Assembly: GCA_012520725.1 (NCBI GenBank)
Contig: JAAYNQ010000159.1
Span: forward strand, 1 to 39,078
DNA: 39,078 nucleotides
DNA from: Syntrophomonadaceae bacterium
GTDB lineage: Bacteria > Bacillota > Syntrophomonadia > Syntrophomonadales > Syntrophomonadaceae
Reading direction: 5' to 3'
Position numbers and translations under genes: made by a program. The notes under the pieces were generated by a model. That model was given only the letters and a program-made list of their open reading frames with translations, was not told where the DNA came from and made no database searches. Below, piece after piece: positions 1 through 39,078 of the stretch; position 1 is the stretch's first letter; every line of letters begins with the position of its first letter.

Positions 1-1
1 T

Positions 2-550
2 AAAGCTCGTGAAGGCAGGATGTTTATTATGAACAAAATGCTGGAGGTTATAGACCGGCCCAATGCTGAACTGTCTCCATATGCACCTCGTTTAACCAAG
101 ATGCAGATACATCCTGACCGGATTAGAGAGATAATCGGTCCGGGAGGCAAAACTATTCATAAGATAGTTGATGAGACCGGATGTAAAATCGATATTGAAG
201 ACGACGGCAGCCTTTACATCATGTCTGTGGATGAAGAAGGAGCCAAGAAGGCCAAGTTCTATATTGAATCCATAATTGCTGATGTGGAAGTTGGAAAAAC
301 CTATATGGGTACCGTTAAGAGAATAATGGACTTTGGTGCTTTTGTCGAGATTATCCCAGGAGTGCTGGGCACGGCAGGCAAAGAAGGATTGGTCCATATA
401 TCTCAACTGGCCGAAGAGCGAGTAAACAAAGTTCGAGACGTGGTAGATATAGGTGATCAAATTCTGGTTAAAGTCACTGAAATAGACAAGCAAGGACGTA
501 TAAACCTGTCTCGTAAAGCCGTGCTGGCCAATGCAGTAAAACACAAATAA
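2..550 (+). CDS. pnp: Polyribonucleotide nucleotidyltransferase (PNPase), C-terminal part
   Basis: This is the 3' end of the gene for the phosphorolytic 3'-5' exoribonuclease that degrades mRNA as a trimer in the cytoplasm. The frame is open from base 2, so the gene begins upstream of the window; the internal ATG at 20 is not the start. What remains is the end of the second catalytic domain, then the KH RNA-binding domain (IIGPGGKTI motif, bases about 133-165) and the S1 domain ([15 protein letters not shown], then [11 protein letters not shown]). The S1 domain carries a short insertion (VLGTA) between the EIIPG and GKEGL segments compared with the usual EILPGKEGL. No acidic tail follows the S1 domain. 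A good intrinsic terminator follows. The downstream ylxY-mlpA-ymxH order supports the assignment. Confidence 0.97.
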
Positions 551-572
551 TATTTAAAAAACAGCATCCAAG

Positions 573-604
573 TAAACCGAGCCGTCTCGGTTTATTTGTG
601 TTTT
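573..604 (+). terminator. Rho-independent terminator of pnp
   Basis: Perfect 9-bp stem (TAAACCGAG / CTCGGTTTA) with a CCGT loop, followed by TTTGTGTTTT. It starts 22 bases after the pnp stop codon. Confidence 0.85.
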
Positions 605-753
605 CTGGATATCCAATCAAGGTGGTGCATCCCCCGCTTTTGACCTTTAATTTAGGGTAGGCAGTTCCTTCTTGATAAAGATTTAAATTAAGCTGAATAG
701 CCTGGAGCTAAAGGGAATATCTATAAAAAGATGGATATTTAGGAGGAGGTGGC

Positions 754-1605
754 TTAAGATTAAAAGGTTTTTTCCTTATCAGGCTTGATAGCAGAACCAT
801 TATTTTATTGAGTTTGTTTATCAGCCTCCCCCTCCTGGCCAGTGGGCTGGATAAGCTGGATCGCTATTTATACGGGGTGAAACCGGGAGTAACTGTCAAT
901 GGTGAAGAAGTGGGCGGACTGCTACCGGAGGAGGTGATAAGACTAGTAGAACACCTGGCCATCAGGCATCAAAAGGTACCAAGTGAACCAGCTCTGGATC
1001 GCAATAGCGGGGAAATAATTCCTGAAGTAGAAGGCTACATTATTGATGTGGAGTACAATGTCCAACAGATATTGGCAGCTGAAGCCGGAGAAAGGCTAAA
1101 GTTAAAGGTTATACCAGTTTATCCCAAACACAGGGGAGCAGAGATTGAAGAAATCAAGGATATTATTGCTTCCTACTCCACCTGGATTAGCGGGAGTGCC
1201 CAGAGGCAGAGCAATATCCAGCTGGCGGTAAAAGCCATCAATAATACCCTGTTATGGCCGGGAGAGCTTTTTTCTTTTAACGAAGTGGTGGGACCCAGGA
1301 CTATGCTGCGGGGATATCAACCTGCTCCTATAATCATGATGGGCCATATGGAGATGGATTTCGGAGGGGGAGTGTGCCAGGTAGCCAGTACCTTGTATAA
1401 TGCGGCGGCAGCAGCGGATTTGACAATTATTGAAAGGCATCAGCACAGCAGACCTGTCCATTATGTTCCGAAAGGAAAGGATGCTACCGTCAACTATGGT
1501 TACCTGGACCTGAAGTTTAAAAACAATTTGAATACTCCGCTTATTGTTAAAGCTTGGGTTGGGGGAAATCAAGTATGGGTTAATATTCTGGGGAGGGAAA
1601 AATGA
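754..1605 (+). CDS. VanW-domain membrane-anchored protein
   Basis: VanW-family protein, about 283 residues if read from the SD-linked position. The family is found in cell-envelope and vancomycin-resistance contexts, but its biochemical role is not established. The C-terminal half has the typical VanW pattern: YSTW, INNTLLWPGE, FSFNEVVGPRT, GGGVCQVASTLYNA, ERHQHS and YVPKGKDATVNYG. The start is problematic. A strong AGGAGGAGGT at 741-750 points to codon 754, which is TTA, and no NTG codon occurs in frame until TTG at 808, which has no SD and would cut off part of the membrane anchor (TIILLSLFISLPLLASGL). I give the SD-linked start; the first conventional start is 808. The stop overlaps the next ATG (ATGA), so it is translationally coupled to the deacetylase. 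Confidence 0.85.
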   Translation, partial: LRLKGFFLIRLDSRTIILLSLFISLPLLASGLDKLDRYLYGVKPGVTVNGEEVGGLLPEEVIRLVEHLAIRHQKVPSEPALDRNSGEIIPEVEGYIIDVEYNVQQILAAEAGERLKLKVIPVYPKHRGAEIEEIKDIIASYSTWISGSAQRQSNIQLAVKAINNTLLWPGELFSFNEVVGPRTMLRGYQPAPIIMMGHMEMDFGGGVCQVASTLYNAAAAADLTIIERHQHSRPVHYVPKGKDATVNYGYLDLKFKNNLNTPLIVKAWVGGNQVWVNILGREK

Positions 1606-2333
1606 GAATTTATTGGGTCAATAGAAAAAGACTCTGGACCATTTCAGCAGCTTTGTTTTCCATCATTTTTACGCTGCTGGTGCTTGTCAGCTACTATAGA
1701 TGGAGCGGGATAGAAGCTAATGCCAATAAAGAAGCCATCTACCAGGGGAATACGGGTAAAAAGGTAGTGGCTATTTGTGTTAATGTGGATTGGGGAGAAG
1801 AATACATTCCAGCCATGCTGGAAGAATTTAAAAAAGCCCAGGCCCAGGTTACCTTTTTTGTGACCGGCAGTTGGGCAGAAAAGAATCCGGAACTGCTTAA
1901 GCAAATGAGTGAAGCCGGTCATAGCATTCAGAACCATGCCTATAAACACGTTCATTTTAGCAGCTTATCGGATGCAGAAGCCCAGGCCCAGATAAAAAAA
2001 GCTGAGGCCGTAATTGAAAAAATAATTGGGAAAAAAACCAGGTTTTTTGCCCCCCCCTATGGAGAACAAAATGATAGACTGGTAAAAGCAGCAGGGGAAA
2101 TTGGTTATGAGTTGATTATGTGGAGCGTTGATACCATCGACTGGCAGAAACCCAGCCCCCAGACCATAGTAAAAAGGGTGGGCAACAAGGTTCACAATGA
2201 TGCCATTATTTTGATGCATCCCACTGATCCGACGCTCCAAGCACTGCCGGATTTGCTGGCTTACCTTCAAGATCAAGGATACGGGATGATTACCATTGAC
2301 TCCATATTAGTGAAAACGGATGTGACCTCCTGA
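1602..2333 (+). CDS. ylxY: YlxY/PdaB-like polysaccharide deacetylase
   Basis: NodB-homology (CE4) polysaccharide deacetylase, 243 residues, with an N-terminal membrane anchor (about residues 9-32), so the catalytic domain faces outside. Motifs in order: CVNVDWGEEYIP (motif 1, the variant form seen in sporulation-type deacetylases rather than TFDDGP), GHSIQNHAYKH (metal-binding histidines), RFFAPPYGEQN, MWSVDTIDW and AIILMHP. Position after pnp and before an M16 peptidase matches the Bacillus pnpA-ylxY-mlpA order. The likely substrate is peptidoglycan or spore cortex N-acetyl sugars, but the altered first motif means activity cannot be assumed. It overlaps the VanW gene by 4 bases and lies one base before the carboxypeptidase gene, so the three probably form one operon. 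Confidence 0.87.
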   Translation: MRIYWVNRKRLWTISAALFSIIFTLLVLVSYYRWSGIEANANKEAIYQGNTGKKVVAICVNVDWGEEYIPAMLEEFKKAQAQVTFFVTGSWAEKNPELLKQMSEAGHSIQNHAYKHVHFSSLSDAEAQAQIKKAEAVIEKIIGKKTRFFAPPYGEQNDRLVKAAGEIGYELIMWSVDTIDWQKPSPQTIVKRVGNKVHNDAIILMHPTDPTLQALPDLLAYLQDQGYGMITIDSILVKTDVTS

Positions 2334-2334
2334 T

Positions 2335-3453
2335 ATGAAAGCAAAATTCCATATAATAGCCATCCTGGGCCTTATGTGCTTTTTCCTGGGATATTACCTG
2401 GTACCGGAGGCGCAAGCCCGCCCTTACCATTCATCCGACTATGTATGTCTCTTGGATGCTGGCAGCGGTCAAATCATTTATTCCCAGAAAGCCGGGGAGA
2501 TCAGGCCGGTGGCCAGTACCACCAAAATAATGACTGCCATATTAAGCGTAGAGTATGCAGAATTGGATGAAATTGCTGAGATTAGCCAGCACGCTGATAA
2601 TACCCCTGAATACACCATAGGTTTGAGGGCAGGGCAAAAGCTGACGGTAGGAGAATTGCTAAAAGCAGCCCTGGTCAGATCTTCCAATGATGCAGCGGTA
2701 GCTCTAGCTGAGCATGTGGCCGGTAATGAGCGGTTTTTTTCTCACCTGATGTCCAAGAAAGCTTTTCTCATGGGAGCTGCCAACACTCATTTTGTAAATG
2801 CCTCCGGATTGCCGGCCACTGAGCATTGGAGTACCGCTTATGATCTGGCCATAATGGGTCGTTATCTATTGCATAAGGAATATATTAAAGATCTGGTAGC
2901 GGCAAGGCAGGTAGAGTTTAAGCATCCTGCTTACCAGCAGCCATTAACTCTAAGCAATACCAATGGTCTTTTACATAGCTATAGCGGAGCTAATGGAATT
3001 AAGACCGGAACCACCAATGCGGCAGGCAATTGTTTGGTGGCCTCAGCCAAGAGGGATAATCGGCAGTTGATTGCTGTAGTCCTTAACTCCCATGACCGTA
3101 ATGGTGATTGTGCCCGCTTAATAAATTATGGTTACGGGGAAGTAAGCCGGGAGAAAATAATTGATAAGCAGCTAGCCTTTAAAGAGCTGAAAATAGGTCC
3201 GGAGAGCTATCTTCAAGTATATCCGGAAAAAGACCTGTTCATATGGTCAGGTCAGGAAGAAGCACTGCTTAAGATTGAAAAAGTGGTAGAAATGGATTAT
3301 TCTATTAGCGCCCCAATAAAAAGAAATCAAACCCTGGGGGTTTTGCATGTCTATGTTGATGAGCAGCTATTGGCCAGTATCAGGCTGGTAAGCAGACAAG
3401 ACATAAAAGAAAGCCAACGATGGCTTATTAAACTAAAAGAAATGTTATACTAA
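2335..3453 (+). CDS. dacF: D-alanyl-D-alanine carboxypeptidase (DacF/PBP5 type)
   Basis: Serine-type DD-carboxypeptidase (peptidase S11) that trims the terminal D-Ala from peptidoglycan pentapeptides outside the membrane. 372 residues. Signal peptide with cleavage likely after AQA (residue 28). Active-site motifs are complete: S61-T-T-K64 (SxxK), S116-S-N118 (SxN) and KTGTT near residue 220. The C-terminal part fits the PBP5_C beta domain, and a possible amphipathic helix closes the protein (QRWLIKLKEML), as in membrane-associated PBP5 enzymes. The start ATG lies one base after the deacetylase stop without a good SD of its own, so coupled translation is likely. DacF is the sporulation-linked paralogue in Bacillus; the choice of dacF over dacA/dacB here is by context and is tentative. 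Confidence 0.92.
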   Translation: MKAKFHIIAILGLMCFFLGYYLVPEAQARPYHSSDYVCLLDAGSGQIIYSQKAGEIRPVASTTKIMTAILSVEYAELDEIAEISQHADNTPEYTIGLRAGQKLTVGELLKAALVRSSNDAAVALAEHVAGNERFFSHLMSKKAFLMGAANTHFVNASGLPATEHWSTAYDLAIMGRYLLHKEYIKDLVAARQVEFKHPAYQQPLTLSNTNGLLHSYSGANGIKTGTTNAAGNCLVASAKRDNRQLIAVVLNSHDRNGDCARLINYGYGEVSREKIIDKQLAFKELKIGPESYLQVYPEKDLFIWSGQEEALLKIEKVVEMDYSISAPIKRNQTLGVLHVYVDEQLLASIRLVSRQDIKESQRWLIKLKEMLY

Positions 3454-3500
3454 TAAAAGTTGATTTTAAGGATAATAGACCATGCTGTTATCGGGGGGAT

Positions 3501-4772
3501 ATGATGATTAGCTATTGGAGCCTAAGCAATGGAGCAAGACTGGTGGTTGAGGAAATACCCCATGTGCGTTCAGCGGCTATAGGTATATACATTGGAGTAG
3601 GGTCCCGGCACGAACCGGAAGAGATGAAAGGGGCCAGTCATTTTATTGAACACATGCTTTTTAAAGGGACGGATGATTTGACCGCCCGGGATATTGCCGA
3701 AAAATTTGAGGGCATCGGGGGGCAGTTGAATGCTTATACTTCCAAAGAGTACACTTGTGTTTACGCTCGCATTTTGGATGAGAATGTTAAGCTGGCAGCC
3801 CAAATAATGTTTGATATGGTATTTAATTCACGTTTTTACCCTCGGGATTTTGAGACCGAGAAAGGGGTAGTAGTGGAAGAAATCAATATGAATGAAGACT
3901 CGCCGGACGATTTGATCCACGATCGTTTTGCCCGGCGCCTATGGATGGATCACCCTATGGGATCACCAATTCTGGGAAACCTGGAAACGGTCACCGCTTT
4001 TAACCGGGATGATGTTTATGGATTCTACAAGTCTAGCTATGTTCCTTCCAATATGGTTATATCAGTAGCCGGTAATGTGCAAGCCCCGGCGGTCAAGGAT
4101 ATGGTGGAAGAGCTGATGAAGGAGCAAAGTGCCGGGGAGCTGCATTTTCCCAGCCATGGTCACCATGAATACACCGGCTTTTTGGATCTTATGGAAAAGG
4201 ATACCGAACAGGTGCAAATCTGTGTGGGGGTACAAGGTATATCCTATCATGATAATCGGCGTTATGCTTTGAATGTTATGAACAGCATATTAGGGGGAGG
4301 TATGAGTTCCCGGCTGTTTCAGAGCTTAAGAGAAGAATTGGGATTGGCTTATTCAGTCTATTCCTACCCTTCCAATTATTCTGATACCGGATCCTATTCC
4401 ATATATATCGGGACCGGGCAGAATAAAGTAAAGCAGTGTTTTGAAGCCCTGGAGAATCAACTCCAGGCTCTGGTAAGCCAGGGCATTTCCGAGGAAGAAC
4501 TGGATAGAACCCGCCGTTTGATCAAATCCAGTATGTACCTGGGATTGGAAAGTGTCATGAATCGTATGAGTCGTTTGGGTAAAGCCATTATGATGTATGA
4601 GAAGATCATCAGTCCAGAAGAAGCCATTCAGCGGGTAATGCAGGTAGAGACAGAACAGATTAAGGAGCTGGCCTTAAGCTTGTTGAGGGATCAGGCCATT
4701 TCTGTGGCTGCCATCGGTCCGGGCCAGGTATTGCAGGAGGTTCAAAAGCAATACCAAGATCTTTGGAGATGA
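3501..4772 (+). CDS. mlpA: M16-family zinc metallopeptidase (MlpA/YmxG-like)
   Basis: Processing-peptidase-like M16B zinc protease, 423 residues, cytoplasmic (no signal peptide). The inverted zinc motif H47-F-I-E50-H51 is intact, followed by the distal glutamate segment EKGVVVEEINMNED. The C-terminal M16 domain carries the GGGMSSRLFQSLREELGLAYSV pattern. Length matches the MlpA family. The SD GGGGGG is just before ATG 3501. The position after a ylxY-like gene and before a ymxH-like gene copies the Bacillus order, which supports orthology. Its substrate is unknown; members have been linked to control of extracellular proteases in Bacillus. Confidence 0.93.
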   Translation: MMISYWSLSNGARLVVEEIPHVRSAAIGIYIGVGSRHEPEEMKGASHFIEHMLFKGTDDLTARDIAEKFEGIGGQLNAYTSKEYTCVYARILDENVKLAAQIMFDMVFNSRFYPRDFETEKGVVVEEINMNEDSPDDLIHDRFARRLWMDHPMGSPILGNLETVTAFNRDDVYGFYKSSYVPSNMVISVAGNVQAPAVKDMVEELMKEQSAGELHFPSHGHHEYTGFLDLMEKDTEQVQICVGVQGISYHDNRRYALNVMNSILGGGMSSRLFQSLREELGLAYSVYSYPSNYSDTGSYSIYIGTGQNKVKQCFEALENQLQALVSQGISEEELDRTRRLIKSSMYLGLESVMNRMSRLGKAIMMYEKIISPEEAIQRVMQVETEQIKELALSLLRDQAISVAAIGPGQVLQEVQKQYQDLWR

Positions 4773-4955
4773 TCTGGGATAGCAGTATTAAATCAGGGTC
4801 CAGGCTAGCTGAGGACCAAGGTGTAAAGTCGCTCCAGCTCCTGGCATGGATTAACTGCCCAGGTCCCACTTGATGGGGAGAGAGTTTTTCCAGACTTAAA
4901 ACAGCCTTTCTCTTCCTAGACCTAGCTTACAATCGTTTAAAGAAAGGAGCCCGGC

Positions 4956-5393
4956 ATGAAAATAGCTATCAAGAGATTGCATTCATTTGACTTGCCTTTG
5001 CCCGCTTATATGACCCCCGGCTCTTCCGGGGTGGATCTTTACGCTGCCAATTCAGAAGATATAGTTATCTCCAGGGGAGAGAGAGTTCTGGTTCCAACCG
5101 GGATCGGGATTTCCCTACCTCCAGGATATGAAGCCCAGATAAGGCCACGCAGCGGTCTGGCCCTTAAACATGGCCTGACCCTCTTAAACACTCCTGGAAC
5201 CATAGATGCTGATTATCGGGGAGAAATAAAGCTAATAGTTATAAATCTGGGGGACAAAGAGTATATTTTAAAAAGAGGGGAAAGAATAGCCCAGATGGTA
5301 TTCAGCCGGGTAGAACGAGCTGAATTAATAGAGGTGGAAAACCTTGATGATACCAGCCGGGGTGCAGGAGGCTTTGGACATACCGGAGTGTAA
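4956..5393 (+). CDS. dut: dUTP diphosphatase (dUTPase)
   Basis: Trimeric dUTPase, 145 residues, hydrolysing dUTP to dUMP and pyrophosphate, keeping uracil out of DNA and feeding thymidylate synthesis. All five family motifs are visible: [10 protein letters not shown] (1), [11 protein letters not shown] (2), [11 protein letters not shown] (3), [10 protein letters not shown] (4) and the C-terminal P-loop-like [10 protein letters not shown] (5), which has His where RGxGGFGSTG has Ser. SD AAAGGAG precedes ATG 4956. About 180 bases upstream contain nothing recognisable. The next gene's SD overlaps the dut stop codon, so dut and ymxH are co-transcribed. Confidence 0.97.
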
Positions 5394-5405
5394 AGGAGGA
5401 TTGGG

Positions 5406-5675
5406 GTGCGGCTTAATGAATTGATAGGAAAAGAAATGGTCAATATTTATGATGGCATGAGAATGGGCACGGTGGGGGATTCAGACATGGTTATAGATGA
5501 AGAATCTGGACAGATAGTATCCATCATATTGCCCAATAAGGGAAATGCCTTTAACTTTTGGACTGATCGCCAAAAATTGGTCATTCCCTGGGAGGCGGTA
5601 AAGAAAATTGGACGGGAAGTTATCGTGGTAGATCTGGATAGTACTCATATGCGTTTAAAAAACAATTCCATATAA
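5406..5675 (+). CDS. ymxH: YlmC/YmxH-family PRC-barrel protein
   Basis: Small PRC-barrel protein, 89 residues, of the YlmC/YmxH sporulation family. The sequence opens RLNELIGKEMVNIYDGMRMG and contains the central DxxIDEESGQIVSIILP strand pair and the IPWEAVKKIGREVIVVD segment typical of the family. Function is unknown; members bind other proteins rather than catalyse. The start is GTG 5406, with an ideal AAAGGAGG at 5393-5400 that overlaps the last base of dut. In Bacillus, ymxH also follows mlpA. Confidence 0.88.
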   Translation: MRLNELIGKEMVNIYDGMRMGTVGDSDMVIDEESGQIVSIILPNKGNAFNFWTDRQKLVIPWEAVKKIGREVIVVDLDSTHMRLKNNSI

Positions 5676-5698
5676 ATAATCGAAAAAAAGGATACATG

Positions 5699-5746
5699 AG
5701 CAGGAAGGCCTGAATTGTCAGGGAGAGTTACCTGCTTTTGTTTTTC
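5699..5746 (+). terminator. Probable terminator after ymxH
   Basis: AGCAGG (5699-5704) pairs with CCTGCT (5731-5736), with an inner hairpin CCTGA-ATTG-TCAGG, followed by TTTGTTTTT. The stem has a large internal loop, so efficiency is uncertain. Confidence 0.5.
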
Positions 5747-5755
5747 TGCCTGAAG

Positions 5756-5898
5756 CTAGTCTTTTTATTTTGCCGCTGGCAGTAGTGATGGAGGAGGCCA
5801 GGTACTACACTTTTACATTTTGAATTAATCCGCCCCTCCAAACTAGTGATGATAATGGCCTTAATTTTTTGCCTTAGGCTAACTATAGCCTATTTTTT
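5756..5898 (+). promoter_or_regulatory. Structured leader ending in an intrinsic terminator (possible attenuator)
   Basis: Before the small HTH gene there is a nested set of pairings: CTAGT 5756-5760 with ACTAG 5842-5846, a small hairpin TGCC-GCT-GGCA 5771-5781, and TGGAGG 5789-5794 with CCTCCA 5835-5840. It is followed by a textbook terminator: TAGGCTA-ACTA-TAGCCTA at 5875-5892 and TTTTTT at 5893-5898, 58 bases before the ATG. The terminator is clear; the aptamer-like part is my inference and matches no riboswitch class I know. Confidence 0.45.
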
Positions 5899-5956
5899 CT
5901 GGAGTATTATTTGCCTCCCATACAGGAAGAATATTATTGCTAGGAGGCGATATAAT

Positions 5957-6193
5957 ATGAGCGAAAAAGAGCAAATAGTTCAAGGTTCTTATCCCCCTTG
6001 GAGCAGGATCCCATCAGTGGAAGAAATGGCCGCAGAAGTGGGTATTGATGGAGCAGAATTTCTGCACAGCCTGGGCTCCGGTCTGGACTTGGAGCAGTTG
6101 GCAGAAAAATTTGACGTAAGCCCCAAAACCATTGAACACCTTTATGATCACTTTATGCACTATGGAGTGGGATCAATAATGGGAGGAGACTAA
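5957..6193 (+). CDS. Small helix-turn-helix protein
   Basis: 78-residue conserved hypothetical. The start is ATG 5957, with AGGAGG at 5942-5947 and a 9-base spacer. A longer in-frame reading from 5846 runs through the terminator hairpin and is rejected. The C-terminal half (LEQLAEKFDVSPKTIEHLYDHFMHYG) looks like a sigma-70 region-4/RpoE-type helix-turn-helix, and the N-terminal half contains a second short helical pair (PSVEEMAAEVGIDGAEFL). It may be a DNA-binding or anti-sigma-like regulator, but no function can be assigned. A possible attenuator lies upstream. guaB follows after 187 bases with its own promoter. Confidence 0.75.
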   Translation: MSEKEQIVQGSYPPWSRIPSVEEMAAEVGIDGAEFLHSLGSGLDLEQLAEKFDVSPKTIEHLYDHFMHYGVGSIMGGD

Positions 6194-6309
6194 TTGAGGA
6201 AATACCTGTATCATATGATTCCCAAGAAATCGATAGATCCAAGTTTTATTGGGGTCTTGGCAGAGAAAGCACTTAGACCTGCACAATAATTCTTCCTGGC
6301 TGGCATAGC

Positions 6310-6338
6310 TTGAAAATTAAGTAATAATGCGATAATAT
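6310..6338 (+). promoter_or_regulatory. Sigma-A promoter of guaB
   Basis: TTGAAA (6310-6315), 17-base spacer, TAATAT (6333-6338), with transcription expected to start near 6345, about 36 bases before the guaB ATG. There is no room for a purine riboswitch after it, and none is visible. Confidence 0.75.
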
Positions 6339-6359
6339 AAACTCAATTTACCAGGATAA

Positions 6360-8240
<1,881 letters not shown>

Positions 8241-8242
<2 letters not shown>

Positions 8243-8266
8243 ATCAAGGGGTGAGCCCTTTGATTT
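8241..8266 (+). terminator. Possible terminator of guaB-mgtC
   Basis: AAATCAAGGG / CCC-T-TTGATTT stem with a one-base bulge and a GTGAG loop, overlapping the stop codon. It ends in only a short T run, so it is weak. Confidence 0.4.
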
Positions 8267-8282
8267 TGGCTGGTATAGAAAA

Positions 8283-8310
8283 TGAGTCAAAGGAAACTTC
8301 CTTTGACTCA
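8283..8310 (-). terminator. Terminator of the spore-protein gene (minus strand)
   Basis: Perfect 13-bp inverted repeat TGAGTCAAAGGAA / TTCCTTTGACTCA with a 2-base centre, followed on the minus strand by TTTTCT. It is 20 bases past the stop of the minus-strand SASP gene and may also stop plus-strand read-through. Confidence 0.75.
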
Positions 8311-8330
8311 CCTCTCTTTGATGCGAGTAA

Positions 8331-8504
8331 TTATACTTTGGTGAGGGATTTTTCAGCCAATTGTATGGCTTTGCTTACCATGTTTCCGCAGTCTCGAGAT
8401 GTAACTGCACCCCAGCCCTGCGAAGCCACAATCTGATCAACGCCGAGTTCACGGGCAATTTCATACTTCAACTGTTCCGACATGATTCCTCGTTTTCTGG
8501 CCAA
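8331..8504 (-). CDS. Alpha/beta-type small acid-soluble spore protein (SASP)
   Basis: 57-residue DNA-binding spore protein. It coats spore DNA, shifts it toward an A-like form and protects against UV, and is degraded by the Gpr protease at germination. The family pattern is clear: SEQLKYEIARELGV, then GWGAVTSRDCGNMV and KAIQLAEKSL. It is the clostridial form with a short basic N-terminus (ARKRGI). The start is TTG at 8504, with AAGGAGG seven bases upstream; a longer reading from 8534 would bury the SD in the coding region. It is divergent from the radical SAM gene and probably under sigma-G, but I could not fix a sigma-G promoter. Confidence 0.9.
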   Translation of the reverse strand: MARKRGIMSEQLKYEIARELGVDQIVASQGWGAVTSRDCGNMVSKAIQLAEKSLTKV

Positions 8505-8575
8505 GATATAACCTCCTTGCCCAACTCGCATCAATATTATTTTGCTTAATTTAGCGAATTTTATAGCAGGAAGAA

Positions 8576-8609
8576 GCTGCTTAAGTAAGCAGCAAATATG
8601 GTTTATAAT
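8576..8609 (+). promoter_or_regulatory. Putative promoter with overlapping palindrome
   Basis: A perfect palindrome GCTGCTTA-AG-TAAGCAGC (8576-8593) overlaps a weak -35 (TTAAGT) placed 17 bases before TATAAT (8604-8609), upstream of the radical SAM gene. The position suits an operator. It also lies upstream of the divergent SASP gene. Confidence 0.4.
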
Positions 8610-8631
8610 ATAGACAACAGGGGGTATTTAT

Positions 8632-9510
8632 ATGCGATACGAAGGAAATATTTTCAGACCACCTAGTGAAGCCAGAAGTTATATCTTGCAATGCACAGTT
8701 GGATGCAGCCACAATCGCTGTACCTTTTGCAGTATGTATAAGGATAAGAAGTATAGGGTAAGAGAGTTAGAAGAGATATTAAGAGACATTCGCATGGCCA
8801 AATTGTATTACTATGATTTGGAAAAGGTATTTTTGGCCGATGGAGATGCTTTGGCCATGGATACTGAGGATCTCTTGCAGATTCTGGATGCCTTATACCA
8901 GAATTTTCCTAGCCTGAAACATGTGGGCATATACGCCAGTCCTGACAGCATTTTAAACAAAAGCTTGGAGGAGCTGCAGCAATTAAAGGAACGGGGATTG
9001 ACCATTGCCTATTTAGGGGTGGAAACCGGGGATGAAGAATTACTCCGGGACATCAGAAAAGGGGTTAGCTACGATGAAATGGTAGAGGCCGGTAAAAGAA
9101 TTCGAGAAGCCGGAATACTATTATCGGTTACCGTATTATTGGGATTGGCGGGAAGAACTCCCAAAGCAGTGGAACATGCCATCAACACCGCTAAAATTTT
9201 AAATGACATGAATCCGGATTATATCGCCGCTTTAACCCTGATGTTAACGCCCAAAAGTGAACTATACCGGCGTATGCAAAGAGGAGAGTTTGAACTGCCG
9301 GAGCCCTTTGAAATCCTGGAAGAGCTACGGATAATAATTGAAAACCTGGAAGTTAAGGATAGCGAATTTCGCAGCAATCACGCTTCCAACTATTTACCCA
9401 TTAAGGGGAAGTTGCCCTATGATAAGGAAGCTATACTGGCCTTGATAGATAAGATAATTAAAAAGCAGGACCGGAACTACCTTAGGCCGGATTATTTGAG
9501 AGGTTTGTAA
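8632..9510 (+). CDS. Radical SAM protein (COG1032-like)
   Basis: 292-residue radical SAM enzyme binding a 4Fe-4S cluster and S-adenosylmethionine. The cluster motif is C-SHNR-C-TF-C near residues 25-37 (CX4CX2C, the spacing of this subgroup rather than the usual CX3CX2C), followed by MYKDKKYRVR. GDALAMDTEDLLQILDAL and YLGVETGDEELL fit the beta strands of the partial TIM barrel, and GLAGRTPKAVEHA matches a late SAM-contacting segment. It lacks an N-terminal B12-binding domain. The substrate cannot be told from sequence or neighbours. Start ATG 8632, with a rather weak GGGGG SD. Confidence 0.88.
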   Translation: MRYEGNIFRPPSEARSYILQCTVGCSHNRCTFCSMYKDKKYRVRELEEILRDIRMAKLYYYDLEKVFLADGDALAMDTEDLLQILDALYQNFPSLKHVGIYASPDSILNKSLEELQQLKERGLTIAYLGVETGDEELLRDIRKGVSYDEMVEAGKRIREAGILLSVTVLLGLAGRTPKAVEHAINTAKILNDMNPDYIAALTLMLTPKSELYRRMQRGEFELPEPFEILEELRIIIENLEVKDSEFRSNHASNYLPIKGKLPYDKEAILALIDKIIKKQDRNYLRPDYLRGL

Positions 9511-9619
9511 ATAATAGCTATGCTCAAGTATACATGGTCAATCCCTATATATACTAATAACAATAGTGGTATAATAGAGGGCATTATAATATAACTGCAA
9601 TTTGTTAGGGGGGATAAAG

Positions 9620-10249
9620 TTGCGGTTATTCGGGAAAAAAGATGAACAATTATTTCTGCTATTTAATGAGAGTGCCCGGGTAGTAGTAAGGGGTGGGGAA
9701 ATACTACAAAATGTAGTACATGACTACCGGGATTTGGATGTTAAAATGGCTAAACTAACTGCCATGGAACACGAGGGAGACCGGATCATACAGGAGCTCA
9801 TGCGGCGATTGAATACCAGTTTTATTCTGCCCTTTGACCGGGAGGATGCCTTTCAACTGGTGCAAAAGCTGGCTACTACATTGGACTATATTACCGGCAT
9901 CATTGATCGTATGATACTGTACAAAGCCGGTGACCCGGATCTTCAGGTCAAGAAAATGGTAGAAGTTTTGTCCGAGTCCATTAAATTGATGGAACAGGCA
10001 TTCAATATGCTGGACAAAATTGAGCGTAAAAATAAAGAAATAATTGATTGCTGTAAAAAGATAATCAAGCTGGAAAAAAAGCAGGATAATCTATACCGCA
10101 ACGGTGTAGCCCGCTTATTTGAAGAACATGAGAATGATCCCATCCAACTCATTAAATGGCGGGAAGTATATGAGCATATTGAAATGGCCCAGGACTATAT
10201 AGAAGATATGGCAGATCTCTTAATAAATATCTGTGTGAAATATTCCTAA
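9620..10249 (+). CDS. DUF47/PhoU-like protein
   Basis: 209-residue all-helical protein of the DUF47 (PhoU-related, TIGR00153) family. Diagnostic pieces are LTAMEHEGDRIIQELMRRLN, FILPFDREDAFQLVQKL and WREVYEHIEMAQDYIEDMADLL. Members usually sit beside a PiT phosphate transporter and are thought to modulate it, but no pit gene is in this window. The start is chosen as TTG 9620, preceded by AGGGGGG with a suitable spacer; an in-frame TTG at 9602 lies upstream of that SD. A strong terminator follows, so the gene appears monocistronic. Confidence 0.9.
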   Translation: MRLFGKKDEQLFLLFNESARVVVRGGEILQNVVHDYRDLDVKMAKLTAMEHEGDRIIQELMRRLNTSFILPFDREDAFQLVQKLATTLDYITGIIDRMILYKAGDPDLQVKKMVEVLSESIKLMEQAFNMLDKIERKNKEIIDCCKKIIKLEKKQDNLYRNGVARLFEEHENDPIQLIKWREVYEHIEMAQDYIEDMADLLINICVKYS

Positions 10250-10257
10250 AAAATATA

Positions 10258-10292
10258 CCCCTTGCTGTCTGAAACTGGAGCAAGGGGTTTTT
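10258..10292 (+). terminator. Terminator of the DUF47 gene
   Basis: Perfect 9-bp stem CCCCTTGCT / AGCAAGGGG with a 12-base loop, followed by TTTTT. Confidence 0.9.
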
Positions 10293-10375
10293 CTGTTTCT
10301 ATCTCCTGCTAAAAGGGAATTAAATACTTATATAAAACTTGGATAATGGGTATTTTAGGAAATAGGAGGTAGTAT

Positions 10376-12298
10376 ATGTTCAAGAAACAGCTATTAATAG
10401 CACTATTAATAAGTCTTTTAATAATCAGTGGATGTGCTTATGAAATAGACTCCATAGAAGTACCGGAAGCATCTGTGGTCTTTGATATTAAGGGTCGTCC
10501 CATAAAAGGATTGGCCGAGGAGAATCGTATCAGCATTGAATTTGAAGAGATTCCGGAGAGTTTCAAAGCTGCTATTATAGCAGTAGAAGACAAGAATTTT
10601 TATAACCACCATGGTATTGATTTTACCGGCATACTACGAGCCTTATTTCTGAATCTAAAGGCAGGCAAGATAACCGCCGGTGGCAGTACTATTACCCAGC
10701 AAACCGCGAAAACTCTTTATTTGAGCAATGAGCGCACCATAAGCCGAAAAATAAAGGAATTGTTCTATGCCCTGGAATTGGAGCGTCGCTATAGCAAGGA
10801 TGAAATCTTGACCAGGTATTGCAATAGTATATATTTCGGCCATGGGGCTTATGGATTGGAGGTGGCGGCCCGTACCTTTTTTAATAAAAATGCTCGGGAT
10901 TTGAGTGTTGAGGAGTCGGCTCTCCTGGCAGGCCTGCCCAATGCCCCAAGCCTGTATGATCCTTATGTCAATCCCCAGGCGGCCAAACAGAGGCAGAGAG
11001 TAGTTCTACAGCGCATGTGGGAGGAAGGATATATAACAGAAGCAGAGCTGGAAGATATAGCGGATAGAGAACTGCAATACCAAAGAGCAGATTATGTATT
11101 AGGAGAAGCTCCCTATTTTATTGCCATGGTACGGGATTATGTATCTGAAAAATATGGGGAGAGGGTGGTTTATCAGGGCGGTTTGAAGATATACACCACC
11201 CTGGATTTGGATATGCAAAAGGCTGCTAATAAGGCTTACCAGGAGGGTATGAAGGAAAGAGAAGCTAATGTACAGGCGGCTCTGGTAGCTTTGGACGTCA
11301 GTAACGGGGATATTCGGGCTTTGATCGGAGGTCGGGATTTCGCTCTTTCCAACTACAACCGGGTATTTTCCGAACGGCAGCCGGGTTCCACTTTTAAACC
11401 CTTTCTTTATTCCCTGGCCATGGAATGGGGGATGACCCAGGCCGAGCAGATAAAATGTGAAGAGGTAGAGTTTAAACTTCCTACTGGTGATACTTATACC
11501 CCTGAAGATTATGGTGACGATAAGTATCACTGGAAGGAATTTACTCTAAAAGAAGCTCTGATGATTTCTGACAATGTGATCGCGGTGAGGCTTAATCATT
11601 TATTAGGACCCCAAGATGTAGCCAATCATGCAGAAAAATTCGGGTTTAAGAATATAGAACCTATACTTTCCCTGCCCCTGGGGTCCAAGGAAGTCACTCC
11701 ACTGGATATGGCCGCCGCTTATAGTGTTTTTGCCAATGAAGGAATATATAGCCGGCCCAGGTATATTCTTAAAGTTATGGACCGGTATGGACAGGTATTG
11801 GAAGAAAGCGATTCCCAGCAAAGGCGAGTGGTAAGTCCGGAGAATGCCTATATAATAAGCGATATGCTGAAGGGAGTATTGGAAGCGGGTGGAACCGGTT
11901 CCCATCTCAAGGCCCTGGTGGGCAGGCCCGCTGCTGGAAAAACCGGTACTACCGATGATTACAACGATGCCTGGTTTGTTGGCTACACCCCCCAGCTTTG
12001 TTGTGCGGTTTGGGTAGGCTATGACCAGGGACGCAATGTGAATCTGGTAGGAGGTGTAGGCGCCGGCCCCATCTGGGCCAATTTTATGCGGGAGGCTTCG
12101 GCCAATTTGGCTCCCAGGGATTTTAAAAAACCAGATGCGGTAAACCTTATAAATGTCTGCCTGGATTCCGGACTGGTGGCTGCCGAATCCTGTCCCCGGA
12201 GTAAACAGATGGCTTTTATAGAAGGAAGTGAACCCCGGGAGATATGCTACTATCATACTTCCAGCCTGGATTGGCTGCTGGATGCAGTCATGCCCTGA
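10376..12298 (+). CDS. Class A penicillin-binding protein (PBP1A type), probable lipoprotein
   Basis: Bifunctional peptidoglycan synthase, 640 residues (short for the class). The GT51 glycosyltransferase domain (about 55-230) has AVEDKNFYNHHG (catalytic Glu71), GGSTITQQTAKTLYL and EILTRYCNSIYFGHGAYG. The transpeptidase domain (about 290-600) has S338-T-F-K341, S398-D-N400 and K522-T-G-T-T. Instead of a plain membrane anchor, the N-terminus ends in LIISGC with Cys20 in a good lipobox, so it may be lipid-anchored, which is unusual for class A PBPs. SD AGGAGGT precedes ATG 10376. The tail has no fibronectin or Gly-rich extension. The function in wall synthesis is secure; the anchor type is inferred. 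Confidence 0.95.
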   Translation: MFKKQLLIALLISLLIISGCAYEIDSIEVPEASVVFDIKGRPIKGLAEENRISIEFEEIPESFKAAIIAVEDKNFYNHHGIDFTGILRALFLNLKAGKITAGGSTITQQTAKTLYLSNERTISRKIKELFYALELERRYSKDEILTRYCNSIYFGHGAYGLEVAARTFFNKNARDLSVEESALLAGLPNAPSLYDPYVNPQAAKQRQRVVLQRMWEEGYITEAELEDIADRELQYQRADYVLGEAPYFIAMVRDYVSEKYGERVVYQGGLKIYTTLDLDMQKAANKAYQEGMKEREANVQAALVALDVSNGDIRALIGGRDFALSNYNRVFSERQPGSTFKPFLYSLAMEWGMTQAEQIKCEEVEFKLPTGDTYTPEDYGDDKYHWKEFTLKEALMISDNVIAVRLNHLLGPQDVANHAEKFGFKNIEPILSLPLGSKEVTPLDMAAAYSVFANEGIYSRPRYILKVMDRYGQVLEESDSQQRRVVSPENAYIISDMLKGVLEAGGTGSHLKALVGRPAAGKTGTTDDYNDAWFVGYTPQLCCAVWVGYDQGRNVNLVGGVGAGPIWANFMREASANLAPRDFKKPDAVNLINVCLDSGLVAAESCPRSKQMAFIEGSEPREICYYHTSSLDWLLDAVMP

Positions 12299-12376
12299 TC
12301 ATTAGGTAAGGCCAGGGAAACTGGGGTAGGCATTGGGTTAAAAAGACTTCAGGAGCAAAAAATTACACCTTATTAG

Positions 12377-12400
12377 ACACTGACCGGGTTCAGTGTTTTT
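12377..12400 (+). terminator. Terminator of the PBP gene
   Basis: ACACTGA / TCAGTGT stem with a CCGGGT loop, running into TTTTT. It lies 78 bases after the stop codon. Confidence 0.8.
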
Positions 12401-12693
12401 ATTGCTTATTACGGGAAATGTCCAGTATGAAAGCTTGATGATTATAGATGGACCAAGAAAAAATTCTAAACCAGGGCTTTCCCACCTGCCTTTAGTGGTT
12501 TCAAGGAATTGCCCTTTTATCTGGCTTTACAGACCATCAAACCGGTAGCAGCCCGGTAGACGGATCAAAAACTAATAATAAGCAGGTAAAGAGAGGCTTT
12601 TATTATAAAGGGAAAGTATGTTATAAACTAGAATAATATAGAAAGCATTTCTTTGGCCCAAAGAGCCTTGGCGGCATTATAAGCAACCCGATA
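12401..12693 (+). other. Intergenic stretch without recognised gene
   Basis: About 290 bases between the PBP terminator and the MBL-protein control region. Reading all frames I see no plausible coding region. A TAATAT (12634-12639) could be a -10 box, but no -35 is at the right distance. CCGGTAG occurs twice close together (12542 and 12553); no known riboswitch was recognised. Confidence 0.5.
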
Positions 12694-12718
12694 CCAATAT
12701 TACTTAGTAATAGATTGG
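12694..12718 (+). promoter_or_regulatory. Operator-like inverted repeat before the MBL gene
   Basis: CCAAT-ATTACT-T-AGTAAT-AG-ATTGG: an 11-bp inverted repeat around one central base, with a 2-base asymmetry. It ends 5 bases before the AAAGGAGG of the MBL gene. It could be a repressor site or a hairpin controlling the SD. Confidence 0.4.
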
Positions 12719-12741
12719 CAACTAAAGGAGGTTGGCAGCTC

Positions 12742-13575
12742 TTGGACACAGTTATAAAAGTACTGGTGGAGAACACCACCCCCAGGTCTCCACTACTGGG
12801 TGAATATGGGTTCTCTGCCCAGGTCTTGGTGGACCAGCATAACATACTCTTTGATACCGGATCCCAGGCGGCTCTGTTTAGCAATAGTGCAGCATTGGGA
12901 GTGGATTTATCCCAGGTACAGGATATTATCATAAGTCATGGCCACTATGATCATACGGGTGCGGTTTTGCCCTTTTTAGAAAAGTATGGGGGCAGGAATA
13001 TTTATGCCCATCCTGGAATCTTTGCCCACCGCCTGGTGGACCTCCCTGGGGGCAAGCAGTTGGATATAGGATGCCGTTTTACTAAAGAAGAGGCTGCCAG
13101 GATGGGAGCCCGGGTGATTCCAATCGATGGTTTTACAGAAATCTACCCCGGGGTCTATCTAACTGGTGAAATACCCCGGGTAACAGAATATGAAGACGTG
13201 GGAGGAAATTTCGTTTATGAGAAGGAGGGGCAGTTTTACCCGGATTTACTGCCCGATGATATGGCTTTGCTTATTGATCACCGGGAAGGCCTGATTATCT
13301 TGAGTGGTTGTTCCCATTCAGGTATGATCAACACCCTGGATTACTGCCGTCAGCAAACAGGGCGTACCCGGGTTTTAGCCTATATAGGAGGCACCCATTT
13401 AATGACCGCTTCTCCATTAAGATTAGAAAAAACCATAGAGGCTTTGAAAAGCTATGAGGTAGAAAAACTAATAGTGGGCCACTGTACTGGTTTTTACGCT
13501 GCTGCCCAGCTTTATAATCGTCTGGGGGGACAACGGGTAATTAAAATGGAGGTCGGGGCCAGCTTCACTTTTTGA
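12742..13575 (+). CDS. Metallo-beta-lactamase-fold hydrolase (COG1237 type)
   Basis: 277-residue cytoplasmic MBL-fold protein. It has the metal motif SHGHYDHTG (about residues 65-73), FDTGSQAALF upstream, and later GCSHSGMINTLDY, GGTHL and VGHCTGF, which match the COG1237 subgroup. That subgroup is often annotated as dihydropteroate-like/RFA-P synthase-related proteins; the true substrate here is unknown. The start is TTG 12742, ten bases after AAAGGAGG (12724-12731). The in-frame TTG at 12715 precedes the SD and is rejected. The gene appears alone, with a palindromic element just upstream. Confidence 0.88.
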   Translation: MDTVIKVLVENTTPRSPLLGEYGFSAQVLVDQHNILFDTGSQAALFSNSAALGVDLSQVQDIIISHGHYDHTGAVLPFLEKYGGRNIYAHPGIFAHRLVDLPGGKQLDIGCRFTKEEAARMGARVIPIDGFTEIYPGVYLTGEIPRVTEYEDVGGNFVYEKEGQFYPDLLPDDMALLIDHREGLIILSGCSHSGMINTLDYCRQQTGRTRVLAYIGGTHLMTASPLRLEKTIEALKSYEVEKLIVGHCTGFYAAAQLYNRLGGQRVIKMEVGASFTF

Positions 13576-13668
13576 TGCGGGGCTTTTAAATATTCATATA
13601 ATGTATATAGCATGAATAAGCTAAATCACATATTGATAAAGAAAGACAGTAAATAATGATAATGGGGG

Positions 13669-16140
13669 ATGCCATCGGTGAATGCAAATAAATATCGTTT
13701 GAAACCAGGGGAATTACGGAAAAGATGCAATCCCAGCAGCTTTAAGTTTCAGAGCACGGCAGAGCTAAAACCCTTAACTGGGATAATTGGCCAGGACAGG
13801 GCTATAAAAGCTATTTCAATAGCTTTGGATATAGATAGCGAAGGTTACAACATTTACCTGGCCGGACAAACGGGAACCGGGAAAACCACTCTGGCCCAAA
13901 ACATGTTGCAGCAAAAGGCCAGTAAGAAACCGGTACCTTCTGACTGGTGTTATGTCTACAATTTTAATAAACCCGATATGCCTTGTGCCTTGGAAATGCC
14001 GGCGGGGAAAGGCAAACAACTGCAGCTGGGTCTGAATAGCTGTATTGACCAACTCATTGAAGCGCTTATAAATACCTTGGCCAGCGAAGAATATATGGCC
14101 CGTAAAAATAGCATATTTAATGAATTTCTGAGTGAAACCAATGCCTTGTATCTGGAATTGGATCAGGAAGCTCGTTTACATGGTTTTTCCATTGCCCAAG
14201 GACAGCAAGGGGGGCTTAATACCATTCCCATTAATAAAAATGGAGAAGTAATGGGGCAGGAAGAATATGTAAGCTTAAATGAAGAAGAACGAGCTCAATT
14301 GATGAGCAATAGTGCTTGGGTACAGGAAAAAATCAACGAGGCTACCAGCAAATACCGGCAAATGGAAAAAACAATGAAAGAGAGATTGAGGAATCTGGAA
14401 GAGGAGACCGCCAGAGAGGTGAGCCAGCCTTATTTCGATGAATTGTTCAGGGAGTATAAGGAATATCCACTGGTTTTGGAATACTTGCAAGCGGTACAGC
14501 AGGATATACTCAGTCATCTGGATATATTGGTGCATCACGAAGAAAACAACCCCTTGAATATTTTCCGGCGTATTGACAAACGCTCATTCTTGAGACGTTA
14601 TCAGGTTAATCTTTTGGTAGACAATTCGGAATGCCGGCATGCTCCGGTTATATTTGAAAACAATCCCACCTATGCTAATTTATTTGGGCAGATTGAGTAT
14701 GAGGGCGAGTTCGGAATACTGGCTACTGACTTTTCCAAGATAAAAGCCGGCTCCATACACAGGGCCAATGGAGGTTATCTGGTTCTCAGGGTTTATGACC
14801 TGTTAAAAAATGTTTATGTTTGGGATACCTTGAAAAGGGTAATCAAGAATAAAGAGATTGTGGTTGAAAACATATCTCGCATGATTGGACTTACCAATAC
14901 CGAGACATTACAGCCACAGCCTATTCCACTGGATATAAAAGTGGTATTGGTGGGTGAATCATTCTACTATTATCTTTTACATCATTATGACCAGGAGTTT
15001 TCTAAGCTGTTTAAGATCAGGGCCGATTTTGATGATGAAATGCAGCGAAGCCGCCGGCATATCAATGACTATGCCCGCCTGATCAGTTCGGTATGTGAGG
15101 ATAAGGGTTTAAAGCATTTCAATCCCGAGGCAGTTGCTAGTATTGTGGAATATGGAAGCAGAATGACCGATGACCAGGAAAAACTCAGCACCTCTTTCAA
15201 CAGGCTACTGGAACTGATATATGAAGCCCATTGTGTTGCCCAATACGACCGGGCTGAACTGGTAACAGCAGCCCATGTGCAAAAAGCCATAGAACAGAAG
15301 ATATTCCGAAATGCTCTGGCCGAAGAGAAGATAGTAGAGGCTATCAGAAGAAATACGCTTATCATCAATGTTGAAGGAGATTCAATCGGTGAGGTTAATG
15401 GTTTGGCCGTGTATCAGGCTGGTGAATACAGATTCGGCATACCGGTTAGGATTACTGCCAAAACCTTTATGGGAGAAAAAGGTCTGGTCAATATTGAACG
15501 TGAAATAGCCATGAGTGGCCGTATTCACAGTAAAGGGGTTTTAACCCTTAATGGCTACCTGGGTCATCAATATGCCCAGGATAAACCCCTCACCCTTTCG
15601 GCCAGTCTTACTTTTGAACAGAGTTACGGGGGAGTGGATGGAGATAGTGCCTCCAGTGCGGAATTATATGCCTTGATTTCTAGTTTGGCCCGGGTACCCA
15701 TTGATCAGAGGATAGCAGTTACCGGTTCAGTGAACCAGAATGGGGAAATACAGCCGGTAGGAGGAGTAAACGAAAAAATAGAGGGCTTTTACAAGGTTTG
15801 CAAGGAAAAGGGCTCACTGGCTAATCACGGAGTTATTATTCCCCGCAAGAATATGTCCAACCTGATGCTCAGTGAAGAAGTTGTGGAAGCGGTAAAGAAC
15901 AAGGTCTTTAACATCTGGGCGGTAGATCATATTGATGAAGGATTGGAAATACTAACCCGCATGCCGGCCGGGACCAAGGACGATCAAGGCCGGTTTCCTC
16001 CTGGCACTATTCATTACCTGGCCAATCAGCAGCTGGAAACCTGGAGTAGTAAGAGGAAGATGGGCAGCCAGGAAAAATCCAGGTCCGTTAGCCGGTCCAG
16101 AGCATCAGGGCTGGCCAGAAAAAGGAGGAAGAAAAAATGA
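13669..16140 (+). CDS. Lon-family ATP-dependent protease (COG1067 type)
   Basis: 823-residue AAA+ protease of the Lon-like group that lacks the classical Lon N-terminal substrate domain. Walker A is GQTGTGKT (66-73). A long inserted helical region follows (about 120-300; coiled-coil-like around KINEATSKYRQMEKTMKERL). The C-terminal Lon proteolytic domain has catalytic Ser660 in DGDSAS and Lys703 in VNEKIEG; their 43-residue spacing is the same as in classical Lon. The C-terminus is a basic tail (KSRSVSRSRASGLARKRRKK). It is predicted to degrade unfolded or regulatory proteins in the cytoplasm. The start is ATG 13669. The stop overlaps the ATG of a small lipoprotein gene, so the two are translated together. 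Confidence 0.94.
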   Translation: MPSVNANKYRLKPGELRKRCNPSSFKFQSTAELKPLTGIIGQDRAIKAISIALDIDSEGYNIYLAGQTGTGKTTLAQNMLQQKASKKPVPSDWCYVYNFNKPDMPCALEMPAGKGKQLQLGLNSCIDQLIEALINTLASEEYMARKNSIFNEFLSETNALYLELDQEARLHGFSIAQGQQGGLNTIPINKNGEVMGQEEYVSLNEEERAQLMSNSAWVQEKINEATSKYRQMEKTMKERLRNLEEETAREVSQPYFDELFREYKEYPLVLEYLQAVQQDILSHLDILVHHEENNPLNIFRRIDKRSFLRRYQVNLLVDNSECRHAPVIFENNPTYANLFGQIEYEGEFGILATDFSKIKAGSIHRANGGYLVLRVYDLLKNVYVWDTLKRVIKNKEIVVENISRMIGLTNTETLQPQPIPLDIKVVLVGESFYYYLLHHYDQEFSKLFKIRADFDDEMQRSRRHINDYARLISSVCEDKGLKHFNPEAVASIVEYGSRMTDDQEKLSTSFNRLLELIYEAHCVAQYDRAELVTAAHVQKAIEQKIFRNALAEEKIVEAIRRNTLIINVEGDSIGEVNGLAVYQAGEYRFGIPVRITAKTFMGEKGLVNIEREIAMSGRIHSKGVLTLNGYLGHQYAQDKPLTLSASLTFEQSYGGVDGDSASSAELYALISSLARVPIDQRIAVTGSVNQNGEIQPVGGVNEKIEGFYKVCKEKGSLANHGVIIPRKNMSNLMLSEEVVEAVKNKVFNIWAVDHIDEGLEILTRMPAGTKDDQGRFPPGTIHYLANQQLETWSSKRKMGSQEKSRSVSRSRASGLARKRRKKK

Positions 16141-16460
16141 GACTGAGGATGGTAGTCTTGGCCCTGCTCTTATGCTTCTTGTTCTTGAGTGGATGTAATT
16201 ATAATATTTCCGGGCTTTTGGGTAAGTCAGTCCAGAGCCATCAAGATGAACTGATAAAAGCTAAAATATATTTTACTGATGACCAGATTGTGGAAGCCTA
16301 TATAAAAGATTTGGGGGTTCAGCAGGATGGGAAAGTATATGTGGGTGGCTCATCCCTGAATTATCTTTATGATGCCCAGGGAAATATAGTGGGTTGCTAT
16401 AATTACCAGCGGGTCTTGTATATCAAAATCATTCCTGAAAACAGTGAGGAATCTTCCTGA
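16137..16460 (+). CDS. Small lipoprotein of unknown function
   Basis: 107 residues. The N-terminus is a lipoprotein signal (hydrophobic stretch then LSGC, Cys20). The mature part, about 88 residues, is predicted to be mostly beta (KIYFTDDQIVEAYIKDLGV, GKVYVGGSSLNYLYDAQGNIVGCYNY) and would lie outside the membrane. No family was recognised. ATG 16137 overlaps the protease stop (ATGA), with AGGAGG inside the protease gene as SD, so expression follows the protease gene, although the two proteins act on opposite sides of the membrane. Confidence 0.8.
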   Translation: MRLRMVVLALLLCFLFLSGCNYNISGLLGKSVQSHQDELIKAKIYFTDDQIVEAYIKDLGVQQDGKVYVGGSSLNYLYDAQGNIVGCYNYQRVLYIKIIPENSEESS

Positions 16461-16611
16461 TTAAAAGTAGGGTATAAGCATAACAGCATGGTATCCAACC
16501 CCCTTGGTCTCCCGGCTGGCTACCTGAGAGAGTTAGCGGAACTGCTGCGACTGGGAGTTCAGGATCACCCCGGGTAAAATTGAGGGCTAGAGAGTGCTTG
16601 AGAGAGGAATT

Positions 16612-17271
16612 ATGCTGAAGATGATTGAAATAAAACACCTCAAGATAGAAGGAAAAATGGGTTATGATATAAAGATAAGGAAAAAATATGCTACTATACA
16701 AAACCTTCTGGAAAATTTAAACCGCTTTATAGAGCAAGAACCGCTACAGCGTTTATGGCCCCCAGGACGGAGCAATTGTTATGGATGTGACCTCTGTTGC
16801 TACGAACGGATTCCATTGACTTCCATCGATGTAAAGCAGATCATGGATTTTAAAGGCATCAGCCTGATTGGGGTCTTTAAGTATCTTTGGGTCGAAGCCC
16901 AGGAAAAGGCAATTGATATAAGCTTGCGTAGAAAAAGGGATGGTAGCTGCACATTTCTGCAATCAAACGGCACCTGTGCCATATATGAAAAAAGGCCTTT
17001 TGTTTGTCAAACCTATATTTGTTGTCCCAGCACAGCAGAGGTAAATGAACTAAGAAGTCAAGTAGTTAACCAGGGGATGGATGAGCTAGTAAGGATCAGC
17101 CTGCAAGCCTTTGCTTTAAGAGGCCAGACCCTGCCTTTAAACTTTAGTTTAAGGCCTCGAATCAGATCAGAGGATTGGGGCAAAAACGTATTTAGCGGAA
17201 AAGAGGACTATAGTCAGATACTTCTAAGGAAGGTATTATCTTCAGATTTGTTTGAACAAATGTTACTATAA
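16612..17271 (+). CDS. YkgJ-type cysteine-cluster metal-binding protein
   Basis: About 219 residues. It contains the CxxCxxCC-type metal cluster of the YkgJ family (PF03692): CYGCDLCC, then GSCTFLQSNGTCAIYEKRPFVC and YICC, eight or more conserved cysteines that probably hold zinc or an Fe-S cluster. The RPxxC piece is the family signature. The function is unknown. The start is uncertain: GTG 16594, ATG 16612 (AGAGAGG upstream, used here) and ATG 16657 are all in frame. The last bases lie 34 bases before the next small gene, so co-transcription is likely. Confidence 0.83.
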   Translation: MLKMIEIKHLKIEGKMGYDIKIRKKYATIQNLLENLNRFIEQEPLQRLWPPGRSNCYGCDLCCYERIPLTSIDVKQIMDFKGISLIGVFKYLWVEAQEKAIDISLRRKRDGSCTFLQSNGTCAIYEKRPFVCQTYICCPSTAEVNELRSQVVNQGMDELVRISLQAFALRGQTLPLNFSLRPRIRSEDWGKNVFSGKEDYSQILLRKVLSSDLFEQMLL

Positions 17272-17305
17272 AGATAGATACTTAGGTGGGGAGAGGAGGA
17301 ATCAC

Positions 17306-17491
17306 ATGAGTAAGAACCTTGTAGCCAGGTGCCTTTTGTGCGGCAAAACCTATGACGTAAAAGAGGATCACAAAGATTTTAAGAAAATGTTGGAGCAGAA
17401 TAAGGAACTGCCTACCTTTGTCTGCGATTTGTGCAATTACCGGGTCAGGCACGAATCGGAAGATAAAAACAAGCCCCAAAAGCCCATGTAG
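17306..17491 (+). CDS. DUF2197/YlaI-like zinc-ribbon protein
   Basis: 61-residue protein with two CxxC knuckles, C9-LL-C12 and C40-DL-C43, separated by a lysine-rich helix: a zinc ribbon resembling YlaI/DUF2197. No function is known. The start is ATG 17306, with GAGGAGG just upstream; the longer frame from 17252 overlaps the previous gene and is rejected. The C-terminus is charged and probably disordered. Confidence 0.75.
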   Translation: MSKNLVARCLLCGKTYDVKEDHKDFKKMLEQNKELPTFVCDLCNYRVRHESEDKNKPQKPM

Positions 17492-17522
17492 TTGATAAAG
17501 GTTTATGAAAAGAGGGATGTAA

Positions 17523-18278
17523 GTGCAAACCCTGAAAATAATGAAAGAAAATCAGGAAAGAATAGCTGCCCTGATCTTCTTGCCGGACAGTTTTGACTAC
17601 CTGCTGATAACCTGCCACGGATTCAGGGGAAGAAAAGAAAACAGCGATCGTATCTGTGCTTTTGCCCGGGAGATTAATGAGCTGGGAATGGGGCTGCTGG
17701 CCTTCGATTTTACCGGATCAGGGGAGAGTGATGGGGATTTCAGCGATATTACCCTGACCCGGCAGGTGCAAGATTTAAAAACAGTTATTGACTATGCATA
17801 CCGTAAATATCAAAAACCGCTTATACTGTTAGGCAGGAGTTTTGGGGGCAGTACTGTACTGGCAGGAGGAGCTGAAGAAAGTAGGGTGAAGGGCTTCATA
17901 CTATGGTCCACTCCGGTGGAATTGCAGCAGACTTTTACCCGGGTTATGGAAGAAGCTTATGAAGAGCTTATCAAGGGACGAACCGTAAAAATAGTAGATG
18001 AATCAGGCTACTATCACATCAAACCAAGTTTCATTGAGGATATTTTTAGGCACAATATGGATGATTATTTGAAAAAAGTACATAATCGTCCCGTTTTAAT
18101 TGTTCAGGGGCAGGAGGATAATGTAGTAGCAGTATATAATGCCCGCTATATGTATAATAGACTTTGTAATGCGGAAATGGTCATAGTTGATGATGCTGAT
18201 CACCGCTTTGAAAATAAAATAAGGGATAGAGAATTAATAACCATTAAGTGGCTGAAAAAACACTTTGTGAATGAGTAG
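17523..18278 (+). CDS. Alpha/beta hydrolase
   Basis: 251-residue cytoplasmic serine hydrolase of the alpha/beta fold. Nucleophile Ser106 is in GRSFGG, acid Asp199 in GQEDNVV, and His227 in DADHRF, a complete triad at family spacing. The oxyanion-side HGFRGRKEN segment and DFTGSGESDGDF resemble cinnamoyl-esterase/acyl-peptidase-like hydrolases. The substrate is unknown, probably a small ester. The start is GTG 17523 with an AGAGGG SD. It is followed closely by the VTT protein gene. Confidence 0.88.
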   Translation: MQTLKIMKENQERIAALIFLPDSFDYLLITCHGFRGRKENSDRICAFAREINELGMGLLAFDFTGSGESDGDFSDITLTRQVQDLKTVIDYAYRKYQKPLILLGRSFGGSTVLAGGAEESRVKGFILWSTPVELQQTFTRVMEEAYEELIKGRTVKIVDESGYYHIKPSFIEDIFRHNMDDYLKKVHNRPVLIVQGQEDNVVAVYNARYMYNRLCNAEMVIVDDADHRFENKIRDRELITIKWLKKHFVNE

Positions 18279-18292
18279 AGGAGTGCGATAAG

Positions 18293-18883
18293 ATAGGACT
18301 AAGCAGCATTGACAGCCTAAACACTTACATTGGCCAATTGGGGGTTTATGGCCCCCTGGCTATCAGCCTTATGTTTTTTGTTCAGGCCATTCTGCCTCTT
18401 GTACCCTATGCCATTCTGGCTGGAGTAGCGGGTATTATTTTCGGCAAATGGCTGGGCATTTTTATAGCCTGGATAGGAGCCCTGGCTGGCACCCTAAGTA
18501 TTTATCTATTGGCCCGCTATACCGGCACCGGCTTTTTTCAACCCTGGCTAAAAAGGAAGTATAGTCTGAATCTGAAGGATATGGATCTAAAAACCCTTTT
18601 TCTACTCTTGTTAAGTGTCAGGATTTTTCCGGTCTTGCCTACTCCATTGATAAACATTGGTTCGGGTTTAAGCGGAGTTCCTCCAGCTGTCTTTATTGCT
18701 TCTTCAGCCCTGGGGATGATGCCCTGGGCTATAGCTTATGTAGCCCTGGGAGACTATTTTAATCGGAGCAGGAACCTGGGTTTGAGCCTGGCCATCCTGG
18801 GCATCCTCTTAATAATATTTTTAAGCGGAGTTTACTACCTGCGCAAGCGGGTACGATTCTTAGAAGGTCCAGGGGACAAATAG
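18293..18883 (+). CDS. VTT-domain (DedA/TVP38-like) membrane protein
   Basis: Integral membrane protein of the VTT/SNARE-associated family (PF09335), relatives of which act in lipid or undecaprenyl-phosphate translocation. Visible signatures are GVAGIIFGKWLGIFIAWIGA, YLLARYTG, RIFPVLPTPLINIGSGLSGV and GMMPWAIAYVALGD, with about five membrane spans. The start is uncertain. AGAGGAG at 18277-18283 points to codon 18293, which is ATA, and the frame is open from there. The first NTG is TTG 18338, which has no SD. The added N-terminus (SSIDSLNTYIGQLGVYG) resembles the start of TVP38 proteins, so I prefer the longer form (196 residues). Confidence 0.82.
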   Translation: MGLSSIDSLNTYIGQLGVYGPLAISLMFFVQAILPLVPYAILAGVAGIIFGKWLGIFIAWIGALAGTLSIYLLARYTGTGFFQPWLKRKYSLNLKDMDLKTLFLLLLSVRIFPVLPTPLINIGSGLSGVPPAVFIASSALGMMPWAIAYVALGDYFNRSRNLGLSLAILGILLIIFLSGVYYLRKRVRFLEGPGDK

Positions 18884-18884
18884 T

Positions 18885-19049
18885 ATTATCCCATTTTATC
18901 TCGCGAATGACATAACACTTCAACCTGGTCTAATTCCTAGCCTGACGAATACAGATGTACCAACACAGGCCTTAGCTCCAATCTTTATTATTATAATGCT
19001 AATACTCATACTCTGCCTGCTGGTATACAAAAGGGTGGAGGTGAACTAA
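18885..19049 (+). CDS. Doubtful small membrane peptide
   Basis: An open frame from the stop at 18861-18863 to TAA 19047-19049, which directly abuts the GTG of the next gene. The translation ends APIFIIIMLILILCLLVYKRVEVN: a single membrane span with a short basic tail. There is no NTG start except an ATG inside the span (18996). ATT 18885 has AGGGG about nine bases upstream. It may be chance. Confidence 0.2.
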   Translation: MIPFYLANDITLQPGLIPSLTNTDVPTQALAPIFIIIMLILILCLLVYKRVEVN

Positions 19050-19241
19050 GTGGAATATGGTGATTTAGTCATTGTGAACCATCCCCGGCATCCCTTTTAT
19101 AACTATATTGGCAAAATCGTGGGGAGGCGTGGCAAGAAAGCCCCTGATGACGTTTTGATGTTGGTTTTGATAAATAACAAATCATATATTATACCCCAAT
19201 CCATGTTGAGCATCTATAATCCTGGAACAAGTGATAATTAA
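19050..19241 (+). CDS. Small hypothetical protein
   Basis: 63 residues starting at GTG 19050 with GGAGGTGA at 19037-19044. The sequence (EYGDLVIVNHPRHPFYNYIGKIVGRRG, then DDVLMLVLINNKSYIIPQSML) has the look of a small SH3-like or KOW-like beta barrel: a hydrophobic DLVIV strand and a GKIVGRRG turn. No family was recognised and no function is offered. It ends in a gap of about 280 bases. Confidence 0.65.
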   Translation: MEYGDLVIVNHPRHPFYNYIGKIVGRRGKKAPDDVLMLVLINNKSYIIPQSMLSIYNPGTSDN

Positions 19242-19522
19242 CGACTTGGCCTTGTTAAATGCTTTATTATATGGGCGGTGTTACTCTTAGGGTAACGATG
19301 AAAGGTTTTAAAGATTCCTGGCTATGTTCAAAATAAAATGCCAGGCGCTTAAAATAGCCAGTTGAATTTTTAAATTATGCCCAACTATCGCTTGAAATTG
19401 GAATAAAAAAGTAAGCCAGGCTGCGGATAAGGCCCGGTAGTCATGACTTGGAAGACTGGGTATTCCAGAAAAGAGCTTAATAATAGGGGAACAGCACCTG
19501 GATTTTAGGAAGGGGAGGAAAG
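19242..19522 (+). other. Intergenic stretch without recognised gene
   Basis: No coding frame is supported. One short inverted repeat (GTTAC-TCTTAGG-GTAAC, near 19277-19293) has no T run after it. The last bases hold the purine-rich SD of the DUF2284 gene. Confidence 0.5.
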
Positions 19523-20230
19523 ATGTGGTACATATATAGCAGTGGAAAGGATAAGCATTATCTGCTGGAGGTAGGCTATCGAGCCATTGACAGCGGGGAG
19601 ATCAGCCATAATTATGAGCTGGTAAGGGGTTGGTGCCAGGAGGGATGCGATAGCTACGGCTCTGGAGGCTGTGCCCCCTGGGCCCCTCCTTTTTCAGCCC
19701 TAAAGCTTGATTATCCTTACGGGGTCCTGATTTTTGCCCGCTTTTTTACCAGATACCTGCCCCCTCTTTATGCCCGTTGCCAAATACCTTATGTTCAGTA
19801 TCGATTTCCAGATATTATATTAACCACCCTTTTTACCAGGCTGGGTTATCAGGTTTTGGATTCCATATCTGGGGATATTCTCTTTTTAAATAGCGGTCAT
19901 TGTATGGGCTGTGGCTTGGCTACCTGCAACTACCTGAGGGGATACCCATATTGTATCAACCCCGGGCGCAGAACCTATGCCATAGGAGCTACCGGCATAG
20001 AAGCGGCCAAGCTTTTGCAGGAGGCTTTCGGTATCAAGTTGCAATGGTACAGGGGAGAAGATCAGGTAGACAGTATGAGCAAAGTGATGGGATTATTCTG
20101 CCAGCAGCGCCAGGTTCAGAATCAAATCCTGGATCAGATGCTGATTAACCTCAATGCTCTTAACTGTACCCATTTTCCTATTCCTGGCCAGCATTATCAG
20201 CTGATGGTAAAATCCCTCATCAGTAGTTAG
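19523..20230 (+). CDS. DUF2284 metal-binding protein
   Basis: 235 residues. It contains the DUF2284 cysteine pattern: CQEGCDSYGSGGCAPWAPPF near residue 33, and CMGCGLATCNY with the YPYCINPGRRTYAIGATGI segment in the second half, probably coordinating an Fe-S cluster or zinc. The GRRTYAIGATGIEAAKLLQEA run is typical of the family. Members occur in anaerobes and their function is unknown. SD AGGAAGGGGAGG is before ATG 19523. It stands alone between two gaps. Confidence 0.85.
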   Translation: MWYIYSSGKDKHYLLEVGYRAIDSGEISHNYELVRGWCQEGCDSYGSGGCAPWAPPFSALKLDYPYGVLIFARFFTRYLPPLYARCQIPYVQYRFPDIILTTLFTRLGYQVLDSISGDILFLNSGHCMGCGLATCNYLRGYPYCINPGRRTYAIGATGIEAAKLLQEAFGIKLQWYRGEDQVDSMSKVMGLFCQQRQVQNQILDQMLINLNALNCTHFPIPGQHYQLMVKSLISS

Positions 20231-20408
20231 TTGGGGAAGAAACAGCTCTATTGGAGGGCGACTACTGTATCTAGTACCCTATGCTTTAATCCTTTGCCGG
20301 CTATTGAGCATCACCCCTGGCCAGGAGATCTCCTTCAATTAACCATCTTTTCCCAATAATTACTTTGTGAGATAATATAGGAAATAAAGCCAATAACTGT
20401 TCGTCTTA

Positions 20409-20422
20409 TGTAAGCGCTGTAA
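20409..20422 (+). promoter_or_regulatory. Possible cre-like catabolite-control site
   Basis: TGTAAGCGCTGTAA differs at one position from the CcpA cre pattern TGTAARCGYTWNCA-like consensus and lies 25 bases before the manC ATG. A single match of this length can arise by chance, and no ccpA is visible here. Confidence 0.25.
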
Positions 20423-20446
20423 CGTTTATGGAAAGAGGTGATAGTT

Positions 20447-21517
20447 ATGTATGCTGTAATAATGGCTGGAGGCAGGGGAGAGCGTTTTTGGCCTCTATCC
20501 AGGCGGGAGAAACCTAAACAGTTTTTGCCTTTGCTGGGCCATCGTAGTATGCTGCAGTTGACAGCAGACCGGCTAAAAGGCTTGCTGGGGCCGGAGGATA
20601 TCTATGTGGTCACTGATATATCGTACCGGGAATTAGTGCAAGAACAGCTGCCGCAGTTGGATCCCAGCCACATCATATGCGAATACTGCGGTCGGGATAC
20701 TGCAGCAGCAGCAGGGTTGGCAGCTGTGTACATACAGGGGAGGGATCCGCAAAGCATCATGCTGGTTCTCCCAGCCGATCATTTCATTGCTGACCAGGAA
20801 GCCTTTCAAAAGACAATAAGGGTGGCAGCCAGCCTGGCTGAAGGAGGGGAGTGGGTGCTGACCATTGGCATCAAGCCCAATAGGCCGGAAACCGGATATG
20901 GATACATACAACAGGGGGAGTTCCGGCAGAAAATAGAGGGTATTGATGTTTATAAAACCCAGGCCTTTCATGAGAAACCCGATCAGGAAACAGCCCTGGC
21001 TTATTTGGCCTCAAACACTTACCTCTGGAATAGTGGTATCTTTGTCTGGCGCAGCGATTTGTTTTTAGACCTGATAGCCAGGTATCTGCCTCAATTGGAT
21101 AAAGGCCTGCATTTTATTGCCAGGAATTTGGGCAGTGAGATGGAACAAGACATTATAAAAGAAGTCTACGAGAAATTGCCCAAAATTTCCATAGATTATG
21201 GTATCATGGAAAAATGTAACCAGGTCTTGGTAATTCCGGCTTTCTTTGCTTGGGATGATGTTGGGAGCTGGGCGGCTTTGGAACGCTACCGGCAGGCTGA
21301 CCCCAGGGGCAATATACTGGAGAGCAAAGGGGTATTTGTGGATACCAGTCAATGTATGGTATATTCTCCTAAGCGAGTGGTAGCCACCCTGGGGGTGGAA
21401 GGCTTAATAATCGTGGATAACCAGGACAGTCTGCTGGTTTGCAGCAAAGACCGGGCTCAAGAAATAAAACAGGTGGTGGAAGCCTTAAAGGTTGCCGGGT
21501 ATCAAGATCTTATATAG
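20447..21517 (+). CDS. manC: Mannose-1-phosphate guanylyltransferase
   Basis: 356-residue nucleotidyltransferase making GDP-mannose from mannose 1-phosphate and GTP. The signature AGGRGERFWPLSRREKPKQF (residues about 7-26) is the GDP-mannose pyrophosphorylase form. LPADHFI (base-binding), FHEKPDQ and YLWNSGIFVWR are intact. It is the single-domain type, without the phosphomannose isomerase domain of AlgA/ManC fusions. The start is ATG 20447, with AGAGGTG seven bases upstream; GTG 20438 sits inside that SD. It precedes the phosphomannomutase gene by 38 bases and is surely co-transcribed with it. Confidence 0.93.
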   Translation: MYAVIMAGGRGERFWPLSRREKPKQFLPLLGHRSMLQLTADRLKGLLGPEDIYVVTDISYRELVQEQLPQLDPSHIICEYCGRDTAAAAGLAAVYIQGRDPQSIMLVLPADHFIADQEAFQKTIRVAASLAEGGEWVLTIGIKPNRPETGYGYIQQGEFRQKIEGIDVYKTQAFHEKPDQETALAYLASNTYLWNSGIFVWRSDLFLDLIARYLPQLDKGLHFIARNLGSEMEQDIIKEVYEKLPKISIDYGIMEKCNQVLVIPAFFAWDDVGSWAALERYRQADPRGNILESKGVFVDTSQCMVYSPKRVVATLGVEGLIIVDNQDSLLVCSKDRAQEIKQVVEALKVAGYQDLI

Positions 21518-21555
21518 AAGCTATTAGATTATTTTGCTTAGGGAGAGTGAAACCA

Positions 21556-22920
21556 TTGATAAGTCCTAATATTTTTAGGTTGTATGATATTCGTGGAGTA
21601 GTTGATCGGGATTTAAGCGAGGAGGCCGCCTATAAAATAGCACGGGCTTTGGCGGCCCAGGCTGCACAGCGGGGATGGAATAAAGTGCTTCTGGGTAGGG
21701 ACAATCGGCTATCCTCGCCCCGCTTAAGGGATATAACGGTTAAGGCCTTATTGGATTCCGGCTGTGAGGTATTGGATCTGGGAGTGGTTATTACCCCCAT
21801 TTTCTACTTTGCCGCCCGGCATCTGAATATAAAGGCAGGTCTTATGATTACCGCCAGCCACAATGCCGCGGAATTTAACGGTTTTAAAATACTGCTGGGG
21901 GAAACTACCATATACGGGGAGGAAATACAAGAGTTACGCCGGAAAGCAGAGAATGGAGAATTCGTATCCGGTTCAGCCGGCAGTGTCACTGAAGTGGATG
22001 TAATAGACGACTATATGGAGATGATTAAGGAGAAAATCCGGCTGGGGCCCAGGCCATTAAAAGTAGTAGTGGACTGTGGCAGTGGTACTGCCTCCCTTTT
22101 CGCGCCCCGCCTGTTTAAAGAGCTGGGCTGTGAGGTAATTGAACTTTATTGTGAATCAGATCCCATCTTTCCCTATCACCACCCTGATCCGGTAGCAGTA
22201 GAGAACTGCCAGGATCTGATTAAGCTTGTTAAACAGGAAGGTGCAGACCTGGGGATAGGTCTGGACGGTGACGGCGATCGCCTGGGGGTAGTAGATAGGG
22301 AAGGCCAGATAATCTGGGGCGATATGCTGATGATTCTATTCTGGCGGGAAATTCTGCCCCGGTATCCTGGCAGCGAATGTATTGTAGAAGTAAAATGCTC
22401 CCAGAGCTTGATAGATGAGATTAATCGTTTGGGTGGCAAGCCCTTGATATATAAAACCGGACACTCCTTAATCAAAGGCAAAATGAGAGAATGCGGGGCA
22501 GTTTTTACCGGTGAGATGTCAGGTCATCTCTTTTTTGCGGATGAATATTATGGCTATGATGATGCCCTATATGCTGCTGCCAGGCTCCTGCGTATACTGT
22601 CTCACAGTGATCAGGATTTGACCGGACTTTTGGCCGATATCAACAAATACTATGCCACTCCGGAAATCCGGGTTAAAAGCAGCGATGAAGAAAAATTCCA
22701 GGTAGTAGAGCAGGTCTTGCATCATTTTCAAAGTATCTATGAAGTGCTGGATGTGGATGGAGCCAGGATTCTTTTCCCGGGAGGATGGGGCCTGGTTCGG
22801 GCTTCCAATACCGGTCCAGAATTGATCGTACGCTGTGAAGGCAATACCCCGGAAGCCCTGGATAAAATCAGGGAAGAATTATTCGCTTATCTAAACACCC
22901 TGGGTATAAGCATGGGGTAG
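21556..22920 (+). CDS. manB: Phosphomannomutase / phosphoglucomutase
   Basis: 454-residue alpha-D-phosphohexomutase converting mannose 6-phosphate and mannose 1-phosphate (AlgC/ManB group). Phosphoserine Ser101 is in TASHNAAEFNG, metal loop D237-G-D-G-D-R, sugar-binding GEMSGHLFF, and the C-terminal phosphate loop RASNTGPELIVRCEG. The start is TTG 21556 (MISPNIFRLYDIRG), which gives the normal family length; the open frame continues upstream into manC, and GTG 21547 is too close to the SD. The mannose assignment rests on pairing with ManC. Confidence 0.92.
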   Translation: MISPNIFRLYDIRGVVDRDLSEEAAYKIARALAAQAAQRGWNKVLLGRDNRLSSPRLRDITVKALLDSGCEVLDLGVVITPIFYFAARHLNIKAGLMITASHNAAEFNGFKILLGETTIYGEEIQELRRKAENGEFVSGSAGSVTEVDVIDDYMEMIKEKIRLGPRPLKVVVDCGSGTASLFAPRLFKELGCEVIELYCESDPIFPYHHPDPVAVENCQDLIKLVKQEGADLGIGLDGDGDRLGVVDREGQIIWGDMLMILFWREILPRYPGSECIVEVKCSQSLIDEINRLGGKPLIYKTGHSLIKGKMRECGAVFTGEMSGHLFFADEYYGYDDALYAAARLLRILSHSDQDLTGLLADINKYYATPEIRVKSSDEEKFQVVEQVLHHFQSIYEVLDVDGARILFPGGWGLVRASNTGPELIVRCEGNTPEALDKIREELFAYLNTLGISMG

Positions 22921-23025
22921 TTCAGGATTGATAGCTGTGTATACCGTAAGCACGGAGCATTAGATACAGCTTGAAGCACAATTAAACTTGTTCCATTACC
23001 TATTTAAGCAGGAGGTGTTTCAAGG

Positions 23026-24198
23026 ATGAATTCTTATTTAATCGTGAGTACTTATCCTCCCCGGAAATGCGGAATTGCCAATTTCTCAAAAGACTTGAGG
23101 GATAGCCTGCTAAGCTATCGGCCCCGGGTACTCCTGGCAGCCCTGGATGACCTCTTTCAGAATTATGATTATCCCCCCGAGGTAGTATGGAGGATAAAGC
23201 AGGAGAATAAGGCTGATTATAAGGCCTGTGCCCACTGGGCTAATCAGGAGGCGGGGGTGGACATGATAATAATACAGCATGAATATGGGATATTCGGAGG
23301 GCCGGATGGAGAATACATAATGGAACTGGCTCGAAGTTTGAATAAACCTTTCCTGCTGGTAACTCATACTGTTTTGCCCCGTCCATCCGTCAGGCAACAT
23401 GAGATATTGAGCCATTTGGCCGGGCTGGCAGCGGGAGTCCTCTGTATGACCCAGCGATCTGCCAGACTATTATCCCAGATTTATCAGGTAAGAGCGGAGC
23501 GCATTTATGTGGTACCCCATGGGGTACCGGATTTAAGCCGGAAAAACCGGGAGCTTTTAAAAAAGCAGCACTCCTGGGAAAAACGGAAAATTATTACCAC
23601 CTTTGGCCTGATTGGACCGGGAAAAGGTCTGGAAATCGGACTTAAGGCCTTGGCCGGGCTGGTGGAGAAATACCCCCAGCTATTATATCTTATTGTGGGA
23701 GCCACCCATCCGGTATTGCTGAGGAATGAAGGGGAGCGCTACCGGGAAAGCATAATGCAGCTGGTTAGGGATTTAAAACTGGAAGAGCATGTGGTTTTTG
23801 ACAATCGTTATCTAGGTGATGAGGAATTGGCAGATTATCTATACCTGAGCGATATTTACCTCAGTCCTTATCCCAACCTGGACCAGGCGGTATCTGGCAC
23901 CCTGGCCTTTGCCGCAGGCACTGGACGTGCAATTATATCTACCCCCTACGAGTATGCCCGGGAATTGCTGGAGGGGGGAAGGGGCTTGCTGGCCGAAAAG
24001 CCCACTGCCGAAGCTCTATCCGTTTTGCTGGACTGCCTCTTAGGCAATCCCAGCCTGCAGGAAGAGCTGGAACGAAAAACTGCTGAGATTAGTGCTTCTT
24101 TAAGCTGGAGCAGTGTGGCAGGCCTTTACCATAAGATCAGTATGGAAATACTGGAGACTTTGAAGACCGGGGAGTTAATATTCATAAAAGAGCCATAA
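23026..24198 (+). CDS. GT4-family glycosyltransferase
   Basis: 390-residue GT-B fold glycosyltransferase, cytoplasmic. The N-terminus VSTYPPRKCGIANFSKDL is a recognisable GT4 subgroup opening. The C-terminal half shows YVVPHGVPD, TFGLIGPGKGLEIGLKA (donor-binding strand and loop), and the EX7E-like SGTLAFAAGTGRAIISTPYEYARELLEGGRG region. Given its neighbours the donor is probably GDP-mannose; that is inference. It follows manB after 105 bases with AGGAGGTG before ATG 23026. It converges on the GH130-fusion gene. Confidence 0.9.
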   Translation: MNSYLIVSTYPPRKCGIANFSKDLRDSLLSYRPRVLLAALDDLFQNYDYPPEVVWRIKQENKADYKACAHWANQEAGVDMIIIQHEYGIFGGPDGEYIMELARSLNKPFLLVTHTVLPRPSVRQHEILSHLAGLAAGVLCMTQRSARLLSQIYQVRAERIYVVPHGVPDLSRKNRELLKKQHSWEKRKIITTFGLIGPGKGLEIGLKALAGLVEKYPQLLYLIVGATHPVLLRNEGERYRESIMQLVRDLKLEEHVVFDNRYLGDEELADYLYLSDIYLSPYPNLDQAVSGTLAFAAGTGRAIISTPYEYARELLEGGRGLLAEKPTAEALSVLLDCLLGNPSLQEELERKTAEISASLSWSSVAGLYHKISMEILETLKTGELIFIKEP

Positions 24199-24217
24199 AT
24201 ACGGATACTGAAACAGG

Positions 24218-24253
24218 CCAAAAAAGAAGCCGGTTTGCTTTATAACCGGCTTC
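24218..24253 (-). terminator. Terminator of the GH130-fusion gene (minus strand)
   Basis: Perfect 10-bp stem GAAGCCGGTT / AACCGGCTTC with an 8-base loop (24226-24253). On the minus strand it runs into TTTTTT. It may also act weakly on the GT4 transcript. Confidence 0.8.
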
Positions 24254-24258
24254 CCTTA

Positions 24259-24435
24259 TCAGAAGCAAGGATTCTCTTTTCTCTGGGGGTTGAATTCTCG
24301 TCTTACCCCTGAGAAAAGCTGTTTTACGCCAGCTTGGGTGGCATAAATATCCGGGCCGGATTTGCTATAAGCCACCCATCTGCCGGTACTGAATTCCCAG
24401 CTCGAGCTTGCCTGACCGGACCCGGGGTATGAAAG
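24259..24435 (-). other. Open frame downstream of the GH130 fusion, doubtful
   Basis: Between the fusion gene's stop and its terminator, the minus strand holds 58 codons without a stop, in the same frame as the fusion but after TGA and TAG. The composition looks protein-like (SSSWEFSTGRWVAYSKSGPD). It has no start codon or SD. Confidence 0.2.
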
Positions 24436-24459
24436 CTAATAATGCTTCCCTTGGCCCAA

Positions 24460-27400
24460 TCACCGGCGATATTCTGCAGGAATAAGCTCGGCCAGGGTAG
24501 CTGTGGCTACAGCAATATGGGTGTCAGCAGCTCCGTAATAAACCAGTATTTCGTCATCATCCTCCAGAATGTCTTTTTCCAGGGCCGGGATAGCTCCACA
24601 GGTGAACACCACGTTGGGTACCCAGGAACTATTATCAGAGCCAATCTCGTATTCTTCTTCCGGCTCCAGTATGCTGTTGGGGGAGCGATAAATAAGCAGT
24701 TCCGGGTTATTAAGATCCACCAGGATCACTCCCAGACGATAAACCAGCTCACGGTCAACCCCATGGTAAATCATCAGCCAACCGTAGCGGGTCTTAATAG
24801 GTTGAGTGCCTGCTCCGATTTTTAGCGAGTCCCACATCCGCCCCGAACGAGGTCCCATGATTATGGCATGCCTTTCCCGGGGGACCGGGAACTCCAATTT
24901 ATCCAAATAAGATACCCATATACTGGGTTCAATTCGGTGATAAATAACATATTTCCCTCGTATTTGCTCAGGGAACAGTATGGCATCTTTGTTCCAGATA
25001 TCTTTAAAGGCCAAGCCTTTTCTTTGCCAGCCTGCGAAGTTCCGAGCCAAAAAATCCTCAACCTTTATGGAAGCCGCAGCTATCTGGGCGATAACCCCAT
25101 CATAAGCGGTATACATCATATAAATTTCGTCATCAATAACTACTACCCGAGGGTCTTCACAACCCCGGCTTTCTTTCTCATTGGCCGGGGCAAATATAGG
25201 ATGGGGCAGTCGTTCCAGTACTCTATATCCATCGCTGATGGCTAATCCTATACGGGATACCTGGTCATCCCCATAAGCCCGGTAAAGGATATAAACCAGG
25301 CCCTCAAGTCTGAGACAGGCAGCATTGAGTACATATTTGCTTTCCCAATAATGTTCTTTAATGGGGCTGAGAATGGGATTGCCAGGATAACGCTGCAATG
25401 GCTTGGCCGGAGGATAGGCTATGGCTTCCTGGGCTACCACCTTTACATCTTTGGGTCTGATACCCAGGAGGGTGTCCAGAACATTTTCACTGGCCCTCCC
25501 TTCTCCGATTAGCTGCTGTACTCCGGATTCAATGCTGCCCACATCGTATCCCAGTTCCTGGTAGATTTCCTCCAAAAGATCATGGTTAAACCATTTTTCT
25601 TCCACATGACTGGATAGAGGAGTAGGTACTCCCCTTCCTCCTTTATAGTTGTAGCTGGCCCAGCTCCAGGCTGAGAGAGGTAAAAAAGTGCCGTCATCCA
25701 GTACCTGGCTCAGACCGTAACTATCACACATTATTCTGATTATTCCGGCTTCCCGGGTCTTCCCTTCTTCCTCCAGTCTCTGGGCCAGGCCTCTGAAGTT
25801 TTGGACCAGGGAGCGATGATGCAGGTTTTCAAAAATATTATGGGCTGAAAAAGCCGTGGTTTCATAACGTCCTATCAAGGAATTCCTGACCTTGCTTCCC
25901 AAATTCTTGCGTTCCCGGGCAAAGGATCTCCACAAATGGGCGTAGTTTTCTGCAATAGTGATATGACGGGCAATAAAGAGGCAGAAGCGGATCCGGGCAA
26001 ATTCGCCTCCCATACCCTTGTTAAATGGGGTGGTGACTATTCTGGTGGTTATTTTGTTCAGGTTGGATATATTGCCCAAACGAGCGATTTGACTGAATCT
26101 GGAATCCAGGACCATATACTTGATATCCACATCTTCCATGCCTTCCGGACGCAGGTTATCCAATATCCATAATAGAGCCCGATCTGCATATTTACGAGTC
26201 TCAATTAAATTAGCCAGGCTAACTGTTTCCCTGATATCCATTCCTGCCAATAGCTCCCTGGTACTATGGTATCCGGCCGGAATCATAACATTAACTGGGG
26301 GGAATCTTAGCAACATTTCTTTAAAGGTATCATCCCGCACAGAAAACATCTTTTGATGTGGCAGCAGCTGGAAGAGGCGCTGTAAAACCTGGGCTACCCC
26401 TTCCTGGCTGTATAAATCACCAGGAAACAAAGATTCCATGGTCTTTTCCAGTTCCTGCAAGTATTCCTGATAAGCACTGCATATGGCAGAGGCCGGAGCA
26501 TCAAGAGCCAGACCCAGGGATTGGTGGATTACCTGTTCAAAGCCTTCCTGATAGCGTCTTTGCAAACGATTAAAGACTTCTTCCGTAAATATCTTTTTAC
26601 CGCCTTTACCGGTCAGGGTATTAGGTAAAACAATAGGTATGCCAGGCACATATTCCAGGTAACGGGAGGGAGTAAGAGGTGGAGTAACTTCCAGGAGCTT
26701 ATTTTTCCATTTATCCTGAAAGCTGTCTCTGAGCCTGAGAAAAGATTTGCGCTGTTCCAATCTAATCCTATCTGCTTCCATGAGTACCAGGAGCTTGGGG
26801 TCCAAACCCTTAATACCCTCCAGTACTTCCTCCAAGAACTGGATCTGCATAACATAAGCGGCAATTCTTCCATTAAAGGCAGTTGTGAGGGTGTTTAGAA
26901 TGTCATCTTTCTGCAGTTCCCGACTAAAGCAGTACTCAAATAACAGGGCCAGAACCAATTTGGACCAGGTTTCTGATTTGAAGTTGAATTCCCGGCTGGG
27001 GGTCAGTACTGATTTTTTTAGTTCTACATATAACTGTTCCTCCACCGCTCTTTCATATACCGGCTCATACTGGTAAAAATTGCGCTTAAAGAACATTACC
27101 AGTCCCTCAGTAGAGAAGATCACTTCCATAGGTTCTTCTTCGCTTTCCCTACCATGTATATCCGGCACCTGAAAGATAATTGACTTTTTCAGCCAATGCT
27201 CTTCATCCCTTTTAATACATTCAAACAGAGCCCGGGCTATCTGCTTGAAAAGGTAATTGACCTTTTCCAGTGAGAAACGCTCCAACTTAGCTCCCAGTGA
27301 GACTTGGCACATTTCTTTATTCCAGCTCATGACCCGGGTTATTATCCAGGGATCAATGCCATAACTCCTGGTGATTTCCGGCCAGAATTTGAATTCCAGG

Positions 27401-28023
27401 CACAAATCCTCCACCAGGTTTTGGGAAAGGGCATAAATTCCACTTAAAGCTCCATCGATACGAAATCCGTAGAAACACTCCAGCAAGGGTGCTACCAAAA
27501 AGCTATTGATGGAATTATCAAAATAATGCTCCCGGTAAGTAGCCAGAACAAAATCATATTTTAATCCCAGGGGTTCTAGCAGTCTGCTTATCCAATCTGC
27601 CTTAAGTCCTCGTTCCTGCTTTTTAACTAAATCAGCCGCAAAGATTAGGAGATCGGAGCTGAGATGATTAGCTATTTCCAGCATTGCTCTAATGCTGGCC
27701 CCCCTGCCGTTACTACCGGGCAGCATCAGAAATTCATAGTGGGGAAAGTGAAAATCCATACTTTTTATAGCTGCCAGGGCTACTGCTCCCTCCGGGTCGC
27801 CTACGGATAAAATTAAGGGATTCCGGTAGTTTGTCATGTTCAATAATGCTTTCTCTATAGTTCTTAATATTAAGGGCAAGGTATCTTTTTCATTGTAGAA
27901 AGGAATCCCAATAATCAAATCAGCCTGGTAAGATGTTAAATCCTGCCAGGCGTTATTTAAACTCTCATTAAACAGAACTTCACCTTTGTCTTCAATATCC
28001 CAATTCATTGGTTTCAGTTCCAT
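24460..28023 (-). CDS. GT-A-like glycosyltransferase fused to GH130 mannoside phosphorylase
   Basis: 1187-residue cytoplasmic protein. Residues about 33-280 resemble a GT2/GT81-type GT-A domain (LIIGIPFYNEKDTLPLILRT, then LLIFAADLVKKQ where a DxD is expected but only AAD is seen, and GFRIDGALSGIYALS). Residues about 300-860 are mostly helical and not recognised. Residues about 875-1187 are a GH130 domain: RYPGNPILSP, YVLNAACLRLEGLVYILYRA, GCEDPRV with the catalytic Asp957, and IGAGTQPIKTRYGWLMIYHG. GH130 enzymes phosphorolyse mannosides, releasing mannose 1-phosphate. No signal peptide is present. It lies opposite the manC-manB-GT4 genes. A terminator is at 24218-24253. Confidence 0.9.
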   Translation of the reverse strand: MELKPMNWDIEDKGEVLFNESLNNAWQDLTSYQADLIIGIPFYNEKDTLPLILRTIEKALLNMTNYRNPLILSVGDPEGAVALAAIKSMDFHFPHYEFLMLPGSNGRGASIRAMLEIANHLSSDLLIFAADLVKKQERGLKADWISRLLEPLGLKYDFVLATYREHYFDNSINSFLVAPLLECFYGFRIDGALSGIYALSQNLVEDLCLEFKFWPEITRSYGIDPWIITRVMSWNKEMCQVSLGAKLERFSLEKVNYLFKQIARALFECIKRDEEHWLKKSIIFQVPDIHGRESEEEPMEVIFSTEGLVMFFKRNFYQYEPVYERAVEEQLYVELKKSVLTPSREFNFKSETWSKLVLALLFEYCFSRELQKDDILNTLTTAFNGRIAAYVMQIQFLEEVLEGIKGLDPKLLVLMEADRIRLEQRKSFLRLRDSFQDKWKNKLLEVTPPLTPSRYLEYVPGIPIVLPNTLTGKGGKKIFTEEVFNRLQRRYQEGFEQVIHQSLGLALDAPASAICSAYQEYLQELEKTMESLFPGDLYSQEGVAQVLQRLFQLLPHQKMFSVRDDTFKEMLLRFPPVNVMIPAGYHSTRELLAGMDIRETVSLANLIETRKYADRALLWILDNLRPEGMEDVDIKYMVLDSRFSQIARLGNISNLNKITTRIVTTPFNKGMGGEFARIRFCLFIARHITIAENYAHLWRSFARERKNLGSKVRNSLIGRYETTAFSAHNIFENLHHRSLVQNFRGLAQRLEEEGKTREAGIIRIMCDSYGLSQVLDDGTFLPLSAWSWASYNYKGGRGVPTPLSSHVEEKWFNHDLLEEIYQELGYDVGSIESGVQQLIGEGRASENVLDTLLGIRPKDVKVVAQEAIAYPPAKPLQRYPGNPILSPIKEHYWESKYVLNAACLRLEGLVYILYRAYGDDQVSRIGLAISDGYRVLERLPHPIFAPANEKESRGCEDPRVVVIDDEIYMMYTAYDGVIAQIAAASIKVEDFLARNFAGWQRKGLAFKDIWNKDAILFPEQIRGKYVIYHRIEPSIWVSYLDKLEFPVPRERHAIIMGPRSGRMWDSLKIGAGTQPIKTRYGWLMIYHGVDRELVYRLGVILVDLNNPELLIYRSPNSILEPEEEYEIGSDNSSWVPNVVFTCGAIPALEKDILEDDDEILVYYGAADTHIAVATATLAELIPAEYRR

Positions 28024-28868
28024 AATATTCCCTCCCTATAACTATTATTATACGGAGGAAGCAAGTGATATTCCAGGTATAAATGTATAGAGTGTTTGGC
28101 AAGAGAGTTTAAATAGAGTATTCTAACTATATCAGGCCTTACCCATCCTTTCCTGACTACTGGCTGAACGGGCTGATAAGGAAAAAGGTTTAAGAGTTGG
28201 CCAAGTGCAGCAAAGTAATGGTATTTAATGGCGGATAATGTAAAATAGAGGCCGGTGTCAATGCTTATCTAAAAAGCCTGAAAATGGGAATATCAAAGGG
28301 GGCCAGGCTTAAGATTTTTTACTATAAGAAGTTCATTTTGGGGATTGCTATTTATTTTACAAACTAATAATATATAAAATATAGCTTTACTTTAATTTTG
28401 CGGTGGAGGTGATTATTAGACCGGGCAGTGGAAGGAATTGGTTCTAATCAGGGATAAGATTGGCAATTTATTTGGGCAAAAAATAATTATGATTATAAAG
28501 CATTTCTAACTGGGGCGTATTACCGGAAAGGAAAATGCTATAGGCAGCTACAGATGAGGCTAAGTTCTAATAATTAACTTTAATCAGGCATTATTCGGGT
28601 GATATATATTACTCCCAGTTTTTCTGCTTCTATGGTCATTTTTATCCCAATTTCCGGCCTTCAATTGCTGTCGGTATTGATATAGCCTCTTAATATACAT
28701 TAAAACAGTTGTCCGGACTCCAGTCTTTAAGAGAAATACAGCAGAAAAATTGAGTGTTGTACCGTAAGGCTTAGGTTAAGAGGGGGAACATAAGTCATTA
28801 TGGGTATACTGCTTTAATTTTGATTGGATGTTCATGTCGTTAATGGGAGTAATGAGAGGAGAGAAAAA
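28024..28868 (+). other. Long AT-rich intergenic region between divergent genes
   Basis: About 845 bases without a supported gene. It must hold promoters for the GH130 fusion (minus) and the DASS transporter (plus). Notable items are an SD-like GGTGGAGGTGAT near 28403-28412 with only a 12-codon frame after it (GTG to TAA), and a palindrome GTCCGGAC near 28712. No -24/-12 promoter was found on the plus strand. Confidence 0.5.
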
Positions 28869-30272
28869 ATGTTTGGATTGAGTCTGAAACAGACTATTGG
28901 AGGAATTGCAGGGATTATTCTTGGAATAATTGTCTCCCTGATTAACCCCCCGGCCTCCTTGGATACCAATGCTATGATAGCATTAGGTGTATTCATTTGT
29001 GCGGTAACCTGGTGGATAGTAGAGGTTTTGCCCGATTATGTAACCGCAATTTTGATGTGTTCGGCCTGGGTGGTATTTAAGGTAGTACCTTTTACCACGG
29101 CCTTTGCCGCTTTCTCCGGCACCACTTTTTGGTTATTGGTAGGAGCTTTAGGTATGGGAGTAGGGGTAGCCCAGAGTGGGCTTTTAGCTCGAACCGCTCT
29201 CCTGGTTATGAGCAAATTTCCTGCTACCTACAAAGGCATGACCACTGCTATTTTTGCTGTGGGTGTCATCCTCAACCCTTTGATCCCCAGCGCTACGGCC
29301 AAAGTATCCATTGTAGCCCCCTTCTCCAAAGCGATTGGAGAACAACTGGGATTTAAAAACCAGAGTGAAGGCATGGGCGGGCTTTTTGCCGCCATGTTCA
29401 TGTCCCTGGGTGTCCTCTACCCTATGTTTTTGAGCGCATCTTTCTTTAATTACACCTTGGTAGGTCTCTTGCCTGCAGATATCGGTTCTACTATTACCTG
29501 GATGTCATGGTTCTCATCCAGCTGGGTTTGGGGACTGGTGGTAACCATTGGTGCATATTTTGCCATACAGTTCTTGTACAAGCCCAAAGAACAAGTAGAA
29601 ATGGGCCATGGATATATAAAGGGACAACAAGAAGCAATGGGACCTATGAAGAAGCAGGAAAAAATAGTCTTGATTATACTGGCTGTTTCATTGATCTTGT
29701 GGATGACCGAGAGAGCCCATGGGATTTCGGCCACCCTGGTAGCACTAGCGGCATTATGTTTAATGCTGGGATTCAAAATAATTGAACGGCCTGATTTTCG
29801 GGCCAAGATTGCCTGGGATTCCATTATATTCATAGGTTGTATTATAAACCTGGCCGCAGTATTTCCCGCCCTGGGTATAGACAAATGGGTAGCCTTGATG
29901 GTAGGTCCCTATATATTCCCCTTGATGTCCAATATGTATGTATTCGTAGTAGTTTTAGCGGTATTGCTGTTCTTCCTGCGCTTTGTTCTGGTATCACAAA
30001 CTGCCACCTTAACTATTTTTGTGGTATTATTGACCCCTCTGGCCATAGAAGCGGGGATTAATCCCTTGGTAACAGCATTTGCAGTTTTATGTTCAGTTAA
30101 CCTGTGGAATGTTATTTATCAAAATACCACCTTCCTGGCCGCCAACTATGCAGCAGATGGTATGATTAAACATTCCCAGACCATAAAAATGTCGGTAGCC
30201 TATGCGGCCTTGAACATAGTAGCCTTACTGGCTTCAGTACCTTTATGGCAGATAACCGGCATGATTCCCTAG
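28869..30272 (+). CDS. DASS-family (SLC13/CitT-like) anion transporter
   Basis: 467-residue inner-membrane carrier with about eleven hydrophobic segments, of the divalent anion:Na+ symporter family that moves dicarboxylates, tricarboxylates or sulfate. The family's two duplicated substrate/Na+ motifs appear as NPLIPSATAK (in place of SNT) and LVSQTATLTIF. ITEWWIVEVLPDYVTA-like opening (here VTWWIVEVLPDYVTAIL) is typical. The substrate is not decidable; an organic acid fits an anaerobe. The start is ATG 28869 with AGAGGAGAG as SD; the upstream TTG at 28824 has none. It is followed by a hairpin and then the sigma-54 activator gene. Confidence 0.9.
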   Translation: MFGLSLKQTIGGIAGIILGIIVSLINPPASLDTNAMIALGVFICAVTWWIVEVLPDYVTAILMCSAWVVFKVVPFTTAFAAFSGTTFWLLVGALGMGVGVAQSGLLARTALLVMSKFPATYKGMTTAIFAVGVILNPLIPSATAKVSIVAPFSKAIGEQLGFKNQSEGMGGLFAAMFMSLGVLYPMFLSASFFNYTLVGLLPADIGSTITWMSWFSSSWVWGLVVTIGAYFAIQFLYKPKEQVEMGHGYIKGQQEAMGPMKKQEKIVLIILAVSLILWMTERAHGISATLVALAALCLMLGFKIIERPDFRAKIAWDSIIFIGCIINLAAVFPALGIDKWVALMVGPYIFPLMSNMYVFVVVLAVLLFFLRFVLVSQTATLTIFVVLLTPLAIEAGINPLVTAFAVLCSVNLWNVIYQNTTFLAANYAADGMIKHSQTIKMSVAYAALNIVALLASVPLWQITGMIP

Positions 30273-30336
30273 AGTAGGTTTAGAAAAGCCGGGGTATAAT
30301 TGATTCCCAAAATGCTCCAAGTTAATCAGTATATGC

Positions 30337-30366
30337 TAAGACCGCCCTAATTGATGGGCGGTCTTA
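30337..30366 (+). terminator. Terminator-like hairpin after the transporter gene
   Basis: Perfect 11-bp stem TAAGACCGCCC / GGGCGGTCTTA with an 8-base loop; the T run is poor. Confidence 0.6.
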
Positions 30367-30720
30367 CTTATGGAAAGAAAAGTTGGGTGGGGTGAAGAGA
30401 TTTTCAACTTTAACCATGAGCAACAAGAACCCAGATGCTTGCCCCCTTGGCTGTCAGGTGGCAGATGCGAAAAAAATCGACGCTGTCCACTGTAACATTA
30501 ATCAGGACCATAGCCGGTTGATGCCGCTACTGGGGTCAGGCAGTGAACATTGGCATTTACTATCCTTGAGGCAGGTTTTGGCTTTGGGCCATAGTGCTTA
30601 AACAATGATCAAAAAATACGGATGGACAATAAGATTATACCAAAGCAGGAAAATCATAGCTTTTAAAGAAATATTATGCATGGATTATGTAAAATAGGCA
30701 TGGTCAAAAGAGGTTGGGCT
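30367..30720 (+). other. Intergenic stretch before the sigma-54 activator gene
   Basis: About 350 bases. A 61-codon frame from ATG 30416 to 30601 exists (SNKNPDACPLGCQVADAKK) but has no SD and no recognised family, so I do not call it. No clear promoter was seen. Confidence 0.45.
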
Positions 30721-32829
30721 ATGAAATTAAGTGAAATCATGAGTACTAAGCTAGCGGTTTTAAAGCCTTCCCATACTATAAAAGAAGCCAGTCAATTGTT
30801 TTTAGACCGGCAAATAGACGGGGCTCCGGTGGTAAACCAAAAGGGAGAACTGTTGGGCCTGGTAACCAAGAGCCATGTATACCGGGCTTTGGCTCAGGAG
30901 CTTAATCCCCACACCCCGGTAACAGCTCTAATGAAAAAGGAGCTGGTTCTGGGGCGGCCTGAGGAGCAGGTGATAGGTCTTCTGGATAGTAAGGTGGGAC
31001 GTCTGCCGGTGGTGGATAAAAATCTGATTATAGGCATGATTACCAGAACCGACCTGGCCCGGGCCTATTTCAATTCCTTCACTGACATGGCCAGCGAATT
31101 CGCTGCCATATTAGATTCTACCCATAATTTGATTGTATCTACTGACAGCAATGGGAAAATAAGTGTATTGAACCGGGCGGCCGAGAAATTTCTGGGTCTA
31201 AAAAGCAGTGCGGTTCGGGGCCGGGATATAGTAGAAATCATTCCCAATAGCGGCCTCAAAGAAATTCTGGATACCGGGGTCAGTAAACCGGTGCAGAAAA
31301 TAGAGCTAAAACAGGGTAGCTTTATTTCCAATCGCACCCCGATCAAAAAAGGCGGTCAGATAATGGGGGCAGTAGCAGTTCTGCAGGATATTTCAGAGTT
31401 GGAGAGCATATCCCGGGAATTGGAAAACGTAAAGGAATTAAATGCTGAGCTGGATGCCATAATAGAATCCTCTCATGATGGTATTTACCTTACCGATGGG
31501 GAGGGGATTACCCTGCGCTTAAATGAAGCTTTCGAAAAGCTTACCGGATTTTCCAGAAATGAACTCTTAGGCCGCAGTGTGGAGGATTTGGTGAAGGAAA
31601 AAGGAGTGGTTTCAGTTTCGGTAAGTACTCTGGTCCTGAAAGAGAAAAAACCTCAGACCATTATACAAAAAACCAGAACCGGGGTCACCGCCTTGAGTAC
31701 CGGGACTCCAGTATTCGATCGCAAGGGGAAAATATTTAGGGTGGTTTCCAATGTAAGAGATATAAGCGAATTGATACGTTTGCAAGAACAATTGGAGCAG
31801 GCCCAGAGTTTGAGCAAGCACTATGAATCCGAGCTGCGCTCCTTGCAAATGAAGTATTCCGGTTCAGAAAAACTAATTGTCAGCTCCCAGAAGATGAAAG
31901 AATTATTAGAGACTGTAATCCGTCTATCCCAGGTTGATTCCACGGTACTGATAAGTGGAGAATCGGGAACTGGAAAAGAGCTTATAGCTGAGACCATACA
32001 TAACAACAGCCCCCGAAAAGATGGCCCTTTCATAAAAATAAATTGTGGTGCTATTTCTCATCACCTGCTGGAGACTGAATTATTCGGCTATGAAGATGGA
32101 GCTTTTACCGGAGCTAAAAAAGGGGGCAAGGCCGGTTATTTTGAGCTGGCCAGTGGGGGTACCCTGCTCCTGGATGAAATAAGCGAGCTGCCCTTTAATC
32201 TACAGGCCAACTTATTACGGGTGGTTCAAGACAAAGAACTTATCCGGGTAGGAGGGGAAAGAACCATACCCGTTGATGTTCGCATTTTGGCGGCAACCAA
32301 CCGGGATATACTGGATATGGTGGAAAAGAATGAATTTCGTCAAGATCTGTATTACCGGCTAAATGTGGTTCCCATTGAGGTTCCACCCCTTAGGGAGAGA
32401 AAGGAAGAGATTCCCCTTTTAATAGCCAACTTTATCAAGCTTTTTAATAAGAAATACCAGATGAACAAAATATGTTCCAACCAGGTTATAGATGTACTGA
32501 TGGAATACGATTGGCCGGGAAATGTAAGAGAGTTGGAAAACCTGGTGGAAAGATTAGTGGTAACCGTAGCCGGCAATACAATTTCGGTAGAACACCTGCC
32601 TTTGCATCTAAAAAACCATATCCCTGGACCCGCCCATCCTCAAATCACTGTTTCAGGAATACTGCCCCTCAAGGAAGCGGTTGAAGTGGTGGAAAAGCAG
32701 ATTTTGGAACAGGCTGCCTCTCGTTATCGCCTGACCCGGGAGATAGCTCAGGAACTTAAAGTAGATCCTTCCACAGTACTCAGGAAAGCAGCTAAATATG
32801 GAATAACTCTGGGTGAGCACAGGATATAA
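30721..32829 (+). CDS. CBS-PAS-PAS sigma-54-dependent transcriptional activator
   Basis: 702-residue enhancer-binding protein that opens sigma-54 promoters using ATP. Domains in order: a CBS pair at the very N-terminus (about 1-115; KLSEIMSTKLAVLKPSHTIKEA), two PAS domains (about 130-240 and 250-365), a coiled-coil linker, the AAA+ domain with Walker A GESGTGKE (413-420) and the sigma-54 contact loop GAFTGA (460-465), then a Fis-type helix-turn-helix (about 665-695; REIAQELKVDPSTVLRKAAKYG). The start is ATG 30721 with AAGAGG; the in-frame ATG 30676 lacks an SD. CBS domains commonly bind adenylates, so an energy or acyl-CoA signal is possible. Its target is probably the -24/-12 promoter at 33148. 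Confidence 0.95.
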   Translation: MKLSEIMSTKLAVLKPSHTIKEASQLFLDRQIDGAPVVNQKGELLGLVTKSHVYRALAQELNPHTPVTALMKKELVLGRPEEQVIGLLDSKVGRLPVVDKNLIIGMITRTDLARAYFNSFTDMASEFAAILDSTHNLIVSTDSNGKISVLNRAAEKFLGLKSSAVRGRDIVEIIPNSGLKEILDTGVSKPVQKIELKQGSFISNRTPIKKGGQIMGAVAVLQDISELESISRELENVKELNAELDAIIESSHDGIYLTDGEGITLRLNEAFEKLTGFSRNELLGRSVEDLVKEKGVVSVSVSTLVLKEKKPQTIIQKTRTGVTALSTGTPVFDRKGKIFRVVSNVRDISELIRLQEQLEQAQSLSKHYESELRSLQMKYSGSEKLIVSSQKMKELLETVIRLSQVDSTVLISGESGTGKELIAETIHNNSPRKDGPFIKINCGAISHHLLETELFGYEDGAFTGAKKGGKAGYFELASGGTLLLDEISELPFNLQANLLRVVQDKELIRVGGERTIPVDVRILAATNRDILDMVEKNEFRQDLYYRLNVVPIEVPPLRERKEEIPLLIANFIKLFNKKYQMNKICSNQVIDVLMEYDWPGNVRELENLVERLVVTVAGNTISVEHLPLHLKNHIPGPAHPQITVSGILPLKEAVEVVEKQILEQAASRYRLTREIAQELKVDPSTVLRKAAKYGITLGEHRI

Positions 32830-32845
32830 GCTTCTCCTTTGACCA

Positions 32846-32879
32846 AATTCTTAAGCGTTAATCTTAAGGCTTAAGAATT
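32846..32879 (+). repeat. Inverted repeat 1 after the activator gene
   Basis: Perfect 11-bp arms AATTCTTAAGC / GCTTAAGAATT with a 12-base loop that contains a third CTTAAG. No T run follows, so it may be a protein site as well as a hairpin. Confidence 0.6.
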
Positions 32880-32887
32880 ACTTGCAC

Positions 32888-32940
32888 TTTTGCAGTCCTT
32901 GCTTATTTATACTGCTGATGTTGAATAAGCCGCTGCAAAA
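32888..32940 (+). repeat. Inverted repeat 2 (nested)
   Basis: Outer arms TTTTGCAG / CTGCAAAA (32888-32895, 32933-32940) enclose inner arms GCTTATT / AATAAGC (32901-32907, 32924-32930). Confidence 0.55.
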
Positions 32941-32956
32941 TTGCCCTACCCCAATG

Positions 32957-32980
32957 CTGGCTTTATGCCAGGCGGGTTTT
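32957..32980 (+). terminator. Inverted repeat 3, terminator-like
   Basis: CTGGC-TTTAT-GCCAG followed by GCGGGTTTT. A short stem with a spaced T run; a candidate end of the activator transcript. Confidence 0.4.
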
Positions 32981-33021
32981 AACAAAGCCTAAATATAGCT
33001 CTATATCAATTGCCGCCAAAG

Positions 33022-33066
33022 TAAGAGCGCAAATTTGCAGTACAGTCCTGCGGATTTGCGCTCTTA
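33022..33066 (+). repeat. Inverted repeat 4, possible activator site or terminator
   Basis: Perfect 13-bp arms TAAGAGCGCAAAT / ATTTGCGCTCTTA with a 19-base centre (which itself pairs GCAG with CTGC), followed by GCTTTTGTTT. It lies 82 bases upstream of the -24/-12 promoter, a normal distance for an enhancer site. Confidence 0.6.
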
Positions 33067-33147
33067 GCTTTTGTTTCTCACTGCCAAAATGCCGGGTTCC
33101 CAAAAAGCAAAATGAGCTCATGGCCTGTGTTTGGGCCTTTACAGGAA

Positions 33148-33163
33148 TGGCATGGATTTTGCG
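33148..33163 (+). promoter_or_regulatory. Sigma-54 (-24/-12) promoter of the thiolase-DUF35 operon
   Basis: TGGCATGGATTTTGCG matches the consensus TGGCACG-N4-TTGC with the invariant GG and GC exactly 10 bases apart. Transcription should start near 33174, about 120 bases before the thiolase ATG. The sigma-54 activator gene lies immediately upstream. Confidence 0.85.
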
Positions 33164-33296
33164 TTAGTATCAGGTGAAGACCTCTTCCAGACCAAAGATG
33201 ATGAGAGATATTCGCCAGTTGTGAAAGGCTATTGTTTTTATTGAACAATACCGGCTCAGCTAAACCTGGAGCCATTTTGGATAGGAGGAGTTAAAT

Positions 33297-34472
33297 ATGA
33301 GAAGAGTAGTAGTGCTGGGTGGGGGGCATAGCAAGTTTTGCTATAACTCGCCCAAAACATCGGTAGAAATGTTATCTGAAGTAGCGATAGATGCCATTAG
33401 GGAATCAAATTTGAGTGTAAAAGACATTCAGGCGGTAAATGTGGGCAATGTTCTGGGGGATTTCTCCGAGGGGCAGGGTATGGTACAGTCCTTTTTTGCC
33501 AATGACATTGGCTGTTTTAACGTTCCGGCGACCAGGTTTGAAGGGGCTTGTGCCTCAGGGAGTTTGGCTTTGCGAGATGCTTTTATATGGATAGCTTCCG
33601 GGTATTATGATATTGTCCTGGTAGGTGGAGTGGAAAGGGCAACTGCCATGGGAACTGCTCTAGCTACCAGAACCTTTGCCATGTTCGGAGACAGCCGTTA
33701 TGAATTCCCCAGCGGCTTTACCTTTCCTGCTGCTTTTGGCCTACTGGCCCACCTTTATGCCTACCGCTACGGAATACCTCTGGAGCGGCTCAAAGAACAG
33801 ATGGCAGCAGTTTCAGTCCAATCTCATGAATATGCTATGAAAAACCCTAATGCCCAAATTCAAAAAAAGTTGACTAAAGAAGAGGTCTTAAACAGCTTTA
33901 TGGTTACCACTCCCATACAACTGCATGACGCCTGTCCTTTTTCAGATGGGGCAGCTGCAGTAGTCCTGGCTTCGGAAGAGGTAGCCAGGAAGCTTACCGA
34001 TCAGCCGGTATATATTTGCGGAATTGGGCAGACTTCCTCCGGCAAGCTGAGTTCCCAATACCGGTATTTACCCCGGCTGAGAGCCCGGGAGTTGGCTGCA
34101 GAGCAGGCTTACCGGATGGCTGGCCTTACCCCCAAGGATATTGATGTCTGTGAACTCCATGATTGTTTCAGCATTGCCGCTATTATTGCTGCCGAGGGAC
34201 TGGGTTTATTTGAATTTGGTACCGCAGGAGAAGCCTGGGAGAGAGGTGAAACCAGGCTGGAAGGCAGGATACCCATCAATATCTCGGGTGGATTAAAAGC
34301 CAAAGGACATCCTATTGGAGCAACCGGAGTATCACAGGCCTATGAATTAACCCGCCAGTTACGGGGGCAGTTGGCTGAACAGGGAAGACAGGTGGATGGA
34401 GCCAGGTACGGGCTTATGGACACTCTGGGCGGTGATGGAGTCTTGGTTAGTATTATCTTTTCCAATCAATAA
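33297..34472 (+). CDS. Thiolase-family acyl-CoA acetyltransferase (SCP2 type)
   Basis: 391-residue thiolase-fold enzyme, cytoplasmic. Nucleophile Cys85 is in EGACASGSLAL. His288 is in LHDCFS and His338 in GGLKAKGHPIGATG. The second cysteine of classical thiolases is absent: the C-terminal motif reads TLGGDGVLV, as in SCP2-type thiolases. It makes or cleaves a beta-ketoacyl-CoA; the chain length is unknown. A DUF35 gene follows after 14 bases, a pairing known for thiolases that work as complexes with DUF35. SD AGGAGGAG precedes ATG 33297. Expression is probably sigma-54 dependent. Confidence 0.93.
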   Translation: MRRVVVLGGGHSKFCYNSPKTSVEMLSEVAIDAIRESNLSVKDIQAVNVGNVLGDFSEGQGMVQSFFANDIGCFNVPATRFEGACASGSLALRDAFIWIASGYYDIVLVGGVERATAMGTALATRTFAMFGDSRYEFPSGFTFPAAFGLLAHLYAYRYGIPLERLKEQMAAVSVQSHEYAMKNPNAQIQKKLTKEEVLNSFMVTTPIQLHDACPFSDGAAAVVLASEEVARKLTDQPVYICGIGQTSSGKLSSQYRYLPRLRARELAAEQAYRMAGLTPKDIDVCELHDCFSIAAIIAAEGLGLFEFGTAGEAWERGETRLEGRIPINISGGLKAKGHPIGATGVSQAYELTRQLRGQLAEQGRQVDGARYGLMDTLGGDGVLVSIIFSNQ

Positions 34473-34486
34473 AGGAGGGATTATTT

Positions 34487-34900
34487 ATGGAATACAAAAT
34501 CCTTTTCAAGGATTATAATAAAGCACTCAAGCAAAACAGACTATTAGGCTTGAAGTGTGCCGACTGCGGGAAGGTAACCTGTCCTCCCATGATGGTCTGC
34601 CAGGAGTGTGCCGGAACCAATCTTCAGATACAGGAATTAAGCGGGAAGGGGAAAGTGGTTAGCTTCACCACTTCATATCTTAATTCCGAAGGACGGGAAA
34701 ATGAATTGCCTATTACCATAGTACTGGTTGAACTGGAGGAGGGCCCCTGGATTATGGGTAATTTGGACGATGTTGACCCTAAACGGGTAAATATGAATTT
34801 GATAGGTACCAGAGTCAGCTTAGGGCACAGAGTATTTCCGGGTGACAAGTATTCCGCCGGGAATGCTGCCCGTCCGGTTTTCAGCTATGCAGAAATATAA
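34487..34900 (+). CDS. DUF35 zinc-ribbon/OB-fold protein
   Basis: 137 residues. N-terminal helix, zinc ribbon with C24-AD-C27 and C38-QE-C41, then an OB-fold (GKGKVVSFTTSYL, ITIVLVELEEGPWIMGNL). DUF35 proteins act as partners of thiolases and related condensing enzymes, and can bind CoA or its substrates or scaffold them. The position directly after an SCP2-type thiolase gene is the standard arrangement. AAAGGAGGG is its SD. Its stop codon lies within the first copy of a 23-bp direct repeat. Confidence 0.93.
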   Translation: MEYKILFKDYNKALKQNRLLGLKCADCGKVTCPPMMVCQECAGTNLQIQELSGKGKVVSFTTSYLNSEGRENELPITIVLVELEEGPWIMGNLDDVDPKRVNMNLIGTRVSLGHRVFPGDKYSAGNAARPVFSYAEI

Positions 34901-34978
34901 TATAAGCTCTGCAAAAACTAATAACGTTTCAGGCCATGATTAAATGTATCTTGAATGCAAAAATATAATATAAGCTTT
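34888..34978 (+). repeat. 23-bp direct repeat pair
   Basis: 34888-34910 and 34956-34978 match at 21 of 23 bases (shared core ATATAATATAAGCT). The first copy includes the DUF35 stop codon; 45 bases separate the copies. Confidence 0.7.
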
Positions 34979-34990
34979 ACCAACACCGTT

Positions 34991-35019
34991 CACGGCCGCC
35001 TTTCCATAAGGCGGTCGTG
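34991..35019 (+). terminator. Hairpin after the thiolase-DUF35 operon
   Basis: CACGGCCGCCTT / AAGGCGGTCGTG, 12 bp with one G-T pair and a TCCAT loop. No T run, so terminator function is uncertain. Confidence 0.5.
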
Positions 35020-35023
35020 ATCT

Positions 35024-35179
35024 GTGCTGCCGGGTGTTCTTAAGGTTGTGGTGGGAGAGGAATCCATTAAGGCCGGTAGCCTATACGGAATAAATGAAGA
35101 ATTGGGCCGGGTGCTGATAATTAACGCTCCCCTTATAAGCTTTGCCTTGATTTTCCCGGCCAATTTTGGAATCAGCTAA
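35024..35179 (+). pseudogene. Orphan coding remnant, membrane-protein-like
   Basis: Frame from GTG 35024 to TAA 35177 translates to 51 residues with a coherent protein look: PGVLKVVVGEESIKAGSLYG, then GRVLIINAPLISFALIFP. It has no SD, and the frame is closed by TGA at 35018 just upstream. It reads like the tail of a lost membrane-protein gene, but I cannot name the family. Confidence 0.3.
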
Positions 35180-35273
35180 ATAATTTCCTCAGATTGTAGA
35201 TAGTATAAGCAGAAAAAGCATGTAAATGTCATATTTAAGTGTAGTATCATAAGTGACAGGGAGGTGATGAAGC

Positions 35274-35906
35274 ATGTTGAAACCAAGAGATTTCAATGCA
35301 GACAGGTTTGCTTATGATGCAATGTTGCCGGTTTTCCCGCTACTTGCCCAGCAATGCCTGGATGATTATCAACTGGATCAGGGGATTTGTCTGGATATCG
35401 GTTCTGGTAGCGGTCATCTGGGCACTGAAATTGCCAAGATTACTAATATGACCATATATTACATAGATATCGATCCCCAAGCCCTGGCTCAGGCTGCAAG
35501 GCTTGTTGCTGGCAGCAATATTGATAACGAAACCCATTTTATTCAGGCCGACATCTGCCAGGGACTGCCCCTGGAGGATAACTTTGCTGATTTTATCATC
35601 AGCCGGGGTTCGATGTGGTTCTGGAAGGATCAGGTCCAGGGAACGGCGGAGATATACCGGGTTTTGAAAGCAGGTGGAACCGCATTGATCGGTGGTGGAT
35701 TAGGACGATATGTTCCGCCTACCATGAGGCAAAGATTTACTGCTCTCAGGAGAAATTCGGGCCATTCGGAAAATTATCGCCGGCTTAGCGCCAAGGAACT
35801 GGAAGCGGTGGCAATAAAAGCCGGAATTCCCGAATTCAGGATTATTGAGGAAGAACCTAAAGAAAAAAAGGGCGGTTGGATTGAGATGCATAAGCCCATG
35901 GTGTGA
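35274..35906 (+). CDS. SAM-dependent methyltransferase
   Basis: 210-residue class I methyltransferase. Motif I is LDIGSGSGHLG, the acidic residue after strand 2 is in YYIDIDPQAL, and motif II/III appear as ADICQGLPLEDNFADFIISRGS and EIYRVLKAGGTALIGGG. The substrate is unknown; the fold is like UbiE/COQ5-type small-molecule methyltransferases. SD GGGAGGTGA precedes ATG 35274 by seven bases. It lies between the decayed stretch and the universal stress protein gene. Confidence 0.9.
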   Translation: MLKPRDFNADRFAYDAMLPVFPLLAQQCLDDYQLDQGICLDIGSGSGHLGTEIAKITNMTIYYIDIDPQALAQAARLVAGSNIDNETHFIQADICQGLPLEDNFADFIISRGSMWFWKDQVQGTAEIYRVLKAGGTALIGGGLGRYVPPTMRQRFTALRRNSGHSENYRRLSAKELEAVAIKAGIPEFRIIEEEPKEKKGGWIEMHKPMV

Positions 35907-35991
35907 GTAATCCTATTCGGGGATATAATATTATATATATAATCAAAGGCCTCGAAACTAAGGAGCAGAATATGTAGAAGGATGGTATTCC

Positions 35992-36444
35992 ATGATTAGG
36001 AAAATAATGCTTGCCTATGACGGTGGTTATGAAGCCAATCAAGCTTTGGATATGGCTATAAATATTGCCCAAGGCATTTCTGCTGAAATATATTTGGTAA
36101 CAATATTTAATCCATTTAGTATATTTGAAAGTTTTGAAACCCCTGACGTGGATGCTGTGAATACGGCAATGGATAAGGAGCGTAAGAAGCTGCATGAGAT
36201 TATTAGCCAGGCGATAAAAAAAGCTGAAGACCAGGGTGTAAAAGTGCAAAGCAAAGTAATAGAAGATAAACCTGGTCTAGCCAGGATCGGACCCAACCTG
36301 GTTAATTTTGCTGAGATGATGGATATTGATTTAATCATCATGGGAAGACGTAATACCGGAGCTGTAAATCGCCTGCTTGTGGGCAGTGTATCCAATTATG
36401 TAATACAGGCTGCCAGGTGTGCAGTAATGCTGGTCAAAGAATAG
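35992..36444 (+). CDS. Universal stress protein (UspA family)
   Basis: 150-residue UspA-fold protein (MIRKIMLAYDGGYEANQALDMA opening). The C-terminal nucleotide motif reads GRRNTGAVNRLLVGSVS: the first Gly and the final GS are kept, but the inner Gly of the usual GTRGxSG is replaced by Asn, so ATP binding is not certain. No partner is visible. An intrinsic terminator follows, so it is probably transcribed alone. Confidence 0.92.
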   Translation: MIRKIMLAYDGGYEANQALDMAINIAQGISAEIYLVTIFNPFSIFESFETPDVDAVNTAMDKERKKLHEIISQAIKKAEDQGVKVQSKVIEDKPGLARIGPNLVNFAEMMDIDLIIMGRRNTGAVNRLLVGSVSNYVIQAARCAVMLVKE

Positions 36445-36475
36445 TTATGGACCTTTTTCTGCGATTGAATCATGA

Positions 36476-36512
36476 CGGCTGTTCCAGGAATTTGGGACAG
36501 CCGCATAATTTT
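36476..36512 (+). terminator. Terminator of the universal stress protein gene
   Basis: CGGCTGTTCC / GGGACAGCCG (one T-G pair), 8-base loop, then CATAATTTT. Confidence 0.7.
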
Positions 36513-36637
36513 AAAGCAAGTAATTTTTGATTACTGTAATTATCGCATGTAGAAGTATCGCTTTAACAATCATATGGAGGCAGCATTTGGCTCAGACAGC
36601 TAGCTGCCGGCTCAGATATGAGCAGTTTTCAAGTCTT

Positions 36638-38194
36638 TTATTTAAGCACTTTGGCTTCCACCTTATTGGCTTCATCATTGGCATGATGGAGCCTATTTAT
36701 GGCGGGGCCTTCCACAATATCACCCTCATATGAGAATCTGGAACCATGGCAAGGGCAGTCCCAGGTCTTTTCAGCACTGTTCCAGGCCAGCTCACAGCCC
36801 AGATGGGTACAGGTAGTATCCACCATATGGACCTGTCCGTCCTCATCTTTGTAAACTCCGATACGATTGCCTTCATAGTTGACAACCTGCGCTTCCCCAT
36901 TTTTCAACTCCCTGGGAGGGGAAAGCTGACCTAGTTTTCTGGATAGCAGATCTTTAGCCACATTGGCATTCTGAATGATGAAGGTTTTCAGACTCGACCC
37001 AGTGCTAAACAACCTGGAGGGGCTATATACTGTGGCCCAGGGGTTATCTCCCTTGAGTATCAAATCAGATAAAATCATGGCAGCTGCCGTTCCATTAGTC
37101 ATGCCCCATTTACCAAATCCAGTGGCTACGTAAATGTGCGGGCTCCGGGGAGTCAGGTGGCCAACATAGGGAAGCTGATCAATGGTCATGCAGTCCTGAG
37201 TAGACCATCTATAAAGTATTTCTCGAAGGGAGAAGTTTTCTTGAGCAAATTTTATCAATTGCTCATAGTGAAGATTGGTATCTTCACCATGGCCTGTTTT
37301 GTGGTGTTCACCCCCGAATAAAACCAATTCACCATCTTCCATAGGCTGGGAACGCAGTGAACGAGTGGGGTCTTCAGCACTTATAAACATTCCGTCAGGA
37401 AACTTTTCTTCGATTTGTGCGGCTACCACATAGGATTTGTCTTGATACATCTTGCTAAAATACAGACCGCCCCCATCAAAAAATGGAAAATGGGTAGCAA
37501 TAATAACCTTGGAGGCATATACCTTATGACCGTTTCTGCTGGCTATAACCGGTTTACCGGCCTGATCGATGTCAAGAGCTTCGGTATTTTCAAATATCAA
37601 AGCCCCCTTATCACTGCACTCCCTGGCCAGAGCCTTCAAATATTTTAAAGGATGAAACTGAGCCTGCTCATCAAAGCGCAGGGCGGCCTTAACCTCAAAA
37701 GGAAGAGGAACAGTATCCAGAAAACTGGCTTTAATCCCCAGGTCTTTGGCATCTTCGCTTTCATCAGCCAGGTCTTGAACATATTTGTCACTTTGGGTGT
37801 AGATATAGGCCGGGCACCATTTGAAATCACATGGGATTTGTTTTTCACCCACCGTTTTGGCTATTTGTCTAATAGCGTTTTGATTAGCTTCAGCATATTG
37901 CATTGCCAATTCACGGCCTATTTGTTTTTTCAGTGTGGAATATATGATACCATGCTGGGAAGTGATTTTTGCCGTGGTATGTCCGGTAGTACCGTTTAAT
38001 ATCCGGTCTGCTTCGATAACAGCTACCTGCAAGCCTGCTTGATTGAGCATATATGCACTACTGATACCAACAATACCTCCGCCTATAATTGCCACATCCA
38101 CAGTGGTATCTTCATTAAGCTGGGGATAATCGGTGCTATCGGTGGAAGCAATCCAATATGGATTGGGCTCTCCAGTAATTTCTAACTTCATCAT
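36638..38194 (-). CDS. FAD-dependent oxidoreductase with C-terminal Rieske domain
   Basis: 518 residues. An N-terminal DAO-type FAD domain has GGGIVG (38-43) and HTTAKITSQHG, and its C-terminal FAD segment is YVATGFGKWGMTNG. A C-terminal Rieske 2Fe-2S domain has C462-T-H464 and C480-PC-H483, with the GSRFSYEGDIVEGPA loop. It matches the YhfW group of FAD-Rieske proteins. The substrate (an amine or amino acid) is unknown. No signal peptide. Start ATG 38194 (a second ATG follows at once). A promoter is likely at 38217-38245. Confidence 0.92.
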   Translation of the reverse strand: MMKLEITGEPNPYWIASTDSTDYPQLNEDTTVDVAIIGGGIVGISSAYMLNQAGLQVAVIEADRILNGTTGHTTAKITSQHGIIYSTLKKQIGRELAMQYAEANQNAIRQIAKTVGEKQIPCDFKWCPAYIYTQSDKYVQDLADESEDAKDLGIKASFLDTVPLPFEVKAALRFDEQAQFHPLKYLKALARECSDKGALIFENTEALDIDQAGKPVIASRNGHKVYASKVIIATHFPFFDGGGLYFSKMYQDKSYVVAAQIEEKFPDGMFISAEDPTRSLRSQPMEDGELVLFGGEHHKTGHGEDTNLHYEQLIKFAQENFSLREILYRWSTQDCMTIDQLPYVGHLTPRSPHIYVATGFGKWGMTNGTAAAMILSDLILKGDNPWATVYSPSRLFSTGSSLKTFIIQNANVAKDLLSRKLGQLSPPRELKNGEAQVVNYEGNRIGVYKDEDGQVHMVDTTCTHLGCELAWNSAEKTWDCPCHGSRFSYEGDIVEGPAINRLHHANDEANKVEAKVLK

Positions 38195-38216
38195 AATTCA
38201 CCCGCCCAAAATATAG

Positions 38217-38245
38217 TTTATACTAGTATTTCTTTCCCGAAGCAA
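38217..38245 (-). promoter_or_regulatory. Probable promoter of the FAD-Rieske gene
   Basis: On the minus strand: TTGCTT, 17-base spacer, TATAAA, ending 22 bases before the ATG. The -35 is weak. Confidence 0.45.
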
Positions 38246-38739
38246 TACTATTCTCTTAATCATAGCCGGACACCCTGTCTTTGAGGACAGACAAAAGTTT
38301 TTCAAAATTAGAGCAGGCAAGTTCTAATCTAGCGCAATACATCATTATTTGACGAAACAAGTAATAGCCTTTCGAGGTAAAACAATACAAACTTAAACCA
38401 TAATAGGATATAATTACCTTATCTATACTTCAAACACAAATATTAATTATGCCAGTTTTTAAATCGTGCTTATATCGTCTTTTTGCCAGATCATCACTTA
38501 TTATATTTTCCTTCTTTTAGATTCACGGCTATTTCTCTGCTTTTCGTTTTATCTCAGATGTCATAAGTAGTTGCCAGGAAATGTATTCTTTAATAATGGG
38601 CGTAGCTGTTTTTCAAAGTCAGAGCTTACCCCAATAGACTTAGTAATATTAGCCGGCTTTTTCTGCTTGGGTGGATTGCTTCACCAAACTTTTAAGTATG
38701 TAATCTACTTTCAGATGGGATAAAAAAGGAGGATAGGAA
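38246..38739 (+). other. AT-rich intergenic region without recognised gene
   Basis: About 490 bases between divergent genes. I see no coding frame. A small hairpin CTGTC-TTTGAG-GACAG lies near 38275-38290. AAAAAAGGAGG before 38740 is the SD of the next gene. No -24/-12 promoter was found. Confidence 0.5.
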
Positions 38740-39078
38740 ATGTCAACATGGCAAATGCTTGAGTATTTGTTTGATCAAATCCCTTACATGGCCACCATCA
38801 TGGTTGATAAGGAGGGGAAGGTAGTCTTTATCAACAAAACCTACTTGCGGATTCTAAAAATGAGTAAAAAAGAAGTGATTGGCAAGCATATTGGGACTAT
38901 AACTCCCCGAAGCCGCACTTTAGTGGTCTTAAAAACTGGTAGGGCTGAGGTAGGCTATAACTGGATTGTAAATGATCAGCACTTGATTGCCACATCCCTG
39001 CCGGTATATGAGAATAACGAAATAATTGGCAGCTTTGCCTATAGCATCTTTTTAAACATTTATGAAGCCAAAAATCTA
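38740..39078 (+). CDS. PAS-domain protein, N-terminal part (possible sigma-54 activator)
   Basis: 113 residues, cut by the window end. An N-terminal PAS domain is visible (YLFDQIPYMATIMVDKEGKV, then INKTYLRILKMSKKEVIGK) and ends NEIIGSFAYSIFLNIYEAKN. This form of single N-terminal PAS with TPRSRTLVVLKTGRAEVG is usual in PAS-AAA+-HTH sigma-54 activators, so that is the most likely class, but no AAA+ part is in the window. SD AAAAGGAGG precedes ATG 38740. It is divergent from the FAD-Rieske gene and may regulate it. Confidence 0.75.
   Translation, partial: MSTWQMLEYLFDQIPYMATIMVDKEGKVVFINKTYLRILKMSKKEVIGKHIGTITPRSRTLVVLKTGRAEVGYNWIVNDQHLIATSLPVYENNEIIGSFAYSIFLNIYEAKNL

Follow-up and report, generated by a model that had tools for sequence, protein, structure and literature searches.

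The locus analysed here raises the question of what is done by a protein that joins a sugar-transferase module to a glycoside phosphorylase on one chain. The window, the whole 39,078-nucleotide stretch of contig JAAYNQ010000159.1 from a Syntrophomonadaceae bacterium (assembly GCA_012520725.1), carries at 24460..28023 on the minus strand a gene for a 1187-amino-acid protein, in a single unbroken frame with an ATG start, that consists of a GT78-like module (residues 36–437), a domain B (~441–872) and a GH130 propeller (873–1187). Judging from its sequence, structure models and analogy, we propose with moderate confidence that it acts in the cytoplasm as a soluble 1,2-beta-mannan phosphorylase/synthase with a probably non-transferring GT78-type module, in a gene cluster that serves a mannogen-like store.

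The three parts recognised in the initial annotation belong together in relatives as well, since across Syntrophomonadaceae and related Clostridia the tri-domain protein is conserved as one unit. It, or a piece of it, is present in 31 of 41 relative genomes, and GH130 alone in two more, among the 33 genomes with any match; the window's own genome has a second copy (L110). According to record titles the carriers include the cultured species Syntrophomonas zehnderi, S. palmitatica, S. wolfei subsp. methylbutyratica, Thermosyntropha lipolytica, Thermosediminibacter litoriperuensis, Fervidicola ferrireducens and Syntrophaceticus schinkii. A closed, stop-free frame is found in 67 of the 80 species-collection loci, with lengths of 1033–1275 (66 of the 67 at least 1149). 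No homologue without the GT-A part was seen: complete homologues have ~255–370 residues before the middle, and, of the frames that include domain B, the three shortest run out at contig ends. One locus (L085) was dropped because of 15 stops in the frame as read, and a short one (L081) was dropped from the middle alignment. The alignments comprised 53 of the remaining loci, kept at <85% identity (A3), 45 loci and the window, with L044 left out because its GH130 is cut short (A4), and 30 loci of the AAD-like group (see below) and the window (A5); a quick tree had 70 rows, and a careful one was built from 31 selected rows after deletion of the trait columns. We found no description of a GT-GH130 fusion in the titles or abstract openings of the papers listed by searches of one open-licence library.

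The C-terminal module (24463..25407, minus strand), already assigned to GH130, is a beta-propeller of the 1,2-beta-mannan phosphorylase type. The window protein matches Pfam PF04041 with an E value of 8e-54, the propeller is five-bladed, and VIA on the full-length model finds 9fj8 (Z 38.4, rmsd 1.8, 41% identity) and 7fip (Z 38.2); the match to NCBIfam NF052550 (beta-1,2-mannobiose phosphorylase), at 259.9 bits, is under the curated cut-off of 450. The module is closest to the 1,2-beta-mannan phosphorylases Teth514_1788/1789 of Thermoanaerobacter, with which it shares the fold (Z 38), 41–43% identity and the catalytic and specificity residues, although those proteins are single-domain, ~300 residues long, and have neither a GT78-like module nor domain B. 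The motif GCEDPR (25147..25164, minus strand, residues 954–959) contains the GH130 catalytic Asp, D957, which is present in all 78 rows with a letter. Eight residues, E956, D957, R959, K1012, R1030, H1087, D1090 and Y1095, are identical in every row with a letter (76–78 of 80); all 13 further rows agree, a single D1090S excepted. K1012 (24988..24990, minus strand), the putative beta-1,2 determinant, aligns with the NKDA Lys of Teth514_1788/1789, and by its spacing it would correspond to K199 of BT3780, which is described as setting beta-1,2 specificity and as conserved in Teth514_1788/1789 (PMC4599007). R1030 and H1087, which align with an Arg and a His of 7fip, are candidates for the basic phosphate-binding residues of phosphorylases, as opposed to the Glu of hydrolases. 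The invariant residues thus comprise catalytic ones and probable specificity ones. From the close kin and the invariant residues we infer that the propeller would move mannose from alpha-mannose-1-phosphate onto the end of a beta-1,2-mannan chain and, in reverse, back again.

The N-terminal module (26713..27918, minus strand) gives weak GT-A evidence as a single sequence (E 0.31); a family profile finds GtrB, ArnC and DPMS at about 1e-5, Foldseek matches the module to 2y4j_B (E 5e-14), and BLASTP matches a stand-alone relative (L104) to residues 33–440 (E 4e-23). VIA on the full-length model aligns mannosylglycerate synthase (2bo7_A; Z 34.1, rmsd 2.8, 350 aligned) over residues 36–435, so that the predicted fold is a GT-A core with the GT78 helical tail. 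The GT-A-like nature that the initial annotation gave to this part is thus borne out, but the module runs to about residue 437 instead of ending near 300. The closest known enzymes are mannosylglycerate synthase, with which the fold is shared over 350 of 375 residues (Z 34), GT81 GpgS and the stand-alone relatives L101–L104, and in the preferred reading the module descends from a mannosyl/glucosylglycerate-synthase-like transferase. The tri-domain module differs from these enzymes in its fusion to domain B and GH130 and in its lack of the donor-site acids and metal His. The donor triads are D134-K114-E232 in GpgS and D100-K76-D192 in MgS, as reported in PMC2581804. Where the stand-alone relatives have DSD the window protein has AAD (27631..27639, minus strand, residues 129–131, within LLIFAADLV at around 125–133); A129 and I196 occupy its two donor-acid positions and E248 that of the metal His. 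An acid (D or E) stands at the first DxD position in 14 of the 91 rows with a letter, the position of MgS D192/GpgS E232 is an acid in 3 of 91, and the metal His (MgS H217 position) is retained in one of 93 tri-domain rows, whereas all four stand-alone relatives have K, D, D, D and H at the donor and metal positions. Altogether 87 of 90 tri-domain sequences lack at least one of the two GT78/GT81 donor acids, and 76 lack both; the three that keep both are all deep-branching. The suspicion that the AAD is an altered DxD was therefore right, and by this comparison it is no chance substitution.

Since both acids and the metal His are gone, nucleotide-sugar transfer by the window protein's GT78-like module is unlikely, and this weakens, for the window protein, the earlier suggestion that a synthase and a phosphorylase on one chain allow local control of synthesis against breakdown. 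The module is nevertheless under strong purifying selection, with a median dN/dS of 0.07. The medians, computed after removal of pairs that lacked a usable dS or covered no more than 100 codons of the module, are 0.073 for the GT core (18 pairs), 0.149 for the tail (20), 0.085 for domain B (21) and 0.053 for GH130 (21). Such selection would also be expected of a working transferase whose donor site has changed, one that lacks a canonical DxD, needs no metal or uses another donor, in which case the protein would both synthesise and phosphorolyse. The second Asp, D131, is kept in the window's clade (D in 57 of 93 rows), the ribose-binding Glu, E45, is kept in 78 of 93 rows, and the deep members L105, L108 and L109 retain K-E-D-E, all of which point the same way. 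We nonetheless think this reading improbable, given how widely the two acids and the His are missing and that position 131 is mostly N, H, K or G in the second paralogue group. Moreover, in the structurally GT78-like yeast Mnn9 the matching mutations D236N and D280N abolish activity and His389 is indispensable, according to PMC3787745. Mnn9 tolerates R at the K76 position (R209), so only part of the triad change would be damaging. Inactive Mnn9 is described as still activating the Van1 mannan polymerase (PMC3787745). In the preferred reading the module, kept by selection, most likely no longer uses a nucleotide sugar as donor and would instead hold a primer or chain or activate its partner domains.

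The middle of the protein had been taken as 560 residues that match nothing known. Its first quarter, residues ~300–437, does match a known family, being the GT78-type helical tail; the other ~430 residues remain without a known family and constitute domain B, which is mostly helical (25408..26694, minus strand, residues 444–872, with a start at 441–444). Its most conserved motif, SAWSWASYxYKGGxxxPTP...VEExWFNxxLLE, lies at 25570..25674 (minus strand, residues 784–818) and includes RGVPTPLSSHVEEKW at around residues 797–811. Pfam gave no match above chance among 17 members of the middle or for that of the window protein. NCBIfam likewise gave none for the window protein, and scattered single-member matches among 39 members (best 0.006); PHROG had no match to domain B, and the best E value among PDB sequences was 0.89 for the whole middle. 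In the structure searches domain B was covered as part of two models, a 606-residue whole-middle model and the full-length one, and the former had no Foldseek match in PDB or BFVD at E <=0.001. The top VIA rows for the middle model were DUF885-type structures (Z 7.8–6.8; 3u24 at Z 7.8, rmsd 5.6, 236 aligned), but such scores are within the chance range for helical models and hhalign of domain B against one DUF885 protein gave a probability of 0.13, so that a DUF885 fold for domain B is doubtful. Kinship with the adjoining 340-residue alpha/alpha-type protein (A8) was rejected (hhalign probability 0.06). Among the sequences examined domain B occurs solely in the tri-domain context.

The order of parts recalls cyclic beta-1,2-glucan synthase (GT84-CY-GH94), in which, as described in PMC10901819, a GT-A transferase and a central domain are followed by a C-terminal inverting beta-1,2-phosphorylase. 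The analogy is a loose one: the CAZy families differ throughout, the sugar is glucose instead of mannose, the CY domain is GH144-like while domain B has no such assignment, and the synthase has six TM helices whereas the tri-domain protein has no TM segment (hydropathy maximum over 19 residues, 1.22) and neither GT84 nor GH94. A match of the model to the cyclic glucan synthase structure 8rf9 (Z 5.8) lands in the GT tail, outside domain B, and was discarded as chance. By its position between the transferase and phosphorylase modules, like that of the cyclase domain, domain B would probably bind or process the chain.

Further evidence comes from the neighbouring genes. On the plus strand the window contains genes for a mannose-1-phosphate guanylyltransferase of the ManC type (20438..21517; this protein cluster present in 30 of 81 loci), a phosphomannomutase/phosphoglucomutase (21439..22920, true start probably further in; 24 of 81) and a GT4 glycosyltransferase (23026..24198; 56 of 81) that is convergent with the tri-domain gene. 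A GT4-PMI fusion is found in 22 of 81 loci and an extra GH130 in 13, and genes of these kinds also adjoin two deep-branching members (L105, L106) as well as the second copy in the window's genome. ManC, PMM and GT4 are also standard in capsule loci, and 4 of 81 loci have an LCP-type gene (PF03816) upstream, so that the protein might instead edit the chain length of an exported cell-surface or capsule mannose glycan. We consider this the least probable alternative, as those neighbour clusters to which Pfam gave a name include no flippase, Wzy or ABC exporter and the protein has no TM stretch. Somewhat less improbable, though still unlikely, is catabolic salvage, in which phosphorolysis of imported 1,2-beta-mannosides would provide Man1P for GDP-mannose, with the N-terminal module and domain B doing no more than binding substrate. 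Chiku et al. read the similar Thermoanaerobacter cluster of Teth514_1788/1789, which shares a mannose-1-phosphate guanylyltransferase and GT4 with the window's, in this way (PMC4264767). That cluster, as they describe it, differs in having ABC transporters and a GH5 (PMC4264767), whereas here the only recurring transporter among the larger Pfam-named clusters is TRAP-type (4 of 81 loci) and the recurring neighbours (PMI, PMM, ManC, GT4) are biosynthetic. These would provide both mannose-1-phosphate and GDP-mannose and probably also build a primer, and the cluster would therefore build and mobilise an intracellular mannogen-like store.

Mannogen in Leishmania is turned over by GT108 transferase/phosphorylases, which share the five-bladed propeller and beta-1,2-mannan turnover (PMC8950772) but are single-domain and far more distant than GH130 (6q50 Z 22.9 against 38.4, 16% against 41% identity). 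GT5 glycogen synthase (PF08323) was not found in the window's genome; among the genomes compared it is missing from G000, G002, G003 and G004 and present in G001, and it coexists with the tri-domain gene in several genomes of the f2 and f3 groups. There is thus no clean exclusion, and a store in place of glycogen is a weak idea. A broader proposal, which we put forward tentatively as possible but doubtful, is that the protein is a soluble bacterial mannose counterpart of cyclic beta-1,2-glucan synthase, in which a glycerate-type GT78 transferase would once have primed the chain and then become a conserved primer-holding pseudo-transferase, domain B would be a new glycan-processing domain, and the building and trimming of a beta-1,2-mannan reserve would fall to GH130, independently of mannogen in Leishmania.

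On this proposal the GT78 module of the deep members L105, L108 and L109 may still prime the chain. The family offers a natural series: its tree records how the donor site was lost step by step, and a near-intact state survives in deep branches; to our knowledge pseudo-glycosyltransferase modules with such a record are uncommon. Domain B, with ~430 residues and a strongly conserved motif, is a defined structural target. Chiku et al. state that no source of 1,2-beta-oligomannan is known in Thermoanaerobacter (PMC4264767), and clusters such as this one are candidate makers of 1,2-beta-oligomannan chains in related Clostridia.

The tri-domain gene (24460-28023, minus strand) is a single uninterrupted frame of 1187 residues. 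In the AlphaFold2 model of the full-length protein (pLDDT 86, pTM 0.60), residues 36-435 align with the GT78 mannosylglycerate synthase 2bo7_A (Z 34.1, rmsd 2.8, 350 of 375 residues, 14% identity). Residues 873-1184 of the model match Teth514_1788, a 1,2-beta-oligomannan phosphorylase (9fj8_A; Z 38.4, rmsd 1.8, 287 residues, 41%), and Foldseek with the same model gives the same assignments. The first border is also backed independently at the sequence level by the stand-alone GT78/GT81-like proteins of L101-L104; the L104 protein aligns with residues 33-440 (E 4e-23). The initial annotation therefore stands with its domain borders corrected: about 140 residues of its unknown 560-residue middle are the tail of the GT78-like module, and the other ~430 (domain B, residues 441-872) are unassigned.

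Among 41 relative genomes 33 have a protein match, which is the tri-domain protein or a fragment of it in 31 and a separate GH130 only in 2. The middle is matched in 52 of the 398 genomes of a phylum-wide draw, four of which match just its first ~140 positions, leaving domain B in 48; nearly all frames in this draw are ~1170-1275 amino acids long, and the three shortest (two in genome G010, one in G271) run to contig ends. An 84,980-species collection has 131 stretches that encode a relative, and 67 of the best 80 of these have a closed, stop-free frame, each with ~255-370 residues N-terminal to the middle and, except in L044, ~310-330 residues C-terminal to it. Because frame lengths and flanks are similar across homologues, the three-part chain originally described is a stable unit and not an assembly accident. 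Two loci are apparently damaged, L085 by stops within the frame read and L044 by a frame that ends inside the GH130 part; assembly error is possible in both.

The donor-sugar network of GpgS (D134-K114-E232) and MgS (D100-K76-D192) consists of the first DxD Asp, a Lys and an acid, and metal is bound by the second DxD Asp and a His, H258 and H217 respectively (described in PMC2581804). The window counterparts are A129, R107 and I196, and D131 and E248. Among the 90 tri-domain rows with letters at all four triad/DxD positions, acids occupy both donor positions in three (the deep-branching L105, L108 and L109), the first acid alone is kept in 11 and neither in 76, confirming the suspicion that the DxD, here AAD (residues 129-131), is altered; the metal His is present in 1 of 93 rows. 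Arginine at the Lys position is not damaging by itself, since Mnn9 uses R209 there (PMC3787745). Although the GT78 fold is present, three catalytic features fail, and so we do not class the N-terminal part as an active GT78 enzyme.

In a tree built without the trait columns and rooted on the stand-alone proteins, 24 other tri-domain rows form a clade with 100/99 support, outside of which lie L105, L108 and L109 (K-E-D-E at the triad/DxD positions) and L107 (R-E-D-V); the support applies to this clade itself and not to the fork order among the deep members. There are two paralogue groups, both in the window genome (C74, C152), with AAD or similar in the DxD region of one and SAN/SAH and the like in the other. 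Median dN/dS is 0.073 for the GT core (18 pairs) versus 0.053 for GH130 (21 pairs), indicating purifying selection on the GT78-like module, which is therefore retained for some role, most likely other than canonical transfer. Yeast Mnn9, whose structure resembles GT78, is a precedent for a useful inactive module: in a catalytically inactive form it can still activate its partner polymerase (PMC3787745).

The stand-alone proteins, found in four genomes, are 413-437 amino acids long where the frame is clear, and all four have the catalytic letters K, D, D, D and H, the DxD being an intact DSD. That of L104 matches GpgS (GT81) in the PDB and Pfam MGS_GT with a score below its cut-off, and in L103 a gene for an MGH1-like mannosylglycerate hydrolase is found close by (PF22422, E 3.5e-79). 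They probably represent a mannosyl/glucosylglycerate system. LacI-type regulators are found near these genes in L101-L104, with a sugar-binding protein also in L103.

Searches of Pfam, NCBIfam and PHROGs left domain B unmatched, no PDB sequence was hit with a profile of the whole middle, and fold searches with the 606-residue AlphaFold2 model of the middle (pLDDT 85; GT78 tail and domain B together) gave no convincing match. In that model domain B is largely helical. Its motif SAWSWASYxYKGGxxxPTPxxxxVEExWFNxxLLE is nearly invariant; W786, W788, G796, P800, E808, W811 and F812 are each present in at least 79 of 80 rows and in all rows of a further set of 13, the deepest branches included. Such conservation looks like that of a putative ligand or catalytic site.

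The C-terminal part belongs to GH130. Residues E956, D957, R959, K1012, R1030, H1087, D1090 and Y1095 are invariant in all rows with a letter there, apart from a Ser at 1090 in one of 13 further rows. K1012 aligns with the lysine of NKDA in each of the two Teth514 enzymes; a lysine conserved in these and a beta-1,2-mannosidase has been proposed as the beta-1,2 determinant (PMC4599007). The protein scores 259.9 bits against NCBIfam's beta-1,2-mannobiose phosphorylase equivalog, whose cut-off is 450.

In the window, adjacent ManC, PMM and GT4 genes (20438-24198, plus strand) are convergent with the tri-domain gene, and a DASS-type transporter lies on its other side. Across 81 loci (the window and the best 80 of 131, with flanks that often end at contig ends and cluster names taken from representatives), the neighbours include GT4 in 56, ManC type in 30, PMM/PGM in 24, a GT4-phosphomannose-isomerase fusion in 22 and a separate GH130 in 13. 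The deep-branching L105 has a nucleotidyltransferase, GT4 and PMM, L106 has PGM, ManC, PMI and GT4, and L110, the locus of the window genome's second copy, has GT4, PMM and ManC. Because the ManC/PMM/GT4 set recurs, the neighbourhood points to mannose activation.

Several other neighbours were seen. A 340-residue protein with a TxDDNARAL motif and weak likeness to GH88/GH127/C5-epimerase adjoins the cluster's GT4 (L071:8792-9799, L110:5486-6487 and relatives), and is seemingly fused to it in the longer GT4 frames of L025, L026, L105 and L106; the window GT4 at 23026 is without this adjoining partner. Copies of the second paralogue type have an oligopeptidase F (M3 peptidase) gene directly upstream at 19 of the same 81 loci (e.g. 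L063, L064, L066, L069 and L070). The window also encodes a sigma-54 activator that carries CBS and PAS domains (30676-32829), relatives of which are also found close to the tri-domain gene of L058, L060 and L061, and a fused FAD-dependent oxidoreductase (DAO) with a C-terminal Rieske domain (36638-38194, minus strand).

Of the clusters that have been studied, the nearest is one in Thermoanaerobacter, interpreted as 1,2-beta-mannoside salvage for GDP-mannose (PMC4264767); here the recurring biosynthetic neighbour set would favour synthesis and turnover. By loose analogy with the cyclic beta-1,2-glucan synthase (GT84-CY-GH94; PMC10901819), the tri-domain protein may act like a 1,2-beta-mannan phosphorylase coupled to a chain-handling platform.

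Follow-up and report, generated by a model that had tools for sequence, protein, structure and literature searches.

In Clostridiales, PAS-bearing sigma-54 activators (EBPs) such as CrbR and XcaA, among others, control acyl-CoA and thiolase genes through several UAS, according to the accessible part of PMC6615313. The same part of that text places UAS mostly 100 to 250 bp upstream, counts CBS among the EBP sensor domains, and describes the sites of CrbR and 14 other groups as TGT/ACA inverted repeats 10 to 12 bp apart; Syntrophomonas is not named in it. More broadly, lipid-metabolism genes are reported to be enriched in the sigma-54 regulons of Clostridia (PMC12316311). For syntrophic fatty-acid degraders, in which the regulation of metabolism is described as little known, a proteome study of S. 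wolfei found the PAS/sigma-54 regulator Swol_0456 only in butyrate-grown cells (PMC4324140), and this passing mention was the only one of sigma-54 that we found in the Syntrophomonas literature. A search of the main texts of openly accessible papers yielded no published description of the regulator, sites or operon reported here. Sigma-54 control of acyl-CoA metabolism is thus already known in Clostridia, and the regulon described below appears, from its sequence, to be new.

The locus lies within a 39,078-nucleotide stretch of Syntrophomonadaceae DNA, referred to as the window. It comes from a bacterium of the Syntrophomonas type, which degrades fatty acids in dependence on a partner, and the promoter described here very probably switches on an acyl-CoA-cleaving enzyme. 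A gap at 32830-33296 separates an activator gene from a thiolase-DUF35 gene pair, and the features of the locus are as follows.

30721..32829, plus strand: sigma-54 activator (EBP) made up of a CBS pair, a PAS pair, an AAA+ domain bearing GAFTGA, an AAA lid and HTH_50 (Pfam, translations, ortholog alignment)
32884..32893, no strand: predicted enhancer site 1, GCACTTTTGC (PWM 13.5; offset -264 from the promoter)
32935..32944, no strand: predicted enhancer site 2, GCAAAATTGC (PWM 14.5; offset -213)
33022..33066, no strand: terminator-like hairpin, its arms being sites 3 and 4 (fold z = -4.86; T-rich tail)
33029..33038, no strand: predicted enhancer site 3, GCAAATTTGC (PWM 13.5; offset -119)
33050..33059, no strand: predicted enhancer site 4, GCGGATTTGC (PWM 9.7; offset -98)
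33083..33092, no strand: predicted enhancer site 5, GCCAAAATGC (PWM 14.3; offset -65)
33148..33163, plus strand: predicted sigma-54 promoter, TGGCATGGATTTTGCG (consensus match, genome enrichment, family-wide occurrence)
33174 (about), plus strand: predicted transcription start, some 12 nt past the GC of the -12 element by established sigma-54 promoter geometry
33297..34472, plus strand: SCP2/archaeal-type thiolase (Pfam Thiolase_C_1/Thiolase_N; best PDB match the 6ESQ acetoacetyl-CoA thiolase chain, E = 4.6e-72)
34487..34900, plus strand: DUF35/OB_ChsH2_C protein with zinc ribbon, the thiolase partner (Pfam; adjoins the thiolase in all mapped relatives)

The activator reading frame was listed as 30676-32829, and its true start is probably 30721, because the orthologues begin with MKLSEIMST. 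In the alignment the protein was 65 to 87% identical to six orthologues, and its closest relatives sit in Syntrophomonas and Syntrophomonadaceae assemblies. It carries a Sigma54_activat AAA+ domain (PF00158, E = 2e-68), the motifs GESGTGKE (Walker A) and GAFTGA, which are invariant in seven orthologues, and a C-terminal HTH_50 (E = 3.3e-8). Its best NCBIfam match was the model of the PrdR-type PAS sigma-54 regulators (NF041552; best stretch residues 251-708), and the score of 517 bits falls short of the 795-bit cut-off for PrdR membership. Unlike in PrdR, whose target is proline reductase, an N-terminal CBS pair is present that the model does not cover. AtoC, which serves in acetoacetate/short-chain fatty-acid control, likewise activates acyl-CoA and thiolase genes through sigma-54 (NCBIfam match to the window EBP, 327 bits); AtoC is a two-component response regulator, whereas the window EBP is of CBS-PAS-PAS type, and Pfam found no receiver domain in it.

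The putative promoter matches the consensus TGGCAYGNNNNTTGCW at 15 of 16 positions, with GG at 33149-33150, GC at 33161-33162 and 10 bases between them (GG-N10-GC); the sole mismatch is the final G, at which the -12 element ends in place of A/T. The preliminary description had reported a near-consensus site with exactly this spacing, located after an activator gene and before thiolase-DUF35 genes, and both points were borne out, the second by Pfam annotation of the neighbours. No other sigma-54 site with at most one mismatch occurs in the window. Because about 0.57 such sites are expected by chance per 39-kb window (mononucleotide shuffling), this lone match is weak evidence by itself, and the case for the promoter is carried by the genome. 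We found a single sigma-54 gene (rpoN; PF04552, E = 7.9e-65), 18 full-score EBPs, and 15 sites of the form TGGCAYGN4TTGCD, where the reversed pattern occurred once. Among 34 loci holding relatives of the window EBP, 24 had a site with at most one mismatch no more than 600 bp downstream of the EBP gene, and reversed-motif and opposite-strand controls over the same loci gave 0. Together with a gene order kept across genera, this genome-wide context convincingly supports the reading of 33148-33163 as a real sigma-54 promoter. The earlier claim that the regulator-target link is unusually explicit was overstated: in this family, EBP genes are as a rule closely followed by a sigma-54 promoter. A similarity search of the gap against phage records gave no match.

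The genes behind the other 14 strong sites of the genome include those for a thiolase, CoA-transferase-type proteins (the assignment at L004 comes from reading the sequence, with no Pfam match), a crotonase and an Etf gene pair, and further sites precede genes for an iron alcohol dehydrogenase, an iron-sulphur protein, a metallo-beta-lactamase-fold protein and an Hsp20-like protein. Taken together, the 15 sites (L001-L015, genome G000) read as a broad acyl-CoA/energy regulon. Two of them (L002:1613-2173 and, on the reverse strand, L012, 185 aa) precede similar proteins of 185 to 186 aa, the L002 copy of which gave no match in Pfam; in both places a small protein comes next, and these two also resemble each other.

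Upstream of the promoter, the gap contains palindromes of the form GC-N6-GC with A/T-rich centres. Such palindromes numbered 27 in the gaps of the loci versus 4.3 +/- 2.0 in 2000 shuffles (maximum 15), a count that is partly post hoc as the form was first spotted by eye. For this reason, a PWM trained on other genera was used as a held-out test. Trained on four loci only, all outside the genus-level group of the window (consensus AAGGCAAAATTGCCTT), it identified five sites and no more in the gap of the window, and 0 of 300 shuffles reached five at thresholds of 6 to 8. At L066, L067, L080 and L125 alike, three or four of the window's five offsets are found again to within 2 bp, and L125, which lay outside the training set, has three sites at the same offsets. 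The agreement of offsets had P values from <1e-5 to 0.002, assuming random uniform placement among loci that in fact share ancestry. The spacings between sites, 51, 94, 21 and 33 bp, correspond to 4.9, 9.0, 2.0 and 3.1 helical turns and are thus near whole turns. Comparison of the intergenic region among relatives, proposed earlier as a check, found gene order, promoter and enhancer-site spacing largely kept, and the region suggested for footprinting (32840-33140) contains all five predicted sites. Upstream of the activator, no candidate autoregulatory site scored above 4 with the PWM.

By PWM and shared offsets, the locus thus has several conserved predicted UAS upstream of its promoter, and it resembles the systems in the accessible part of PMC6615313 in having an EBP gene that adjoins the target, several UAS before a sigma-54 promoter, acyl-CoA/thiolase targets and PAS sensors. 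It differs in the sites themselves: the array follows AAGGCAAAATTGCCTT with its GC-N6-GC core and not the CrbR-type TGT-N10-12-ACA, although it may equal one of the 15 motifs called distinct in that source, the comparison being with its text only. The target differs too, as an SCP2-type thiolase with DUF35 probably serves catabolism, in contrast to the butyrate synthesis of CrbR.

The array follows a particular type of activator. Arrays were found after orthologues with the helix D-P/S-STVLRKAAKYGI, at L125 (71% identical, with a reading frame that breaks before the helix) and, in part, at L110. Paralogues with helices of the DASTIV or NASTIV type have the promoter but no array; no array was found after any other EBP of the window's genome, and its other 14 strong promoters have one site each at most. 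An exception is L065 (G002; activator fragment 60% identical), which has the operon but no array, and the promoter of L066 has two mismatches. This co-occurrence with the HTH type ties the array to the activator type and, with conservation of the five sites, supports the earlier proposal that the adjacent activator controls the promoter. At L107, L109, L124 and L126, single palindromes with TTGCA..TGCAA-like flanks lie downstream of paralogous EBPs, hinting that paralogues may read a common core with different flanks.

We regard the locus, with a probability of roughly 0.85, as a one-component sigma-54 switch made up of activator, five-site array, promoter and thiolase-DUF35 pair. In such a switch, oligomers of the CBS-PAS-PAS-AAA+-HTH protein would bind the five palindromes with their GC-N6-GC core and A/T-rich centre, which lie 65 to 264 bp upstream of the promoter on roughly one helix face. 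The CBS/PAS sensor would be switched by an internal metabolite, which we infer to be an acyl-CoA, CoA or an adenylate. Upon DNA looping, the GAFTGA-containing AAA+ domain would hydrolyse ATP and open the sigma-54 promoter, from which thiolase and DUF35 would then be transcribed.

One could also suppose that the promoter is real and is driven by another of the 18 EBPs, the palindromes serving a different regulator. Cross-talk of this kind is possible because several of the genome's EBPs lack a site of their own in the vicinity, and on contig C98 a related palindrome (CTTGCAATATTGCAAG) precedes another sigma-54 promoter with no EBP seen beside it. We consider this unlikely, given that the array accompanies the orthologues of this activator across genera, is absent at paralogues with other recognition helices, and follows no other EBP of the genome. 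Even less probable is that the promoter is a chance match, with transcription of the thiolase-DUF35 pair starting at a sigma-A promoter or running on from the activator gene. The off-consensus last base and the number of sites expected per window speak for chance, but not the enrichment in the genome or the 24 of 34 loci with a downstream site against none in the controls; moreover, no sigma-70-like site was seen on the plus strand of the gap, and a hairpin stands between the genes.

That hairpin bears on a further alternative, in which the palindromes are mere terminator or repeat structure and the activator works without specific DNA sites. Sites 3 and 4 do form a strong hairpin, and because it folds well and has a T-rich tail it may also end the activator transcript. 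It is strong in L064 and L067 as well, but weak or absent in L068, L080 and L066, where the paired sites persist at the same offsets, and sites 1, 2 and 5 lie outside it. Since the hairpin is unconserved while both sites are kept, we rejected a plain terminator as the whole explanation; across these loci the conserved element appears to be the sites and not the hairpin. We hold the terminator alternative to be very unlikely, if marginally less so than a chance match. As the regulator, five predicted sites, promoter and target of the proposed switch are placed with single-base precision and backed by comparison between genera, the model is testable by a single EMSA or reporter assay.

The thiolase has a Thiolase_C_1 domain and is adjoined by an OB_ChsH2_C protein, as expected of an SCP2/archaeal-type thiolase with a DUF35 partner. 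The same type of thiolase is paired with a DUF35/OB protein in the archaeal acetoacetyl-CoA thiolase/HMG-CoA synthase/DUF35 complex (6ESQ) and in the benzoylsuccinyl-CoA thiolase BbsAB (7PXP). Unlike the former, the window locus has no HMG-CoA synthase gene that we could see, and, unlike BbsAB, its proteins score far below the cut-offs of the BbsB and BbsA models. Several genera share the order EBP, sigma-54 promoter, thiolase, DUF35. In some relatives, the promoter is separated from the thiolase gene by genes for an enoyl-CoA hydratase, an acyl-CoA dehydrogenase and a short-chain dehydrogenase, and a CoA-transferase gene comes after; of this fuller beta-oxidation operon the window locus keeps thiolase-DUF35. 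The relatives' short-chain dehydrogenase matches HSD10-type 3-hydroxyacyl-CoA dehydrogenases in PDB (4XGN, 1U7T), and the nearest matches to their acyl-CoA dehydrogenase are 2PG0 and long-chain enzymes. The first clear gene to follow the promoter is that of the thiolase both in the window and in L064, its nearest relative, whose thiolase is 92% identical; downstream, L064 has a CoA-transferase-like and an acetoacetate-CoA ligase-like gene. HSD10 acts on 2-methyl-3-hydroxybutyryl-CoA. The pathway is likely the breakdown of a particular acyl-CoA and, because the relatives' operon has an HSD10-type dehydrogenase, possibly of a 2-methyl-branched one, which is a reasonable guess and no more.

A wider picture, which we offer tentatively and would not bet on, is that the activator belongs to a subfamily of EBPs not described before, in which CBS and PAS sensors would go together with a GC-N6-GC enhancer code. 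Its paralogues, differing in recognition helix and site flanks, might each control a separate acyl-CoA operon in Syntrophomonadaceae, which would place a large part of syntrophic beta-oxidation (thiolases, CoA-transferases, crotonase, Etf) under sigma-54; the window EBP would govern the HSD10-type pathway, plausibly for 2-methyl-branched acyl-CoA. The method used here extends to such paralogous regulator-operon pairs.

A pattern of site pairs spaced by 21 bp led to contig C98 of G000 (L189:1100-2350, minus strand; L191-L195), where a putative sigma-54 promoter, TGGCATATTATTTGCT, lies between an RNase P RNA gene (Rfam RF00010), which it closely follows, and an acetyl-CoA acetyltransferase gene. 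Upstream of it are CTTGCAATATTGCAAG-like palindromes, which are present, along with an identical promoter, in each of the five genus-level genomes. We did not adopt this thiolase promoter as a second target of the window EBP, the flanks being different (CTTGCAATATTGCAAG-like) in five of five of these genomes; because of this difference from the window array, a paralogous regulator is as likely. Elsewhere in the window, positions 36638-38194 on the minus strand encode an FAD-dependent oxidoreductase (DAO) that carries a fused Rieske domain at its C-terminus.
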